Assembly: GCA_937139405.1 (NCBI GenBank)
Contig: CAKZPV010000004.1
Location: 124,001-188,000 of the forward strand
DNA length: 64,000 nt
DNA from: an uncultured Nitrospirota bacterium
GTDB lineage: Bacteria > Nitrospirota > Nitrospiria > Nitrospirales > UBA8639
Direction of reading: 5' to 3'
The translations under genes and the position numbers were made by a program. The notes beneath the pieces were generated by a model. That model was given only the letters and a program-made list of their open reading frames with translations. It did no database searches and was not told where the DNA came from. This document shows, piece after piece, positions 1 to 64,000 of this stretch. Position 1 is the first letter of the stretch; the number at the start of each line of letters is the position of its first letter.

Positions 1-3000
1 ATTGTCACATCGATCAGTCGAAACACAATAGCATCACCCAAGTAGGCCTGAATCATGGCCGTGCTCGGATCACCATGTGTCACACTACTAAAAATTTTCG
101 ATGGGTCCGGGTTATTTGCCAATCGTTGTGCGAATGGCTCTGCTCGGAAGTTTAACGCCCCACCCGTCGTATGAGTTCCCCCATTCAAGAATGGCATTGG
201 CGTCATTTTGATTTGGTCATTAGGCGGCATAATAAATGACACCGTTCGACCAGCTTCTAAGGCGACATCGATAGGTTGTCCCGGAGGATTGCCTGCTGTC
301 ACCACATTCACGGTATGTGGCACCGTATCCATAATATGCACCATAAGTTCACGGAAACTTCCCGCCACATCATGGCCAACCCGTTCCACCGCATGAATGT
401 CGGCAACTGGTCCGGTCCGAATTGGCTCACCCGTTTTCGGATCATGCCAGGTGGAATTGAATGGTTCGGCAATCATCGTTCCGACTGCACCATGTGGCCA
501 CGTGGTTCCACCAAAGGCATGGTCATGCCAGAACACACTACCAACATCGGCATCCACCCAGAATCGCTGCCGCACATATTCCACGGTCACAATCTCGTCA
601 ACGGGATGATTGAATTTTAATGGATTGGCAAATGTCAGAGTCTTACCATCAATTTTCGCGATGCGTCGGACTTCTTTTTCTTTCACATTATCTGCGCCCA
701 CCAAGATCGGAATGCCTACATGATACTGTGCCGCATTCGTTACTTGGAGCGTCTTCGATCCCGCTTTTACTGCCTTCGTGACCTTGGCATTCATCGGAAT
801 CGGCAACCCCTTTTTGGTTGGCTTTGTAAATTGGGTGAAAGGGCGCATGGACTGCTCATATGAGAATCCAGAAATCACGCCATCGGATGCTTGATTATCA
901 AATTGAAAGAAATGGAAATGCGTATTGATTTTGGAAGATTGGAAGTTAGTGATATCGTCATCCAACCATTCGCTAGTCAGCGTCCAATCAATACAATCAT
1001 AGACATTGGCTCGGACCACCAACGGAAATTTCTTGTCGTTGTCCGCTCGAACGTCTGCTTCTTCTTCATGCACCACGTACAGCAACCCATTAGGGTCAAC
1101 AATCGCTGGTTCCTTTCCTTGGGCTGCTGATAATTCTATAGGCAATTTAATGAAATGTACGTTGTAATCTTGTGAACCGGCACGCTCCGGGCACAAACTC
1201 CATGGCCCGTTTTCGCCAGCTTTGGCCGGTTCCACTGACCGTGTGCCATCCTCATTTAATCGAATCATTTCCAACCATGGAGCTGGATTATGATCGTTCG
1301 AAAATGGCACCCGTTTTCCGAAATGTGGCGTGAGCCATGGCCATGCCACTTTTCCAGTTGTGGGTTCGAACCAAATCGCCCGACGCTCACCAGCTTTATA
1401 CCCTTGCCATTCTGGGCGATATTTGGGATTTTCGCCAATCGATGGTTCTTTTTCGCTCATGGCCTTCGCCCCGTCCCAGACCCAATCAATCACGGTAGCA
1501 TCATAGGCCTTCATCTGACCCAATTGATCATCTTTATGACCGGGCTTCCCTTGATTGCTCAACTGCATTTCTACCCAGTCTTTCACGTTAACGACGGCTG
1601 GATTAGCTTTCCAATCGCTCTTCCCTTCGCCAACAATTTTAAATTTCGAACCAAACCAATTGACGGTCTTACCTACCAATTGATCGGACGGCACTGGCTT
1701 ATGAATACGGTCTAACCGATCTGGCAACTCACGCAGGGGCGCCATCACATCATTTTGGACACCTGGCATCTGCAAGGTGTTATACACACGCCAGTAGCCC
1801 CACATGCCAGCCACATAATGATGCGCGACATGACAATGGAACAGAAAATCTCCCGCCAACCATTGGCACAAACCTGAACCGCATTCTGTCTCCAGGTCCA
1901 AGGCTTCTGATGGCCCGATGACTTCCACATCAACGCGGTCAGATTTTGTACGAATCACCGGATATTTTACAGGCCCACTTTGACCGGTATTCCACACTGG
2001 CATTTGCGTTGCGCGTGGACTCCGTTGCCATCGAATAGAGCCACCATGCGGATGATGGGAATGGAAGACTTCCGAACCACCATGCACAATACGAAACTTC
2101 GCCGGATCACCTAAATAGCTCCGAGGAATCGTTGGTGCCGCATCCCCAAACGTATAAGAACTATAGGCCATCGATTCATCTTCAAACCCAAAGTATTCAT
2201 GCTGCACATGCATGTTATTGATGCCAAACGGCTCACTTCGATAGTTAAGCGCACGGGCACCTGGACGATAGGCATCCGTTAACGGATCACGTTGAGGCAA
2301 AAAGTCTCCATGCTTATTGACTGGACGAAACGCTTCATCACCCACTTCATGATAAATAAGGACGAATTCACGAAAATCCGGCCCGTCACCATTATCAATC
2401 ATCACTTGCCAGCCACTGCTAGCTGCTGTGGCTGGGCCGGTCCCTAAAGGCTCAAAGTAGTTCGACCCTCGAGGTTCAACGACAAACACCCCGAACATGC
2501 CCATGACCGTTAATTCCCGGTCATTGCTGAAGGTATGAAATTGTTTTCCACCCTCTTGTGCTTCTGGATGGATGTACCATTCCATATTAATGGTCTGGCC
2601 TTCCTCTGCCACTGAATCAGCATTCGTGGTGAGGGCTGGCTGACCTGTTTCGCTCATGACCATATCCGAACCATTAATGTGCAAACTGACTTCTTCGCCA
2701 AACTCTAAATTGTTACGAAGTGTGATCTTGACGCAATCGCCTTGATTGCCACGAATGACCAATGGTTGAATCCATTGATCTTGAATGCCATTTTTTACAC
2801 CACCCGGGTCGTTATGCCCTTCCGTCTCGCGCGCCGCCGCATTCTTGGCTTCTTCCTCACGAATTTTTTCTACATTTTCGGTTAAGGCGTACATATACCC
2901 GGGGTAATAATCCAACCATTGATTCAAGGTGATTTCTACATTGATGGCGGATACATCGTAATTTCTCACAGGTGCCGTTTTTGGACACAACCCCCCTTTC

Positions 3001-3389
3001 ATGGAAACCGGTTCTACTCCTGCACTACTCGCGAGCAAACCGTTCCCTGGTCCACCTCCATATTGGTGAATCATCGACATGGAATTAAACGCACCGGTGT
3101 TGTCCCCATTGTGATCCATGTCTTTCTGCATTTGCTGCATCATCCGTTCATGCTGCTGCTCGACGAGGGCCGCCCGTTCCGCACGGCCTTCCATTGCATC
3201 TTCCACAATCGTTTGCCCCTTGAGCTTTTCAGCCCATCCAGGCGACTGTGACGTCATCCCTACGGGATGGACATGCTCCGTTGCAGCGTTTTCAGCCTTG
3301 ACGAATGCTGGAGTCCCCCACAATGTGGCCCCACCAAACAAGGCTAAGAACACCGAAACCGTGAATAAAGTCCGTTTACCCTGATACAT
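1..3389 (-). CDS. Very large multicopper oxidase, MnxG-like (C-terminus beyond window)
   Basis: An uninterrupted minus-strand frame of 1129 codons starts at the ATG ending at 3389, after a GGAGG ribosome site, and runs off the left edge. The N-terminus is a signal peptide followed by a Met/Gln/His-rich stretch. Copper motifs are visible: His237 in a cupredoxin strand, H443-S-H-H-P-H, then H518-C-H-x3-H-x4-M529 (type 1/type 3 site), and further on H824-F-H and W-H955-D-H957. The HCH block therefore precedes the HxH pairs, the reverse of small laccases; I recall the same order in the Mn(II) oxidase MnxG. The stretch after H826 (FFQFDNQASDG) also recalls MnxG/McoA proteins. Probable role: periplasmic or outer-surface oxidase; Mn(II) oxidation is inferred only. 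Its promoter is sigma-54 type (3610-3625). Confidence 0.9.
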   Translation of the reverse strand, partial: MYQGKRTLFTVSVFLALFGGATLWGTPAFVKAENAATEHVHPVGMTSQSPGWAEKLKGQTIVEDAMEGRAERAALVEQQHERMMQQMQKDMDHNGDNTGAFNSMSMIHQYGGGPGNGLLASSAGVEPVSMKGGLCPKTAPVRNYDVSAINVEITLNQWLDYYPGYMYALTENVEKIREEEAKNAAARETEGHNDPGGVKNGIQDQWIQPLVIRGNQGDCVKITLRNNLEFGEEVSLHINGSDMVMSETGQPALTTNADSVAEEGQTINMEWYIHPEAQEGGKQFHTFSNDRELTVMGMFGVFVVEPRGSNYFEPLGTGPATAASSGWQVMIDNGDGPDFREFVLIYHEVGDEAFRPVNKHGDFLPQRDPLTDAYRPGARALNYRSEPFGINNMHVQHEYFGFEDESMAYSSYTFGDAAPTIPRSYLGDPAKFRIVHGGSEVFHSHHPHGGSIRWQRSPRATQMPVWNTGQSGPVKYPVIRTKSDRVDVEVIGPSEALDLETECGSGLCQWLAGDFLFHCHVAHHYVAGMWGYWRVYNTLQMPGVQNDVMAPLRELPDRLDRIHKPVPSDQLVGKTVNWFGSKFKIVGEGKSDWKANPAVVNVKDWVEMQLSNQGKPGHKDDQLGQMKAYDATVIDWVWDGAKAMSEKEPSIGENPKYRPEWQGYKAGERRAIWFEPTTGKVAWPWLTPHFGKRVPFSNDHNPAPWLEMIRLNEDGTRSVEPAKAGENGPWSLCPERAGSQDYNVHFIKLPIELSAAQGKEPAIVDPNGLLYVVHEEEADVRADNDKKFPLVVRANVYDCIDWTLTSEWLDDDITNFQSSKINTHFHFFQFDNQASDGVISGFSYEQSMRPFTQFTKPTKKGLPIPMNAKVTKAVKAGSKTLQVTNAAQYHVGIPILVGADNVKEKEVRRIAKIDGKTLTFANPLKFNHPVDEIVTVEYVRQRFWVDADVGSVFWHDHAFGGTTWPHGAVGTMIAEPFNSTWHDPKTGEPIRTGPVADIHAVERVGHDVAGSFRELMVHIMDTVPHTVNVVTAGNPPGQPIDVALEAGRTVSFIMPPNDQIKMTPMPFLNGGTHTTGGALNFRAEPFAQRLANNPDPSKIFSSVTHGDPSTAMIQAYLGDAIVFRLIDVT

Positions 3390-3517
3390 ACTCCGACCTC
3401 CTATTACATAAAGGCGGTTAGTGAAAAAAAACACAACTCAACTTGAATATTATTGGGCGTGTGACCGAAATTTCTTCTCTCGTTGAGAAATCCTATTTCC
3501 TCGTTTAATCAATAAAA

Positions 3518-3598
3518 TGCCGACATTGGATGTCCTCTATCGTTCAGGAGGTTGGGCATTCCGGAGGCCGGTCCATCACAGCCCGCCCAATGTCGGCA
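3518..3598 (-). other. Long inverted repeat in the oxidase 5' leader
   Basis: Arms 3518-3529 and 3587-3598 are perfect 12-bp inverted repeats enclosing 57 nt. With the sigma-54 promoter at 3610-3625 the transcript would start near 3599, so the stem would lie at the very 5' end of the mRNA, with about 210 nt of leader before the start codon. On the minus strand the distal arm is followed by ATTTTATT. A second pairing (TTGGGC with an internal GCCCAA) would compete with it. A structured or attenuating leader is inferred. Confidence 0.5.
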
Positions 3599-3609
3599 AC
3601 ACCTAAAAC

Positions 3610-3625
3610 AGCAACAACAGTGCCA
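3610..3625 (-). promoter_or_regulatory. Sigma-54 (-24/-12) promoter of the multicopper oxidase
   Basis: Read on the minus strand the site is TGGCAC-N5-TTGCT, with the invariant GG and GC separated by exactly 10 nt, as sigma-54 holoenzyme requires. It points at the oxidase gene about 220 nt downstream. The same element plus flanking bases recurs at 4984-4999 in front of the barrel protein. Confidence 0.85.
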
Positions 3626-3720
3626 ACAACCAGATTTCCAAGGAACAAACTAGCATCGCCAATACTGGAGCTTTTCCAAGACCACACATCTACGGAATAA
3701 AGCTAAGAGAGATGAAGCCC

Positions 3721-3792
3721 AAATTTCCACAGTCTTGGGCATAAACATGCAAACTGCTGAATGTCTTCATTCTTTCAGTAACTTATGTGTCA
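3721..3792 (-). promoter_or_regulatory. Upstream activator site pair, copy 1
   Basis: Two motifs are shared with 5092-5163. Motif A is AAATTTCCACAGTCTTGG at 3721-3738. Motif B is CAGTAACTTATGTGTCA, starting at 3776. The start-to-start distance is 55 bp in both copies. The block lies about 96 bp upstream of the -24 box, the usual place for a bEBP enhancer. The bEBP encoded at 5222-6637 is the natural candidate to bind it (inference). Confidence 0.65.
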
Positions 3793-3903
3793 AAAAAATT
3801 GGACATCTTGCAGCATAAAATGTAGCAAATAAGGGCAGCCTTGTTGGAAAATGACAAAACTCTGTAGATCCAAAGCCACTGCAGAAGCTTGAAGGCTACC
3901 TCC

Positions 3904-4674
3904 TCAGAAGGCGATGCCGAAGTAGGCACCAGCAGTACCAAAATTGTTCGTGGTATCAGTTTGGCCCGTTGCTAAATGAAAACGCCCATCGACGCCAAGA
4001 TGAAGCGCTTTCCACACTCTGACCTGAGCCCCAACCGCGAACTGCACTCCAACATCCAAAACCGTCGTATCATTAGAGGGAGGACTGATGACATGAAAGT
4101 CTAATCCGGCAGGGATGATCCATGGGCGAAAACGACTGCCTTCCATAAACATAATTTTCGGTGCAACATTCACGGTCAGCATCGTGATTTGGACTTTTGT
4201 TTTCTTATTTCGACTGCCCGTACATGCTGCCCCTCCCGTCGCAAAATCGCATGTCGTCGGAACCGCCTGCTGAACTTTTTTAGAATCAAATCGTTTGAAT
4301 TCCACCCCAATTTCTCCCAACACCCACGTCCCAGGAAACAAATCCCAAATATCTCTGGTAAGGACGAGATCCAGGCCAGCTCCCACGTGGTACCCAGAAT
4401 CACCATCATTACTTCCATTGAAACTAAAAACATCGGTCTCCACCTCACTAGACCGATCACTTGTTGCCCAGGCACCGCCGCCGCGGAAGAAGACCATATT
4501 TCCTGTTTCTTGCACAGCACCAGGAGATGAAGACAGCGTTTTTTGTTCTAATCGTTCCAGGCGCTCTTCTACGGTTGCAGCTTGAGCCGCACCGATTCCG
4601 GCTAGGGCCCAGAACAACGCACACACCATCAACCAGGAAAAACGATTTCGCATACGATTCGAATCTCTGCTCAT
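3904..4674 (-). CDS. Outer-membrane beta-barrel protein with coiled-coil N-terminus
   Basis: The 256-residue protein has a signal peptide ending at AQA (about residue 32) and a short heptad segment (VEERLERLEQK). Alternating beta-strand sequence follows and ends in phenylalanine, as outer-membrane barrels do. One internal pair of cysteines (CDFATGGAAC) could form a disulphide. The start ATG has a GGAGG site in front. It shares its promoter type and upstream motifs with the multicopper oxidase, so the two probably work together, for example as oxidase plus porin or anchor. Function is not recognised beyond the barrel fold. Confidence 0.75.
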   Translation of the reverse strand: MSRDSNRMRNRFSWLMVCALFWALAGIGAAQAATVEERLERLEQKTLSSSPGAVQETGNMVFFRGGGAWATSDRSSEVETDVFSFNGSNDGDSGYHVGAGLDLVLTRDIWDLFPGTWVLGEIGVEFKRFDSKKVQQAVPTTCDFATGGAACTGSRNKKTKVQITMLTVNVAPKIMFMEGSRFRPWIIPAGLDFHVISPPSNDTTVLDVGVQFAVGAQVRVWKALHLGVDGRFHLATGQTDTTNNFGTAGAYFGIAF

Positions 4675-4983
4675 CTCGCCACCTCCCTATAGATTAAGCA
4701 CAAATGAATATGGGTTTCGCGGATTAACACCAAAGGCTGTTGATCAAAGTCACGCCGCCACCGACCCGATGATCTCACTTGTTTATGAGGAGGCGCTCCT
4801 GGAAACACATCAGACAGTGCAGGCATACCAACCGCTAGACAAAAGATCATCCGAACATTGATGAGTCACACAAGAAAAATGCAGTACTCCTTGCCTCCCT
4901 CATGTTGTTCTCTTGTAAAGATCGGAGGTTCCAGCGAAGAGACAATCCATCACACCGTGCCCTCATCAGCAACAGGGCAAAAC

Positions 4984-4999
4984 AGCAACAACAGTGCCA
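4984..4999 (-). promoter_or_regulatory. Sigma-54 (-24/-12) promoter of the barrel protein
   Basis: The minus strand reads TGGCAC-N5-TTGCT with the 10-nt GG-GC spacing. The 16-bp core is identical to that at 3610-3625, and identity continues a few bases downstream. The promoter lies about 310 nt upstream of the ATG at 4674, giving a long leader. Leader fragments GTGATGGA and CCTCCG are also shared with the oxidase leader. Confidence 0.85.
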
Positions 5000-5091
5000 T
5001 GAGAAGATTTTTGTGCAAAAAGGAGCAGCAGCAATGATGAAGGACTTCAAAGAACCATGACGAAGGAGAAGGGAGAAGCAGATCGATATAC

Positions 5092-5163
5092 AAATTTCCA
5101 CAGTCTTGGACAGAGATACATTGCTTTGGAAATACTAAAAGTTATTCAGCAACTTATATGTCC
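5092..5163 (-). promoter_or_regulatory. Upstream activator site pair, copy 2
   Basis: AAATTTCCACAGTCTTGG at 5092-5109 and CAGCAACTTATATGTCC from 5147 repeat the two motifs of 3721-3792 with the same 55-bp spacing. The block lies 93 bp upstream of the -24 box at 4984-4999. It sits directly after the stop of the bEBP gene at 5222. Confidence 0.65.
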
Positions 5164-5221
5164 AAATACGAGGACTACTGAAAACACGGAGTGGGGCGAT
5201 TGGGGGCAGAGTAGTTGAGAA

Positions 5222-6637
5222 TTACGAGATTTGATAGGTTCGTAATTTATTGTACAAACTAGAACGACTAATTTTGAGGAGACGAGCTGCACGAGTTTTA
5301 TCACCCTTGGTCTTGGCGAGAGTCTGAAGAATATGATCACGTTCGGCTACTTGGCGTGCAGCTTGGCTCACGGAATTCAAATCCCCATTCAAAGAAGATC
5401 GATCTTTTTGGTCAAAAAAGTCCGTTGTCCGAAGTACCGTATGACGGCAAATCACAACAGCCCGTTCGATCAAATTTTCTAATTCACGAACATTTCCCGG
5501 CCAGGCATATTTCGACAACGCCCGTAATGCCTCGGGATCGACAGTCAAGGACGAGCGTCCATGCCGACGAGAAGAGGCATAGACGAAATGAGCCGCTAAC
5601 AAAGGAATATCTTCCTGCCGTTCTCGAAGCGAGGGAACTTGTAAAGGCAACACGGCTAAGCGGTAATACAAATCTGCGCGAAATTGTTTGGTCTTCACTA
5701 ACTCATCTAAGGGCCTATTCCCAGCAGAAATCACCCGCACATCCACTTTGATCGATTGGCTACTTCCAACAGGTTTGATTTCTCCTTCTTGTAAGACTCG
5801 AAGCAAGCGAGCTTGAAACGCGGGCGTCGTATCCGCAATTTCATCTAAAAAAATAGTACCCCCTTGGGCTTCTTCAAAAAGACCCTTTCGATCAGCCACG
5901 GCTCCCGTAAATGCCCCACGGATATGGCCAAACAGTTCGCTTTCCAGCAAGGTTTCAGGTAACGAACTACATTCCACTACAACAAAGGGCTGAGCCTGGC
6001 GGCGACTTAATGCATGAATGGTTTTGGCTACCAATTCCTTACCGGTTCCACTTTCACCTTGAATCAACACAGTGGCCTCACTCGCCGCGACCAATTGAAT
6101 CATTTCCACCAACTGTTGAATAGACTCGCTTTCTCCAATGAGCGACTGAATGGCAGTCTCTCCTCTGGTGGTGTCCTCCTTAGGAACTTGGACTGCTTTG
6201 ATATTTTGTTGACGCGTGACAAGACTCTCACTTCCACGCATACCCATCATCACGGCAAAGTGCGTCGCCCCCTGCTCACTTCTCAATGGCACTGCCCGAG
6301 GGAGAGGACACATCGCAGGTGACTCAACAGTCGATGAATAGCTGAATGAAGCATTAGAAGCCTTTTCGCTTGCCTGAAACAGGCTGGTTGCCGGGCAGGG
6401 TTCACATGCAGTTGGTTGTGAATCACACGAATGAGAGAGAGTCGTGGTTTCGCCACAAGTTAAGGGGCAGCCTTTTGTAATGAGATCGGCCGCAGGATTG
6501 GCATAGACTAATTCCATTTGTGGATTGAAAATGACGATAGGCTCATCTAAATGATGCGCTAATAATTTCAACCCCTCAATGCGCGAGTGAACATCTTCGG
6601 GAACTTCAGGTCCAATTGGCGAATACGATCCGGCCAT
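5222..6637 (-). CDS. Sigma-54-dependent activator with Cys-rich PAS-like sensor, AAA+ and Fis-type HTH
   Basis: This 471-residue bEBP has an N-terminal PAS-like domain (about residues 20-130) with six cysteines: C57, C61, C71, C78, C81 and C110. The AAA+ domain has Walker A GESGTGKE (194-201), the sigma-54 contact loop GAFTGA intact at 241-246, and Walker B TIFLDE (261-266). A Fis-like helix-turn-helix ends the protein (KTRAARLLKISRSSLYNKL). It lacks a receiver domain; a stand-alone receiver is encoded 42 bp upstream. The cysteine cluster suggests metal or redox sensing (inference). Its likely targets are the two sigma-54 promoters just downstream, at 4984 and 3610. Confidence 0.92.
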   Translation of the reverse strand: MAGSYSPIGPEVPEDVHSRIEGLKLLAHHLDEPIVIFNPQMELVYANPAADLITKGCPLTCGETTTLSHSCDSQPTACEPCPATSLFQASEKASNASFSYSSTVESPAMCPLPRAVPLRSEQGATHFAVMMGMRGSESLVTRQQNIKAVQVPKEDTTRGETAIQSLIGESESIQQLVEMIQLVAASEATVLIQGESGTGKELVAKTIHALSRRQAQPFVVVECSSLPETLLESELFGHIRGAFTGAVADRKGLFEEAQGGTIFLDEIADTTPAFQARLLRVLQEGEIKPVGSSQSIKVDVRVISAGNRPLDELVKTKQFRADLYYRLAVLPLQVPSLRERQEDIPLLAAHFVYASSRRHGRSSLTVDPEALRALSKYAWPGNVRELENLIERAVVICRHTVLRTTDFFDQKDRSSLNGDLNSVSQAARQVAERDHILQTLAKTKGDKTRAARLLKISRSSLYNKLRTYQIS

Positions 6638-6679
6638 CGCTTCGATTCCTCCTCGTTTTCAGAATTGATCGTTGTAACA

Positions 6680-7096
6680 TTAAGAAATATTTCCGCACGG
6701 ATTGATAAGACAGATTTGGCAAATAAAAGACTTCAAATCCTTGATGTGAAGAGGTTTCTCAAAGTATCGTGTGGCACCATGCTCTAATGCTTTGGCCTTG
6801 GATTGGCTATCACCATGAGCAGTCATCACCACAATAGAACTCTCGGGAGAAGAAGCTTTCAGTAATCGTAAATATGGATACCCCCCATCTGGAATCTTCA
6901 AATCCGTCACAATGACTTGAGGCTTAACTCTCTTCAGAGCATTCAACGCTTCGTTCCCATCATGAGACTCAACGACACGACAGTTGTTTTCCTGAAGGGC
7001 ATCTGTCAACAACGCCCGCATCGCTTCATCTTCGTCAACCACCATAATGGTGCAAGCTTCCTCTCTTACTTGTCCATGAACCGGAATGGTTTTCAT
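6680..7096 (-). CDS. Stand-alone response-regulator receiver
   Basis: A single CheY-like receiver of about 138 residues with no output domain. Visible features are the acidic DEDEA cluster near the N-terminus, the phospho-acceptor aspartate in VIVTDLKIPDGG, the conserved threonine in VVMTAHG and the lysine in YFEKPL. I chose the ATG at 7096 because GGAGG precedes it; an upstream GTG at 7111 is possible. It ends 42 bp before the bEBP gene and is probably co-transcribed. No histidine kinase is adjacent, so its partner is unknown. Confidence 0.85.
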   Translation of the reverse strand: MKTIPVHGQVREEACTIMVVDEDEAMRALLTDALQENNCRVVESHDGNEALNALKRVKPQVIVTDLKIPDGGYPYLRLLKASSPESSIVVMTAHGDSQSKAKALEHGATRYFEKPLHIKDLKSFICQICLINPCGNIS

Positions 7097-7297
7097 CTCG
7101 CCTTCCTCCACCCCTCAAAGATTGCATTTCTCAATCAATAGAACCGTTCCCGATAATTAAACTAGAGCAATATCCAGGCCTTCTCTATTGAAGCCAAATC
7201 ACAATAATTGCCCCATTTTGGGAAATGAGAAGGACATTGGGGAGAATACAATGGGGGATTTCTCCACAGAATGTTGAGCAAATAGAATGCAGCCAGG

Positions 7298-8227
7298 TTA
7301 GGATTTCTTCAGAGATCGCAACACAAGTACCGAGCAAGGGGCATGCTGACTGACATGATGTGACACACTTCCCATCAATATCCGCCTGAGACCAGTGGTC
7401 CCCTTGGAACCAACCACAACTAAATCTGCTTTCTGTTGCCGCGCTACTTTGAGGATTGCAGAGGCTTCATGTCCTTTTGCCAAGCGCTCTTCAATGTTGA
7501 AGGGAAAGGAAGACAGCGCATCTCGAGCATCTTTCAATATCCGTACCCCAACAATACCTCGATCCTTGCATAAATCTTTGGCTAACTTGCTAAATTCCGT
7601 CCAACTCTTTCCAGCACGATTGACCAACTGCTCCGTTTCATACAGCTGTTTTTTGATCACATGAAGCAGCAACACCTTTGACTGAGCAGGCAACGTCAAA
7701 CCTTTGAGAAAATGGGCAGCTTTACATGCATCAGGCGATCCATCTATCGCCAGAAGAAGTTTCAATGTTGATAAGGATTGAGCCTTTCCCGTCGTTGGTC
7801 GTCCAACGAGGACAGAGCATGAGGCTTCTTTCAAGACCCATCCACTCACGCTGCCCATAAACATTCCGGAAACTCGAGAGAGTCCTCTTGAGCCAAGAAC
7901 CACAAGATCAATTTTTTTTCTTCGAATAGCCGCTAAAATTTCTTGCCCAGGAATGCCCTTCACGATTATCGATTGCACCTTCAAAGTTTCCGATGCCAAC
8001 AATTTCTCGACCCGCCGAAGTTCTGCATGAATGTCAGGTATGGGCTTTCCCATTCCGCCAGATTTTTTGTATTTTGATGTTTTTGTAGATGCAGCCCTCT
8101 TCTCATCGTCAATCGTCGTAACATGCAATAGGAGCAAACTTGACCCAGCGGGCCATTGAAATTTGCGCAATAAATTAATAGCAACCTTTGAATCCTTTGA
8201 TTGGTCAACTGCTAACAAGAGTTTCAT
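7298..8227 (-). CDS. Tandem universal stress protein (UspA family)
   Basis: Two UspA domains in one chain of about 309 residues. Each ends with the nucleotide-binding signature: GSRGLSRVSGMFMGSVSGWV in the first and GSKGTTGLRRILMGSVSHHV in the second. Both start with the typical LLLAVDQS / LLLAIDGS strand. I place the start at the ATG at 8227, where domain homology begins; this overlaps the end of the P-type ATPase gene by 23 nt, suggesting translational coupling. Cytosolic; USPs of this kind bind ATP and help stress survival. The exact start could be 8236 or 8293. Confidence 0.88.
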   Translation of the reverse strand: MKLLLAVDQSKDSKVAINLLRKFQWPAGSSLLLLHVTTIDDEKRAASTKTSKYKKSGGMGKPIPDIHAELRRVEKLLASETLKVQSIIVKGIPGQEILAAIRRKKIDLVVLGSRGLSRVSGMFMGSVSGWVLKEASCSVLVGRPTTGKAQSLSTLKLLLAIDGSPDACKAAHFLKGLTLPAQSKVLLLHVIKKQLYETEQLVNRAGKSWTEFSKLAKDLCKDRGIVGVRILKDARDALSSFPFNIEERLAKGHEASAILKVARQQKADLVVVGSKGTTGLRRILMGSVSHHVSQHAPCSVLVLRSLKKS

Positions 8228-10946
8228 GAAAGACATCTTTCCGTTTGTGGGACATCCATTGACGACAAGTTTTTTCAAAACCAACGATTCCATAGATCAT
8301 CAGACTCCATCCGAGAATAAGACCCCACTCTGCCTGATCCAAGGGTGCTGATTGAAACGTCTGGTTCATCCATGGCTTATAGGTAAAGAACAATTGCAAC
8401 CCAATCATCACAGTCACTCCAATCAAGAGCCAGTGGTTGGAAAACCACCCAATCTGCCACAGTGAAGACTCAAGTGAGCGACAATTAAACACATAAAATA
8501 TCTCTCCAAACACAAACATATTCACCGCCGCCGTCCGAGCAATTTCAACAGCATATCCCTGAGAAAGTTCCCATTGAAATAACCCAAACGATCCAATCAA
8601 AAGCAGCACTCCAACCAACACAATTCGAAAGACCAGCGTACCCGTTAAGATGGGCATGCGTGGATCACGAGGCGATCGCGCCATTAACCCTGGTTCTTTT
8701 CGTTCAAAGGCAAGCATGAGGCCCAACAACACGGCAGTCGTCATGTTGATCCAAAGAATTTGGACAGGCAAAATCGGCAAGATTGTACCGGTCATCACCG
8801 CAACAAAAATGACCAAGCCTTCGCCAATATTCGTGGGAAGCGTCCAGGTAATAAACTTCACCAAATTATCAAATACCCCACGCCCCTCTTCGACCGCAGC
8901 TTCTATCGAAGAAAAATTATCATCAATGAGTACCATATCCGCAGCTTCCTTCGCGACTTCAGTTCCCATGTTCCCCATCGCAATCCCAATATCCGCTTGT
9001 TTCAGCGCTGGCGCATCATTCACCCCATCTCCAGTCATGGCTACAATATGACCATGCACTTGCAAGGCATCAACCAAGCGAAGTTTTTGTTCGGGCGCAA
9101 CACGCGCAAAGACGGCAACCTGTTCAACCTTCTCAGTCAGTTCAGCATCAGATAATCTCGCAATCTCGCGACCAGTCAATGCATGTAATCCCTTTCCCGG
9201 AGATGTCAGACCGATCTGTTTAGCGATAGCGATAGCGGTTCCACTATGATCACCCGTAATCATTTTGACGTGAATACCTGCACGATGACAGCTTTGAATC
9301 GCTTGAGTCGCTTCAGATCGAGGAGGGTCCATCATACCCTGCAATCCTAAAAACAGCAGACTCTTCACATCATCATGGGAAATTGAAGACTGATCCGATG
9401 GCAATACTTTTGAGGCAAATGCCAGAACACGCAAGCCTTTCTCTGTCATCACATGGACCATCTGATGAATCGCCTCTCCATCCACTTCGACAAACTGTCC
9501 AGGAGAACCCTCAACCCTATCGCACCGAGAGACCACTTGCTCTGCAGCCCCTTTCACATACATCACCCGATCAACGTCATCTGGTTGACTATGCAACGTC
9601 GCCATGAATTGATCTTGCGATTCAAATGGAATGGCATCCAAACGTGGAAATTGTTGCGTTATTTCACTGGACGAGAGTCCGACTTTTGCAGCGACAGCAA
9701 GCAGAGCCCCTTCAGTTGGATCGCCGTCAACATGCCAGCCCCCATTCTTATCAACGAGCTGGGAGTCATTGCACAATAGCCCAGCCTTTACACATTCTAG
9801 TAACGGCGGATACGAAACAGGATCGATCACTGTCCCTTGACATTGGACATTCCCAAGGGGGAGATATCCCAAACCAGATATTGAGAATAAGTCATGGTCC
9901 ACAAAAACTTCCTGCACAGTCATTTGGTTCTGTGTCAGAGTCCCTGTCTTGTCAGAACAAATCACGGTGGTGCTACCCAATGTTTCCACTGCAGGAAGTT
10001 TTCGCACAATGGCATGACGACGAGCCATACGAGAAACGCCAATGGCCAATGTAATCGTCATCGCCGCAGGCAAGCCTTCAGGGATAGCCCCAACGGCTAA
10101 TGCGACAGCTGCCATAAACATGTCAAAAGCCGCTTCTCCACGAAGCCACCCAACAACAAACGTCATGCCAGCCAAGCCCAAAATGACCCACAACAACGCC
10201 CCACTGAAATAGGCAACCTTTCTGGTCAGTGGAGTTTCTAGCACATCCGCAGCTGCCATGAGCCCTTTGATTTGGCCTATCTCCGTCGCATCGCCTGTTG
10301 CGACGACCACACCCAATCCCCGCCCCGCCGTCACTAATGTCGAGGTATAAGCCATGTTATTTCGATCAGCCAACACCATATCTTTTGGGAGCACATCAAC
10401 CTGCTTCGAAGCTGGAACGGATTCTCCCGTAAGAACCGATTCATCAATCTGCAAATAACGGACTGTCACCAGTCGGAGATCTGCGGGGACTTTATCACCA
10501 GCTTGCAAGACCACCAGATCCCCTGGCACGAGCGTTTCGCCAGGAAGCCGTTGTTGTTGACCAGCCCGTATGACCGTGGTCACCACATCCATTGTTCGAG
10601 CCAACGCATGAATGGCTTTGACGGCTTTAGACTCTTGGATATACCCAATAATGGCATTCATCAGGACCACACCAAAGATGACACCCGAATCGACCCATTC
10701 TTGAAGAAAGGCGGTGACAAGCGTCGCGACGAGGAGGAGATACACCAATGGCTGATGAAATTGATACAAAAAAAGAAGAACAGGATGAGTTCCTTCTTGA
10801 GGAGTCAGTTTGTTCGGACCAAACTGCGTCTGCCTGTGTGAAACTTCAAACGCATCCAACCCTCGCGCGCTATCAGTTTCCAAGAGAGTCAGAACTTCAG
10901 GTAGGGCAAGATGATGCCAATGTTTTTCTAATAAGTTGTCAAGCAT
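8205..10946 (-). CDS. P-type cation-transporting ATPase (P2, Ca2+-ATPase-like)
   Basis: The 913-residue protein has the full P-type plan: cation-ATPase N-domain, TGES actuator loop (173-176), PEGLP in TM4 (289-293), the phosphorylated aspartate D332 in DKTGTLT, and the hinge GDGVNDAPALKQADIGIAMG. A long hydrophobic C-terminal half supplies the remaining membrane helices. The PEGLP motif fits P2-type pumps (Ca2+, or less defined cations such as Mn2+), not heavy-metal P1B pumps, since no CPC is present in TM4. GAGAAG serves as ribosome site. The gene is followed by, and overlaps, a universal stress protein. Confidence 0.9.
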   Translation of the reverse strand: MLDNLLEKHWHHLALPEVLTLLETDSARGLDAFEVSHRQTQFGPNKLTPQEGTHPVLLFLYQFHQPLVYLLLVATLVTAFLQEWVDSGVIFGVVLMNAIIGYIQESKAVKAIHALARTMDVVTTVIRAGQQQRLPGETLVPGDLVVLQAGDKVPADLRLVTVRYLQIDESVLTGESVPASKQVDVLPKDMVLADRNNMAYTSTLVTAGRGLGVVVATGDATEIGQIKGLMAAADVLETPLTRKVAYFSGALLWVILGLAGMTFVVGWLRGEAAFDMFMAAVALAVGAIPEGLPAAMTITLAIGVSRMARRHAIVRKLPAVETLGSTTVICSDKTGTLTQNQMTVQEVFVDHDLFSISGLGYLPLGNVQCQGTVIDPVSYPPLLECVKAGLLCNDSQLVDKNGGWHVDGDPTEGALLAVAAKVGLSSSEITQQFPRLDAIPFESQDQFMATLHSQPDDVDRVMYVKGAAEQVVSRCDRVEGSPGQFVEVDGEAIHQMVHVMTEKGLRVLAFASKVLPSDQSSISHDDVKSLLFLGLQGMMDPPRSEATQAIQSCHRAGIHVKMITGDHSGTAIAIAKQIGLTSPGKGLHALTGREIARLSDAELTEKVEQVAVFARVAPEQKLRLVDALQVHGHIVAMTGDGVNDAPALKQADIGIAMGNMGTEVAKEAADMVLIDDNFSSIEAAVEEGRGVFDNLVKFITWTLPTNIGEGLVIFVAVMTGTILPILPVQILWINMTTAVLLGLMLAFERKEPGLMARSPRDPRMPILTGTLVFRIVLVGVLLLIGSFGLFQWELSQGYAVEIARTAAVNMFVFGEIFYVFNCRSLESSLWQIGWFSNHWLLIGVTVMIGLQLFFTYKPWMNQTFQSAPLDQAEWGLILGWSLMIYGIVGFEKTCRQWMSHKRKDVFHETLVSS

Positions 10947-10970
10947 GCGCTTCTCAATTAAAGAGGGAAG

Positions 10971-11540
10971 CTAGTCGTCCTCTATATCCAACTTGCCTCC
11001 CCTGTGACAGTTGAGACACCTGGCAAAATGCCCAAGGGTATGCACCCCCTCACCTTCTTCAAGAATATGACTAACATGCGAGTTGGAAAGCAGGATCATC
11101 CTCTTTTTCCCCTGGGCTGATCTCATCCAGTGACAATCTGAGCAGGATGTCGCTCTCGTTACTCGAAAAATAAATTCTCCATGAGGATTCTTCATGGCGC
11201 CTGTAGTAATCGAAGCCAGGACCCCTTGATGTTCGACATGACACGCCAAACAGGGTTCCGCTTTTTTAATGATGTCTGCATGAAAACGGGTCACAACGGA
11301 TTCAGATCGCGCAGCAAAATTCGCGCTGGAATGACAGGAGACACATTTCTGAGAAGTCGGGCCCTGAAAAGGTTCATGACACGAACCACATGAAGTCACA
11401 TCCGTATGATACTGACTGAGATCTCCGGGCGCCCAGAGGGCCTCGGTGTATTCCGGTGAGAACCACATTACGACTACGATTATCACAGCCGTTACACTCC
11501 AAATGAGTGGGGCAACCCATGATCGTAGACACCCAATCAT
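10971..11540 (-). CDS. Membrane-anchored pentahaem c-type cytochrome
   Basis: The 189-residue protein starts with one transmembrane helix (about residues 10-28), with no clear cleavage site, and carries five CxxCH motifs: CGSCH, CVSCH, CLACH, CSDCH and CLNCH. Several extra histidines (FHAD, VEHQG, SHVSH) could be distal ligands, so a cytochrome c3/NapC-like bis-His arrangement is likely. It is adjacent to the membrane protein at 11541, whose stop it abuts. Together they resemble a quinone-linked electron-transfer pair (inference). Redox partner and substrate are unknown. Confidence 0.85.
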   Translation of the reverse strand: MIGCLRSWVAPLIWSVTAVIIVVVMWFSPEYTEALWAPGDLSQYHTDVTSCGSCHEPFQGPTSQKCVSCHSSANFAARSESVVTRFHADIIKKAEPCLACHVEHQGVLASITTGAMKNPHGEFIFRVTRATSCSDCHWMRSAQGKKRMILLSNSHVSHILEEGEGVHTLGHFARCLNCHRGGKLDIEDD

Positions 11541-12128
11541 TTAAACGCCTCCAAAAAACAATGCACCACCAATATGGAACAAGGCCAAGACCACAAACGA
11601 CCAGGACAAAGGTCCATGAAAGCACTTCCACCATCGCAAGGCCTCTTCCTGTAAGGCCAAATCATGCAGCTGTGCTTCAACGATTTCTTCTTGCATGCCC
11701 TCAAACGCCATCTGATGACGGCGTTCATACAACTGTCGAAACGCCCAATGATGTAACGCCTGTCCGACAACCCCACTCATCACCACCAGCACCATGGCGA
11801 CTAACGCGAGGATCGGCACCCATGCATGAAAATGCACACCTGCATGAACAGAGATAATTAGAGGGCCTAAAACACCAGACACCATATGCACCTGGAACCA
11901 ACGTTTTGGCCAAACCTGATTCGGATGCTGCCACCGTTTTAATGGATACACAAAGGTCAATCCAATGAAGCTCAAACCAATCCACCCAACTAGGTGTCCC
12001 ATTAGGGTATGCCCGAATGGCCGACCTGGAGTCGTACTTAAGAAATATTCAAGAAGAAAGGCGCTTATGATGGTCAAGGATACAAGGCCAAAGACGAGAG
12101 CCGTGCGACGGGAAAGAGTTGAAAGCAT
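11541..12128 (-). CDS. Polytopic membrane protein, cytochrome b-like
   Basis: About 195 residues with roughly four to five hydrophobic helices and histidines inside or next to them (GHTLMGHLVGW, VHMVSGVLGPLIISVHAGVHFH, ALFHIGGALF), as in b-type cytochromes of the b561/NarI kind. A charged cytosolic loop (about 130-165) separates the last helices. It ends exactly where the pentahaem cytochrome frame begins, so the two are coupled. Start: the ATG at 12128; an upstream TTG at 12176 overlaps the preceding gene and is less likely. Haem b binding is inferred from the histidine pattern only. Confidence 0.65.
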   Translation of the reverse strand: MLSTLSRRTALVFGLVSLTIISAFLLEYFLSTTPGRPFGHTLMGHLVGWIGLSFIGLTFVYPLKRWQHPNQVWPKRWFQVHMVSGVLGPLIISVHAGVHFHAWVPILALVAMVLVVMSGVVGQALHHWAFRQLYERRHQMAFEGMQEEIVEAQLHDLALQEEALRWWKCFHGPLSWSFVVLALFHIGGALFFGGV

Positions 12129-12172
12129 GTTGAATGATCGTTGGATCTTATGACGATACACACATCCTAAAG

Positions 12173-12643
12173 TCAAAGTGCCTGAGTAAAAACGAGAGAA
12201 GAGGTTGGCAGGAGAGCCCGCAACTTTATTCCGACAATCTCTGGATTCTTAATGCCACGAAATCTCAGGGTCCGATTCGAATCATGAGACTGAATGACCA
12301 CGGTCCCTATTCCCAAGAACTTTGCGAAAGGACCTTGCGTGACCTCAACAGCATGGATCATATTAAGGCTGGCGCATCTAATCGTTTTTCCAGAATATCC
12401 ATTTCGAATCATGACTTGCCGTGTGCTGATAACATATTTTGCCCAATACCGAAGACACACAGCCACTCCGACCAGGAAGCTTGCCCCTACCATCCACATC
12501 ATCCAACCAGGAACTTCGGAATACAGAAATATTGCCCCTCTCGAGGCCGTCCAGAGGCTCAAAAAGTATAACCAACTGAACTGCCCCCAAGACGGATAGG
12601 CCTCCCACAAAATCCGTTCGGATGCCTCTTGATCAGATACCAC
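12173..12643 (-). CDS. PH-domain membrane protein
   Basis: The 156-residue protein has two N-terminal transmembrane helices. A bacterial PH-like segment follows: YVISTRQVMIRNGYSGKTI, then IHAVEVTQGPFAKFLGIGTVVIQS and LRFRGIKNPEIVGIKLRALL. This is the layout of YdbS/YdbT-type (bPH2) proteins. It is the first gene of a three-gene set with the cytochrome b-like protein and the pentahaem cytochrome. Its function in that set is unknown. Confidence 0.7.
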   Translation of the reverse strand: MVSDQEASERILWEAYPSWGQFSWLYFLSLWTASRGAIFLYSEVPGWMMWMVGASFLVGVAVCLRYWAKYVISTRQVMIRNGYSGKTIRCASLNMIHAVEVTQGPFAKFLGIGTVVIQSHDSNRTLRFRGIKNPEIVGIKLRALLPTSSLVFTQAL

Positions 12644-12796
12644 CTGGCAGCGCTCCCGACAGAGATTTCATTGAATCATCTATCTTCTCGTTATGAAAAA
12701 AGACCTCTACCATAATAAATGACTCAAGAAGCACGTTACGGAAAACGGAAATCATGAAATGAGAAAATTTAGTTCTTCAATCCCAAAATCCTATTC

Positions 12797-13765
12797 TTAT
12801 ACAAGGGTGTGCATGAACGCATTCTCTCTGAGTGCGGATTTCCCAATTCGTTCAAAAGCCGAAGCAAATGTGGGCTCTCTTTCAATGGCACGAAGCGTTT
12901 CCTGAATACGTTTGGGTTGGCCCCAATCACTCCACATCACATCTCGCATTTCCAGTACCCCCACCCGTTCGGGAACCTGTTGCAGGACATCCGATGAAAA
13001 ATTTCGGTACGCGACATCTTCATACATCATCCGAAGAGTCCGTTGCTCTAAGGAGGTACCAATTGCATGTCCAAACTCTTCAAATTGCTGCATCACATCA
13101 GGCAAGCATTGCCATCCCAATTGCCAGAGAGTTTCAACCTTAGCTGCTAAAACAAATGTATTCCAGAGACCACCTGCGTCCATCGCCTCCATCGCACGAA
13201 CAGAATCGGGTTTTTCGAGAAACGCCCTGACTTGATGGATTTGAGAACCACGAATCCATCCAAGAGGCTGAGCTGGCTCAATCCAGCCATAATCCAATTC
13301 GACTCCGGTAGGGGAAACCCCAAGTAGCATGAGGCGTTCGGAAAACAATTCAGCCGCACGGATGAGTTTTCCTGCCATCTGAACAAATCGATGTTCAGGA
13401 AAGACGAAGTGATCCGAAGGATACAGGATGACTGTCGCTTGAGGATCATGATGCCGTATATAAGCCAGAGGAAGAAAAATACCGGCAGCCGTACCGCAAT
13501 TATGTGGCTGATAAACGACTTGACCACGCGCCGTCTCTAGCAATTGCCTCGCCATTTCTATGGCATGATGATCGGCCACAACCGTCACTTTCTGCTCGGG
13601 CAAGGTCAATTGGTCCGCTCGATCCCAAGTATGTTGCAACATCGAACGACGACCAACAAACGAACAGAATTGTTTTGGCTTATGATAGCCTAGCCATTGC
13701 TCAATGAACGGACGAGTCCGCTCACCTTCTCCGCCTGCCAAGACAATAGTCCATCGATGCCTCAT
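12797..13765 (-). CDS. Sugar-phosphate nucleotidyltransferase (mannose-1-P guanylyltransferase-like)
   Basis: About 322 residues starting MRHRWTIVLAGGEGERTRPF. The LAGGEGxR glycine loop, the KPKQFCSF segment that positions the nucleotide, and YPSDHF (metal/sugar site) are characteristic of mannose-1-phosphate guanylyltransferases. The C-terminal isomerase domain of bifunctional enzymes is absent. AAGGA precedes the ATG at 13765; a longer frame reaches 13849 without a ribosome site. Cytosolic; would make GDP-mannose or a related NDP-sugar. It stands alone, with no glycan cluster next to it. Confidence 0.8.
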   Translation of the reverse strand: MRHRWTIVLAGGEGERTRPFIEQWLGYHKPKQFCSFVGRRSMLQHTWDRADQLTLPEQKVTVVADHHAIEMARQLLETARGQVVYQPHNCGTAAGIFLPLAYIRHHDPQATVILYPSDHFVFPEHRFVQMAGKLIRAAELFSERLMLLGVSPTGVELDYGWIEPAQPLGWIRGSQIHQVRAFLEKPDSVRAMEAMDAGGLWNTFVLAAKVETLWQLGWQCLPDVMQQFEEFGHAIGTSLEQRTLRMMYEDVAYRNFSSDVLQQVPERVGVLEMRDVMWSDWGQPKRIQETLRAIEREPTFASAFERIGKSALRENAFMHTLV

Positions 13766-13977
13766 ATCCTTTTCCTGCGATCTCACAACAGACCTCTCTT
13801 TCTCGCACCAGCATGAAAAAATCATAGGGGCTCTGATGAAATACTCCACCGACTTTTGAATTTCTATTCAACTCCGTTCCTATTGAATATTACAAATTCG
13901 ATACCATTTACATGGGTCCTTGATGTTACAAGACATTTCCAGGAATTCCAAAACTACCCCCGTTAACTATGGGGCAA

Positions 13978-14010
13978 TTGGCATCATTTGAGATAGGAGG
14001 ATGATGCCAA
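13978..14010. repeat. Perfect 10-bp inverted repeat
   Basis: TTGGCATCAT at 13978-13987 and ATGATGCCAA at 14001-14010 are perfect arms with a 13-nt loop. No T-run follows on either side, so it is not a classic terminator. It lies in the divergent intergenic region, about 450 bp upstream of the sigma-54 promoter; an operator for the divergent nucleotidyltransferase gene is possible. Confidence 0.45.
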
Positions 14011-14336
14011 ATGGGACTCAAACAGAAAAATTGAATGTAAAAAAAAGCACATCACCTTGAAAGAGAACAGAAAAATGATTTCTAAGGGGACAAGATTTTT
14101 TTGATAATAAAGTGAAAGTAGATGTTAAAGAATTCAATCCGTTGAATGACGTAGACTTTATTTAAAGACCAAGGGTTTCCCGTTTCTATGTGCGTCATAG
14201 TAATTTCTGAAGTCAAAGTGGATTACTGAAGATACAAATCTGTGCAGTGACGGAGGCGTATCGAAAAACGAACGTTCAACATTCCAGCATCAAGATATTT
14301 CACAGCTTGCCAAATGAATGTTTAATTCCTGTTTAC

Positions 14337-14380
14337 GTTAACTTGTTCAGTTAATAGTTAACGTTTTGCCTTAACAATTC
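14337..14380 (+). promoter_or_regulatory. Upstream activator site of the 14458 sigma-54 promoter
   Basis: A dyad GTTAAC-N14-GTTAAC at 14337-14362 encloses TTGTTCAGTT (14343-14352). After 6 bp follows CCTTAACAATT (14369-14379). The same composite occurs upstream of the sigma-54 promoter at 21504 with its dyad inverted: 20 of about 25 positions match (GTTAA, TTGTTCAGTT, TTAAC). This is where a bEBP enhancer is expected, about 95-120 bp before the -24 box. Confidence 0.6.
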
Positions 14381-14457
14381 CACTAAAAAAATAATGTTGA
14401 ACTAAACACATTCTTCATAGGTGTTGAAATATAAAGTAACTTTCAAATAACTATCGT

Positions 14458-14473
14458 TGGCACAACCATTGCT
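14458..14473 (+). promoter_or_regulatory. Sigma-54 (-24/-12) promoter
   Basis: TGGCAC-AACCA-TTGCT with the exact 10-nt spacing between GG and GC. It directs transcription toward the receiver gene at 14532, with the predicted start near 14484, and probably on into the kinase and cytochrome genes. Confidence 0.8.
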
Positions 14474-14531
14474 CAATGACGAAAAGTGTAACAGTTCATT
14501 ATTCAACATATTTAATTGAAGGAGGAAAGTC

Positions 14532-14939
14532 GTGACACAGACAAATGGACGAGTTTTAGTGGTTGATGATGAAGCAGATGTTCGGAAAGTGGCCAGAATC
14601 TGTCTGGAAAAAGCAGGTTATCAGGTGATTGAAGCAGAAGACGGCGAACAAGCTATCCAACAAATTAAAGTCGGAGATAATCCCTTGGTTCTCGATGTCA
14701 TTATCACCGATATCAACATGCCCAAAATTAACGGATTGGAAGCCATTCAATTTTTCCAACAGGAATGGCCCCGTGTCTCTTTGATTGTGATGACTGGATA
14801 TCCCAATCTTGAGACCGCCAAAGAATTGATGAAGCGAGGGTTGGTCGACTATTTGGTGAAGCCAGTTGACAAAGAAAAACTGCTTGCGGCGGTCGAAAAG
14901 GCCATGAGTCAAAGAGAGCTCAGTAGTTTCACGAATTAG
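14532..14939 (+). CDS. Stand-alone response-regulator receiver
   Basis: The 135-residue CheY-like receiver begins with a GTG after GAAGGAGGAAAG. It shows the DDEAD acidic pair, the phospho-acceptor aspartate in VIITDINMPKINGL, threonine in IVMTGY and lysine in YLVKPVDKEKL. It has no output domain. The next gene downstream encodes a histidine kinase, separated by a strong hairpin, so the pair is a likely two-component system. Expression is under a sigma-54 promoter. Confidence 0.9.
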   Translation: MTQTNGRVLVVDDEADVRKVARICLEKAGYQVIEAEDGEQAIQQIKVGDNPLVLDVIITDINMPKINGLEAIQFFQQEWPRVSLIVMTGYPNLETAKELMKRGLVDYLVKPVDKEKLLAAVEKAMSQRELSSFTN

Positions 14940-14964
14940 CAGGAAGAAAATGAGGCGATGCAAT

Positions 14965-14992
14965 CCCTCGCCCAAAAGGGCGAGGGACCTTT
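14965..14992 (+). terminator. Strong hairpin (intrinsic terminator or processing site)
   Basis: CCCTCGCCC-AAAA-GGGCGAGGG forms a perfect 9-bp GC-rich stem, followed by ACCTTTT. It lies between the receiver stop and the kinase start. The short T-run suggests partial termination that would leave the receiver in excess over the kinase (inference). Confidence 0.65.
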
Positions 14993-15076
14993 TGATGCCT
15001 CCGCTATGAACACACATCAAGGAATGTCTGGAGATGAGACACCGTTTCACGGCCATTGGTAATAAGGAGATCTGGA

Positions 15077-16645
15077 GTGCTTAACCAGCAGAAACTAAAT
15101 GAATTAATTTTGAATGCAGCAGACGAAGGAATCTTTGGGCTAGATTTGGAAGGGAAACACACATTCGTCAATCCAGCAGCTGCTCGTCTGTTGGGATTTG
15201 AGGTCGAAGACCTGTTGGGGCAGCCGAGTCACGAACTGTGGCATCACACGAAAAGCAATGGTGATCCCTATCCACCAAAAGAATGTCCCATTTATGGCGC
15301 CTACAAGGACGGGAGTGTTCATCATGGAGATAACGAAGTGTTTTGGCGGAAAGATGGGACCTCATTTCCCGCTGAGTACTCAAGCACTCCCATCTTTGAT
15401 TCGGACAATACGTTGGCTGGGGCCGTTGTGACCTTCCGAGATATAACCGCTCGTTGTGAAGCTGAACAAACCATTGCTGAGCTCCGCCGTCACAATAAAT
15501 ATGTGCTCGATTCTGCAGGAGAGGGGGTTTTCGGATTGGATCTTGAGGGTCGGCATACGTTTGTCAATCCCGCAGCCGCAACTATGTTGGGGTATGCCGT
15601 TCAGGAACTCATCGGGCAGCCTAGCCACTCTCTCTGGCATCACACGAAGGAAAATGGAAGCCCATACCCACAGGAAGAATGTCCCGTCTACGGAGCCTAC
15701 AAAGATGGATTGGTGCATGTGGGCGAGGATGAACTGTTTTGGCGAAAGGATGGCTCAAGTTTTACCGCTCAATATTGCAGCACACCCATGCGCAATGAAC
15801 AGGGCCAATTGATCGGCGCAGTTGTGACGTTTCAAGACGTGACGGAACGCAAGCGCCTAGCTGCTCAATTAATGGAAGCAGCGAAATTAGCAGAAGTGAC
15901 AAAAGTGTTGGGCAATGTTGGGCATGATATTAAAAATATGTTGATGCCAGTGCTCACAGGGAACAACCTTTTAAGGGATGAATTGAATGAGTTATTTCCC
16001 ATCCTGGCCAAATCTGATGCTAAAAGTGAATGCCAAAGAGAAGCGGTATGTGGGGAATTGACCCAAATGATTGACCACAACGCCCGACGTATTCACGACC
16101 AAGTGCGAGAAATTGCAGATGCAGTGAAGGGGGTTACGAGTGAGCCGCATTTTGTATCCTGTCAGATTTCTAAAGTCATTGAGGGGGTCAAGAAATCACT
16201 CCATGTGTCAGCCAAAGAGAAAGGGATTGCCTTGCATGTGGAAGGGTTACACCAACTTCCGCTCATTCAAGCCGACGAAAAACGATTATTTACTGCCTTG
16301 TATAACCTGATCAGTAATGCCATTCCTGAAATTCCTTCTGGTGGCTCAATTACCGTAACAGGGCACATTGATGATCGCAAAGATTCTATTGAGCTGGTGG
16401 TAGCAGATACCGGGAAAGGGATGTCACCGGAGGTACGAGATCGGTTATTTACAAAAAATGCTATTAGCACAAAAACCGGAGGTACCGGGCTTGGAACCAA
16501 AATTGTGAAAGATGCCATCGATGCTCATCAAGGACGCATTAGGGTTGAGAGCACAGAAGGTGTCGGCACCTCTTTTTATATCCAGTTACCAATCCAGCAA
16601 GTTGATCTTCCGAAGTCAGGAAATGCAATGTCGACGGAGAAATAG
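15077..16645 (+). CDS. Soluble double-PAS sensor histidine kinase
   Basis: About 522 residues with no membrane segment. Two consecutive PAS domains (about residues 5-120 and 130-245) are close copies of each other: both have GLDLEG.HTFVNPAAA, SLWHHTK/ELWHHTK, a CP(I/V)YGAYKDG segment and FWRKDG. The kinase core has H-box VGHDIKNM, N-box LYNLISNAIPEIP, G1 VADTGKGMS and G2 GTGLGTKIV. The GTG at 15077 follows AAGGAG and is preferred over the upstream TTG at 15056. The duplicated PAS with conserved Cys-Pro and His-His suggests a cytosolic redox or small-molecule signal (inference). Likely partner: the receiver at 14532. Confidence 0.88.
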   Translation: MLNQQKLNELILNAADEGIFGLDLEGKHTFVNPAAARLLGFEVEDLLGQPSHELWHHTKSNGDPYPPKECPIYGAYKDGSVHHGDNEVFWRKDGTSFPAEYSSTPIFDSDNTLAGAVVTFRDITARCEAEQTIAELRRHNKYVLDSAGEGVFGLDLEGRHTFVNPAAATMLGYAVQELIGQPSHSLWHHTKENGSPYPQEECPVYGAYKDGLVHVGEDELFWRKDGSSFTAQYCSTPMRNEQGQLIGAVVTFQDVTERKRLAAQLMEAAKLAEVTKVLGNVGHDIKNMLMPVLTGNNLLRDELNELFPILAKSDAKSECQREAVCGELTQMIDHNARRIHDQVREIADAVKGVTSEPHFVSCQISKVIEGVKKSLHVSAKEKGIALHVEGLHQLPLIQADEKRLFTALYNLISNAIPEIPSGGSITVTGHIDDRKDSIELVVADTGKGMSPEVRDRLFTKNAISTKTGGTGLGTKIVKDAIDAHQGRIRVESTEGVGTSFYIQLPIQQVDLPKSGNAMSTEK

Positions 16646-16710
16646 AGCCACAAGCTTGCCAAAGAAATATTCGCACAAAACACCACGACGCAACAAATAA
16701 GGAAAGAGAC

Positions 16711-17376
16711 ATGCAAATCAGGAATCGATTACTGGGAGGAGGGCTAGTTTGTGTCGTTGTCTTTTCCGCCTTCACGGGATTGGCAAAAGCCGATAATCTA
16801 GGAGAGCGTACGGTGAAGTCCCTGTGTATCTCCTGCCATCGAATTGAAGGGGACCCTGTCTCTCGGCAAAACAAAAAAGCACCAGATCTCATCTGGGCAG
16901 GGAACAAATACCAACACCAATGGCTGGTAGAATGGTTACAAAATCCAAAACAACGATTGTATCCAGTGGGTTACGATTATCATCCGAAACGAAAGCAGCC
17001 CCATTTGGCACTTCCAGCCGAGACGGCTGCTGCCGTAGTCCAATATTTAGCATTGTTGAAAGATCCGAGGATTCAAGAAGACATCATGAAACCTGGAACC
17101 TCGGAGCAAATTCAGAAAGGGAAAAAACTCTATCAGGAACATGCTTGCACCAATTGCCATTGGACTCCGGCCAACACTCGTCGTGGGTATACAGGAGGAA
17201 AATCCAGTACGTCGTTTTTAAAAATGGGAACTCGCCTCAAAGCCGATTGGGTGTATCGATTCAACCTGAACCCCAATGATTTTGTCCCGGAAAGCGGAGC
17301 ATATATCCCTAATCCCCCACTGCCGGATTCTGATATTTATGCGATTACAGTGTATATGATGACTTTTGGGAAATAG
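16711..17376 (+). CDS. Periplasmic dihaem c-type cytochrome
   Basis: The 221-residue protein has a signal peptide ending at AKA (about residue 27) and two haem motifs, CISCH and CTNCH, each starting a cytochrome c domain (about 30-115 and 130-220). Methionines such as KMGT and MMTFGK near the end could be axial ligands. It follows the kinase gene by 65 bp and precedes two more haem proteins, forming a cytochrome run probably read from the 14458 promoter. Electron partner unknown. Confidence 0.85.
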   Translation: MQIRNRLLGGGLVCVVVFSAFTGLAKADNLGERTVKSLCISCHRIEGDPVSRQNKKAPDLIWAGNKYQHQWLVEWLQNPKQRLYPVGYDYHPKRKQPHLALPAETAAAVVQYLALLKDPRIQEDIMKPGTSEQIQKGKKLYQEHACTNCHWTPANTRRGYTGGKSSTSFLKMGTRLKADWVYRFNLNPNDFVPESGAYIPNPPLPDSDIYAITVYMMTFGK

Positions 17377-17423
17377 AAGAACGTATTTGGCATACCTAGG
17401 TTTCACGAAAGGAAAAAACCAAA

Positions 17424-17795
17424 ATGGTTAGCAGATACTTGAAGACCAGAGGACGATGTAAATGGATCAGCGCGGTGGTCATGCTGAGTGTATTGTGGTC
17501 GGGAACGGGTTTTGCTTTCGCCAGTGGAGATCCTGAAAAAGGCAAAGATCTTTTTCGGGAAAGTTGCCAGCATTGTCATGGATTTACCGGAAAAGGCGAT
17601 GGTGAAATGGCTTCTTATCTCACCCCACCGCCCTCTAATTTGGGGAGCGAGGCCACTCAAGCCAAGTCTGACAAAGAATTGAAGGCCGTCATTATTAAAG
17701 GACGAGAAGGAACGGCTATGGCCGGGTTCGAAGGAGCCTTTGAAGAACCACAACTGAAAGATCTCTTAGTTTACCTTCGCTCCCTCAAACCCTAA
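17424..17795 (+). CDS. Small periplasmic c-type cytochrome
   Basis: The 123-residue protein has a signal peptide (to about residue 35, FAFASG) and one class I cytochrome c domain: GKDLFRESCQHCHG, then PPPSNLGS, and TAMAGFEG with the likely Met ligand. It lies 47 bp after the dihaem cytochrome. Role: soluble periplasmic electron carrier. Confidence 0.85.
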   Translation: MVSRYLKTRGRCKWISAVVMLSVLWSGTGFAFASGDPEKGKDLFRESCQHCHGFTGKGDGEMASYLTPPPSNLGSEATQAKSDKELKAVIIKGREGTAMAGFEGAFEEPQLKDLLVYLRSLKP

Positions 17796-17852
17796 GTCTG
17801 TCGACGATGAGAAACTCCTTCCTTAAAAACTCTGTGCGCGAGAGGTCATGAC

Positions 17853-18467
17853 ATGAAACCCAAAACCACTTTAACGACTTTCAAAATCTTAGTAGGCGCA
17901 TTGGGAATCGCTACCGCCCTAGCTGGAAGTATGGCCTTGGCAGATACCACACAAAATGAAAAAGCTGCCGCAAAAGTCACCCGAACCTTCCTCGAGGAAT
18001 TGAAGGGAACGATGAAACGGGAAATGAGCAAAGGAGGACCATTAGAGGCCATTAAGGTCTGTGGAGAATTGGCTCCAGAAATTGCCAACCGTTTATCGCG
18101 GGAAAACGGATGGCGAGTCACACGTGTGGGGACACGAATTCGAAATCCGTTACTTGGGATGCCGGATACCTGGGAGCAGGAAGTTCTTGGTAAGTTTGCC
18201 GCACGCGCAGCAGAAGGTGAAGCCTTTTCACAAATGAACCATAGCGAAGTCGTATCGGAACCTGAAGGACAATACTTTCGATTCATGAAACCAATTACTG
18301 TTCAACCCAAATGCCTGCTGTGTCACGGACCGAACGAAACCATTCCTGATTCCATCAAGAATGTCTTGGCGAAACTCTACCCTTTCGATGCCGCAACGGG
18401 ATACAAGGCAGGGGATCTCCGGGGAGCGGTCAGCATCAAACAACCACTGCCTAGACCCGAGCACTGA
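17853..18467 (+). CDS. Exported haem protein with Tll0287-like (DUF3365) domain
   Basis: The 204-residue protein has a signal peptide ending at ALA. The body matches the Tll0287-like/DUF3365 domain: an N-terminal helical part with AIKVCGELAPEIA, the TRVGTRIRNPLLGMPDTWE segment typical of the family, and a single CLLCHG haem site near the C-terminus. GAGG precedes the ATG. Members of this family are thought to be PAS-like haem sensors or electron carriers. It closes the cytochrome run that begins at 16711. Confidence 0.82.
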   Translation: MKPKTTLTTFKILVGALGIATALAGSMALADTTQNEKAAAKVTRTFLEELKGTMKREMSKGGPLEAIKVCGELAPEIANRLSRENGWRVTRVGTRIRNPLLGMPDTWEQEVLGKFAARAAEGEAFSQMNHSEVVSEPEGQYFRFMKPITVQPKCLLCHGPNETIPDSIKNVLAKLYPFDAATGYKAGDLRGAVSIKQPLPRPEH

Positions 18468-18656
18468 AAATGAGCAATGAAGAAGGAGTAGAGATAACTT
18501 TTCTCGGAGGGGGTGAAGAGAGGGAATAGATGTTTGAATAAATCTATCTTTTCTTTGTAGTAAAGGGGAGTATGGGAAATTATATATTCCCAAATCATAC
18601 AAATACTTCGAAATGTTAAACGCTGCATCTGACGGAAATATCGAAAGAGGGTTATT

Positions 18657-19730
18657 ATGAATATGCAAAAAAAATTTCAAGTTGCCCTCCTTCTCCTATT
18701 TGGCGTGACATTTGTGTATCAGGGATCGAGTATCGCACAACAGGAATTAGTCCTATCATTGACTGGTAAAAGAACCATTGATGTAGCTGGCATCCGCATA
18801 CCTGACATCGGTCTGCTTCCGACAGCGATTCCCGTTCCGGCAACCAATCTTAACTACAAACAAAAGATCAAATTAGGGAAGCAGTTGTACTTTGATGGAC
18901 GATTGTCTCAGAACGGAGCGATTTCCTGCGCCTTTTGTCATACGCCAGGATTAGGGTTTGCGGATCCCAAACAGGTTTCGATCGGAGTCGGGGGGAAGCA
19001 GGGAGGACGTCAAGCTCCGACAATCTATAATACAGTGTTTAACCCCGTGCAATTTTGGGATGGCCGCGCAGGATCGCTTGAAGAACAAGCCATCGGACCT
19101 ATTGTTAATCCGGTGGAAATGGCCGAGACGCACGAGAATGTTGTCGACAAATTAAACAACATCCAAGGATACGTTGAACAATTTCAAGCCGTGTTTGGAA
19201 CCGCCGTGAGTATGCAAGGCATTGCTGAAGCCATTGCGGCCTACGAACGAACCATTATTTCGACCAATTCTCCGTTTGATCAATATGTCTTAGGTGATAA
19301 AACGGCAATGAGTGAAAAAGCTCAACGAGGTATGGACCTGTTCAAAGGCAAAGCCCGCTGCATCTTATGTCATAACGGTTCAAATTTTACGGATAATCAA
19401 TTTCATAATCTAGGCGTGCCACAGGTCGGACCCATGAAAGAAGACCTTGGTCGATACTATGTGACCCGTCGCCCTGAAGATACAGGCGCCTTTAAAACTC
19501 CCACGCTTCGAAGCATTGATGAAACCGCTCCCTACATGCATGATGGGGCTTTTAAGACCTTAGAAGAAGTTGTGGATTTTCTAGATAATGGTGGCGGCAA
19601 GAATCCTAACCTGAGTCCCATGATGAAGCCTTTGGATTTAAGCAAAGAAGAAAAAAACCATCTCATCGCTTTTTTGATGGCCTTAAAAGGTGAAGAAATT
19701 CCGTTCGAATTTCCCACATTGCCTGAGTAA
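18657..19730 (+). CDS. Dihaem cytochrome c peroxidase (MauG/CcpA family)
   Basis: The 357-residue exported protein has CAFCH and CILCHN haem sites and the family landmarks KQLYFDGRLSQNGAISC, NPVQFWDGRAGSLEEQA, NPVEMAETHENV, and GAFKTPTLRSIDETAPYMHDGAFKTLEEVVDFLDNGGG. These define bacterial dihaem peroxidases of about 330-360 residues. It reduces H2O2 in the periplasm, using small cytochromes as donor, or oxidises a protein substrate as MauG does. The next gene starts 16 bp after its stop, so it heads a small operon. Confidence 0.92.
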   Translation: MNMQKKFQVALLLLFGVTFVYQGSSIAQQELVLSLTGKRTIDVAGIRIPDIGLLPTAIPVPATNLNYKQKIKLGKQLYFDGRLSQNGAISCAFCHTPGLGFADPKQVSIGVGGKQGGRQAPTIYNTVFNPVQFWDGRAGSLEEQAIGPIVNPVEMAETHENVVDKLNNIQGYVEQFQAVFGTAVSMQGIAEAIAAYERTIISTNSPFDQYVLGDKTAMSEKAQRGMDLFKGKARCILCHNGSNFTDNQFHNLGVPQVGPMKEDLGRYYVTRRPEDTGAFKTPTLRSIDETAPYMHDGAFKTLEEVVDFLDNGGGKNPNLSPMMKPLDLSKEEKNHLIAFLMALKGEEIPFEFPTLPE

Positions 19731-19746
19731 AAGGGAAAAAGTATTT

Positions 19747-20427
19747 ATGCCTTCACACAAAATGGCTAAATACCTCGTCTTGCTCTTATTTGCATGGGTG
19801 TTGTTTGCTCCTGTGACTTATGGACAGGACGCGCCGGAAGGGATTCGTCCTTTACTCATGCTGGAGAAACCCATCCACACGGTCGTCCCCCCAGAGGTGA
19901 TATTTCTCAATGAACCCAACATCACCGAACAATTCCTGACAAATCTGGAAAAACGTCCTCCAGATTGGAAATATCTGTATGGAAAGAATGTGGATGAACG
20001 GTATGATCGGCTATTTGACGAATCAGAAAAACGTGACATGCTCAGAGTAGGCAATCCGAATCTTACACAACCTATTGCCTTTCTCTGGGATGGCTTTCTA
20101 ACTAATGTACGTGAAGATAAGGACGGGTTTGGGGTTTCAATTGGCCCAAGACAGATTCAAACCTCGTGGGGGATTGTCCGATTCAAACTCGCTAATGAGC
20201 CGCGTGAAATGACAGCCATGCCTTCACCAAAAATATTCGACGTCTTACAGCAAAAGCGTTCACAAAAAGAAGAAGTGTCAATCATGATCTTGTATCGCGG
20301 AACACTGATCCCGGAAGAATCTCTCATGTACGACTTTTCGACCAAAAAAGAAGGTGAAGGCATGATCCTTCCCATCGTCGAACTGACGCAAGTTGACTAC
20401 TTTCTTCCCAAAAATGAGGTCCCCTAA
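19747..20427 (+). CDS. Exported protein of unknown function
   Basis: About 226 residues from the ATG at 19747, with a clear signal peptide (YLVLLLFAWVLFAPVTYGQDA). The mature part is rich in prolines and charged residues and ends in beta-type sequence (EVSIMILYRGTLIPEESLMYDF). No cysteines, haem motif or family signature that I recognise. It lies between the dihaem peroxidase and a cytochrome c'-like protein, so a periplasmic role with those redox proteins is plausible. The upstream frame from 19690 overlaps the peroxidase gene and is rejected. Confidence 0.75.
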   Translation: MPSHKMAKYLVLLLFAWVLFAPVTYGQDAPEGIRPLLMLEKPIHTVVPPEVIFLNEPNITEQFLTNLEKRPPDWKYLYGKNVDERYDRLFDESEKRDMLRVGNPNLTQPIAFLWDGFLTNVREDKDGFGVSIGPRQIQTSWGIVRFKLANEPREMTAMPSPKIFDVLQQKRSQKEEVSIMILYRGTLIPEESLMYDFSTKKEGEGMILPIVELTQVDYFLPKNEVP

Positions 20428-20473
20428 TCATGATGAATCAACCCTCTCTTATTACAAGAACGAGTTATTAATA

Positions 20474-21031
20474 ATGACTAAGACCCCATCGCTTGACACA
20501 GCACAATATGCAGAAGAAAAAGCCAACGGTTTGCCTCATGGGCTTAAGACCCTAAACGCCACGTCTTTGCTTCTTGTCCTCTCAATGCTTTCAGTATCAT
20601 GTTCCGGAAGCGTCGCGCATCCCCATCACACGGAGGGCGGGATCCTCAAAGTCCAAGAAATAGAACAATCTGATGTTGATCAAAGAATCTCATTGGGTCT
20701 TAACCCCGAAGCCAAGAAAGCCCATGGGGCTGTCATGCACGACCATTTTGAAGCGATTGATCAAATTTTGATTGCCTTGACTCAAGAAAAGTTTGACAAG
20801 GCACAAAAAATTACCGAATCCCAATTGGGATTCGCCAAACACCGAGAAGCCATGCAGCGACAGAAACCTGAAAACTTTCCTGCAGAGTATCACGATCTGG
20901 CCATGGCTCATCATCGGGCAGCCGAAAATCTTGCTCGCGCCATGCCGTCGCACAACTTGCAACTGATTCTCCCATACTTAGAGCAGACCGTACACGCATG
21001 TGTGGCTTGTCATCGTGTGTATAGACCCTGA
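20474..21031 (+). CDS. Cytochrome c'-like lipoprotein
   Basis: About 185 residues from the ATG at 20474. A hydrophobic stretch ends in LSVSC, which looks like a lipobox (lipid on Cys). The rest is helical and His-rich, with a single CVACH haem motif only a few residues from the C-terminus (CVACHRVYRP). A C-terminal haem site after a helix bundle is the hallmark of cytochrome c' (NO/CO-binding or spectator haem). The ribosome site is weak and the start somewhat uncertain. It follows the exported protein at 19747. Confidence 0.75.
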   Translation: MTKTPSLDTAQYAEEKANGLPHGLKTLNATSLLLVLSMLSVSCSGSVAHPHHTEGGILKVQEIEQSDVDQRISLGLNPEAKKAHGAVMHDHFEAIDQILIALTQEKFDKAQKITESQLGFAKHREAMQRQKPENFPAEYHDLAMAHHRAAENLARAMPSHNLQLILPYLEQTVHACVACHRVYRP

Positions 21032-21036
21032 GCGAC

Positions 21037-21356
21037 GTGACAGGATTTGACAAAGATGCCATTCGCAAACTGATGGATTGTCCTTGGCCTGGGCAATGCC
21101 ATTGAGCATGTGTTTGTGACTGCCAATGGAAGTTCAATAACCGTGTTCGATTTACCTTCAGAAGTACGCACGCCCAATCCGGACAGTCCAAAACAATTTC
21201 CGCCGCTTCAGGAAACCAAGAAAATGAGGGAGAGAAAGACGTTATTCTTGAAGCCTTGCATTAATTTGCGGGGCATCGAGGGCGGCGGTCAAGAATTTAG
21301 GGATGAGCCGTGTCTCGCTCTGGAAAAAAATGAACCACTATGAAATCCAAGTATAA
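21037..21356 (+). pseudogene. Decayed C-terminus of an NtrC-family sigma-54 activator
   Basis: Read across frames, the region gives recognisable bEBP C-terminal pieces: FDKDAIRKLMDCPWPG, then after a one-base shift GNAIEHVFVTANGSS with VFDLPSEVR, then in another frame EKDVILEALH-stop-FAGHR, and finally NLGMSRVSLWKKMNHYEI. These correspond to the PWPGN(VRE)LEHV strand, the DLP linker and the Fis-like DNA-binding helix. Several frameshifts, a missing VRE-like triplet and stops make it non-functional. No AAA+ core remains. It sits right before a sigma-54 promoter it may once have controlled. Confidence 0.7.
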
Positions 21357-21370
21357 CCGCTAACAAGATT

Positions 21371-21414
21371 GTTAAGTGGCAACTGAACAATTAACATTTC
21401 CACCTTAACAATTT
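21371..21414 (-). promoter_or_regulatory. Upstream activator site of the 21504 sigma-54 promoter
   Basis: The segment 21371-21395, read on the minus strand, gives GTTAA-TTGTTCAGTT-N5-TTAAC and matches the site at 14337-14362 with one base less after the first GTTAA. CCTTAACAATT follows at 21403-21413, again 7-8 bp later as in the other copy. The composite is about 100-130 bp upstream of the -24 box. Confidence 0.6.
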
Positions 21415-21503
21415 CTCCGCTTCTTATCCTGATTTCTCGCCACTCTTTCCGTAATACCTTGTTCTTAAAAGCAAAAGTACAATTGTATTCTTGAATACTC
21501 TTC

Positions 21504-21519
21504 TGGCATTTTCTTTGCT
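21504..21519 (+). promoter_or_regulatory. Sigma-54 (-24/-12) promoter
   Basis: TGGCAT-N5-TTGCT with GG and GC exactly 10 nt apart. It differs from the strongest consensus only by T for C at the last base of the -24 box. It faces the DUF2892/MBL-rhodanese operon, whose first start codon is 45 bp downstream. Confidence 0.72.
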
Positions 21520-21563
21520 CAATAAGAGCAGTATGCACGTAATCTTTGAACAAGGAGGGCAAC

Positions 21564-21794
21564 ATGGTCAGGAATATTGGAAGAACGGAAAAAGGCATTC
21601 GGTTGGTGGTAGCAGGACTATTGATCGTGGCTGCTTCATTTCTCAATTTACCGACCTGGGGCACTGCCACATTGAGTGTTGTTGGGATTGTTGCCTTACT
21701 GACTGGAGCCGTGGGGTATTGTCCTGCGTGGACCCTCTTTGGCATGAGTTCCTGTCGATCCATTTCTACATCCTCAATGAAGAAGGAGGCTTAA
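21564..21794 (+). CDS. DUF2892 (YgaP-like) membrane protein
   Basis: The 76-residue protein starts MVRNIGRTEKGIRLVVAG after AAGGAGG. Two hydrophobic helices (about 15-32 and 38-55) with the turn GYCPAWTLFGMSSC identify the DUF2892 family, also found fused to rhodanese in YgaP. The two cysteines near the end of helix 2 are typical. It is the first gene of the sigma-54-driven operon with a mini-protein and an MBL-rhodanese protein. A paralogue lies at 57064. Confidence 0.88.
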   Translation: MVRNIGRTEKGIRLVVAGLLIVAASFLNLPTWGTATLSVVGIVALLTGAVGYCPAWTLFGMSSCRSISTSSMKKEA

Positions 21795-21796
21795 CT

Positions 21797-21934
21797 ATGG
21801 AGCTCGTATTTCAGGCCTTCTTTACCTTCTTCGGGTTCAGCCTCCTTCTGCTGGGACCATTCTTAGATATGATCCACTCCAGGAGAGCCAATCATGTCTA
21901 TCTGAAGCCTATCAAATCAGCATTAAGGAGATGA
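21797..21934 (+). CDS. 45-residue single-span membrane mini-protein
   Basis: ATG at 21797 follows GAAGGAGGCTTAACT and is 2 bp after the previous stop. The product (MELVFQAFFTFFGFSLLLLG...) has one hydrophobic helix and a basic tail (HSRRANHVYLKPIKSALRR). Its tight packing between two conserved genes and its ribosome site argue that it is real. I recognise no family. The sister operon at 57 kb lacks it. Confidence 0.65.
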   Translation: MELVFQAFFTFFGFSLLLLGPFLDMIHSRRANHVYLKPIKSALRR

Positions 21935-21937
21935 GCC

Positions 21938-23368
21938 ATGTTTCTAAAACAATATTATCTGAGTTGTCTAGCTCACGCCTCTTACTTGATTGCCGATGAA
22001 CAAACCAAAACCGCCGCGGTGATTGACCCGCAGCGTGATGTGGAACAATACCTCGATGAGGCTGAATCGCAAGGCTGGAACATTCGCTATGTTTTTCTCA
22101 CTCATTTCCACGCGGATTTTCTTGCTGGACACTTAGAATTACGTGACCGAACCGGAGCCGAGGTTTGCTTGGGAAGTAACGCCAAGGCGGAATACCCATT
22201 CAAAGCCTTACCAGATGGAGCGACCATTGAATTTGGACAGGTTGGCCTTTCGGTCCTTGAAACGCCTGGGCACACACCTGAGGGCATTTCGATCCTAGTC
22301 CATGATCTTGCAAACAATGCTGAAAAGCCTTATGCCGTCTTTACCGGTGATACCCTGTTTATTGGCGATGTCGGACGACCTGATTTAATGGCCTCGATCG
22401 GAGTGACCGCCGAGCAACTTGGCGGCATGCTCTATGATTCTCTCCATACGAAATTGCTCCCACTTCCAGATGAAACATTAGTCTACCCGGCTCATGGTGC
22501 AGGGTCGATGTGTGGGAAAAATCTCAGTTCCGATACCGTATCCACCATGGGAACCCAGCGACAATATAATTATGCATTACAACCCATGAGTAGGGACCAG
22601 TTCATCCACCTGGTTACGATGGATCAGCCAGAAGCTCCCGAATATTTTGGTTATGACGCTGAACTCAATCGAAAAGAGCGACAAACTTTAGACCAGGCCA
22701 TTCGCAAGCAACTCAATCCTTTAGCTCTCCAAGATCTTTTAGAAATCCAAAAGGAATCAGTGCAAATACTAGATGTCAGAGACCCCGCAGATTTCGCTGG
22801 TGGCCACATGAAAGGGAGTATCAATATTGGGTTGGGTGGAAAGTTTGCCACGTGGGCTGGAACGGTTCTTAGCCGAGAAATCCCTATCCTGGTGATTGCT
22901 GAGCCAGGGCGAGAACAGGAAGCAATACGGCGGCTTGGGCGCATCGGGTTTGACCATGTCGCTGGCTATCTGGACGGCGGTATGGCCGAACTAGAGTCTC
23001 GGCCAGATCTGATTAGGAAAGTTGCCCGAATGACAGCCGCCACTTTGGCTGAACGCCTAGCGACAACCAATCCACCTCAGGTATTAGATGTGCGGACCAA
23101 GAAAGAATGGGGAAATGGCCGGATTGACCACAGCATGAATATCCCTCTCCCGCATCTGCTAAAAAAATTCGCGCAAGTCCCGCATGAGCAACCAGTCGTA
23201 GTCCATTGTGCCAGTGGCTATCGCTCCTCAATAGCTGTGAGTTTATTAGAACAAGTGGGATTTCGTAACGTCATTGACCTTGTGGGTGGGTTTGAAGCAT
23301 GGGAGAAAACCTCAAGAGGTCACGGATCATTGCTGCAATCCAGTCCAACCTGCTCAACGTCAACCTGA
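21938..23368 (+). CDS. MBL-fold hydrolase with two rhodanese domains (persulfide dioxygenase-like)
   Basis: The 476-residue protein has an N-terminal metallo-beta-lactamase domain with THFHADFLAGH, ETPGHTPEG, FTGDTLFIGDVGRPDL and YPAHGAGS. This is the layout of ETHE1/CstB-type persulfide dioxygenases. Rhodanese domain 1 (about 260-355) has AEPG where the catalytic cysteine loop should be, so it is presumably inactive. Domain 2 (about 370-460) keeps the loop HCASGYRSS with Cys424. Probable role: oxidising or transferring persulfide sulfur in the cytosol. The sulfur source in this organism is unknown. A close paralogue is at 57459. Confidence 0.9.
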   Translation: MFLKQYYLSCLAHASYLIADEQTKTAAVIDPQRDVEQYLDEAESQGWNIRYVFLTHFHADFLAGHLELRDRTGAEVCLGSNAKAEYPFKALPDGATIEFGQVGLSVLETPGHTPEGISILVHDLANNAEKPYAVFTGDTLFIGDVGRPDLMASIGVTAEQLGGMLYDSLHTKLLPLPDETLVYPAHGAGSMCGKNLSSDTVSTMGTQRQYNYALQPMSRDQFIHLVTMDQPEAPEYFGYDAELNRKERQTLDQAIRKQLNPLALQDLLEIQKESVQILDVRDPADFAGGHMKGSINIGLGGKFATWAGTVLSREIPILVIAEPGREQEAIRRLGRIGFDHVAGYLDGGMAELESRPDLIRKVARMTAATLAERLATTNPPQVLDVRTKKEWGNGRIDHSMNIPLPHLLKKFAQVPHEQPVVVHCASGYRSSIAVSLLEQVGFRNVIDLVGGFEAWEKTSRGHGSLLQSSPTCSTST

Positions 23369-23480
23369 GAAAAGATGAAAGGAAAAGTATGCTTTCATTC
23401 GGAGAGGAAAGAAAATTCTTCAAGTTTCAAAGGTCACAATAGTTTCTTATTCAACCCTAGTCCTAGTAAAAGGAGGTCAA

Positions 23481-24002
23481 ATGAGGCAGCTAAATCATCA
23501 CGTACTTTTCATCGCCCTCTGCTTGGGAGTGTTTATTTTCGCTGAGGGTATGTTCACAACAACACAGGCCACAGAAATAGCAGGTTCTCAAGCAGAGCTT
23601 CAGGATATAAAAGAGAAGTTTGGACCGGTATTACAATTGAAGGGCAATGCCCAAAAAGAAATTAACGCGATTGCGACGATCCTTGGACCGGGGTCGAAGA
23701 TGAAAACCATTGATGCCACTAAAGCCAGCGGGGAAATGTGTATGCTCGAAACTGTATCGAAACATAATATGATTCACTTCAGTGAGCATCCCGACCAAAC
23801 CGCTGAAGATGTGGTCTATTTTATCAATCCTGAACAATTTGTCGCGAATGGCTTGGATGTGACCAAATTGCCGCGCCATCCCAGTGAATTGGGAACCATG
23901 AAGCCACTGCAATGGTATTACTATGACGGAACTTATGTAGAGCCCCACCAGGGAAGTCAATTGAATAAACCGTTTGTCATCATGAGTCTCAATGTCAAAT
24001 AG
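23481..24002 (+). CDS. Exported protein of unknown function
   Basis: The 173-residue protein has a signal peptide (to about residue 30, TTTQA) and a soluble body without haem motif. Features are a helical region (AELQDIKEKFGPVLQLKGNAQKEINAIATIL), one Cys (GEMCML), and a tyrosine-rich stretch (LQWYYYDGTY). AAAAGGAGGTCAA precedes the ATG; the same ribosome-site sequence occurs before the next gene, hinting at similar expression. No family recognised. Confidence 0.75.
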   Translation: MRQLNHHVLFIALCLGVFIFAEGMFTTTQATEIAGSQAELQDIKEKFGPVLQLKGNAQKEINAIATILGPGSKMKTIDATKASGEMCMLETVSKHNMIHFSEHPDQTAEDVVYFINPEQFVANGLDVTKLPRHPSELGTMKPLQWYYYDGTYVEPHQGSQLNKPFVIMSLNVK

Positions 24003-24121
24003 CATGACATTTCGGTACCTGTTCCAGAGTTTAGAGTTAAATTTGTATTAAATGTAGAATGAATCCAATGTACCCAGAGGAATAATTCATTTCCTAATTA
24101 TCCAACCAAAAGGAGGTCAAT

Positions 24122-24640
24122 ATGAGAAGTTCAGTTCAAACGTTGTTAGTGACGGGAGCCTTTAGTTTTCTCGCGATGGGTTTCATGACGACGCTCGCCA
24201 TGAGTGAGGGGGGGAAACCAACCGATGGATATGATATTCATATTCAAGCCCCACATATGATGGCTGATGGTACCCCTGGAGGTCCATACCATCATTATTG
24301 CAAAGGGGTATCAGATGAGTTATTGCAATGCCAGTTATATGAATCCACCGATCCAAACGCAAAGCTTGTCGCCATTGAATATTTTATTTCAAAAGATCTT
24401 GCGCGAAAAAATGTGCCCTTAGTTCAATGGAATCGAGCCTTCCATGATCATCAAGTCGAAATCGACACTGGGCGCGTTCAAATTCTTGACATTGATGATC
24501 CCGCAAAGGTGAAAGCCCTTGCCGAAGCCGCTGGGAAAACCGATGGGGTCATTTTCCATCTTTGGGACAAGAGTCAAGTGGTGCCAGATGGATCTGTCTC
24601 GACACCCACTTCACTTGGTCACGTCTTTCGAACAGAATAA
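24122..24640 (+). CDS. Exported DUF1264 (oil-body-associated protein-like) protein
   Basis: The 172-residue protein has a signal peptide and the DUF1264 core: HHYCKGVSDELLQCQLYESTDPNAKLVAIEYFIS, followed by WNRAFHDHQVEIDTGR. This closely parallels plant OBAP proteins (HHYC...LQC.VYDS..P.ARLIGVEY). The two cysteines and the His cluster suggest metal binding (inference). The function of DUF1264 in bacteria is not established. A strong terminator follows. Confidence 0.85.
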   Translation: MRSSVQTLLVTGAFSFLAMGFMTTLAMSEGGKPTDGYDIHIQAPHMMADGTPGGPYHHYCKGVSDELLQCQLYESTDPNAKLVAIEYFISKDLARKNVPLVQWNRAFHDHQVEIDTGRVQILDIDDPAKVKALAEAAGKTDGVIFHLWDKSQVVPDGSVSTPTSLGHVFRTE

Positions 24641-24649
24641 CCTAAAGCC

Positions 24650-24700
24650 CACAGGGAGAGCGGAAAAACGCTCTCCCTGTGATCTCTTAAAAAAAATTTT
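24650..24700 (+). terminator. Intrinsic terminator after the DUF1264 gene
   Basis: CACAGGGAGAGCG (24650-24662) pairs perfectly with CGCTCTCCCTGTG (24669-24681) around a GAAAAA loop. An AT-rich tail including TTTT follows. Confidence 0.75.
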
Positions 24701-24717
24701 ATTAAGGAGTACATATA

Positions 24718-25165
24718 TGATGCCTGGGAAAATAGGGATGCTATGGGTGTGTTGTCTCTTGTTTCGGACTTTTTGGCCTTTCCCAAGTGACGCGGCAAAT
24801 CCTGAAGTACTGAAGCCGAGAGTCCCTTAGGATCAAATCGACGAAGCACAAACATGGAAGAACCCGTTTCCTTCCATGCAGGAAAACATTGAGATAGGAA
24901 AAAATATTTTTCATGGCAAGGCCTTTTGTGTGACCTGTCATGGTCCTGACGGAAAGGCCTCGGCAAGATTCCAGGATTGGTCGGAAAACTTCCACGGAAC
25001 TTTACAGATAAGGCCTAGCAAGCGAAGCGAACGGATGGTGAGCTGATGTGGATTCTGAAAAATGAAAGTCCTGGAACCGATATGGCTTCTTTTGTTCTAT
25101 GAGTGCTCACAGAATAAGAAGCCTGGCATGTCGTGCGATATGTCCGATCTTTCGGTGAGAATTAA
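24718..25165 (+). pseudogene. Broken c-type cytochrome gene (LKPRVP family)
   Basis: The frame starts MMPGKIGML... with a signal peptide and reaches LKPRVP, then hits TAG. The same frame continues DQIDEAQTWKNPF...IGKNIFHGKAFCVTCHGPDGKAS, then shifts. Later pieces (DGELMWILKNESPGTDMA, EAWHVVRYVRSFGEN) are in other frames with more stops. Alignment by eye to the intact paralogues at 28272 and 29741 shows the TAG stands where a Pro is found. It keeps a ribosome site (AAGGAG), so decay is probably recent. Confidence 0.85.
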
Positions 25166-25217
25166 ATTAACGTGTTAATGCGCCTTTTTTAAAGCAAGAG
25201 GTCTGAGAAGTTAACCT

Positions 25218-25607
25218 ATGAACAACCGCCATCGGATCTTGACTGAAATTGTACTTATCCTTCTGATGGTTGCAATGTGTTTGGGAGCCTTTCCCACTAT
25301 TGCAGCTCCACCCGGCCTTCGGATTACTATCGGAACGTTTTCGCCGCACTTTTCCCCAAAATTAGCGGAAATTAAAACTGGCACCACCATTACCTGGGAA
25401 AATCCAACGGCCATTCTCCATTCCATCACTCACGATGGGTGTACCACTGGGCAACGATGCGCCTTTGATTCCGGACCTATTGGCTCCAATCAAACATTCA
25501 GCATACACGATTTACCGCCTGGCTCTTATCCCTACCACTGCTCATTTCATCCCATTATGCGAGGCATCCTTGTCGTCCTTAAATCTGATATTGCTAGTGA
25601 AACGTAA
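25218..25607 (+). CDS. Periplasmic cupredoxin (type 1 copper protein)
   Basis: The 129-residue protein has a signal peptide to about residue 30 (TIAAPP). Its cupredoxin core has the copper ligands His in ILHSITHDG, and Cys, His and Met in YHCSFHPIM. Extra cysteines (DGCTTGQRC) probably form a disulphide. It resembles plastocyanin/amicyanin-like single-domain carriers. Located just after the dead cytochrome and before a barrel protein; likely a one-electron carrier in the periplasm. Confidence 0.9.
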   Translation: MNNRHRILTEIVLILLMVAMCLGAFPTIAAPPGLRITIGTFSPHFSPKLAEIKTGTTITWENPTAILHSITHDGCTTGQRCAFDSGPIGSNQTFSIHDLPPGSYPYHCSFHPIMRGILVVLKSDIASET

Positions 25608-25630
25608 TCCTACATTTCTCGGACAACGGG

Positions 25631-26692
25631 ATGCACGATACAAGAAAAATAGTCGAGGAGTTTTTGATTTCAGAGTGTCTGGTGAACGGACAAAGAGCGT
25701 TATGGCTCTTGCTGACCATTGGCTTAGTAAGTATAGGGTGGCTAGGGTTAGAAAAATCTGCTGAAGCAGCCACGACCATAAACGTGGAAGGGAACATCTT
25801 TTATACCGATGATGCCGGTCTCTTTTCTTCGTCACGACGGTTATCGTTGCAGGAAGATCCCACACAGCCAGTTGTAGATGTGACTGATCAAGGGGAAGAT
25901 GTCGTGTTTGAACCAGTGCTCACGATCAGGAGGAGCTTTTTTTCGCAATTTGGCGAAACGACTGTGTCATTTCGCGGACAAGGCTTTGTGTTTGCTGACC
26001 AAACACGTTTGAGTCATGGAACGTACGGGCTCAAACTTGAACAGGCATTCTCATCTAAAACTACAGTAGGACTTCGATATCATTTTGGTCCAAATTTATT
26101 CTTGGGGGACAATGAAGCCCGACGATCCGGAAGCAAAAAACTTCTTGAGGAACGAGTAACCACGCACTTCTGGGCCGGAACGATTGAGCGAGAAGTCGTG
26201 GACGATTTACGCCTTCGCTTGTTGGGACGCTATGGATTACGTCTGTACAATAATGATTTTGCGCAACGAGATACTCACTTTTGGACAGTTGGCCCTCATA
26301 TTGAATGGACGATACAGCCGGGGATTGGGTTAAAGATGGGGTATCATTTTGAACGAGGGCTTGCAGATGGACGTAACCAATCGCAATTTCATGACGATGT
26401 GTCGTATAGCAATCACTATATGTCCACGGAACTTGAGGTTGAGATAAGTGAGAGTACCACCTTGGAACTCGCCATTCATTACGAACGCAATAATTTTATA
26501 AGTGATCTAGAAGAAGATGAACGGAATGGAGCCAATGAAGATGTGTGGCAAGGTGATGTTGAGATTCGCCATCAAGTGACAGACGCCGCAACGTTGAAAG
26601 GCGGATTCCAACGGTCACAGCGTAAAGCGAGTTTTGAACGAAGCACGATCATTGATGTCAATGTGTGGATAGGTGGGGTGTATCAATTCTGA
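25631..26692 (+). CDS. Outer-membrane beta-barrel protein
   Basis: The 353-residue protein has a long N-terminal region with a hydrophobic signal (LWLLLTIGLVSIGWLGLEKSAEA). The rest is strongly amphipathic beta sequence with many Tyr/Phe/Trp and ends VNVWIGGVYQF, a typical barrel C-terminus with final Phe. No family recognised. It begins 23 bp after the cupredoxin gene. Its start lacks a good ribosome site, so translation may be coupled to the cupredoxin. Confidence 0.72.
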   Translation: MHDTRKIVEEFLISECLVNGQRALWLLLTIGLVSIGWLGLEKSAEAATTINVEGNIFYTDDAGLFSSSRRLSLQEDPTQPVVDVTDQGEDVVFEPVLTIRRSFFSQFGETTVSFRGQGFVFADQTRLSHGTYGLKLEQAFSSKTTVGLRYHFGPNLFLGDNEARRSGSKKLLEERVTTHFWAGTIEREVVDDLRLRLLGRYGLRLYNNDFAQRDTHFWTVGPHIEWTIQPGIGLKMGYHFERGLADGRNQSQFHDDVSYSNHYMSTELEVEISESTTLELAIHYERNNFISDLEEDERNGANEDVWQGDVEIRHQVTDAATLKGGFQRSQRKASFERSTIIDVNVWIGGVYQF

Positions 26693-27604
26693 AGTCCTGA
26701 AAAGGTCATACCGGAAGGTCTCTAGGCCTAGGATTTCCAAGAGTTGTATGTGCACAAACCATCTATCATGATGAACTCAAAAAACTGTAAAGCTGTTTTC
26801 AGGCAAAGGATAAGGGGGGGTCTCTTTCTCTGTTTTGGGCTATTGGCTGGATTCTCCCCGTTTCTGCATCATCATGAATTCGATCTCTCAGACGCGTATC
26901 TGGTTTTCACCTCTCAACAATGGTCCAGATGAGAAACAATAGTACGGCCCTTTGCATCCTCCGCTCGAGCTAAACCCACAGACGACAAAACCATAAATGT
27001 CACCCACAGCAACATGGACTTAAAAAATATCGGTCTGGTGAACAATGACATAACATCTCCTTGTGTTGAATAAAAGATAAAAGTGATGTTGCCAAGGATC
27101 GTGTGATCTTCCTTCTCTTCTGTACCCTACTCCAAGAGTCTAAGCATAAACGACAAAAGTAAGTGAGAAATGAAGAGGGAAGATTTCGGGAGATCCCTCC
27201 CCAGAGAAAATAAAGCCGCAAGTCCCCGATAATTCTTTCCCAAGGAATAAGTAACCCACATGCCGAAGGATTGCGCGTTGAGTAAGAGTAGGACTGGTTG
27301 AATGTACTTGAAAAAACGAAAAAGGTTCGAGGGTGCGGTAAGAATTTACTTATGGCAGGTGAAGAAAAGTTCTTCACCTGCCGGCTACATGCTGTGGCGA
27401 CCTTACACAGCGTGTTTTGTGCAGCGCAGTATGAATAGGTAACGGTGAGCAGGCGACTGTGCAATTTATATGAGATCTGCATGATCGATTATGAGAAATG
27501 TGTCATTATGCCTCCCTGCCTCTTTCTGTTGATTAGTGCTCAAGAGAAAATAGATTTCTTGAATAGCATGGTTTCCAACCTTCAGCAAAAAACAATTTTT
27601 CCGT
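26693..27604. other. Long non-coding stretch with one palindrome
   Basis: About 910 bp. A 62-codon frame from TTG 26744 (hydrophobic centre, His-His-His) is possible but has no ribosome site. The rest contains many stops in all frames, apart from a Ser/Cys-rich minus-strand frame that looks accidental. The one notable element is the palindrome at 27354-27382. Confidence 0.5.
27354..27382. repeat. Perfect 13-bp inverted repeat with 3-nt loop
   Basis: GGCAGGTGAAGAA at 27354-27366 and TTCTTCACCTGCC at 27370-27382 are perfect arms. No T-run follows on either strand, so it is not a standard terminator. It lies in the middle of the 910-bp gap, nearly 700 bp from the plus-strand barrel gene and 220 bp from the convergent SOD gene. 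Confidence 0.6.
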
Positions 27605-28201
27605 TTACATGGTTTGCATTGGCTCAATAATGCCACAGGCATCGCGTGATCCCCCTGCACATCCCTTGTTCAATTCATCATCTTTGTCGCAATACAGATC
27701 TTCATTGGTGTGGATGATGAAGGCACTTCCATCTTCATCCAAGACGCTCAACCGACCCTCGGATAGCGAAACTCGTGTGGTGACGGTATGCAGCGTTCCC
27801 ACTCCATTGACCACATTGATGTTGACCAAATCTCCCATATGGTAGGGATGGTTGAAATCTGGGGCATCAGGTGTCGACTTACCAAATGGTCCGGGATCAT
27901 GATGGCCCTTCGCCGCTCCACATGGTTGGCAACTTGCCACCTCATGAATATGAACAGCATGTTTGCCATCGGTTAATCCCTTGACTTTCATCTGGACATA
28001 GACTTTTTTGATTCCTTCGGCCGATTCAAATTCTTTCAGAGTAGCCGTGCCGGTAATAGCGGGGTCCGTACATCCTTCAATGGTGGCCTTCGCGGTTTTG
28101 GAGACGTCATGATGCCCATAGTGACTACAGCCCGAGAGCACCACCACTCCCAAACACATTATCCAAATTTTATGTTGTTGAAATAACGTTGCTAGATTCA
28201 T
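27605..28201 (-). CDS. Cu/Zn superoxide dismutase-like lipoprotein
   Basis: About 198 residues starting MNLATLFQQHKIW after AAGGAGG. A lipobox (VVVLSGC) ends the signal sequence. The SOD fold motifs are present: HAVHIHEVASC (copper site), a zinc loop with GHHDPGPFG and FNHPYHMGDL, and FIIHTNEDL. CAGGSRDACG supplies the usual disulphide cysteine. It would remove periplasmic superoxide next to a cluster of cytochromes. The zinc loop differs from classic enzymes and the end is longer, so activity should not be taken for granted. Confidence 0.88.
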   Translation of the reverse strand: MNLATLFQQHKIWIMCLGVVVLSGCSHYGHHDVSKTAKATIEGCTDPAITGTATLKEFESAEGIKKVYVQMKVKGLTDGKHAVHIHEVASCQPCGAAKGHHDPGPFGKSTPDAPDFNHPYHMGDLVNINVVNGVGTLHTVTTRVSLSEGRLSVLDEDGSAFIIHTNEDLYCDKDDELNKGCAGGSRDACGIIEPMQTM

Positions 28202-28271
28202 AATCGACCTCCTTGATAAATAAATGATGTTATGAATGCGTAATTCTATTGCGCGAGCGTACTCTTTTCGT

Positions 28272-28739
28272 TTAGGTCTCCCCAAACATCCGAATATAGG
28301 TCACAATGTGCCAGGCCTGCTCTTCTGATATATACAATGGCATATAGGGTGCCATGTCTGTACCATGACTGCCGTGTTTGAGAATCCAGAACAATTCTCC
28401 ATCGGTGCGCGCAGCCTGCCACGCGGCATCGGCAAAGTTGGTTGGCGGTTGCGCACCAGCAGGTGTCGTACGTCCACCGCTTATTCCTCCCGCTCCTTCT
28501 AAACCATGGCAGGCAGAGCACAAGGCCTTTCCCTCATACAGTTTTTTCCCTTTTGCGATGATTCCTTCCGAAGGCGTGAAAGGGTTTTGAAATGATTTGG
28601 CTTCTTGAAGCCGATCCGGGGGGACCCGAGGCTTGAGATCTCCCGCACTTCCTGCCCAGGCAAGAACAATGGGCAGAAAAAAGAGAACGCCTACCATACA
28701 CCACATTCTATGGAATACTTTTTGCCACAATGTAGCCAT
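28272..28739 (-). CDS. Periplasmic c-type cytochrome (LKPRVP family)
   Basis: About 155 residues from the ATG at 28739, with AAGGAG in front. A signal peptide is followed by LKPRVPPDRLQEAKSFQNPF, then GKKLYEGKALCSACHG (haem) and DGELFWILKHGSHGTDMAPY, where the Met is a likely ligand. It shares this layout with the cytochrome at 29741 and the pseudogene at 24718, so the three form a local paralogue family. It lies upstream of the SOD gene on the same strand. Confidence 0.87.
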   Translation of the reverse strand: MATLWQKVFHRMWCMVGVLFFLPIVLAWAGSAGDLKPRVPPDRLQEAKSFQNPFTPSEGIIAKGKKLYEGKALCSACHGLEGAGGISGGRTTPAGAQPPTNFADAAWQAARTDGELFWILKHGSHGTDMAPYMPLYISEEQAWHIVTYIRMFGET

Positions 28740-28854
28740 GCCATTTGCTCCTTTGATAAAATAGGAAAACGAAATTACCCTCAACAATTCGAAAGGAAAT
28801 CAGTTTTCTTATCATTATTTTCATATTCCATTAATACAGCAGAGAGGAGACTCG

Positions 28855-29052
28855 ATGAATTTAGACGAGGCCGGTCGTCTACAAGAAGCATGGAAAACCA
28901 CACATGGAGATAGACCCTGCAACCATACTCGGATCGTTGATCGCCTTCTTACCGAAGATGGACAATCCACAGAGAAGTTGGCCTGCAGGGAATGTGGAGC
29001 CATCCATCTCGACCCACTTAGATCACTGCCCGACTCCCCTCCACCACAGTGA
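28855..29052 (+). CDS. Small zinc-ribbon-like protein
   Basis: A 65-residue product (MNLDEAGRLQEAWK...) with C-N-H and C-R-E-C-G-A-I-H, compatible with a single zinc site. GAGGAG precedes the ATG at a good distance. It is divergent from the cytochrome at 28272. No family recognised; similar mini zinc-ribbon proteins occur at 48180 and 49416. Confidence 0.55.
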   Translation: MNLDEAGRLQEAWKTTHGDRPCNHTRIVDRLLTEDGQSTEKLACRECGAIHLDPLRSLPDSPPPQ

Positions 29053-29190
29053 CTATGTCTTCCTCGCTTCTTCCCTGCGCAAATAAAGAGGGAGAGCTCG
29101 TGGACATGACGGGGAAAATCGTCCTGTCCATCCCACAGAATTCCACTCAAAACACATATATTTGTCAGAATCCAACTGGACAGCTTTCAA

Positions 29191-29643
29191 TCACGAAACT
29201 TTGATTTGCAGACGTTTTGGCTTTGCCATTTCTCCTTTGGGGAGATGAACCATTAACACGCCGTCATTGAATTGAGCTGACACCTTCTCTTCTTCCGCAT
29301 CGGCAGGAACCGTAAAGCTTCGTTCAAAACTGCCATAGGAACGTTCCACTCGATGAAACTTTTTCCCTTTTTCTTCTTTCTCAGATTTCCGTTCACCTGA
29401 AATGGCTAACACCCCATCCTGAACAGAAATTTTCACGTCTTCCTTTTTAATTTCAGGAAGATCCGCTTTAATCAGATATTCCTTCTCATCTTCTGAAATA
29501 TCGACGAGAGGTGCCCAATCCATCACGCGCATTGGCTCTTTGTCACGATCCTTAGAAGGAGTAGATTTTCCCATCCAAGATGAAAGCCGTTTTTCAAATT
29601 CCTGAATGTCCTGCATTGGATCCCAGCGTGTTAAAAGACTCAT
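29191..29643 (-). CDS. Hsp20/alpha-crystallin small heat-shock protein
   Basis: The 150-residue protein starts MSLLTRWDPMQDIQEFEKRL after GGAGGTGACATC. The alpha-crystallin domain includes WAPLVDISEDEKEYLIKADLPEIKKEDVKISVQDGVLAISGERK and ends with FNDGVLMVHLPKGE. ATP-independent holdase chaperone, cytosolic. The longer frame to 29919 runs antisense through the neighbouring cytochrome region and is rejected. Confidence 0.95.
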   Translation of the reverse strand: MSLLTRWDPMQDIQEFEKRLSSWMGKSTPSKDRDKEPMRVMDWAPLVDISEDEKEYLIKADLPEIKKEDVKISVQDGVLAISGERKSEKEEKGKKFHRVERSYGSFERSFTVPADAEEEKVSAQFNDGVLMVHLPKGEMAKPKRLQIKVS

Positions 29644-29740
29644 GATGTCACCTCCATAGTTGATAAATAGAAAAGTACAACCGTAATGCTCCGTCTCATA
29701 GACGGCCATCTCCCATGCATCCATGACTCCGATCTCAGTT

Positions 29741-30304
29741 CTATTCTTGGCAACATTCATTCTGGCCACCATGTTTTCCATGAGAACCACCCATTCCTTT
29801 TGGACCACGATGACCTCCGCCACCCCCAGGTCCCATTCCTCCATGACGTCCCATCCCTCTTTGGCCTCGGCCTTTAGCAAAGGACCGTTCATATTGCATG
29901 ACGGTCCAAATTTCATCATCCGTCAACAGTCCTCCAAAGGGAATCATGCCAGTCCCGGGCGACCCATTTTTGATGACCCAAAAGAGTTCGCCTTCCGTCC
30001 GATGCCTCCACATCCCATGATGCCAAAAATTTCGCGGAGAGGGATTAAGCGAGAGCCCTCCCGTGCCATCCCCACGCCCCGATTTCCCATGACAATTAAA
30101 ACAAGTACCTTTGCCTTCATAAATTGCCTTCCCCTTCTCCACAATGTCAGGAGAATCCGGCAGGGGATTTACCAACGCTCGGGCTTCTTCAATCTTCTCA
30201 GCGGGAACACGTGGAGACATGAGTTGTCGTTCCCGGCCAAACAAAGGGCTTGCCAAAAAACTGCCCACCACCACAATCAATACAAGAATCGGCTTCCAAA
30301 ACAT
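29741..30304 (-). CDS. C-type cytochrome with Gly/His/Met-rich tail (LKPRVP family)
   Basis: The 187-residue protein begins with a signal peptide and MSPRVPAEKIEEARALVNPLP. The haem motif is CFNCHG, followed by TEGELFWVIKNGSPGTGMIPF. After the domain (about residue 140) a low-complexity tail rich in Gly, His, Met and Arg (GMGRHGGMGPGGGGG...) ends in NECCQE. Such tails often bind Cu or Ni; here that is inference. GAGGGAGGG is the ribosome site. Paralogue of 28272. Confidence 0.87.
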   Translation of the reverse strand: MFWKPILVLIVVVGSFLASPLFGRERQLMSPRVPAEKIEEARALVNPLPDSPDIVEKGKAIYEGKGTCFNCHGKSGRGDGTGGLSLNPSPRNFWHHGMWRHRTEGELFWVIKNGSPGTGMIPFGGLLTDDEIWTVMQYERSFAKGRGQRGMGRHGGMGPGGGGGHRGPKGMGGSHGKHGGQNECCQE

Positions 30305-30682
30305 ATTCTCCCTCCCTCAAGAAATTCGTATCTGTTAAACAGGCCAGTTGTAGGAATAATGCTCAAGGAGATCCTAGCCTGCATTCGTAAAATTGTACCT
30401 TTGCTAAGTCTATGCCAAGGGAATCAGACGTCCATACTCTGCTGGAATGACGAGGTATTCTTGAATGTCTTGTGACAACAACCCTCTGCGACAAAAATGG
30501 TAATGATGACAAATGCCCCGCCCATGAAAATGCATATGATGCAATCTGCAACAACAGATAACGGAAGAACTCACATATCCCAATACTGGAACAGGCAATC
30601 ATGGCACGAAAGTTGGTTCTTGAATCTGAAAGGTGGAAAAGGCATTAAGGAATGAGACTACTTTTCAAAGGAGCACCATCCC
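30305..30682. promoter_or_regulatory. Divergent intergenic region with weak sigma-54-like sites
   Basis: 378 bp between divergent cytochrome genes. Plus strand 30602-30617 reads TGGCAC-N5-TTGGT, and minus strand 30402-30417 reads TGGCAT-N5-TAGCA. Both have near-consensus -24 boxes at correct spacing but imperfect -12 boxes. No copies of the activator sites seen elsewhere. I see no gene here. Confidence 0.3.
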
Positions 30683-31048
30683 ATGAAGCATGCAGCTATC
30701 TCATTCAGTATCGTCTTTCTTCTAACAGTGACCCTTCCGGCTCGGAGCGAAGAGCCAGAGGTTTCTCCACAGAAAGGAAAAGCGATATATAAGGCTCATT
30801 GTGTGAGGTGCCACGGATCACAAGGAAGGGGAGATGGGCCGGATGCAGCTAATCTGATCGTCCCGCCCACGAATTTCCATCGTCCTGAGTCTCAAACCAA
30901 GTCGGACATGGATCTTCGAGGAGCCATCATCTGGGGATTGGCGTTTAGCCCAATGCATGGATGGTGGGGGAAACTCAGTGGATCTGAGATGCGGTCCGTC
31001 ACGGCCTATATTCGACAACTCGCACCCTATCAACCATCAACACCGTAA
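30683..31048 (+). CDS. Small periplasmic c-type cytochrome
   Basis: The 121-residue protein has a signal peptide (to about residue 22) and one haem domain: GKAIYKAHCVRCHGSQGRGDGPDAANLIVPP. SPMHGWWGKLSG supplies a Met, and the end is YIRQLAPYQP. It is a clear paralogue of the cytochrome at 40062, which shares the RCHG.QG.G.GPDAA, IVPP, PMHGW and IRQLAPYQP blocks. Soluble electron carrier. Confidence 0.87.
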   Translation: MKHAAISFSIVFLLTVTLPARSEEPEVSPQKGKAIYKAHCVRCHGSQGRGDGPDAANLIVPPTNFHRPESQTKSDMDLRGAIIWGLAFSPMHGWWGKLSGSEMRSVTAYIRQLAPYQPSTP

Positions 31049-31115
31049 TGGCTGAGAAAATCTACTCTGGGAATGCTACTATCTATAATCTATTACAACA
31101 CCCAGGATTCCTCTC

Positions 31116-31751
31116 ATGCTAGAGGTTGCGGCTGTCGCCTTCACCACATTTTTCGTCACCCTTGGCCCCATTGAAGCCGCCGCAATGTTTGCCATCCTCA
31201 CCAATAATCGAACGCATCAACATCGGCGCTCAATGGCTTTCCGTGCCATCCTCGTCGCCACGGGAATTCTCTTCGTTTTCGCCTTGCTGGGAGATTGGTT
31301 GCTAGGACTTCTGGGGATTTCTCTGGCCGCCCTGCAAACTGCGGGAGGAATTCTACTGTTGTTGATTGGGATTGATATGGTGTTTGCACGAGACTCCGGC
31401 GGGATCACCACGACTAATGCCGAAACTCAAGAGGCCACACAAAAGCAGGATATTTCGGTCTTTCCCTTAGCCACTCCGCTCATCGCCGGGCCTGGGGCAA
31501 TCGGCGCGGTCATTCTCCTCGTAGCCAATGCCCAAGGGGATTGGCGTACCCAGCTCATCGTCATTACCGCATTATTCGTGGTCTTAGTCATTACACTGTT
31601 GGCGCTGTTGGGAGCCTCATACATCCAGAAAGTCCTGGGAGTTTCCGGGCAACATGTGATGAGTCGCGTGTTTGGCGTATTGCTTTGCGCCTTGGCCGTA
31701 CAATTTGTCTTTGACGGAATCGAACAAAGCGGTCTTTTGCCATCATCTTAA
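31116..31751 (+). CDS. MarC-family integral membrane protein
   Basis: The 211-residue protein has six predicted membrane helices and the MarC (UPF0056) landmarks: FVTLGPIEAAAMFAILT near the N-terminus, FPLATPLIAGPGAIGAVILL in the middle, and a final helix with GVLLCALAVQFVFDGI. MarC proteins are inner-membrane proteins of unresolved transport role. Ribosome site weak (AGGA). Located between a cytochrome and a small unknown gene. Confidence 0.88.
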   Translation: MLEVAAVAFTTFFVTLGPIEAAAMFAILTNNRTHQHRRSMAFRAILVATGILFVFALLGDWLLGLLGISLAALQTAGGILLLLIGIDMVFARDSGGITTTNAETQEATQKQDISVFPLATPLIAGPGAIGAVILLVANAQGDWRTQLIVITALFVVLVITLLALLGASYIQKVLGVSGQHVMSRVFGVLLCALAVQFVFDGIEQSGLLPSS

Positions 31752-31777
31752 TCTATAAAAAAATCAAGGAGGTTCTC

Positions 31778-31984
31778 ATGGAATCCAACGCAGAACTCAA
31801 TCCAAGTAACCAAGCTATTCTTCAGGCCGCCAGTCAGATTTTTTGTAGTGCCATCGCAGCAGGAAAAGTTCATGCAGGCAACCATGCCCAGATGTTTTCC
31901 TATTCCGTTAAGTCTGCCGTTCGTATGGCAAGCAGTGTTAAGCATACGGGAGTCACAAATGAAGAACTACCTTGGCCAGAGTAA
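31778..31984 (+). CDS. Small conserved-looking protein, unknown
   Basis: A 68-residue helical product (MESNAELNPSNQAILQAASQIFCSAIAAGKVHAGNHAQMF...) with an excellent ribosome site, AAGGAGG, 7 nt before the ATG. No membrane span or metal motif beyond one Cys and a few His. Family not recognised. It follows the MarC gene by 26 bp. Confidence 0.7.
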   Translation: MESNAELNPSNQAILQAASQIFCSAIAAGKVHAGNHAQMFSYSVKSAVRMASSVKHTGVTNEELPWPE

Positions 31985-32024
31985 CTGTTGCAGGAAGCCA
32001 TAACAGACTACGTTTCTCCACAAT

Positions 32025-32729
32025 TCATGAACGCCCTTTGGCAAACACAAGATAGAATGTCGCGGACAGACCGGATGCTCCGAAAATCATACACATGACC
32101 ACAATTTGGTACTGCGCAGCCACAAGAGGGGAAATGCCAGAGAGAATTTGCCCCGTCATCATTCCTGGTAAAGAAACAAGACCGACAGCAAATAATGAAT
32201 TGGTGACAGGTATCAATGCCGCGTGCAAGGCGTTATTTTTGGCATCGGTGTAAGGAATGGTATTTTCACATTCCGCCTCGAATCGTTCCGCTGCAACACT
32301 GACCGTGTTCATGCAACTCGCAAAGATCATTCCGGCAAGAGGTATGAAATAGCGAGGCAGAAACCAAGGGTGAATATTCAGAACAGCCTGGGTCACCAAC
32401 ACTAGTATGGGAACACCACCCAGGAAAATTGCGCCTAACGCCTTCCAATAGAGATGAGGCGTTTTATGCTTCACCGGGCGCAGAGCAATCCAACTCGCCG
32501 CGATCACCATAACCATGACCACAGTGACAATAATTCCTGGATGATCGGCAGTGAAAAGATAAATCAAAATGTACCCGATCAGTAATAATTGTATGAGCAT
32601 GCGTGCGACTCCATACAGGGCTGTCCGAGCATGCAAAGACCATCGAAATAATATGCCTATGACGATGAGAGTCGGCAAAAAGGCTAGAATTAACCCTGAA
32701 AGTGAAACGGATTGGATAGAGGTATTCAC
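32025..32729 (-). CDS. FetB/YbbM-like ABC permease (UPF0014)
   Basis: About 234 residues from a GTG at 32729, or longer from upstream starts that overlap the previous gene. Seven hydrophobic segments and UPF0014 hallmarks are present: GVARMLIQLLLIGYILIYLF, PLAGMIFASCMNTVSVA, ALIPVTNSLFAVGLVSLPGMMTGQILSGISPLVAAQYQ. FetB pairs with an ABC ATPase (FetA) in iron homeostasis. No fetA gene is adjacent; the only nearby ATPase is MlaF at 34444. It is the last gene of the Mla-type operon. Confidence 0.85.
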   Translation of the reverse strand: MNTSIQSVSLSGLILAFLPTLIVIGILFRWSLHARTALYGVARMLIQLLLIGYILIYLFTADHPGIIVTVVMVMVIAASWIALRPVKHKTPHLYWKALGAIFLGGVPILVLVTQAVLNIHPWFLPRYFIPLAGMIFASCMNTVSVAAERFEAECENTIPYTDAKNNALHAALIPVTNSLFAVGLVSLPGMMTGQILSGISPLVAAQYQIVVMCMIFGASGLSATFYLVFAKGRS

Positions 32730-32832
32730 TTCTTGCCTTTCGCAGTGATCAAAGCCCGGCTTGATCGGATATATTCGAGCACGCCCCCATGGTATTTCCA
32801 ACTTCTCTAGCAAATAGGCCCATGACACCAAT

Positions 32833-33477
32833 TTAGCAATGTGCAGGTGAACCTTCTTCCACACACTCAGCCAACCATTCCTGGAGATCCGTCAAGAGGC
32901 GGCTTACGGCGAACTGAGTGGCTAAAACCCCTCCATAGGCATCTTCGCTTGAGGTCTCTTCTTCCCTTTCAAATTTTCGTGCGCCTATTACCTGTCGATC
33001 TTTGAGGTTCATCAATTGCCCGCGCCAGGCCAGTCGCATGCGGCTAGGTTGTTGAAGAAATTCCTGCACGACCACCACTTGCGTCAGATTCAATCGATAG
33101 TCTCCACGAATCGAGGTTGGCATGGGCGTAACAGATTGCCACATCCCACTCTCTTCAAGGTTCTGGACCAACAATGGCATGAGCATGCGAGCTGGTGCCT
33201 CCACCCATTGGCTCGTGGCAAAGTAATTCAACTCATGTGGAACTTGCACATATGCCATGCGCGATGATTCGAACCCCGGAGCCGGTTCCGGAACGCCAAT
33301 CAACAAACTTGGCAAACTCGTCGACTCAGAAGAAAGAGGAGCACTTCCTACGCTCTTCCCTCTTGGACTCTCTATAAGGTACGTACGAATCGGGGCAGGA
33401 CTTTCTCGAACGATCCCACAGCCTGCGACGATAGTCAGAAGCACAAGAGCTGCTATTTGGAAACGAAACAACTTCAC
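32833..33477 (-). CDS. ABC-type transport auxiliary lipoprotein (PqiC-like)
   Basis: About 215 residues from the GTG at 33477, directly after the MlaD stop. Signal with lipobox LTIVAGC. Features of the ABC_trans_aux family: RTYLIESP near the N-terminus, LLIGVPEPAPGFESSRMAYV, ELNYFATSQWVEAPARML, and a C-terminal helical region (ATQFAVSRLLTDLQEWL). Such lipoproteins sit at the outer membrane and work with MCE proteins (PqiC with PqiB). This fits its place after mlaE-mlaF-mlaD. Confidence 0.85.
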   Translation of the reverse strand: MKLFRFQIAALVLLTIVAGCGIVRESPAPIRTYLIESPRGKSVGSAPLSSESTSLPSLLIGVPEPAPGFESSRMAYVQVPHELNYFATSQWVEAPARMLMPLLVQNLEESGMWQSVTPMPTSIRGDYRLNLTQVVVVQEFLQQPSRMRLAWRGQLMNLKDRQVIGARKFEREEETSSEDAYGGVLATQFAVSRLLTDLQEWLAECVEEGSPAHC

Positions 33478-33478
33478 A

Positions 33479-34441
33479 TCACTCTCCAGGCCCTTTGAGT
33501 GTAGGCATCCGTCCGAATACGAGCGAATCGGGATGCTGTTCGATTTGCTGAACCACTCGTTGTAATGTTGAGGTGAGACCTCGTAGTTCTGCAATCAACA
33601 ATCCGGTTTCACCCAACGTCTCTTGGGTAAATCGTTCAATATCTGGCCGACTGTCTTCAACGACCGTTTCCACCATATGCCCTGTGCGAGACAATCTTTG
33701 CGTCATCTGGTTCACGGCCAACGCACTCTTATTCATACGAGTCAGCAATGCTGGAATCTCTTCATTGATGGTTGAGGTCAAGAAGGCAAAATTCTCCATG
33801 GACTCCGACGCTGTTTCAATCGTATGGTTGATTGAATCACTCTGCCCAGCCAATGTCCGAGAAACGGTCGAAAGATCAGACAGCGTCCTTTCAATATGTA
33901 CCCGATTTTCTTCGTTCATTATGGCCATCACATTCTCACTAAACGCATTTAAATTTTTGAAAAGCTTGGAAAGGCTCTGTTCCGAAAGAAGTTGTGAGAG
34001 CGCCATATCTAAACGAAAGAACAGGGAAGGTCGAGATTGAATGACTGGAAACTCTTGCCCGAGTTCAAGAACCAAATGCGGTGCCTCGCGACTCCCTCCC
34101 TCCAAATTCAGCGTAGCCAAACCCGTCAATCCTTGCGTTTCAAGAGTGGCAACCGTATCGGTTTTAATAGGTGTTCCTTGGAGAATATCCAACGTGAGAC
34201 GAACCTCTTCCGTATTGTCCGGATTTAAGGCAATGTCCTTCACTCGCCCCACATCGACTCCACGATATTTCACCGATGAATTCACACTGAGCCCTGACAC
34301 CGATTGACGCATATAAGAATAATACGGGTCATAAACTCCTCGATAATCAGACTTACCTAACCAGATCACAAGGCCAAACGTAACGATGCTGAGTATCAAG
34401 ACAAAGCTGCCGGCCAGAAGATAATTGACTTTGGGTTCCAT
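33479..34441 (-). CDS. mlaD: MlaD/MCE-family lipid-binding protein
   Basis: The 320-residue protein has an N-terminal membrane helix (about residues 8-27) and a single MCE domain: YMRQSVSGLSVNSSVKYRGVDVGRVKDIALNP... with ETQGLTGLATLNLEGGS. A long helical C-terminus follows (residues 150-310), longer than in E. coli MlaD and more like PqiB/Mce tails. It would form the periplasmic ring that passes phospholipids. It lies 2 bp from mlaF and overlaps the auxiliary lipoprotein region. Confidence 0.92.
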   Translation of the reverse strand: MEPKVNYLLAGSFVLILSIVTFGLVIWLGKSDYRGVYDPYYSYMRQSVSGLSVNSSVKYRGVDVGRVKDIALNPDNTEEVRLTLDILQGTPIKTDTVATLETQGLTGLATLNLEGGSREAPHLVLELGQEFPVIQSRPSLFFRLDMALSQLLSEQSLSKLFKNLNAFSENVMAIMNEENRVHIERTLSDLSTVSRTLAGQSDSINHTIETASESMENFAFLTSTINEEIPALLTRMNKSALAVNQMTQRLSRTGHMVETVVEDSRPDIERFTQETLGETGLLIAELRGLTSTLQRVVQQIEQHPDSLVFGRMPTLKGPGE

Positions 34442-34443
34442 AA

Positions 34444-35235
34444 TTATTCTTGGTATTGGTCCCGGGCAGCCCGCCCTCGTGGACCGTAAAAATATTCATG
34501 CACCAGGGGATTCTGAGAACGCGCCAATTCCTGCATCGTGCCAATTCCTAAAATTTTCCCCTCCCCGAGAACAGCCACTCGATCAGCAATACGCCATAGG
34601 GAATCCAAATCATGAGTCACCATGACCACCGTCAAATTCAATAAGGCTTTCAGTTGCAGGACTAACTCATCAAATCCAGCAGCAATGATCGGATCCAAGC
34701 CCGCTGTCGGTTCATCTAAAAAGAGAAGTTCAGGATCCATGACAATGGCTCGCGCCAACGCGGCTCGACGCCGCATTCCGCCACTGAGTTCTCGCGGGTA
34801 TTTCACCGCACTCTCCATCGGAAGACCGACTGATGCAATCTTTAATGCCACAATTTCTCGAATCAACTCGGAACCCAGATTGGTATGCTCTTTTAATGGA
34901 ACTGCTACATTGTCTTCCAACGTCAGCGAACTAAACAATGCCCCTTGTTGAAACATCACGCCAAATCGGCGATGAATGTCTTGCGCACCCATCTGCCCCA
35001 ATCCCCTACTGTCTATCCCCATCAATTGAATGGTCCCCGAAGCCGGCACATGCAAACCAATAATTTCACGCATGAGCGTGGACTTACCGGACCCATTGCC
35101 GCCGGCAATCGCAAACACTTCTCCCTGTGCAATCGTTATACTCACATCATCATGTACAAGGGCCTTTCCAAAACGAGTGTAGACATGACTGACTTCGATG
35201 ATTGGGCTGGAGGCTTTTGTCACAGGAGTCATCAT
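34444..35235 (-). CDS. mlaF: MlaF-like ABC transporter ATPase
   Basis: About 263 residues from the ATG at 35235, whose A is also the last base of the mlaE stop. Walker A GGNGSGKST, Q-loop FQQGALFSSLTLEDN, signature LSGGMRRR and Walker B LLFLDEPTAGLDP are all present. Cytosolic ATPase of the phospholipid transporter. An upstream extension to 35373 lies inside mlaE and is rejected. Confidence 0.93.
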   Translation of the reverse strand: MMTPVTKASSPIIEVSHVYTRFGKALVHDDVSITIAQGEVFAIAGGNGSGKSTLMREIIGLHVPASGTIQLMGIDSRGLGQMGAQDIHRRFGVMFQQGALFSSLTLEDNVAVPLKEHTNLGSELIREIVALKIASVGLPMESAVKYPRELSGGMRRRAALARAIVMDPELLFLDEPTAGLDPIIAAGFDELVLQLKALLNLTVVMVTHDLDSLWRIADRVAVLGEGKILGIGTMQELARSQNPLVHEYFYGPRGRAARDQYQE

Positions 35236-36362
35236 CAAATATCCCACCAACTCAGCACAATGCTGCAAAACGCATCGAAGACAATCACTAAAAAAATACT
35301 CTGGACAACGCTCATTGTCGTTCGTCGTCCAACATCGTCGACACTGCCACGGATCTGAAAGCCTTGATAGCAACCGACCAACGCAATGATCATCGCAAAA
35401 AATGGCGCTTTGCCAATTCCAATAAAAAAATGGCGTATGGCCACGGTTTCCTCAAAACGAGACACAAACTCCGTCACACTCACATTGAGTTGACTGGAAG
35501 CAATGACTGAACCACCCAGGACGCCTAACACGTCTGCATAGACCGTCAACAAAGGGACAGCAATCAGCAGCGCGCAGACGCGTGGTACGACCAAGAGCTG
35601 TATGGGAGAGAGTCCAAGCGTCCTGACCGCATCGAGTTCTTCAGTAACTTTCATCGCCCCAATCTGTGCCGCATAGGCTGATCCCGATCGTCCAGCAATG
35701 AGAATCGCAACTATCAGCGGGGAAATTTCCCGAAGAAGAGAGATGCCCACCAGATCAACCACAAAAATATTGGCCCCAAATTGTCGCAATTGTTCTGCCC
35801 CCTGATACGCAATCACAAAACCCAACAAGAAGGCCAGCAACCCCGTGATCGGTAACGCACGAAATCCATCCTGCTCAAGGCTATAGATTACGGCCTGTTT
35901 GCGAATCAATGAAGGGCGTTTTACTGATTCGAGAACGGTTACGGTACATTCTCCTAAAAATTCCAGGGCTTTAACGGCTTGAGTAGCTTGTCGTGTTCCC
36001 CACTGCGCTAATCGGTGCTGGTAAGTTTCCTGCGTCGCTGCCGTCCCTCTCATGCGGCTCCAATCGGACGACACCACTTTGAGCAATTCTTCGAACTCTG
36101 GACGGAGCCCTTCCACGGATATTTTCCATCCGTCCTGGCGAAGCTGTGTGAGCATCCGATGCAACAGCACAGCACCTCCGGTATCCATGGCGATGATACC
36201 CACAACGTCCCATCGCAATTCTGAAACAGGTGGCCAATCAATTTTCATCATGACAGCCTGAAGGTTCATCAGATGGGGAATAGTCCATGGTCCTTGGCAA
36301 CAGACAACAGCATCATCAAGAATATCGATTGCCGGAGTATTCTCTGATGTCGTTACAAACAT
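35235..36362 (-). CDS. mlaE: MlaE-type permease with N-terminal STAS domain
   Basis: The 375-residue protein fuses an N-terminal STAS-like domain (about 1-100; GIIAMDTGGAVLLHRML is the STAS core) to an MlaE permease. Landmarks: LPITGLLAFLLGFVIAYQGAEQLRQFGAN, SPLIVAILIAGRSGSAYAAQIGAMKVTEELDA, and a C-terminal YQGFQIRGSVDDVGRRTT. The fusion replaces a separate MlaB. In the inner membrane with MlaF and MlaD. No strong ribosome site; the previous gene ends 32 bp upstream. Confidence 0.92.
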   Translation of the reverse strand: MFVTTSENTPAIDILDDAVVCCQGPWTIPHLMNLQAVMMKIDWPPVSELRWDVVGIIAMDTGGAVLLHRMLTQLRQDGWKISVEGLRPEFEELLKVVSSDWSRMRGTAATQETYQHRLAQWGTRQATQAVKALEFLGECTVTVLESVKRPSLIRKQAVIYSLEQDGFRALPITGLLAFLLGFVIAYQGAEQLRQFGANIFVVDLVGISLLREISPLIVAILIAGRSGSAYAAQIGAMKVTEELDAVRTLGLSPIQLLVVPRVCALLIAVPLLTVYADVLGVLGGSVIASSQLNVSVTEFVSRFEETVAIRHFFIGIGKAPFFAMIIALVGCYQGFQIRGSVDDVGRRTTMSVVQSIFLVIVFDAFCSIVLSWWDI

Positions 36363-36394
36363 ACACGCACCATACCGCTTACCAATTTCTTTTC

Positions 36395-37600
36395 CTAGAT
36401 GAGGTAATCAGGAGCGAAGAGCAGCATAAGTCCCAGGCTTAGCATGACCAACCCACTGATAAATTTCAGCCACCGCCCTTCTCGTTCTTGCAATTTATGA
36501 TGGCTCAGAGTCAACACTCCAATCGTGACCATCAACGTATCATCAGCAATATAGGCCAGGTTGTAGAGCCCTAGATATCCATAATACTCCCGAGTACTCA
36601 ACCCCTGTTGACTCAGTACTTGCGTGAACATCGCTGGAAATCCTGCGGTACACAGAAACTCAATCATGTTTACCAAAATCGCTAGCACGAGAATTCCAAG
36701 TATGGCTTGATTCATATGCTCGGCTGCCAAAATCTTTCGGACTCGGGCATAGAGCCTGGGTTTTGCTGAATCAGGGATGGCTAATGAAGGTCCTTGCCCA
36801 AAAGCCCAAAATTCCTTGACATTCACCAGGCCAATACCAACAGCTAGTCCGCCCATCATGACTTGGATAATGCGAACATACCCAACGAACAGAAAGACAT
36901 TCAGCCATACCGCCATAAACGCAAAATACACCACTCCGCTGACCAGAACGAACGTTCCAGCCAAGAGAAACATCTTGCGTCGATCTCGTAGGTGGGCCAG
37001 CAAGGACAATAAAAACAGCAAGACCCACATCGCACAGGGATTGAAACCATCAAGGAGCCCAAGAAAAAGTGTAAAAAGCGGGAGGCCAAGCTCTGGAAGA
37101 GTCTGATCGCCAAGATAAGGAACATGAACAAGTGATCTACCGATAGCCTTTGGCACGGACCCCGGAGGACAGGGCACCTTCAGTTCAATCGGACAGTCAC
37201 CTTCGGAGAGAGTTCCCGCACCTGGTGGCGGCCGCCCCAAAAACTTTTCAAGGTGTTTTCCAGTAGTGCCCTCAGATTGAAATCCCACCACCAGCTCCCC
37301 TCGCACATAGAAGGCGGGAACTCCAAACAAGGTCATCTCAAATTTCGCACCCAATGTTTCCAATCGACGTAACGCTTGAGGATCTTCACCAATATCCCGA
37401 ACCGTTACCTTGAGTTGGGGGTATCGTTTCCTCAACTTGGTGAGATAGTTTTTCGCCTTTTCACAATGTGGACACCCTTGACGGACAAACACTTCCAGAT
37501 CAATATCAGCGTGCTCTGCGGAACTGGCAGTCTGCCCAGACAGACCTAACATCCCAACCATTCCCAATACCAGACAAAATTTCATGAAATGATCTAGCAT
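36395..37600 (-). CDS. Glutaredoxin-like domain fused to DsbD/CcdA-like membrane protein
   Basis: The 401-residue protein has a signal/anchor segment, then a glutaredoxin fold with CPHC (residues about 43-46) and the cis-Pro loop GVPAFYVRG. It continues into six or more membrane helices with two cysteine sites embedded as in DsbD/CcdA: LDGFNPCAMWVLLFLL and IEFLCTAGFPAMF. It would carry electrons from the cytosol to a periplasmic thiol domain on the same chain. It lies within the Mla operon, next to an exported isoaspartyl methyltransferase. Confidence 0.85.
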   Translation of the reverse strand: MLDHFMKFCLVLGMVGMLGLSGQTASSAEHADIDLEVFVRQGCPHCEKAKNYLTKLRKRYPQLKVTVRDIGEDPQALRRLETLGAKFEMTLFGVPAFYVRGELVVGFQSEGTTGKHLEKFLGRPPPGAGTLSEGDCPIELKVPCPPGSVPKAIGRSLVHVPYLGDQTLPELGLPLFTLFLGLLDGFNPCAMWVLLFLLSLLAHLRDRRKMFLLAGTFVLVSGVVYFAFMAVWLNVFLFVGYVRIIQVMMGGLAVGIGLVNVKEFWAFGQGPSLAIPDSAKPRLYARVRKILAAEHMNQAILGILVLAILVNMIEFLCTAGFPAMFTQVLSQQGLSTREYYGYLGLYNLAYIADDTLMVTIGVLTLSHHKLQEREGRWLKFISGLVMLSLGLMLLFAPDYLI

Positions 37601-37718
37601 GTATTATTTTCACTTATCCATTTTTAGGGCTTTTCGCAACCTTCACCTTTCATTCAGTGAAATTGAAAAAAACGGTTCATGCAACGACTAATGGGAAGTT
37701 AAAGAAAGGGAGCAAAAC

Positions 37719-38486
37719 CTATTCAACCGTTCCTTTTTGGGCTTGCCCAGTCATCGGAACAAATCTCACCGGCAACAGTTTGATCTTCTGATAACCTTCT
37801 TCGGTTCGTTGAATCAACAGTAACGTTTGGGAAGTATCTCCAAGCGGGAGAATCAGACGCCCGCCAATAGCCATCTGCGCTAAAAGTGGTTCAGGAATAT
37901 GTCCTGGTGCTGCAGTTAAGATAATCACATCGAAAGGGCTTTCTTCTGGCCAACCTTGATAACCGTCTCCAGCTCGCACCGTAACTTTGGCGTACCCTAA
38001 CTTTGCCAATATCTCACTTGCCTGTTTCGCAAGCGGTTCGACAATTTCGATACTAAACACCTGTGCCCCAAGTTCGGCCAGAATTGCGGCCTGGTATCCG
38101 GAACCGGTCCCAATTTCTAAAACCTTCTCGCCTGGTTGCACCTTCAGCGCTTCGGTCATAAATGCCACAATAAAAGGTTGAGAGATAGTTTGCTCATAGC
38201 CAATGGGGAGCGGGAAATCTCCATAGGCCTCTTCAGATTCCTGAGTAGGAATGAACCGATGCCGAGGAACGTGGCGCATTGCCTCAAGGACGGCTGAATC
38301 GGTGATTCCCTCCCCAACAATTTGAGTATCGACCATCCAATTCCGTTCAATCTGTCTCGCCTGATCGTTGCCTTCGCCCATAGCTGCTTGTCCGTCCTCA
38401 AATGTTCCCATAACACAACCCATTGCACACCAGACAGTCACGAACACACATGTCATGCGCTTCAACGGTGAACTCCTCCCCTGCAT
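37719..38486 (-). CDS. pcm: Exported protein-L-isoaspartate O-methyltransferase
   Basis: The 255-residue protein is a PIMT with SAM site VLEIGTGSGYQAAILAELGA and family blocks RHRFIP, YGDFPLPIGYEQTISQPFIVAFM, RAGDGYQGWPEESPFDVIILTAAPGHIP and GGRLILPLGD. Ahead of it lies a hydrophobic N-terminal segment (MTCVFVTVWCAMGCVMGT) that looks like a signal or lipobox, so the enzyme is predicted to be exported. A periplasmic PIMT needs SAM outside the cytosol, which is unexplained. It lies 22 bp after mlaC. Confidence 0.88.
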   Translation of the reverse strand: MQGRSSPLKRMTCVFVTVWCAMGCVMGTFEDGQAAMGEGNDQARQIERNWMVDTQIVGEGITDSAVLEAMRHVPRHRFIPTQESEEAYGDFPLPIGYEQTISQPFIVAFMTEALKVQPGEKVLEIGTGSGYQAAILAELGAQVFSIEIVEPLAKQASEILAKLGYAKVTVRAGDGYQGWPEESPFDVIILTAAPGHIPEPLLAQMAIGGRLILPLGDTSQTLLLIQRTEEGYQKIKLLPVRFVPMTGQAQKGTVE

Positions 38487-38508
38487 CCAGATGTAACCGT
38501 ATCCTTAC

Positions 38509-39201
38509 TCAGGGAGCTGTTATCTCACTGGACTTTTCTCGCAAAGTTGTGACGAGTTCCTCATAAGAGGAGCGGTGGATGATCCGAGCAAACTGGCTAC
38601 GATAATTCTTTATCAAACTGACTCCATTGACGACCACATCATAGACGAACCATGTGGTATCTTTCTGAATCAGTCGATAGTCGAGGGAAATTTCCGTTTG
38701 TTGTGAAATGACCTTGGTCTGAACTTCGGCAAAAGAATTCTTGCGACGTTCCTTAAGATACTGCACCTCTTCACCTGAATAGGTTTCGATTTTTCCGGCA
38801 TAGGTCTTGGAAAGCAATGTTTGAAATAATTGCACAAACTCCTGACGCTCATTTTCGCAACGATCTTTCCAATGAGCGGCTAATGATCGTTTAGCCATTT
38901 CGGAAAAAGAAAAATGTTTTCCAATCGCCTGCTCGATCAACATTCGCCGTTGGGATACTTGTGTCGGTTTTTTCAGTTCGTTATCCTTAACTAATCTAAT
39001 AACTTCATTGATGGTCTCTTTGACGACAACAGTGGGATCGGAGGCATAGGTTGAAGTGGCCGTGCCTATGACAGCACACCACAGCATGACGACGCCTGCA
39101 AGTATCTGAGGAAAAGCGCCATTCACCCGCTCAACGCAACATATGAGAGTTTCCATTTTTTTCGCTACCATCAAGAACCATGACATCAATTCTTGTGCCA
39201 T
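38509..39201 (-). CDS. mlaC: MlaC/Ttg2D-family periplasmic phospholipid carrier
   Basis: The 230-residue protein has a signal region (to about residue 53, TYASDP) and the MlaC body: RRMLIEQAIGKHFSFSEMAKRSLAAHWK, FVQLFQTLLSKTYAGKIETYSGE and a C-terminal DYRLIQKDTTWFVYDVVVNGVSLIKNYRSQF. It shuttles lipids between outer-membrane and inner-membrane complexes. First gene of the operon; several ATGs near the start leave the exact N-terminus open. Confidence 0.92.
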   Translation of the reverse strand: MAQELMSWFLMVAKKMETLICCVERVNGAFPQILAGVVMLWCAVIGTATSTYASDPTVVVKETINEVIRLVKDNELKKPTQVSQRRMLIEQAIGKHFSFSEMAKRSLAAHWKDRCENERQEFVQLFQTLLSKTYAGKIETYSGEEVQYLKERRKNSFAEVQTKVISQQTEISLDYRLIQKDTTWFVYDVVVNGVSLIKNYRSQFARIIHRSSYEELVTTLREKSSEITAP

Positions 39202-39290
39202 AGCAATGTGCCTCTTACAAAATAAGGCATAAAGCTTGCTCTTTTTTAGAATAAACCCTCACAATTTTTTAGGCCAAGAAAGGTTCTAGG

Positions 39291-39503
39291 ATGAGAATTA
39301 CTGGAGTAGATGCGTTAAAGGAGAAAATTTGTGGGAAGACGATTGTGTCAATCGAACCCTCACAATGGTCAGGTGAAGTGAAATTACTTTCAAATAATCA
39401 TGCCTATGTTTCGATTAAGCTGGATGACGGAACAACTCTAGAGATCGGAGAGATCTACCTCCATGATGGAAATAAAATTTCTGACTCTCATTCTAACCCC
39501 TAA
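39291..39503 (+). CDS. Small hypothetical protein
   Basis: A 70-residue product (MRITGVDALKEKICGKTIVSIEPSQWSGEV...) predicted to be mostly beta (KLLSNNHAYVSIKLDDGTTLEIGEIYLHDG). AAGG lies upstream of the ATG. It is divergent from mlaC. No family recognised; soluble, probably cytosolic. Confidence 0.6.
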   Translation: MRITGVDALKEKICGKTIVSIEPSQWSGEVKLLSNNHAYVSIKLDDGTTLEIGEIYLHDGNKISDSHSNP

Positions 39504-39520
39504 CGGAGTACCCCACGAGT

Positions 39521-39910
39521 TTGCACAGTATTGCAACCGCTCGACTGAGGAGCATTACCCAAGTCTCGTGTCGGTATGATTTATGTTTTCGTCGCGAACA
39601 AAATGGTTTGGCTATCACAATTGCACTCAATACGTCTCCTTTGCCCGGAGCTCCCGCCGTTGATGACAAGGGTGCCTTTATAGGTTTCATTAATGAGTTT
39701 CATATCCTCAAAGTCCTCGAAAATGGCCGAGACCTAGGCCAGTTAACGGCTGAAGATATGATGGTTCAGGATTATGTAGCCATCCAAGAATCAACAACAC
39801 TCAAAGAAGCCATCAAACTCATGAAATACCAACATCTGTTGGTTCTCCCAGTTGAACGAAATGGAATGATTGTTGGCTGCGTGAGCCGCCTGGACCTTCT
39901 TCAGACCTGA
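39521..39910 (+). CDS. CBS-domain protein, N-terminus apparently degraded
   Basis: From about residue 40 the frame reads as the second half of a CBS pair protein: PGAPAVDDKGAFIGFINEFHILKVLENGRDLGQLTAEDMMVQDYVAI..., LLVLPVERNGMIVGCVSRLDLLQT. The first CBS beta strands expected before this (compare 52091, 52846, 55881) are not recognisable, and only a TTG start is available. Either the N-terminus is frameshifted or a shorter product is made. CBS pairs usually sense adenine nucleotides. Confidence 0.55.
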   Translation: MHSIATARLRSITQVSCRYDLCFRREQNGLAITIALNTSPLPGAPAVDDKGAFIGFINEFHILKVLENGRDLGQLTAEDMMVQDYVAIQESTTLKEAIKLMKYQHLLVLPVERNGMIVGCVSRLDLLQT

Positions 39911-40061
39911 ATCGGTTTGGGATGTGATCACAATGTCTGTTGGAAATCAGAAAATTGACGCCAGCGTAGAAGGACAAATTCTTTTTAATGAGGAGTTTTG
40001 GGACAACCCAGGGAAGAGTCGCTGTTGCAGGAAGCGACAGGATCAATGATGAACCGTTACG

Positions 40062-40469
40062 ATGAACACGAACATCCTTAACAGGAAGCTCCCAAAGAAT
40101 ATGTGGCGATCAATTGTGGGAAACCTCACATTCCTGACAATTTTTTTGCTGATTACCGACAGCACGACAGCTCAAGACTTATCAAATAATCCCTTTGCAG
40201 GAAAACTGATCTATCAAGCCCATTGTCTCCGATGTCATGGGCAACAAGGGAATGGGAAAGGCCCCGATGCGGCAAAGTTCATCGTGCCTCCAAGAGATTT
40301 TCATACCCCTGAGTTCACAGCCAAAAACAAATATGAATTACGCTCGACGATTATATGGGGATCGGTCTTTACCCCCATGCATGGGTGGGGACTCCGTCTT
40401 ACACCTCAAGAAATTCGCGACGTCATCAGTTATATTAGACAACTTGCTCCTTATCAACCACGTATATAA
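40062..40469 (+). CDS. Small periplasmic c-type cytochrome
   Basis: The 135-residue protein has a signal peptide (LTFLTIFLLITDSTTAQD) and one haem domain with AHCLRCHGQQGNGKGPDAAKFIVPPRDFHTPEF, PMHGWGLRL and a final YIRQLAPYQP. Closely paralogous to 30683. Soluble electron carrier, not linked to an obvious enzyme here. Confidence 0.87.
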   Translation: MNTNILNRKLPKNMWRSIVGNLTFLTIFLLITDSTTAQDLSNNPFAGKLIYQAHCLRCHGQQGNGKGPDAAKFIVPPRDFHTPEFTAKNKYELRSTIIWGSVFTPMHGWGLRLTPQEIRDVISYIRQLAPYQPRI

Positions 40470-40534
40470 ACACTGATTTTCAATCTTGCCTGAAATCTCT
40501 AAACATCGGAAACCCAAACCCTATCGCAGCACCC

Positions 40535-42901
40535 CTAAGTAGAAGGCCATTTCCAATTTTTAATTTCCGGCATGTCATCGCCATACTTAGCAATATACGT
40601 TTTATGATCGATCTTCTTATCGCGGATAGCCTGCTTGGCATAGGCCGCTAGATATCCAAGCTTCGGCACGCGATCGATCACATCCGCCACGAGATGAAAG
40701 CGGTCAAGATCATTCAGCACAACCATATCAAAGGGCGTGGTCGTTTTGCCTTCTTCCTTATATCCTCGAACGTGGAGATTCCTGTGATTGGTTCGCCGAT
40801 ACGTGAGTCGATGGATCAACCATGGATATCCATGAAAAGCAAAGATGATGGGTTTATCCGTCGTAAAGAGGGTATCGAACTCCTTGTCGGATAATCCGTG
40901 CGGATGCTCGTTTTGCGGTTGAAGCTTCATGAGGTTCACGACATTCACCACACGCACCTTCAGATCGGGAACTTGCTGGCGGAGTAAGTCCACCGCGGCT
41001 AAGGCTTCCAACGTTGGCACATCACCCGCACAAGCCATCACCACATCAGGTTCTCCGCCTTTGTCGTTACTGGCCCATTCCCAAATACCAATACCCGCCG
41101 TGCAATGCTTGATGGCGGCATCCATGGTGAGATACTGCAATCCCGGTTGCTTCCCGGCCACAATCACATTGACCAGATTTCGACTTCGGAGGCATTTATC
41201 CGCGACAAATAACAAACTATTGGCATCAGGGGGCAGATATATTCTGATCACTTCGGCTTTCTTGTTGGCCACATGATCGATAAATCCCGGGTCTTGATGC
41301 GAGAAACCATTGTGGTCTTGACGCCACACGTGAGAGGTCAACAGATAGTTAAGGGACGCAATGGGCCTCCGCCACGGAACCTCACTCCCCGTCACCTTCA
41401 ACCACTTGGCATGCTGATTGAACATCGAATCGATGAGATGGATAAAGGCCTCATAGCACGAGAAGAACCCGTGGCGACCAGTTAGTAAATATCCTTCCAG
41501 CCAACCCTGGCAGGTATGTTCACTCAGTATTTCAAAGACGCGACCGTCCATGGAAAGATGGTCATCCTCCGACAGAGTCTCGGCCAACCATCGACGTTTG
41601 GTCACTTCAAACAAGGCACTCAATCGATTCGAAGCCGTCTCATCTGGACCAAATACCAGAAAATTCTGGTTGCCCATATTTTTTTTCATGACATCTCGAA
41701 GAAACTGCCCCATCACTCTAGTGGCTTCGGCCACAACGGTGCCTGGCTTAGGAACATCAACCGCATACTCTTGAAAGTCCGGCATCTTTAACTCCTTCAA
41801 GAGAAGGCCACCATTGGCATGAGGATTTGCACCCATCCGCCTGATTCCCTTGGGTGCCAGAGCAGCCAACTGTGGGAGGAGTTGTCCCTGCGCATCGAAA
41901 AGTTCGTCGGGTTGATAACTTTTCAACCACTCTTCCAAGAGCTTGAGATGTTTCTTATTGGTTTCCATATCGGAAAAAGGGACCTGGTGTGATCGCCAGG
42001 AATCTTCAGTCTTTTTGCCATCCACCTCTTGAGGACCCGTCCAGCCCTTCGGGGAACGCAAAATAATCATGGGCCACCGAGGACGTGTGACATCCCCCGT
42101 GTTTCGTGCATGTTGTTGAATGGATAAAATCTCGCCGATCACATCATCCAAGGTTTTGGCCATCAGTCGATGCATCGTTTTGGGATCCGAACCCTCCACA
42201 AAAAATGGTTGATAGCCGTACCCCAAAAACAAGTTGTTCAATTCCTCATGACTGATGCGGGCGAGCAGGGTTGGATTCGCAATTTTGTACCCATTTAAAT
42301 GCAGAATGGGAAGAACGGCCCCGTCAGTCAACGGATTTAGGAATTTATTCGAATGCCAAGCTGTCGCAAGGGGGCCGGTTTCGGCCTCACCATCACCGAC
42401 GACGCAGGCCGTGATTAAATCGGGGTTGTCCAGCACTGCCCCAAACGCATGGGCAACCGAATACCCGAGTTCTCCACCTTCATGAATCGATCCGGGAGTT
42501 TCTGGCGCCACATGGCTCGGAATGCCCCCTGGAAAAGAAAATTGTTTAAACAGTTTTTTGATCCCTTCCGCATCTTGAGAAATGTTGGGATAGACTTCGC
42601 TGTAGGTTCCTTCTAGATACGAGTTTGCCACAAGCCCCGGCCCCCCATGGCCCGGGCCTGCAATGTACAACATATTCAGATCATGCATGTGAATGAGACG
42701 ATTCAAATGCACGTAAATAAAATTTAGCCCTGGAGTCGTTCCCCAATGCCCCAACAAACGCTGCTTCACATGTTCAAGCGTGAGCGGTTTCGTTAACAAA
42801 GGGTTATCGAGCAAGTAAATTTGTCCGACTGACAAATAATTTGCAGCACGCCAATAAGCATCAATATCAGCAAGTTCTTGCTCTGAAAGCATTGTCGTCA
42901 T
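40535..42901 (-). CDS. xfp: Phosphoketolase (xylulose-5-P/fructose-6-P)
   Basis: The 788-residue protein matches the usual length of phosphoketolases. Landmarks: [15 protein letters not shown] at the start, [42 protein letters not shown], the ThDP site [22 protein letters not shown] and the C-terminal [21 protein letters not shown]. It splits xylulose-5-P or fructose-6-P with phosphate to acetyl-phosphate plus an aldose phosphate. AGGAG precedes the ATG. Last gene of the galT-ackA-treT-xfp operon, where AckA can use the acetyl-phosphate to make ATP. Confidence 0.96.
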
Positions 42902-42913
42902 TGATGTCTCCTA

Positions 42914-44170
42914 TTAATTCACCAGTTCTTTAATGAGTTCCAATTCATCCCGAACTAAACGTGGGGTCAAAAAGTGTTTGCGAACATGCTCGCGGGCAGC
43001 CCGGCCAAATGATCCTCGTTCACCAGGATGCGTCAGAAGATGAAGAATTTTTTCGGCGCATTCTTCTTCATTATCTTGAACCAGATATTGATGGTACTCT
43101 TCAGGAAATTGCATGGGAATACCTCCGGCTTTCCCAGCCACCACCGGTTTTTCCTTCCAAAAGGCCTCTGACACGACCAGCCCAAATCCTTCCCGGATCG
43201 AATTTTGAATCACGACGTCGCACCCGCGTTGAAACATATTGACTTCGGCATTCCCCACTCCACCCAGATTCGTAAATATAAAGATATCCGGGTCTTGGAC
43301 TGACGCTTCTTCGACCTGATCCATGAGCACCCACCCTTCTGGGTCATCACCGGCCATCGCTCCGATAAACACTAATTGCACATGTGGGATTTTCTTCTTC
43401 ACCAATTTATAGGCTCGAACCACACCCAGTGGATTTTTCCATGGATCAAACCGAGAGACTTGCAACAAGACTGGGCGTTCCGGATCAATGCCTGAATCGG
43501 CCATAGCCCGCTTACAAATCTCCAAGGGCAACTCCATATTTTTGGTCGCAAGAGGATCAATGGCGGGAGCAATAAACGCCACACGTTTCGTCCGAAGCTC
43601 TGGCAAGACAAACTGCGGCATGGTAAAGACCATGGCATCATATTCTTCAAGAAATGGCCGCAAAAATTGGCTCACCTGTTCATCGGGATGCGAGCTATCA
43701 ATATGGCACCGCCAAATCCATTTGGCATCCCGTGGTCCTGCAAACGCGCGGATTGCTGCTGGTTGTGGATCATGGATTATGAAAACATCATAAGAGTTTT
43801 CCAGCAGCTTGGCACTCTGTTCATTCACCTGGGAATAGAGATCTTTCTCGTTTTGGGTCAATTCATGGGGCTTACTTTGCAAGGCATTATGAAAAGCTTT
43901 CGACACGGTGAAAAACTCTGAAGGAGCATGGAGTAATCGCCAATCACAATCAATCCCCAACGCACTCAGGATGGGAATAATTCGTGGAAGGAGCTCCGCC
44001 ACCCCGCCACCATAGGCCGTGGAATTGATCTGACAGATCTTCACACCTTTTAACGCCTTAGCAATGTCAAGAATCTCATCAATCAGTTCGTCACCAATCA
44101 GCCAGCGATAATGTTCAATGTTGGCCGACTGAAAACCCGATCGCCTTCCAATATTGACTTCTTGAAGCAT
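42914..44170 (-). CDS. treT: Trehalose glycosyltransferring synthase (TreT), GT4 family
   Basis: The 418-residue protein has the TreT N-terminal signature VKICQINSTAYGGGVAELLPRIIPIL, then DVFIIHDPQP, the GT4 C-terminal domain with LLQVSRFDPWKNPLGVVRAYK, and nucleotide-sugar site IREGFGLVVSEAFWKEKPVVAGKAGGIP. TreT joins NDP-glucose and glucose to make trehalose, reversibly. It lies 12 bp before xfp. A linked role in trehalose turnover and phosphoketolase carbon flow is inferred. Confidence 0.9.
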   Translation of the reverse strand: MLQEVNIGRRSGFQSANIEHYRWLIGDELIDEILDIAKALKGVKICQINSTAYGGGVAELLPRIIPILSALGIDCDWRLLHAPSEFFTVSKAFHNALQSKPHELTQNEKDLYSQVNEQSAKLLENSYDVFIIHDPQPAAIRAFAGPRDAKWIWRCHIDSSHPDEQVSQFLRPFLEEYDAMVFTMPQFVLPELRTKRVAFIAPAIDPLATKNMELPLEICKRAMADSGIDPERPVLLQVSRFDPWKNPLGVVRAYKLVKKKIPHVQLVFIGAMAGDDPEGWVLMDQVEEASVQDPDIFIFTNLGGVGNAEVNMFQRGCDVVIQNSIREGFGLVVSEAFWKEKPVVAGKAGGIPMQFPEEYHQYLVQDNEEECAEKILHLLTHPGERGSFGRAAREHVRKHFLTPRLVRDELELIKELVN

Positions 44171-44219
44171 CGATGTCCCTCCCTGCCGGTCATTAGGTAA
44201 AAAGGAAAAAGGACGACTT

Positions 44220-45467
44220 CTACGCTTTCAATTGCTCAAGACAACGAATGGTCTCTTGCGCAATCAGCGTTTCTTCATCTGTCGCTACAACATAGACAGC
44301 AATAGAGGAATCATCGCGACTAATCTTTGCAGCATCCCCTAGTCTCAAATTGATAGCATGCTCATTGCGAACGGAGTCTATTTGTAACCCACACCATTCC
44401 ATGCCAACACACACCTTCGCACGTATCTCAGGAGAATGCTCCCCTATCCCTCCGCCAAATACGATAGCATCCGCGCCATGCAAGACGGCCAGATAGGTTC
44501 CAATATATTGTTGTATGCGGTAGCAAAAGATTTCGATTGCGAATTGAGCCCGTTTATCATGTTCTTCATTCGCCGCCTGAAGTACAGTTTGCATATCGGA
44601 GGATCGCCCAGAAATTCCTAACAAACCGGATTGTTCATTTAATAGTTGCTCAACTTCCACCACGTTCATGTCATGGTGTTTGATAAGGTGGCAGACCACC
44701 GCCGGATCTATATCTCCGGACCGCGAACCCATCACTAAGCCTTCCAATGGAGTAAACCCCATAGATGTCTCAACGGAATGCCCTTGAGCAATTGCAGCCA
44801 TAGAACACCCATTTCCTAACTGAAGTGTAATCAAGCGGGATTGCTGAAGTGGTTGCTCAGTAAATTTGGCATATCCTTCTGCCAATGATGCATGAGCAAT
44901 GCCATGAAACCCGTATCGTCGGATGCCTGTTTTTTTTGCAAATTCCAACGGCAAGGCATATGCCCTTGCATGCTCAGGAAGGGTGCCATGAAAAGCGGTA
45001 TCAAATACGGCCACCATTAGAAGGCTCTCACCCAGGACCTGTTGCAACGTCCGGATTCCTGCCACACAGGAAGGATTGTGCAGCGGAGCCAAGTCATTCA
45101 GTTGTTCAATCTCGTTGAGTATATTGTCATCAATTCTCACAGCATGCGTAAAAGCTTCGCCTCCATGGACTACTCGATGCCCAACAGCTTCAATATCTTT
45201 CCAATACCCAAAAGATTGTTCATGATCTTGTAAGAGATCACACATCCATTGAATGGCGGCCTGGATATCAGAAATTTTCCGTGAGAAAGTACGAGGCAAA
45301 TCCTTGTCGTCGATCAGTACACACTGTGCCTCTCCCCCGATCCCGACAATTTTTCCACTGAGCAGCATAGTGCCTCTCCACGATTCACCACTATGGGAAA
45401 ATCCATCCATGTCATGCACCGAAAATTTCAGGGATGAGCTTCCACAATTGATAACTAGAATCTTCAT
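44220..45467 (-). CDS. ackA: Acetate kinase
   Basis: About 415 residues. ILVINCGSSSLKFSVHD opens the protein; HRVVHGG, FDTAFHG, RYGFHGIAH, LQLGNGCSM and FGGGIGEHSPEIR are the ASKHA-fold signatures of acetate kinase. ATG at 45467 preferred; a GTG 9 nt upstream is possible. Converts acetyl-phosphate plus ADP to acetate plus ATP. In this operon it is the obvious partner of phosphoketolase. Confidence 0.95.
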   Translation of the reverse strand: MKILVINCGSSSLKFSVHDMDGFSHSGESWRGTMLLSGKIVGIGGEAQCVLIDDKDLPRTFSRKISDIQAAIQWMCDLLQDHEQSFGYWKDIEAVGHRVVHGGEAFTHAVRIDDNILNEIEQLNDLAPLHNPSCVAGIRTLQQVLGESLLMVAVFDTAFHGTLPEHARAYALPLEFAKKTGIRRYGFHGIAHASLAEGYAKFTEQPLQQSRLITLQLGNGCSMAAIAQGHSVETSMGFTPLEGLVMGSRSGDIDPAVVCHLIKHHDMNVVEVEQLLNEQSGLLGISGRSSDMQTVLQAANEEHDKRAQFAIEIFCYRIQQYIGTYLAVLHGADAIVFGGGIGEHSPEIRAKVCVGMEWCGLQIDSVRNEHAINLRLGDAAKISRDDSSIAVYVVATDEETLIAQETIRCLEQLKA

Positions 45468-45481
45468 GTTTTTCACTATAT

Positions 45482-46483
45482 TTACTGTAAATATTTCTTC
45501 AAATGAGAGGCTGCATCCTCAGGAAGGATCGTGTTAATAAAAATTCCCGTTCCCAATTCAAATCCTGCGATTGTGGAAACCCGCGGCATAATTTGAATAT
45601 GCCAAAGGAAATAATGCTTCGTGTCATCCTCGGGAGGAGCCGAATGAAGGATGTAATTGAAATCAGGATTGCCAAGTGCATCATCAAGAGTCTTGAGCGT
45701 TCGCCTGAGTACATCGGCCAACTCGGCTAAATGACTGGGCTCGACATGTCCAAAGGCAGGCTCTTCATGCTTGGGAACAATCCATGTTTCAAACGGAACG
45801 CGTGAGGCAAACGGATGAAACACCACAAAACGTGTGGATTCAAATAACACGCGGACCTTGGCCGAACGTTCCTCGTCCACTAAATCACGGTAGAGACATC
45901 GTCCAGTATCGTCAAAATGGCTGATGGCCACTTCATATTTTTTCCGAACCAGTAAAGGAGCTCCGGGCGTTCCGACAATTTGCGAATGGGGATGAATGAG
46001 GGAAGTCTCCGCTCGTTCACCGTGATTTTTAAACAACACAATACTTTTTACCTGAGGGTCCTGCTTCAACGCACAATATCGTGCATGGCAAGCTTGCAAC
46101 ACCAATTCAATATCATTCGTGGGCATGCAAGATAAACTCTGATCATGTTGCGGTGTTTCAATAATCACTTCATGGTGCCCCACCCCACCCATTTCTCGAA
46201 AGAGCGGCCCGTCTTCTTTACGATAAGGCTCCACATTCAACCCAACCGCCGCACATTTATTCGGCACAACTCTTACACGCCAATCGAGGGAAGAATCCTG
46301 GGGGTACCGAAGAATATCTGGGGGCGTTAAGTTTTCTAGTCCAGGACAGAAGGGACAGGTCGAATCAGGAGTCGGCAACGCTGATTCTGCAATAGGTTTT
46401 TGATAATCGTCAGGACGTTTACCTCGATCCGTGGCAATAATCACCCAATCTTTCGTCGTCGGGTCTTGGCGAAGAATAGACAT
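45482..46483 (-). CDS. galT: Galactose-1-phosphate uridylyltransferase (GalT) family
   Basis: The 333-residue HIT-superfamily protein has zinc ligands C43-P-F-C46 and the active-site HPHSQ at 164-168 (H166 is the nucleotidylated residue). C-terminal blocks include ENHGE-like FKNHGERAETS and the final helix with PEDAASHLKKYL. Some relatives act as ADP- or UDP-glucose/hexose-1-P transferases, which would fit the TreT in the same operon. First gene of the operon; the next frame begins 14 bp after its stop. Confidence 0.88.
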   Translation of the reverse strand: MSILRQDPTTKDWVIIATDRGKRPDDYQKPIAESALPTPDSTCPFCPGLENLTPPDILRYPQDSSLDWRVRVVPNKCAAVGLNVEPYRKEDGPLFREMGGVGHHEVIIETPQHDQSLSCMPTNDIELVLQACHARYCALKQDPQVKSIVLFKNHGERAETSLIHPHSQIVGTPGAPLLVRKKYEVAISHFDDTGRCLYRDLVDEERSAKVRVLFESTRFVVFHPFASRVPFETWIVPKHEEPAFGHVEPSHLAELADVLRRTLKTLDDALGNPDFNYILHSAPPEDDTKHYFLWHIQIMPRVSTIAGFELGTGIFINTILPEDAASHLKKYLQ

Positions 46484-46846
46484 AAAATTATGCTCTCAAT
46501 ACTGCAGCCTACGCTATTCTTGTCGCGATTTCTTTTGGCAAACCACGGCTGTTATTATCTCTTCCGACCATTGACCAATCACCCAGCAAAAATAATGCCG
46601 TTTGCTCCTCCCAGATAGAACTGAGGAATTTCCACTTGCGTAGAAAGAACAAAAAAGGCAAATAGAAAAACGGTCTAACCTCGATCCTGTCCATTTGCTG
46701 AAAGACCGAAAATCCCCGCCACAAGCGTAAAGGCTTTTCAACTTCCCGTCCCATGGCTAGAAGAGAAAACAGCGGTTACATTTCCCCTTCAATGCGGTAT
46801 CATGCCAACTAGTTTTTACTGGCATCTATCCAGGAATGTCATTCCC
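46484..46846. other. Intergenic region, divergent galT / DUF211
   Basis: About 360 bp without a supported gene. It must contain the promoters for the carbon operon (minus) and the DUF211 gene (plus). I see no sigma-54 element or strong palindrome. Confidence 0.5.
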
Positions 46847-47122
46847 ATGGTTCATATTAAGCGCGTTGTCGTTGATGTGCTCAAGCCCCATAACCCGAAC
46901 GCCCTCGACTTCACCAGCGCCATTGCAGAAAAAGTTCCTGGCTGCCGCATCAAGTTGACCGTCACGGCAATGGATGAAAAGACGGAAACAGTCCTTCTCA
47001 TCATTGAGGGGAAGCAAGTGTCATTCAACGTCATCGCCGAGGGTATTAGTTCTCTGGGTGGATCGATTCATAGTATAGACGAAGTCGAAGTGGAAAACGG
47101 GCCTCTAGATGAGACAACCTAG
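46847..47122 (+). CDS. DUF211 protein
   Basis: The 91-residue protein starts MVHIKRVVVDVLKPHNPNALDF and ends LGGSIHSIDEVEVENG. The LDVLKPH start, the IKLTVTAMDEKTETV strand and the GG.IHSIDEV end define DUF211, a family I know mainly from archaea. Soluble small ferredoxin-like alpha/beta fold. Directly followed by a VIT/CCC1-like membrane protein, a neighbour pair also seen in archaea. Confidence 0.88.
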   Translation: MVHIKRVVVDVLKPHNPNALDFTSAIAEKVPGCRIKLTVTAMDEKTETVLLIIEGKQVSFNVIAEGISSLGGSIHSIDEVEVENGPLDETT

Positions 47123-47133
47123 CGATTGTTTGC

Positions 47134-47712
47134 GTGATTGAACAACTCATCTGGCTTCTCAACATCACCCGTTCGCAGGTCATAGCTCGCCGGTACTTTA
47201 TCGTCAATGGCTTTGACGGAGCTCTCACGATATTGGGACTGTTGGTAGGATTTTATGTGAGCGATGAGGTCAGACTTCCCGTGGTGCTCAATGCCTGTCT
47301 TGGGGTAGCCATCGCACTCGGCGTGAGCGGCGTCAGCAGCGCCTATATCAGCGAGGCCGCAGAAAAACAACAAGAACTTCGTGAATTAGAACAAGCAATG
47401 GTAACCGATTTAGGCAAGTCGGCATACGGCCAAGCTGCACGCCTGCTCCCAATGTTTATTGCGTTCGTCAATGGCATAACCCCCTTAGCCATCTCTCTAG
47501 TGATTCTCCTGCCCTTGTGGTTAGCGCCATCCGTTAAACCCTTCGGCACACTCCCCCTGGAATCGGCCTTTGGTACAGCCTTAATCATCATTTTCTTTCT
47601 TGGTGTGTATTTAGGACAGGTAAGCCAAACCTTTTGGCTCTGGTCCGGACTACGAACCTTATTGATCGCCGCCGCGACAACAGCTTTGATCTTCATAAGC
47701 AGTCCGGGATAA
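47134..47712 (+). CDS. VIT1/CCC1-family-like membrane transporter
   Basis: The 192-residue protein begins with a GTG 11 bp after the DUF211 stop. It has about five membrane helices with YFIVNGFDGALTILGLLVGFYV at the start, matching the FD(G/A)..T..G...G core of VIT1/CCC1-type Fe/Mn transporters. The GVSGVSSAYISEAAEKQQELRELEQAM segment corresponds to the cytosolic metal-binding helix region. Likely moves Fe2+ or Mn2+ (inference), with the DUF211 protein as a possible regulator. Confidence 0.8.
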   Translation: MIEQLIWLLNITRSQVIARRYFIVNGFDGALTILGLLVGFYVSDEVRLPVVLNACLGVAIALGVSGVSSAYISEAAEKQQELRELEQAMVTDLGKSAYGQAARLLPMFIAFVNGITPLAISLVILLPLWLAPSVKPFGTLPLESAFGTALIIIFFLGVYLGQVSQTFWLWSGLRTLLIAAATTALIFISSPG

Positions 47713-48179
47713 ACGTCCACCAACACTTTCGTCAACTTCACCTCGTCGAGTTTTTCAGCAAACTCGTTCATTTAGGGCACCTCTGAACCACATCGCTTCC
47801 TATTTCCTAAACCCTAGTATGAGAACAATCATAAATTTGTTCAGTCACGTCATCTTTGACTGAGGAAGACTGGGACGTCACATCTAAGAGGTGTGGGGAA
47901 TTGTGCGACAGTCAACGCATAGGTTTTATCGGCAAGGCTCCCGGGTCCTCCCCTCCAGTGAGATCGTTCACGGAAACTTCGGGATTACTTCTTCTTGCAC
48001 TTCGCTTGCATCTCGAACTTCTACTCTATTCTCAACAGGATACGAAACGTTTCCTCACTCGTTGTTGTGCTGATTATCCCGCCTTCTTGAATACCGTCAT
48101 GTCTGGCATGGAGTTTGATCTTCTGGATCTATCAATTGCTGATGGTTGTGAAGATGAATAAGACGAAAGAGGTCGACCG
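47713..48179. other. Non-coding or weakly coding gap
   Basis: A 101-codon frame from TTG 47856 to 48161 has a helical C-terminal half (LLLLALRLHLELLLYSQQDTKRFL) but no ribosome site or recognised family. It may be a remnant. Nothing else supported. Confidence 0.3.
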
Positions 48180-48386
48180 ATGAAATGACCTCACTGTTTG
48201 GGATTTATGGTAATCGATGCATGCCTCAATATGGAGGGTGACCGTAATAAGAATTGGATTGATGAATGGCGGTGCCTCAATTGCGGAGAAATTTTTGATC
48301 CTCGTACCTTGGAAAACCGTCTCTTGCAACGGCAGGCTCGGCATGTGCGTCGAACACAGGAGGTGGGCCGCTGTCTTTCCGGCTGA
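48180..48386 (+). pseudogene. Small zinc-ribbon protein gene with in-frame UGA in place of the first CxxC cysteine
   Basis: ATG at 48180 follows GAGG at 8 nt. The frame reads M-K-UGA-P-H-C-L-G-F-M-V, then ...NMEGDRNKNWIDEWRCLNCGEIFDPRTLENRL and ends at 48386. A second CxxC (C36, C39) is intact, and proteins of this type normally begin M-x-C-P-H-C. So the stop replaces exactly the first zinc cysteine codon (TGC/TGT to TGA). It is either a nonsense mutation, a sequencing error, or a UGA read as selenocysteine. Restart at ATG 48207 would lose the first knuckle. The cytochrome gene follows 12 bp later. Confidence 0.7.
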
Positions 48387-48398
48387 CTGAAAAACCAT

Positions 48399-48836
48399 AT
48401 GAACACTTTTTTACGATTGCTGGGATGGACAGTTGTTTTCACGATGACGACGCTCGGGATAGTGATTAGCTCTGCATGGTCACAACAACAGGAGGTGATT
48501 GGAGGCGGTCGGTATCTGTATGAAAAGTTTTGCAAAACGTGCCATGGACCACAAGCCATGGGGAACGGGCCAAGAGCCCCTGTGCTTCAACCAAAACCTG
48601 CAGACCTGACAACTTTGCGTCAGCGCAACAAAGGAACGTTTCCCTTCTGGAAAGCGTATCGCATGATTGATGGCCGTGTGGATGTACCCGGTCATGGGAC
48701 ACGTGAGATGCCCGTCTTTGGGGTATGGTTCCGAATCCCGCATGATGAGGTGTCGATTGAAACGGAATGGGCCGATCAAGTACGAGGGCGGATCTGGCAA
48801 TTATTATCGTATCTCAAGTCGATTCAAGTTCCTTAA
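48399..48836 (+). CDS. Periplasmic c-type cytochrome
   Basis: The 145-residue protein has a signal peptide (to about residue 29) and one haem site in GGGRYLYEKFCKTCHGPQAMGNGPRAPVLQPKPADLT. HGTREMPVFG provides the likely Met ligand. Probably co-transcribed with the zinc-ribbon frame upstream. Confidence 0.87.
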   Translation: MNTFLRLLGWTVVFTMTTLGIVISSAWSQQQEVIGGGRYLYEKFCKTCHGPQAMGNGPRAPVLQPKPADLTTLRQRNKGTFPFWKAYRMIDGRVDVPGHGTREMPVFGVWFRIPHDEVSIETEWADQVRGRIWQLLSYLKSIQVP

Positions 48837-48934
48837 GAGTTTCATGCCTATTTTCTCATGTTCGCTTAATGTCAGATTGACGATGATGTGTTCACCATTC
48901 ATTAAACTATTTCCATCATGAAGGAGGTGTAGCC

Positions 48935-49138
48935 ATGACAGACATGTTGAAAGTAATCGAAGTGCTCGCCGAATCGGACAAGAGCTGGGAAGATGCTGCT
49001 TCGCAGGCTGTGATGCGAGCATCCAAATCCGTTCATGGGATCAAATCCATTTATATCAAGGACATGAACGCCAAAGTGGAGAATAACAAGATCACTAAGT
49101 ACCGGATAAATGCCAACATCTCGTTTGCCTTAGATTAG
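48935..49138 (+). CDS. Dodecin family flavin-binding protein
   Basis: The 67-residue protein has the dodecin pattern: KVIEVLAESDKSWEDAASQAVMRASKSVHGIKSIYIKDMNAKVENNKITKYRINANISF. GAAGGAGG precedes the ATG. Dodecins form hollow 12-mers that store flavin (or CoA). Cytosolic. Confidence 0.93.
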   Translation: MTDMLKVIEVLAESDKSWEDAASQAVMRASKSVHGIKSIYIKDMNAKVENNKITKYRINANISFALD

Positions 49139-49229
49139 GTGCGGAAGCGTTAAATGTCGTTGCGAGAATTCATTTGAAGGAGAACTGTAAAGAAGGATTT
49201 CTGCCAACAATCTTCATGAAGGCAGAAAA

Positions 49230-49403
49230 ATGAGTGTGATGAATGAAGCGATCAATCTTTTGAAATCAGCAAAAGATCAGTTGTCAGCAAGTAAAGCACA
49301 ACGAGCCATTCATGAAAAGATTCAGGAAGCCGAACGCGCAATACAGCTTGGTCACGCGGAAATGGGACAATCCTTAGGATTTCAACTCTGTTACTGTTCG
49401 TGA
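49230..49403 (+). CDS. 57-residue helical mini-protein
   Basis: MSVMNEAINLLKSAKDQL... is a Lys/Glu/Ala-rich amphipathic helix pair ending in LCYCS. AAGG lies 9 nt before the ATG. No homologue recognised. Its place between dodecin and ppsA, with regular coding, makes it plausible. Confidence 0.5.
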   Translation: MSVMNEAINLLKSAKDQLSASKAQRAIHEKIQEAERAIQLGHAEMGQSLGFQLCYCS

Positions 49404-49415
49404 TCGCCTCAAGTA

Positions 49416-49553
49416 ATGGTCAGCAGCGAATATTCTGAAGAAACCCATGTTGAACAATTCACATGCCCCCATTGTGAAAAGTCGATTTCTCTTTCTGGCC
49501 GCAAACAACCGAGTGCACACGTCACCGCCTTTGATCCGTATGATGTGTATTAA
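49416..49553 (+). CDS. 45-residue mini-protein with CPHC knuckle
   Basis: MVSSEYSEETHVEQFTCPHCEK... has one CxxC knuckle and ends in FDPYDVY. With two cysteines and several histidines it could bind one zinc, perhaps as a dimer. The stop is 31 bp before ppsA. No strong ribosome site; moderate support only. Confidence 0.4.
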   Translation: MVSSEYSEETHVEQFTCPHCEKSISLSGRKQPSAHVTAFDPYDVY

Positions 49554-49584
49554 CAGCACCCCCTGAACTCGGAACCATCTAATC

Positions 49585-51999
49585 ATGAAACTAAAAACCT
49601 CGCAGGCCAAGTATATACGCTGGTTTGAAGAAATTAGCGCAGAGGATATTCCCTTTGTTGGCGGAAAGAATGCTTCTCTTGGCGAAATGTATCAAGCCTT
49701 AACGCCCCAGGGAGTTAAGATCCCCAACGGATTTGCCATTACCGCTGAGGCCTACCGATACTTTCTTCGTGAAGCCAAACTTGATTCGACGATTCATGAA
49801 GTCCTGAGAGATCTCGATACCAATGATCTCGACAATCTTCGCCAACGGGGCAAGCAAGTTCGTCAGGCTATTCTTGGCTCAACTCTTCCCTCTGACCTTG
49901 AAGACCTCATCCTCATTTCCTACCAGGAGTTGAGCGAAGAACTTATGGGGCCTGCGGATGTTGCCGTTCGGAGCAGCGCCACGGCAGAGGATTTGCCCGA
50001 TGCCAGTTTTGCCGGGCAACAGGAAACCTACCTGAATGTCCAAGGAGATCTCTCATTACTGGAGACCTGCAAACGGTGTTTTGCGTCGTTGTTCACCGAT
50101 CGGGCCATTTCCTACCGCGTCGATAAAGGGTTTGATGATTTTCAAATTGCCCTTTCAATTGGTGTGCAGCAGATGGTGCGTTCCGATTTGGCAGCGGCGG
50201 GAGTCCTTTTCACCATTGATACAGAAACCGGTTTCCCTGATGTGAGTCTGATCAATGCGTCCTATGGACTTGGAGAGAACGTGGTGCAGGGAACGGTCAA
50301 TCCTGATGAATATTATGTGTTTAAACCAACCCTTATGCAGGGCTTCCGACCAATTCTTCAAAAAATTTCGGGAAGCAAAGAATACAAACTGATTTACGAT
50401 ATCGGAGGAAGCAAGATGGTCAAAAACGTGCCGGTCGCTCTTGAGGACCGAAAACGGTTTGCCATTACTGATGAAGAAATTCTGATTCTTGCCCGATGGG
50501 GTTGCATTATAGAAGACCACTATACGGCTAAAAAAGGCCGCCCCTGTCCCATGGACATCGAATGGGCAAAGGATGGGGAAACAGGGGATCTGTTCATTGT
50601 GCAAGCCCGACCCGAAACGGTTCAATCCAGAAAAGATCTCGATGTCTTGGAAACCTATCACCTGACCCAAAGAGGACCGATTCTCATTCAAGGGCGGAGT
50701 GTGGGGGAGAAAATTGGACAGGGGCCGGTTCGTGTAGTTCAACATGTCCAACATCTTCAAGACTTTCAAGATGGAGACGTGTTGGTCACGGACAAAACGG
50801 ATCCGGATTGGGAGCCCATCATGAAAAAGGCGGCTGCCATCGTCACGAATCGTGGCGGACGGACCTGTCATGCCGCGATCGTCAGTCGGGAACTTGATCT
50901 TCCAGCCATCGTCGGTGCGGAGCGCGCCACCGAGGTTCTGAAAAAAGGACAAGTGGTGACCATTTCCTGTGCGGAGGGCGATACCGGATTCGTCTATGAA
51001 GGGAAACTTCCTTTTGAAGTCGAACGAGTTCCTCTCAAAAATCTTGGACACCCAAAAACCCAGGTCATGATGAACGTGGCAAACCCTGAAGAGGCTTTTT
51101 CACTTTCTTTCATTCCTAATGATGGAGTAGGACTGGCTCGTGAGGAATTTATTATCAACACTTTCATTAAGATCCATCCTTTGGCACTACTGGATTATGA
51201 ACAGCTAGAAGATGCCAGCGCCAAAGCGAAAATTGATCATCTCACCACAGCATATTCAGACAAAACCCAGTACTTCATAGACAAACTCGCTCAAGGAGTG
51301 GGCATGATTGCGGCAGCGTTCTACCCCAAAGATGTCATTGTCCGAATGAGCGACTTTAAGTCGAACGAATACGCCAATTTAATTGGGGGGAAGAATTTCG
51401 AACCGATTGAAGAGAATCCCATGATCGGATTCCGAGGCGCCTCGCGCTACTATGATTCTCGGTATCGGGAAGGATTTGCATTGGAATGTCAGGCTATGAA
51501 AAAAGTCAGAGAAGATATGGGACTCACAAATGTCAAGCTCATGATCCCCTTTTGCCGAACGGTTGAAGAAGGTAAACGAGTTCTGGATGAGATGGCACAA
51601 CACGGGCTTCAGCGAGGAGACAAGGGCTTGGAAGTCTATGTCATGTGTGAAATCCCAAGTAATGTCATCTTGGCTGAAGAGTTCGCTGCGATCTTCGACG
51701 GATTCTCAATCGGATCGAATGATCTCACACAGTTGGTATTAGGGGTGGACCGCGATTCCGAAATCGTGGCCCATGTATTTGATGAACGCAATACGGCCGT
51801 CAAACGTGTTATCGCTCAGGTCATTAAAGCCGCAAAAGGCAAAGGCCGGAAGATTGGCATCTGCGGCCAAGCCCCCAGCGACTACCCCGAGTTTGCGCAG
51901 TTTCTCGTAGAACAGGGAATCGATAGTATCTCACTCAATCCCGACACCGTCGTGAAAACCACGGTAAAAATCCTTGAGGTGGAAAAATGCCTTGGTTAG
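49585..51999 (+). CDS. ppsA: Phosphoenolpyruvate synthase
   Basis: The 804-residue protein matches PEP synthase length (about 790-800). N-terminal ATP-grasp domain: VGGKNASLGEMYQ, VAVRSSATAEDLPDASFAGQQETYLNV, DPEYYVFKP-like NPDEYYVFKP. The phosphohistidine domain is GGRTCHAAIVSRELDLPAIVG with His429. The C-terminal PEP-binding barrel has GFRGASRYY, MIPFCRTVEEG and FSIGSNDLTQLVLGVDRDS. Makes PEP from pyruvate and ATP, the gluconeogenic entry for carbon from the reductive TCA cycle (inference on pathway). Confidence 0.96.
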   Translation: MKLKTSQAKYIRWFEEISAEDIPFVGGKNASLGEMYQALTPQGVKIPNGFAITAEAYRYFLREAKLDSTIHEVLRDLDTNDLDNLRQRGKQVRQAILGSTLPSDLEDLILISYQELSEELMGPADVAVRSSATAEDLPDASFAGQQETYLNVQGDLSLLETCKRCFASLFTDRAISYRVDKGFDDFQIALSIGVQQMVRSDLAAAGVLFTIDTETGFPDVSLINASYGLGENVVQGTVNPDEYYVFKPTLMQGFRPILQKISGSKEYKLIYDIGGSKMVKNVPVALEDRKRFAITDEEILILARWGCIIEDHYTAKKGRPCPMDIEWAKDGETGDLFIVQARPETVQSRKDLDVLETYHLTQRGPILIQGRSVGEKIGQGPVRVVQHVQHLQDFQDGDVLVTDKTDPDWEPIMKKAAAIVTNRGGRTCHAAIVSRELDLPAIVGAERATEVLKKGQVVTISCAEGDTGFVYEGKLPFEVERVPLKNLGHPKTQVMMNVANPEEAFSLSFIPNDGVGLAREEFIINTFIKIHPLALLDYEQLEDASAKAKIDHLTTAYSDKTQYFIDKLAQGVGMIAAAFYPKDVIVRMSDFKSNEYANLIGGKNFEPIEENPMIGFRGASRYYDSRYREGFALECQAMKKVREDMGLTNVKLMIPFCRTVEEGKRVLDEMAQHGLQRGDKGLEVYVMCEIPSNVILAEEFAAIFDGFSIGSNDLTQLVLGVDRDSEIVAHVFDERNTAVKRVIAQVIKAAKGKGRKIGICGQAPSDYPEFAQFLVEQGIDSISLNPDTVVKTTVKILEVEKCLG

Positions 52000-52090
52000 T
52001 AGAAAAAAGTTACCGAAGAATACTCGTTTACTAAGACGACACCGGTCCTATTCGAATAGGGAAGTGGGATAGTAAAGGAGGAAAGTTAAG

Positions 52091-52546
52091 ATGAAAAAAA
52101 CTGGCAAATCTCAAAATCCTGGGTTTACGTGCCTGACAGTAGACCAGATCATGGAGAAGCAAATCGATTTTGCCGATGATAAGACCAAAGCAGATGCTCT
52201 AGCCTCCTTCATGGTGGAGGGATTTGGTTCCGTACCGATTGTGGATCAGCAGCAGCGGTTAATCGGATTTGTATCCGAGTACGACCTTCTCACTGCCCTT
52301 GGGAGAGGACGTAACTGGAACGACCTCCCTGCCTGCGAAATCATGACCCGGCACCCAGCCTCGGTCACTCCTGACACAAGCATCGCCACATTGATTGGTA
52401 TTTTGCAATCAAGCCGTTTCATTCGGATGCTGGTCGTCGATTCACGTGGGAAATTGATTGGTATCGTAGCGCGGCGGGACATTCTTCGGGCTTACCTTAA
52501 CTCTACATCTGAACCAGACTGGTCAGAGATCATGGGGTATTGGTAG
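52091..52546 (+). CDS. CBS-pair protein
   Basis: The 151-residue protein has two CBS motifs: VDQIMEKQIDFADDKTKADALASFMVEGFGSVPIVDQQQRLIGFVSEYDLL and CEIMTRHPASVTPDTSIATLIGILQSSRFIRMLVVDSRGKLIGIVARRDIL. AAAGGAGGAAAG precedes the ATG. Likely nucleotide sensor; no fused effector. Close paralogue of the next gene. Confidence 0.92.
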   Translation: MKKTGKSQNPGFTCLTVDQIMEKQIDFADDKTKADALASFMVEGFGSVPIVDQQQRLIGFVSEYDLLTALGRGRNWNDLPACEIMTRHPASVTPDTSIATLIGILQSSRFIRMLVVDSRGKLIGIVARRDILRAYLNSTSEPDWSEIMGYW

Positions 52547-52845
52547 AGCCCCCAACGATTTTTTCTCGGGCCCAAATCTGGATTCCAACTTTGCTGAGTG
52601 CCCTAAGAAGGATACCCCATCTCAATCTTGTTTGCTCTGAACGAGTGGCAACTGACAATAGATTGGGGGAAATAAACATAAAGGTTCTCATGGCATAGGC
52701 AAGATGATTGAAATAATATTCCCCTGTCTCAGTATGATGTTGCCAAGATATCGAAAGAAAAGCGGACTAAAATTATCTCAGAAATTATTGCTGCCTTAAC
52801 GAACCAGGATTACATCGGCATATCAGAGCAAGGAAGGACACCATC
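52547..52845. other. Intergenic region between two CBS genes
   Basis: 299 bp. A short open stretch near the 3' end (DVAKISKEKRTKIISEIIAALTNQDYIGIS) has coding-like composition but no start or known family. Otherwise nothing supported. Confidence 0.3.
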
Positions 52846-53283
52846 ATGAACCAAAAGAAGAAGGCTCCCGAATCTGAAGTATCGTTTTTTGACCGATTGA
52901 GTGTGGCTGATGTCATGGTGCAAGAGGTCGAATTCGGCCATGAGCGGACGAAAGGGGATGTGTTAGCCTCATTGATGATTGAGGGATTTGGCGGAGTGCC
53001 GATTGTCGACGGCAACCAACGGTTGGTGGGAATTGTTACGGAATTCGACCTTCTTGGAGTGCTCGATAGCGGCAAGAAATTGAGTGACATATCAGCTGGC
53101 CAAATTATGTCCCACGAAGCGATCAGTGTGACGTCCCACACGGATATACGGACATTGATTTATGTTCTGCAGACCAATCATGTTATTCGGGTGCCCGTCA
53201 TAGATAATAAAGATGGAAAGCTGATCGGCATCGTCGCAAGGCGCGACATCCTGCTAGGCTACGTGAGTTCTGAGCCTGAGTAA
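52846..53283 (+). CDS. CBS-pair protein
   Basis: The 145-residue paralogue of the protein at 52091: VADVMVQEVEFGHERTKGDVLASLMIEGFGGVPIVDGNQRLVGIVTEFDLL, then AGQIMSHEAISVTSHTDIRTLIYVLQTNHVIRVPVIDNKDGKLIGIVARRDIL. GGAAGGA precedes the ATG. Tandem duplication with 52091 is likely. Confidence 0.92.
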   Translation: MNQKKKAPESEVSFFDRLSVADVMVQEVEFGHERTKGDVLASLMIEGFGGVPIVDGNQRLVGIVTEFDLLGVLDSGKKLSDISAGQIMSHEAISVTSHTDIRTLIYVLQTNHVIRVPVIDNKDGKLIGIVARRDILLGYVSSEPE

Positions 53284-53356
53284 GCCAGTAGAAGCCATCT
53301 CTCTTGCTAGGAGGACGCATGTTGTCAACCTTTTACTGTCACAATCGTTGCATAAC

Positions 53357-54376
53357 ATGGACACACGTCGCTCCCAAGAACAACTGACCCGTCGGTTATC
53401 CTTGCTCTTTTCAAGTATTGCTTTTTTGTTACTCCTCATGATGTTGTTGTCTGGGAGACACGCAACTTCCGAGATTTTCTTCTGCATTGTCGTGGCGTTT
53501 CTTGTGGCCCTGTTTCTTTATAGATTTCTGACTCGGAAAGACCGTCGTCGAACGGTCCTTCGGAAACAAATATTTCCAGCATCTTGGGAAAACATTTTAC
53601 AACGGGAGGTGCCATTTTTTCAGGCACTCGATAAATCAGAGAAGGATCGTTTTCGAGAGGAAGTGCGAATCTTTCTGTTTGAAAAACGAATCACCGGTAT
53701 CAAGACTTCAGTCGATGACACGGTACGTGTGTTGGTTGCGGCGAGTGCAATCATTCCCATTTTTGGATTTCCTGGGTGGGAGTGGGACCAAATTAGTGAG
53801 GTGCTCATTTACCCGACCACCTTTAATGAACAATACGAAATTGGGCACATGGGGGATCGCGATGTGCTGGGCATGGTCGGGCGCGGGGCGATGAATCGCA
53901 TGATGATTCTCTCCAAGCCTGAGCTGTTGCAAGGTTTTCGTGCGGGCCAAGATCGAACAAACGTGGGAATTCATGAATTTACCCATTTACTCGATAAGTC
54001 GGACGGCGCAGTCGATGGCGTACCTTCTGTTGGACTCCCACGGTCTGTCGTCACCCCATGGCTTAAGCTGCTACATCAAGAAATGGGAAACATCCGATCC
54101 GGCCATTCGGATATCAATCCGTATGGATTGAAAAATGAAGCTGAGTTTTTTGCGGTCGCTTCTGAGTACTTTTTTGAAAATCCAGATAGAATGAAACGAA
54201 AGCATCCTGAGTTATATGCCATGCTTGAACGAGTCTTTCAGCAAAACCCACAATCTCGAGTTAAAAAAGCACTGGTGTCCATGGTGAAAGCCGAACCCAG
54301 ACGACTGGGCCGAAATACTCCTTGCTCATGCGGGAGCGGAAAGAAATACAAACACTGCTGTTTGGTCAGAAGTTGA
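53357..54376 (+). CDS. Membrane-anchored MtfA-like zinc peptidase with C-terminal SEC-C motif
   Basis: About 339 residues. Two N-terminal membrane helices (about residues 14-30 and 38-54) are followed by an MtfA/DgsA-type domain with HEFTHLLDKSDG (zinc HExxH) and EAEFFAVASEYFFENP, the third-ligand helix of this gluzincin-like family. At the end is a SEC-C zinc motif, NTPCSCGSGKKYKHCC. E. coli MtfA is soluble and lacks both the membrane part and SEC-C, so the architecture is unusual. Start at ATG 53357; a TTG at 53348 is possible. Confidence 0.85.
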   Translation: MDTRRSQEQLTRRLSLLFSSIAFLLLLMMLLSGRHATSEIFFCIVVAFLVALFLYRFLTRKDRRRTVLRKQIFPASWENILQREVPFFQALDKSEKDRFREEVRIFLFEKRITGIKTSVDDTVRVLVAASAIIPIFGFPGWEWDQISEVLIYPTTFNEQYEIGHMGDRDVLGMVGRGAMNRMMILSKPELLQGFRAGQDRTNVGIHEFTHLLDKSDGAVDGVPSVGLPRSVVTPWLKLLHQEMGNIRSGHSDINPYGLKNEAEFFAVASEYFFENPDRMKRKHPELYAMLERVFQQNPQSRVKKALVSMVKAEPRRLGRNTPCSCGSGKKYKHCCLVRS

Positions 54377-54611
54377 AGCTAACGCTATTACTTTCACCTA
54401 GTCAGGAGCAGGTCAAATGAAGGATAATATATAGAGGTTGTGGTCTACCTTCGGCACATAGCTAAACAAATGCCCATTGTATAGCCGTCATACCCACAGT
54501 TTGAAGCAGGCATTCAGCTTCAAGAAATCCTATCTGGCTCCCCAGCTACGCGGGAATGACGCCAAAAGGGATAATCATTCTTTCCCTTTCTTATGCTTGA
54601 TTATTCCCCTT
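54377..54611. other. Short gap with a REP-like degenerate repeat
   Basis: 54534-54561 (CTGGCTCCCCAGCTACGCGGGAATGACG, given here only by its ends CTGGCTCC and GGAATGACG) resembles the CGGGAATGACG-type intergenic palindromes common in bacteria. A single degenerate copy in this window, so only tentative. Confidence 0.25.
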
Positions 54612-55100
54612 TTACAGTTTTTCTACGGCTTGGACTCCAGGATGATACGTTGAATAGATCACGATGGGAATAGACAGGTCGCCCAGGTGTTTTTCAATCA
54701 ACGGTTTGACATTTTTCCAATCCAACCCGCCAACGCCTGTGGCTAACTTCGGTAATGCCACACTTGTGAATTTCTCTGTTTCAATAGTTTTTCGCAAAGC
54801 CTTGAGACAATGATTGACATTTTCAACCGAAGCTTTCCCCGGTCGACTGCCGTGGTTGGATGGTGGCTCCTGCGTGAGAAGATTAATAATGCGCACACCC
54901 CCTGGCCCTCCCCAAGCCCATAACTCTCCAGGCTTGGGTGCAGACAACTGGCAAGCATGTTTAAAATCTTTGTACATCGCCGGCCACCGCTCGCGTAGCG
55001 AAAGGGCTAACCCATTAGCAAAATTATCATGAGGTGCTACACCATGCACTACGGCTCCAGCTTTGGTTAACAAAATATCCCCTTCCACTTCTTGAATCAT
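54612..55100 (-). CDS. Macro-domain protein
   Basis: The 162-residue protein begins MIQEVEGDILLTKAGAVVHGVAPHDNFANGLALSLRERWPAMYKDF, matching a macro domain whose canonical NAAN-type loop is replaced by HGVAPHDNFANG. SVALPKLATGVGGLDW is the phosphate-binding GxGG loop. Likely binds ADP-ribose derivatives, as in the ALC1/DarG-like (TARG1-type) group. No toxin partner is visible beside it. Confidence 0.85.
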   Translation of the reverse strand: MIQEVEGDILLTKAGAVVHGVAPHDNFANGLALSLRERWPAMYKDFKHACQLSAPKPGELWAWGGPGGVRIINLLTQEPPSNHGSRPGKASVENVNHCLKALRKTIETEKFTSVALPKLATGVGGLDWKNVKPLIEKHLGDLSIPIVIYSTYHPGVQAVEKL

Positions 55101-55166
55101 TGAATGTCCTCCTTGGTTCGGTAATGAGAAAAAAGAACAGTGCTCCTCTCGGCTTTATCCTACTTA

Positions 55167-55622
55167 TTAATGATCATTCTCCTCTTCAGATACAGCCGGT
55201 ACAGTCGCGGCCCAGGCCCGCAGTACGGCATGATCCTGCTCTGAAAGCTGCGAATCAGGGTGTAAAGGAACATAGAACCACGGCGGCATTTCGCCTTCCT
55301 CCACCTCTTCCCAGATTTCCTTGATCATTTTGTTGCGTTTTTTCTCTCCATATCGATTCCATCTCGAGAAGTTGAGTTCTTCTCGACCTTCTGCCACATC
55401 CCAGGCTAACAGCCAGGAAACTGGCGCCACTCGACTATATCCTGGCCAGACCGTCTCATGTGAATGACAATCGTAACAGGCACGTTTCAGAATCGCTTTC
55501 ACGTCTGTCGATGCTGAGATGTCTTCCTCAATCGGAGGATTGTTCATAGTCACAGGTATTAATTGAATCCCCACCAACGCAAGGCCCATCACTACGATAA
55601 CTTTTATCAGAGTCGTTTTCAT
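55167..55622 (-). CDS. Exported haem-binding domain protein (Haem_bd)
   Basis: The 151-residue protein has an N-terminal signal/anchor. The Haem_bd core is VKAILKRACYDCHSHETVWPGYSRVAPVSWLLAWDVAEGREELNFSRW, and EGEMPPWFYVPLHPDSQLSEQD is the second family block. A single CxxCH haem. Periplasmic; function of the family unknown. Confidence 0.88.
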   Translation of the reverse strand: MKTTLIKVIVVMGLALVGIQLIPVTMNNPPIEEDISASTDVKAILKRACYDCHSHETVWPGYSRVAPVSWLLAWDVAEGREELNFSRWNRYGEKKRNKMIKEIWEEVEEGEMPPWFYVPLHPDSQLSEQDHAVLRAWAATVPAVSEEENDH

Positions 55623-55880
55623 GAAAACATTCCTCTCCTCAACCAGTTAGACTAGATGAGCAATATTCTTAAGAACTTTAAGTATCTTTCTTCCACCACG
55701 TTGAAATCTCAACAAAAAACAAAGCAAACTCTATGCCCTACCAAAATTTCTCAGAACCCCTGCTTCAATTGAGAAGTACCATCTCATGGCACTCTCTTTG
55801 CTAAAACCTGTGATAAAGGGAATGGGGGAATAATGGATCTGAATGACCTTTGCACAATTAACTATGCTTAAGGAGGAATG
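55623..55880. other. Divergent intergenic region
   Basis: 258 bp between the haem-binding protein (minus) and a CBS gene (plus), AT-rich. AAGGAGG before the CBS start is the only feature I can support. Confidence 0.4.
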
Positions 55881-56300
55881 ATGACGGCACCCAATCTTCA
55901 CTTGAAAGCCCGAGATCTGATGCACACGCGCATGGTCGCGGTGACACGACACTATAGCGCACGAGAAGTTTCTATCCTTCTCCATTCAGGAACAAATAGC
56001 GGCGTACCGGTCATTGAAACGGGGAATCAGCTTGTTGGGATCATCACCGAATTTGATGTCTTGAAAACGTTGCTTACTGGGGAAGACTTACATGGGTTGA
56101 AAGCGGAAGACATTATGACTCCACAACCCATCACCGTTGAAGAGAACGCGACAGCCGAGATGGTCATCAAGCAGATGATTGATCATCAAATTATTCGAAT
56201 TCCAGTAGTTCGCGACAGTCGACTTGTTGGCATGATTTCCCGAACCGACCTCATGAATCAACTCATTGAGAGTCACATCATCAATGTTTATGGAGGATGA
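55881..56300 (+). CDS. CBS-pair protein
   Basis: About 139 residues with two CBS motifs: ARDLMHTRMVAVTRHYSAREVSILLHSGTNSGVPVIETGNQLVGIITEFDVL and AEDIMTPQPITVEENATAEMVIKQMIDHQIIRIPVVRDSRLVGMISRTDLM. The ATG at 55881 has AGGAGG 5 nt upstream; an ATG at 55878 is too close to it. The best match in this window to the damaged copy at 39521. Confidence 0.9.
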   Translation: MTAPNLHLKARDLMHTRMVAVTRHYSAREVSILLHSGTNSGVPVIETGNQLVGIITEFDVLKTLLTGEDLHGLKAEDIMTPQPITVEENATAEMVIKQMIDHQIIRIPVVRDSRLVGMISRTDLMNQLIESHIINVYGG

Positions 56301-56660
56301 ACACAAGCATTTTCGTAGGCAAGATAGGCGGGTATTCATAGGAAAAATTGAATTCTCAAATCCACCTACCCTTCTTTTTTTAAAAAGAGAACTTTTATAG
56401 ATGCGTTCCGAAACACTGGGAGTGTTATCTGCTCATTCACCAAAACTATCACTCCCCGACTCTCATAAAATATTTTTCTATTCGAAGTCTTTCGTGTAGC
56501 CAACCGCTACATCCTCCATACGTGAGTGAGGAATATTGCGACAAATCCTATCGTTTCCCAAGACGCTGCATGAGAAAACACAGAATTTCCGCGTTCATCA
56601 GTTTGTGGCACAGCTCTTGATCTACTGTTTCTACATACACGCAATGAGGAACAGACGCCC
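56301..56660 (+). other. Intergenic region with a near-sigma-54 element
   Basis: 360 bp without a gene. 56606-56621 reads TGGCAC-AGCTC-TTGAT: a perfect -24 box at the right distance from a -12 box in which the invariant GC is GA. It points at the broken receiver gene at 56661 and the DUF2892/MBL operon. It may be a decayed sigma-54 promoter. Confidence 0.3.
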
Positions 56661-57053
56661 ATGCTCTTGATCGCCACAATCGACCCTATCTTAAGAAGTC
56701 ATTTACAGCGAAGACTGACTGAAGAAGAAGAGTTTCTTCTTCTCGAAGAAGGAGACAATATTATTGAAGCGGTCTTTTGCCATTAACCTTCCGTGCTTAT
56801 ATTGGACTTGTACATGTCCCATCCCAGTGGTTTGGACATTTTGCGCCAACTCCGAATCCAAGGATATGGAGGGAAGGTTGTCGTATTAGGTGGACAATCG
56901 ACTCAATCATTAACCTCAGAAGCCATGCGCTTAGGAACGTTGCAAATTGTGGGATGCCCATTCAATGCAAACCAAGTGTTGGGAGCGGCCGGAGTAGCAA
57001 CTACATTGATCAATCTCATCATGATTTTCAAGTGGCAGTTCACGTGTGACTAG
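56661..57053 (+). pseudogene. Receiver-like gene interrupted by one TAA
   Basis: The frame MLLIATIDPILRSHLQRRL...EAVFCH stops at TAA (56784-56786) and continues in the same frame PSVLILDLYMSHPSGLDILRQLRIQGYGGKVVVLGG. Together they make a 130-residue response-regulator-like domain with the phospho-acceptor Asp in LILDLYM. The TAA would be CAA (Gln) by one transition. The second half lacks the usual Lys near the end. Probably inactive. It is followed 10 bp later by a DUF2892 gene. Confidence 0.7.
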
Positions 57054-57063
57054 GAGGTGTGTG

Positions 57064-57342
57064 ATGAAAGCATTGCGTAACTTAGGACATCATGAACAGA
57101 TTATTCGTGTCGGGGTCGGCATTGCTCTATTAGCTTTATCCGGATTTTCCATCTTGCCGGGATGGGGTGATTTTGTGCTCATGGTGGGTGGTCTCATTTC
57201 ATTGGTAACCGGCATCATCGGCTATTGCCCAGTCTGGCATGCATTCGGCATCAACAGCTGCAAAGTCATTCATGATCATTCTGATTCAGACCCAAAAGAA
57301 GGACTCCATGAACATGGCACACAAACCACACACCAATCATAA
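57064..57342 (+). CDS. DUF2892 (YgaP-like) membrane protein
   Basis: The 92-residue protein starts MKALRNLGHHEQIIRVGVGIALLAL after TAGGAGG. Two helices and the turn IIGYCPVWHAFGINSC identify DUF2892. A His-rich tail (VIHDHSDSD...LHEHGTQTTHQS) distinguishes it from the paralogue at 21564 and may bind metal. It heads the second MBL-rhodanese operon. Confidence 0.88.
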   Translation: MKALRNLGHHEQIIRVGVGIALLALSGFSILPGWGDFVLMVGGLISLVTGIIGYCPVWHAFGINSCKVIHDHSDSDPKEGLHEHGTQTTHQS

Positions 57343-57458
57343 GTTACGAGAAAGGTTCAGGCTGCGCTTCTCCCCAATCTTAGGCAGAAATGTTAGGTGC
57401 AACCATAGGGACTCAATCCGTCCATCATCCTCTATTCCTGTAACAAGTGGAGAATACC

Positions 57459-58904
57459 ATGATTTTCAAGCAATATTATCTCCAGAGTTTGTCACACGCT
57501 TCTTATTTGGTTGGGGACGAGGAAAGTCACCTCGCAGCCATTGTTGATCCACAACGAGATATTGATCAATACCTCAGCGACCTCGACTCGCATCATTTGA
57601 CGCTCCAGTATATTTTTCTTACTCATTTTCATGCTGATTTTTTAGCCGGGCATCTCGAACTGCACCATCGTACTGGTGCAGACATCTACCTCGGCTCTCA
57701 TGCGAAAGCCAATTATGGCTTTCATCTCCTGCGACATGGTTATGAAATTGAATTTGGATCCACACGCCTGAAAATTCTGGAAACTCCCGGCCACACACCC
57801 GAAAGTATTTCCATCGTGGTCTACGATGTCAAAAAAGACGCTGAACGGCCAGCGGCCATTTTGACAGGGGATACGCTGTTTGTCGGCGACGTAGGACGCC
57901 CAGACTTGATGGCCTCTTTCGGAGTGGATAGCCAGACACTGGCCAACCAACTGTACGACTCACTCCATCACCACATTCTGTCTCATCCTCCACACACCAA
58001 AATTTTTCCAGCCCATGGCGCCGGCAGTTTGTGCGGAAAACATCTCAGTGATCAGTTATCCTCAACATTGGAGAGCGAACAACTCACCAATTACGCCCTG
58101 AAACCGATGAGTAAACAGACGTTTATTGATGTCGTGACGACTGATCAATTGGAGACTCCATCCTATTTTTCACATGTCGCCCTCTTGAATCGACGAGAAC
58201 ACCCCACTCTTGAGAAGATCCTCTCTCAAGCCTATCAGCCTTTGACTGTCGATCAGATCCTTCATGAAAAAAGTGCCGGCGCACAAATTCTTGACGTTCG
58301 TTCTCCAAAGGAATTTGGCATGGGACATCTCTGTGGAAGTATCAATATCGGCTTCACCGGAAAACTTGAAATGTGGGCAGGAAGCCTGCTTGATCGGGAA
58401 ACCCCAATCATCGTCATCAGTGAACCAGGACAAGAACGAGAGACCATCACTCGCTTAGGTCGTGTCGGATTAGATCAGATCAAAGGTTTTCTGAATCATG
58501 GCATTCATGCATTGGCCTCCACCCCAGAACTGACCCGACACACAAACCGAATGACTGTGACGCACCTTGAGGAACAGTTGATGAGAGCTGATCGACCTCA
58601 CCTATTGGACGTAAGATCAACGCATGAGTGGGATATCCGTCACATCGATGACAGTCGCAATATTCCACTCCAACATCTTTCGACACGTCTTGAAGAAATT
58701 CCAAGAGATCATACCATCGCCGTGTACTGTTCGAGTGGCTATCGCTCATCCATTGCGACAAGCATTTTAGAGCATCATGATTTTGAGAATATTGTCGATC
58801 TCGCAGGAGGCTTCGATGCCTGGGAAGAAGGCATTGTGAATCCCCTGCTTCTATCCCCTTCAGCACTACAAGAGCCTGGTGGAAGAACACCACTAAAAAC
58901 ATGA
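57459..58904 (+). CDS. MBL-fold hydrolase with two rhodanese domains (second copy)
   Basis: About 481 residues from ATG 57459 (GGAG upstream). Same plan as the protein at 21938: THFHADFLAGH, ETPGHTPES, LTGDTLFVGDVGRPDL, FPAHGAGS; rhodanese 1 with SEPG instead of a cysteine loop; rhodanese 2 with YCSSGYRSS, whose cysteine is residue 424, the same number as in the first copy. Likely a persulfide dioxygenase/sulfurtransferase. Its stop overlaps the start of the universal stress protein (ATGA). Confidence 0.9.
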   Translation: MIFKQYYLQSLSHASYLVGDEESHLAAIVDPQRDIDQYLSDLDSHHLTLQYIFLTHFHADFLAGHLELHHRTGADIYLGSHAKANYGFHLLRHGYEIEFGSTRLKILETPGHTPESISIVVYDVKKDAERPAAILTGDTLFVGDVGRPDLMASFGVDSQTLANQLYDSLHHHILSHPPHTKIFPAHGAGSLCGKHLSDQLSSTLESEQLTNYALKPMSKQTFIDVVTTDQLETPSYFSHVALLNRREHPTLEKILSQAYQPLTVDQILHEKSAGAQILDVRSPKEFGMGHLCGSINIGFTGKLEMWAGSLLDRETPIIVISEPGQERETITRLGRVGLDQIKGFLNHGIHALASTPELTRHTNRMTVTHLEEQLMRADRPHLLDVRSTHEWDIRHIDDSRNIPLQHLSTRLEEIPRDHTIAVYCSSGYRSSIATSILEHHDFENIVDLAGGFDAWEEGIVNPLLLSPSALQEPGGRTPLKT

Positions 58905-59827
58905 TGGAATCAAGCCAAGAAAACACGAATCGCCATCTCAAGACAATCATCGTTCCGATCGATGGCTCACCCGAGGCAGATGAAGCGGTACAAAGCCTTC
59001 ATGCTCTTGCTCCGCCTTCTCGCATCTTATTGCTTCATTGTTTTTCCATTCCACAACTCGCCTATCCAGGAACAGGCATGAGTGTGGGTCGAAAATTTTC
59101 GGAAGCTGCCGAACAGGCGTTGCGAAAAGAAGGTTCACAAATTCTCAAAAGAGCAGCTTCTCATCTCCCAGCTGTGTGTGGTGAGGTGTCCCAACATCTC
59201 GAAATTGGCGATACCGCATCCACGATTCTTTCAATGGCTCGCAAAGAAAGTGCAGACTTGATCATCATGGGTTCACGCGGGCTGGGAAGAATAACAGAAC
59301 ATGTCCTGGGAAGCGTGTCACACCAAGTAGCCACCCATGCATTCTGTCCTACACTCATTGTCAAATCTTCCTTGATACCACTCAACAGCATTCTACTTCC
59401 CATTGAACATCCACTGGATACGCAATGGGTGATCGAATGGTTAGCCCAGAAGCCTTTTCAACCTCTTCCTCATCTTTCCGTGTTGCATGTGATCCCATTT
59501 ACGCAACCAATACTTCCCGTTGGAACCTTGTTACCTGATGCCTGGAAAAAAGAGCTCCAGTCAGAAAGTGCTCAATTTACACAAGATGTCACTAACACTT
59601 TGAACAACTTGGGTTATCAAGCTGATTGGATTGTCGAACAAGGAGCTCCGGCTTCAGTCATTCAAGAGCATATTGCTCGTCTTCAACCTCAACTCGTGCT
59701 CATGGGCACCTACAATCGATCAACTGTGAACCGACTTGCTCATGGAAGTATTTCCCATGCGACCATTCACCATGCCCCTTGCTCGGTGTTATTGCTTAAA
59801 GGAAAGTCTGATGTTGCTCCGACCTGA
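58901..59827 (+). CDS. Tandem universal stress protein
   Basis: The 308-residue protein has two UspA domains. The first has IVPIDGSPEADEAV and GSRGLGRITEHVLGSVSHQVATHA; the second is more divergent with GTYNRSTVNRLAHGSISHATIHHAPCSVLLLKG. ATGA overlap with the MBL-rhodanese gene shows translational coupling. Cytosolic nucleotide-binding stress protein. Confidence 0.9.
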   Translation: MMESSQENTNRHLKTIIVPIDGSPEADEAVQSLHALAPPSRILLLHCFSIPQLAYPGTGMSVGRKFSEAAEQALRKEGSQILKRAASHLPAVCGEVSQHLEIGDTASTILSMARKESADLIIMGSRGLGRITEHVLGSVSHQVATHAFCPTLIVKSSLIPLNSILLPIEHPLDTQWVIEWLAQKPFQPLPHLSVLHVIPFTQPILPVGTLLPDAWKKELQSESAQFTQDVTNTLNNLGYQADWIVEQGAPASVIQEHIARLQPQLVLMGTYNRSTVNRLAHGSISHATIHHAPCSVLLLKGKSDVAPT

Positions 59828-59880
59828 ACGGTTCGCGAAAAATCAATCGAGAAACAAGAACATTATTTCTCAAACCCGCC

Positions 59881-60882
59881 TCAGAGCGGTAGACGTTCAA
59901 ATACATCTAACAAGCGTCGAGCATACCCACATTCATTGTCATACCAAACCAGAACCTTCGCAACACGGCCCTGCAAGACTCGCGTCGAAAGGGCATCAAT
60001 AATACCGGAGTGAGAGTCTCCAAGAATGTCCGCTGAGACGAGTTCCTCTTCACTATAGTCGAGAATGCCATGCATGGAGCCTTCTGCCGCTATTTTGAAT
60101 ACCTCATTCACCTGCTCCGCACTACATTCTTGCCCAAGGTGCACGACCATGTCAGTAATCGCTCCATCCACGACAGGCACGCGGATAGAAATGGCATCTA
60201 ATCGTCCCTTAAGCTCCGGAAGCACTTGCGTTGTCGCCACGGCCGCTCCCGTGGTCGTCGGAATCAGTGAGATCGCTGCAGCCCGCCCTCGGCGTAGTTT
60301 TTTAGCCGGACCATCAACTAGCGCTTGAGAAATGGTATATGCATGCACGGTCGTAACCATGGCATATTCAACTCCAAAATTTTCTTGTAGCACTTTGAGC
60401 GGTGGGGCCAAAGAATTCGTGGTACAGGATGCCAACGAGAGTATCTGATGATTCGCTGGCTCAAAGTGGTGATCGTTCACACCAGGAACAATCGTCACAT
60501 CTGCCGTTGCCGAAGGAGCACTGATAATGACTCGTTTAGCACCGGCAGCCAAATGTTTGGCAGCAAGGTCGCGTTTGGTAAATAACCCGGTACATTCAAG
60601 CACAACATCCACGTCCAATTCTTTCCATGGCAACCGAGCTGGATCCTTTTCGGCATAGACTTTAATCCGATGCTTTTTCAGGAGCAGTCTATCCCCTTCA
60701 TTCGTCACAGGATACGCCGTACGTCCATGCACGGAATCAAACCGAACGAGATATGCTAAATTCTCTGGTGCAACCAAATCATTGACCGCTACGATCTCCA
60801 CGCCTTTTGGTGCATCCTCACAGTATCGCCGTAAAATTAATCGCCCAATCCTCCCGAGTCCGTTGATCGCTATTCGTTTCAT
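59881..60882 (-). CDS. gap: Glyceraldehyde-3-phosphate dehydrogenase, type I
   Basis: About 333 residues starting MKRIAINGLGRIGRL after GGAGGAA. Rossmann motif NGLGRIGR, catalytic C153 in SCTTNSLAP, and the C-terminal WYDNECGYARR. VNDL after beta-2 fits NAD use more than NADP (inference). Central glycolysis/gluconeogenesis; convergent with the universal stress gene. Confidence 0.96.
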   Translation of the reverse strand: MKRIAINGLGRIGRLILRRYCEDAPKGVEIVAVNDLVAPENLAYLVRFDSVHGRTAYPVTNEGDRLLLKKHRIKVYAEKDPARLPWKELDVDVVLECTGLFTKRDLAAKHLAAGAKRVIISAPSATADVTIVPGVNDHHFEPANHQILSLASCTTNSLAPPLKVLQENFGVEYAMVTTVHAYTISQALVDGPAKKLRRGRAAAISLIPTTTGAAVATTQVLPELKGRLDAISIRVPVVDGAITDMVVHLGQECSAEQVNEVFKIAAEGSMHGILDYSEEELVSADILGDSHSGIIDALSTRVLQGRVAKVLVWYDNECGYARRLLDVFERLPL

Positions 60883-61282
60883 CATTTCCTCCATAATCAT
60901 TTATTCGAAACCTTCTTGTTCAATGCGTGATGGGATTCAATGAATGATCAGCAAAGCCCTTGCCGTTTTTGGAAGCTGTCAAAACAAAAGAAATTTGGCC
61001 TGAACAGCCTGAGATTCTTGCGGCAGACTATAGTGAGTAGTAAAAAAAGGGACTTTTATCGACAATCGTTCTTGGGATAATGGTGCGAAAAGCCACAGTG
61101 ACAATAATCCATTTCATAAAGCAGCTCAGCTTTCTTCTGGGGAATGAAACATTTCTCAGGTCCTGAAACAGATAGACCGTTTGGTTTCATCATTGCTTTA
61201 CGTCATATCATATTGTCGGCCCAAAAAAGGCAGCAAGACGGTACGGCAGCATACGCTTACGATTCTAGATACACATTCTATT
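60883..61282. other. Divergent intergenic region gap / kinase-like gene
   Basis: About 400 bp. It must carry the gap promoter (minus) and the promoter of the kinase-like gene (plus). No palindrome or sigma-54 element that I can support. Part of the long plus frame extends back to 61181 but is not supported by a ribosome site. Confidence 0.4.
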
Positions 61283-62929
61283 ATGAATTCTCATTTACAT
61301 CAGGACAAAGACATTTCACACATGACGATGGCAGCCATGCAACGTGGTCAACGGCTAATCGAAGCGCTCCACCATTCAGAAGCATATGTCCATCCGATTG
61401 AAGGCGTTCACCTCATTCAGACGCATACCGCCTGGGTATTGCTCACGGGCAAGCACGTCTACAAGATTAAGAAGCCTGTTGACTTCGGGTTTCTCGATTT
61501 TTCGACATTAGAAAAGCGTCGCCACTGGTGTGAGGAAGAGGTGCGTCTTAATCAGCGCTTTGCACCCACTATCTATTTGGAAGTTGTCGAGATCTGTGGA
61601 ACACTCACGCACCCACATATAGGCGGGCCTGGGTCGGTGTTGGAATACGCCGTGCACATGCGCCAGTTCCCTGGCAAGCAACTCTTAAGTGAACTAGCCG
61701 AACACAAACAACTCAAGATTGCCCATATTGACCAATTGAGTGAAAAGATTGCCACCTTTCACCAGACCACCGACCATGCTGCACCGGGCTCTGATTTTGG
61801 TCGTTCCAATCTGATTCATCACTGGGTCAGTGAAAATTTCCGTGACATCATTCCTACTCTGAAAACGGATGAAGAATGCAGACAACTCGAGTGTATTCGG
61901 CAATGGACACAAGAACAGTGGGAACAGCTAAAACCATATTTCGCTTACAGAAAACAGAACGGCTTTATTCGGGAATGCCACGGGGATCTCCACCTGCGCA
62001 ACATGACGATCATCGACGGAGAGATCACACCCTTTGATTGTATTGAATTCAACGCCGAATTGCGCTGGATTGATGTGATGAGTGAAGTAGCATTTCTGAT
62101 CATGGACCTAGAGGAACACGGCTATCCACACCTCGGGCATCAGTTCTTGAATGGGTATCTCCAACATACCGGTGATTATGAAGGACTCAGGTTGCTGCCC
62201 TATTATCTAGTATATCGTGCATTGGTGAGGGCGAAAGTTGCCATCCTTCGCAGAGAACAAGTTTCCCCTCAGACACAAGATTATCTAGAGTCTTCAGTTA
62301 ACTACCGACATTATCTACAGCTTGCGCGCCAACACATGGACAAAGAACCATCTATCCTTTTGATCACTCATGGATTATCTGGTTCAGGAAAATCCACTGT
62401 GAGTCTGGCATTAACCCAAGCGAAAGGAATCATTCAGATTCGGTCGGACATCGAAAGAAAAAGACTTAGTAGCCTAAAAGTCACTGAGCACCACACATTT
62501 GAAGTGAATACCGGAATGTATGACAGCCAACAGACCGAGAAAACCTATCAACGACTGGCTGAGTTAGCGACTTATGTCATTGAAGCCGGCTTCCCTGTTT
62601 TGTTGGATGCAACGTTTCTCCAAGAAAAGCACCGCGACCTCATAAGACAAGTGGCTAACACGCTTCAGGTCCCCTTTCTCATCTTACATTGTGTGGCACC
62701 GAACACTATGCTCGAACAACGCATATGTGTTCGCAAGGAAATTGGCCAGGATCCCTCTGATGCCACACCCGAAGTGTTGAATGTACAACGTGACCACGCA
62801 CAGCCTTTGCGAGCTGATGAACAAACTCTGACGCTCACCGTCGACACTAGCCAGGAAAATTATATGCAAACCTTATTGGAAAATTTAAATGAGCGACTGG
62901 AAGCCCGAATGAGGCAACCATTTTTATAA
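61283..62929 (+). CDS. Bifunctional aminoglycoside phosphotransferase-like / AAA_33 kinase protein
   Basis: About 548 residues. The N-terminal half is APH-like: YKIKKPVDFGFLDFSTLEKR, catalytic HGDLHLRNM and the metal loop DCIEFNAELRWIDVMSEVAFLIMDL. The C-terminal half is a P-loop kinase with LSGSGKST, IRSDIERKRL and LLDATFL. This two-domain architecture is widespread, often near stress and carbon genes; its substrate is unknown. Start uncertain (61283 or 61322). Confidence 0.88.
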   Translation: MNSHLHQDKDISHMTMAAMQRGQRLIEALHHSEAYVHPIEGVHLIQTHTAWVLLTGKHVYKIKKPVDFGFLDFSTLEKRRHWCEEEVRLNQRFAPTIYLEVVEICGTLTHPHIGGPGSVLEYAVHMRQFPGKQLLSELAEHKQLKIAHIDQLSEKIATFHQTTDHAAPGSDFGRSNLIHHWVSENFRDIIPTLKTDEECRQLECIRQWTQEQWEQLKPYFAYRKQNGFIRECHGDLHLRNMTIIDGEITPFDCIEFNAELRWIDVMSEVAFLIMDLEEHGYPHLGHQFLNGYLQHTGDYEGLRLLPYYLVYRALVRAKVAILRREQVSPQTQDYLESSVNYRHYLQLARQHMDKEPSILLITHGLSGSGKSTVSLALTQAKGIIQIRSDIERKRLSSLKVTEHHTFEVNTGMYDSQQTEKTYQRLAELATYVIEAGFPVLLDATFLQEKHRDLIRQVANTLQVPFLILHCVAPNTMLEQRICVRKEIGQDPSDATPEVLNVQRDHAQPLRADEQTLTLTVDTSQENYMQTLLENLNERLEARMRQPFL

Positions 62930-63013
62930 TACTTCTTTATCCTCTTAAGGAATTTCTTTCTAGAAGAATATGATTGACGTAATCTTCACGCACAATGATT
63001 AGGAGACCACATA

Positions 63014-64000
63014 ATGACTAACATTGAAACCGTCTTATCTGACGAAGCAAAAACGCTTCTTCAGCATCAGTGTACAACTATCCCCAAAGACAGTTTGGCC
63101 TTACCAGGACCAGATTTCGTCGATCGAGTCGTTACGTTAAGCGACCGTAGACCACGCACCTTGCGGAGCCTGCAAACGTTCTTTAATCACGGGCGACTAG
63201 CCGGCACAGGATACTTGTCAATTCTTCCAGTCGACCAAGGTGTTGAGCATTCTGCAGGTGCCTCGTTCGCTCCGAATCCCATCTATTTCGATCCTGAGAA
63301 CATTATTCGACTCGCTATTGAAGGCGGCTGCAACGCCGTGGCTTCGACCGTCGGCATCCTGGGTTCCGTGGGCCGAAAATATGCTCACAAAATTCCCTTC
63401 CTTGTGAAGATCAACCATAACGAACTGTTAACGTATCCTGCTATCCATGACCAAACCCTGTTCGCGAGTGTAAACCAGGCCTTTAACTTAGGTGCCGTGG
63501 CCATAGGTGCCACGGTCTATTTCGGTTCTCCGGAAGCCCGTCGCCAAATACAAGAAATCAGCGAAGCCTTTGCGCATGCCCATGAACTGGGTCTGGCTAC
63601 GGTGCTATGGGCGTATCTGCGGAACAGTGCATTTAAAAAAGATGGAAAAGACTATCACAATGCTGCAGACCTGACGGGCCAGGGGAACTACTTGGGTGCA
63701 ACCATTGAGGCGGACATCATCAAGCAAAAACAGGCCGAAAAGAACGGCGGGTATCCCGCCATTCATTTCGGCCGCACCGACGATAGAGTCTACCGAGAAC
63801 TGACCAGTGAACACCCCATCGATTTAGTACGCTATCAGGTAGCCAACTGCTTCATGGGTCGAGTCGGCATGATCAACTCGGGTGGGCCATCGGGCAAGGA
63901 CGATTTGCACCAGGCCGTTCGAACGGCCGTCATTAACAAACGTGCTGGGGGAATGGGAGTCATCAGTGGCCGCAAATCGTTCCAAAAACCGATGAAAGAG
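63014..64000 (+). CDS. fbaB: Class I fructose-bisphosphate aldolase (DhnA/FbaB type), partial
   Basis: 329 codons to the window edge, start ATG after [41 protein letters not shown] and [27 protein letters not shown] identify the DhnA-type class I aldolase. The C-terminal [37 protein letters not shown] matches the phosphate-binding end. Acts with GAPDH and PEP synthase in gluconeogenesis. Only the last residues lie outside the window. Confidence 0.95.

Follow-up and report, generated by a model that had tools for sequence, protein, structure and literature searches.

Members of Nitrospira are globally important nitrifiers. The stretch of DNA analyzed in our study (64,000 nucleotides of an uncultured Nitrospirota bacterium, hereafter the window) opens on a gene that encodes a giant multicopper oxidase (MCO), and a first-pass annotation had proposed this protein as a candidate manganese oxidase of the MnxG/McoA type. 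The protein was found to be a new clade of a known kind of oxidase, and the novel part of the locus is a leader RNA encoded upstream of it.

The giant oxidase and its copper sites

The following features of the oxidase were located in the window.

1..3389, minus strand: giant MCO gene, 5' two thirds (residues 1-1129 of 1626), the remainder lying beyond the window
2046..2063, minus strand: HSHHPH (residues 443-448, domain 2), with type-1 (T1) ligand H443 and trinuclear ligands H446 and H448; invariant columns
1803..1838, minus strand: HCHVAHHYVAGM (residues 518-529, domain 2), with trinuclear ligands H518 and H520 and T1 ligands C519, H524, and M529; invariant columns
912..920, minus strand: HFH (residues 824-826, domain 3), trinuclear ligands H824 and H826, from the alignment
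519..527, minus strand: HDH (residues 955-957, domain 3), trinuclear ligands H955 and H957, from the alignment

The open reading frame in the window spans nucleotides 3..3434 of the minus strand and runs off the window edge. The complete gene was found at G000:C4 122512-127434 (minus strand, 1641 amino acids) when read from the first GTG, and at G000:C4 122512-127389 (minus strand, 1626 amino acids) when read from the ATG. The ATG at window position 3389, preceded by AGGAGGTCGG, was taken as the real start and residues are numbered from it. The N-terminus MYQGKRTLFTVSVFLALFGGATLW was of the Sec type by inspection. The host genome is 4.46 Mb long and 98% complete, and it encodes an NXR-like alpha-subunit homologue (1029-aa ORF); an amoA search of it gave no match, and no positive control responded in that search either. 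The proteins of the host genome and their context agree with Nitrospira, a name that some of the homologous loci carry. A second giant MCO, a paralogue of 1698 amino acids, was found on contig C50, with a LysM domain inserted between both His pairs of domain 3.

All 12 copper ligands were present, and the motif positions and the order given in the first-pass annotation, with HSHHPH and the HCH block before HFH and HDH, were exact. Each ligand formed an invariant column in an alignment of 45 sequences, and the ligands aligned with those of Bacillus-type MnxG and of haloarchaeal, Streptomyces, and proteobacterial giant MCOs. The T1 ligands lay in domain 2 and those of the trinuclear site came from domains 2 and 3; a trinuclear site between these two domains marks all bacterial six-domain MCOs (PMC3600357). 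At the sequence level the T1 site in domain 2 and the trinuclear site between domains 2 and 3 are intact. The site order had been read as a mark of MnxG/McoA-type oxidases. It is indeed shared with MnxG, but it was found throughout the six-domain family (PMC3600357 and our alignments), so it characterises the family and does not speak for manganese. Likewise, the QFD.QASDG stretch is real, but its FD....DG residues were invariant across the whole family in the 45-sequence alignment, so the stretch does not single out Mn oxidases.

The best solved relative was MnxG of Bacillus sp. PL-12 (PDB 9bxa, a subunit of the MnxEFG Mn(II) oxidase), which matched co-linearly (9bxa_A, E 1.7e-73) at about 25% identity and has six domains and the same site order, with T1 in domain 2 and the trinuclear site at the junction of domains 2 and 3. 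Residues 121-1129 were modelled with AlphaFold from 44 remote homologues, with a poor result (pLDDT 52); when this low-confidence model was searched with Foldseek, 9bxa ranked first (E 1.2e-32) and rat ceruloplasmin second. The length, the co-linearity with MnxG, and the fold match, the last from the low-confidence model of residues 121-1129 only, are compatible with six cupredoxin domains. Because the model is weak, the trinuclear geometry rests on the alignment to MnxG. Three-domain enzymes of the laccase/CueO/CopA kind, which carry the HCH block in the last domain and have about 500-650 amino acids, did not fit the protein; placement with laccases or nitrite reductases was not found, and all the trinuclear ligands were there. 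The giant MCO of the first-pass annotation was thus confirmed, and judged by its N-terminus, ligands, and alignments it is a predicted secreted six-domain MCO of a Nitrospira-like genome.

Family placement and the manganese question

The protein scored 117.5 bits against the NCBIfam MnxG model NF041487 and did not reach its equivalog cut-off of 3100. The scores of the other proteins were 333 bits for the Bacillus type, 667 for a Sphingobium protein, and 716-739 for two proteins of Leptothrix discophora. In a 47-row maximum-likelihood tree, which was built without authentic MofA and P. putida sequences, the Nitrospira MCOs formed a clade of their own (support 100) that joined acidobacterial and Streptomyces proteins. 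The Bacillus-type MnxG and the Leptothrix/Rubrivivax/MnxG-type group were placed outside this clade. The earlier placement with MnxG-type Mn oxidases was therefore not borne out by either the model comparison or the tree. Tree and model score put the protein in a Nitrospirales-core clade of its own, outside both MnxG and the proteobacterial MnxG/Leptothrix clade.

Homologues were found in 58 of 60 relatives, and because so many related genomes encode the protein, the observation is far beyond chance. Across the phylum, 93 of 246 genomes contained homologues, 89 of the 93 within the same class. No relative was found in the viral contigs searched. An additional MCO of the MnxG type was present in some other Nitrospira genomes (L081, L088, L101, L104, L114, and L138), where that of L101 scored 933 bits with NF041487; none was found in the host genome, in which the MnxG model matched only the two giant MCO genes. 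ORF inspection found no mofB or mofC adjoining the MCO at either Leptothrix locus or at the Rubrivivax locus L123, and MofA was not identifiable.

An MnxG-like MCO conserved between Nitrospina and Ca. Nitrospira defluvii was described previously, and these Nitrospira proteins were already called MnxG-like (PMC3578206). The Nitrospina gracilis/Ca. N. defluvii protein almost certainly belongs to the same protein group as ours. A role in ROS defence was proposed there; a partner module, a promoter, and a leader RNA are not described in the part accessible.

If the protein were a Mn(II) oxidase, it would form Mn(III/IV) from Mn(II) at a site beyond the cytoplasm. This could serve ROS defence, or it could be a metal trait in which a blue-copper protein receives the electrons. 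The closest solved structure, MnxG, with its identical site order, is consistent with this, as are the Mn(III)-based ROS protection proposed for the Nitrospina/N. defluvii homologue (PMC3578206) and the two novel MCOs in all Ca. Manganitrophaceae (PMC9040806). The giant MCOs of P. putida GB-1 (MnxG and McoA) and Leptothrix discophora share the site order, the size class, and sigma-54 promoters with ours (PMC11930936), but their clade is distant. The protein had about 27% identity to any characterised Mn oxidase, and its separate clade and its score far below the cut-off argue against this function, as does the different, MnxG-type MCO that some Nitrospira carry in addition. Bacillus MnxG, of about 1220 amino acids against our 1626, falls in another clade and has MnxE/F as neighbours, whereas the Nitrospira MCO has a blue-copper partner instead; small mnxE/mnxF-like genes were not found in the gene neighbourhood of the MCO or its orthologues. 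The occurrence of the MCO in almost all nitrifying Nitrospirales, and in nearly all of the order as sampled, points to a core role and not to a manganese specialisation. We consider Mn(II) oxidation rather unlikely.

Gene neighbourhood and the blue-copper partner

The neighbourhood of the oxidase gene in the window contained the following genes.

3904..4674, minus strand: predicted outer-membrane beta-barrel protein, with a weak OMP_b-brl match
5222..6637, minus strand: sigma-54-dependent activator (Sigma54_activat and HTH_8), conserved upstream of the MCO in Nitrospiraceae
6680..7111, minus strand: single-domain response regulator adjoining the activator, conserved
10971-11540, minus strand: multihaem cytochrome c (5 CxxCH), in genus-wide synteny with the MCO cluster
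11541-12176, minus strand: cytochrome-b561-like membrane protein, likewise in genus-wide synteny with the MCO cluster

The locus was syntenic in Nitrospiraceae, in the order nucleotidyltransferase, PH-domain protein, b561-like protein, multihaem cytochrome c, response regulator, sigma-54 activator, MCO, blue-copper protein, and Tll0287-like haem protein. The presence of the response regulator and the sigma-54 activator upstream of the MCO, along with a perfect -24/-12 site, is reported here for the first time, and so is the blue-copper gene after the MCO genes. This partner gene (G000:C4 120666-121625, about 320 amino acids) lies downstream of the MCO and its product contained a C-terminal CarboxypepD_reg-like domain. 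Among 52 homologues H-D-I was invariant, and C-x2-H-x2-M was present in 51. This H and CxxHxxM pattern, which is the signature of an amicyanin-type type-1 blue-copper site, suggests that the partner is an amicyanin-like blue-copper protein. The partner and the MCO co-occurred: 58 of 60 genomes encoded both, and the other two encoded neither. The gene followed on the same strand at least 64 of 83 giant MCO genes, with a median gap of 188 bp and often as a tandem pair.

In MCOs, electrons enter one at a time at the type-1 copper, and O2 is reduced to water at the trinuclear site. The oxidase would draw its electrons from a small reductant in the periplasm: a metal ion (Mn(II), Cu(I), or Fe(II)) or the amicyanin-like blue-copper protein encoded downstream, which may exchange electrons with it. 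A Cu(I) or Fe(II) oxidase, acting in copper detoxification or as a ferroxidase like CueO or ceruloplasmin, is a possible but doubtful identity. Ceruloplasmin and algal ferroxidases are among its six-domain relatives (PMC3600357), and rat ceruloplasmin was the second fold match. By inspection, SCO1-like and PCuAC-like copper chaperones adjoin the acidobacterial relatives, and copper resistance proteins were found as neighbours of the Streptomyces and Priestia homologues. The conserved Nitrospira cluster, on the other hand, is without copper efflux genes.

It is also conceivable, though unlikely, that the MCO shields O2-sensitive metabolism as an electron sink that consumes O2. Its electrons would then come from the blue-copper protein and perhaps also from the multihaem cytochrome c and the b561-like protein. 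The tight conservation of the blue-copper gene and the cytochrome genes in the cluster point in this direction, and Nitrospira use the O2-sensitive rTCA cycle (PMC6606698). Docking of the blue-copper protein to the MCO is putative, though, and the cytochrome genes were conserved only within the genus.

The locus probably encodes a secreted six-domain oxidase of the Nitrospirales core, with expression layered over a sigma-54 promoter and a leader RNA. Together with the regulator pair and the blue-copper partner, the promoter and the leader make a testable unit of what had been a vague 'putative MnxG'.

Predicted promoter, leader RNA and its conserved core

Upstream of the oxidase gene the following elements were located.

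4984..4999, minus strand: sigma-54 site identical to that at 3610..3625, ahead of the gene for the outer-membrane barrel
3610..3625, minus strand: perfect sigma-54 -24/-12 promoter-like site TGGCACTGTTGTTGCT, with the -12 GC 13 nt ahead of where the RNA begins
3519..3597, minus strand: structured leader RNA of about 79 nt, with P1, P2, and P3 in a three-way junction, at the 5' end of the predicted transcript
3563..3574, minus strand: nearly invariant leader core GGACCGGCCTCC, hairpin GGA-CCGGCC-UCC
3393..3401, minus strand: extended Shine-Dalgarno sequence (SD) GGAGGTCGG, 9 nt (one U-G) complementary to the leader core

A sigma-54 site ended 13-15 nt before P1 in 31 of 31 Nitrospiraceae leaders and in about 12 of 16 leaders of a second family; the background was 1.3% of windows. 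Sigma-54 transcription starts about 12 nt beyond the -12 GC, so the transcript would begin exactly with the RNA. From the conserved synteny and the sites, the response regulator and the sigma-54 activator probably drive transcription of the MCO from this promoter, and the transcript would start with the conserved three-way-junction RNA. In P. putida, IHF-sigma-54 promoters were likewise predicted for mnxG and mcoA (PMC11930936), a parallel that favours the Mn(II) oxidase reading.

The leader fold had a z of -2.78. P1 was changed on both sides at 8 of 11 pairs in a first set of 18 leaders, whose MAFFT alignment was not fitted to a covariance model. In the 47-member alignment, which was fitted to such a model and thus leans towards the structure, 94% of the cells pair, double changes were found at 20 of 25 pairs, and the covariation score was 0.479 against 0.209 +/- 0.010 in shuffles (reached in 0 of 500). 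Slid structures scored 0.139 or less. Covariation thus showed the three-way junction of the leader. A consistent U-run, as in an intrinsic terminator, was not found after P1.

By the covariance model, 39 of the 60 relatives carried the leader, as did 100 of the 157 genomes in the class; the host genome contained it once. In 71 of 97 matches a listed giant MCO match followed at a distance of 79-561 nt. Among 21 further matches checked, 20 were upstream of a giant MCO and one was cut by a contig edge. Of the 97 matches, 92 were thus testable, and 91 of these preceded a giant MCO gene. The leader of the window had no match in Rfam 15 at E <= 10, and seven loci with other leaders had none at E <= 1 except an unrelated chance match. 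The leader is a previously uncatalogued RNA that starts at the predicted +1 and is new here.

The leader core GGACCGGCCUCC was complementary over 9 nt, with one U-G, to the SD of its own MCO and over 12 nt to that of the leaderless C50 paralogue. Because of this complementarity to both ribosome-binding sites, the core most likely gates translation, presumably in response to a signal; identifying that signal should reveal the substrate of the MCO. The SD was GGAGGCCG(G) in 32 of 39 MCO genes having the leader, and the exact 12-nt reverse complement of the core, GGAGGCCGGTCC-ATG, preceded 31 of 58 giant MCO genes without it. Among 147 sampled starts of the GGAGG type, all 20 that extended to GGAGGCCGG, the CCGG extension, were giant MCO genes. 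Pairing of core and SD in cis was absent from the computed minimum-energy fold, with which only a loop-SD pairing (pseudoknot) or pairing in trans was compatible; for the leader with the C50 start region the energy calculation gave -17 kcal/mol. By complementarity, the core would control the SD in cis and possibly in trans. Pairing of both kinds, if true, would be an unusual way of coordinating two paralogous enzymes.

Two other readings of the core were weighed. It may instead code a short upstream peptide, MDRPPECP, as a Pro-Pro stalling leader, since an ATG in the xDRPPE frame was present in 31 of 47 leaders and a TTG in several more. Several members, however, contained an in-frame TAG or AAG at the start position (AAG in two of the same genus), synonymous changes were not seen inside the 12-mer, and P1 covaries as a helix, which makes a coding function very improbable. 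A protein-bound operator of double-stranded DNA is similarly far-fetched. The leader site and the paralogue-start site are indeed the same duplex in opposite orientations, but the covariation of P1/P2/P3 and the fixed placement at +1 indicate RNA, and the sites coincide exactly with the Shine-Dalgarno sequence.

Leaders that sequester the ribosome-binding site, including translational riboswitches, likewise carry a structured 5' part with an SD-complementary sequence. The Nitrospira leader differs from these in having no Rfam match, in being tied to giant MCO genes, and in its additional complementarity, in trans, to a paralogue. Tentatively, the 79-nt 5'-terminal RNA may be the founding member of a new class of regulatory RNA transcribed from sigma-54 promoters. 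In cis it would control how its own giant oxidase is translated, and in trans, by its perfect 12-nt match with the ribosome-binding site, how the LysM oxidase is. The RNA might respond to the metal or redox signal with which these enzymes deal.

The 12-mer was found three times in the host genome: in the leader, in the SD of the C50 LysM paralogue, and at one site on C31, which lies at neither a gene start nor a leader and was taken as chance. A joint loss of the leader and the paralogue SD was also considered, as the SD was degenerate in one genus (G023, G030, and G033), but the 12-nt SD motif was kept in some genomes without a detected leader, such as G027, G029, and G036.

Leaders and P-type ATPase of the cluster

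4675-4999 of the window (-), leader of the outer-membrane barrel gene
8205-10946 of the window (-), P-type ATPase, most similar to PMR1-type Ca2+/Mn2+ pumps

The barrel-gene leader contained a sigma-54 site identical to that of the multicopper oxidase (MCO) gene and shared a short GTGTGATGGA stretch with the MCO leader; the covariance model of the MCO leader RNA found no match in this region. At a contig end in another genome, the MCO leader RNA occurred twice in tandem (L337 154-217 and 254-314 (-), G041:C112). The P-type ATPase scored 687 bits against TIGR01522, below the cut-off of 798, and was found in the MCO cluster in the source genome and in one relative that was examined, G008.

Second giant MCO of the source genome

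L009 8434-13530 (+), contig G000:C50, second giant MCO gene

This gene was followed by two blue-copper partner genes in tandem. In its product, the two His pairs of domain 3 were separated by an inserted LysM domain, of the peptidoglycan-binding kind. Matches were split in many Nitrospiraceae, which suggests that the insert is conserved.

Giant MCOs of other genomes

An additional MnxG-type giant MCO was found in several other Nitrospira genomes (L101, L088, L081, L104, L114, and L138), that of L101 scoring 933 bits against NF041487, the MnxG model. These proteins grouped with those of Proteobacteria or Acidobacteria, which suggests that they were gained horizontally, and they are better candidates for Mn oxidases than the window gene. 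The acidobacterial loci L195 and L196 contained Nitrospira-type giant MCOs with neither leader RNA nor blue-copper partner; by inspection, SCO1-like and PCuAC-like copper chaperones adjoined them.
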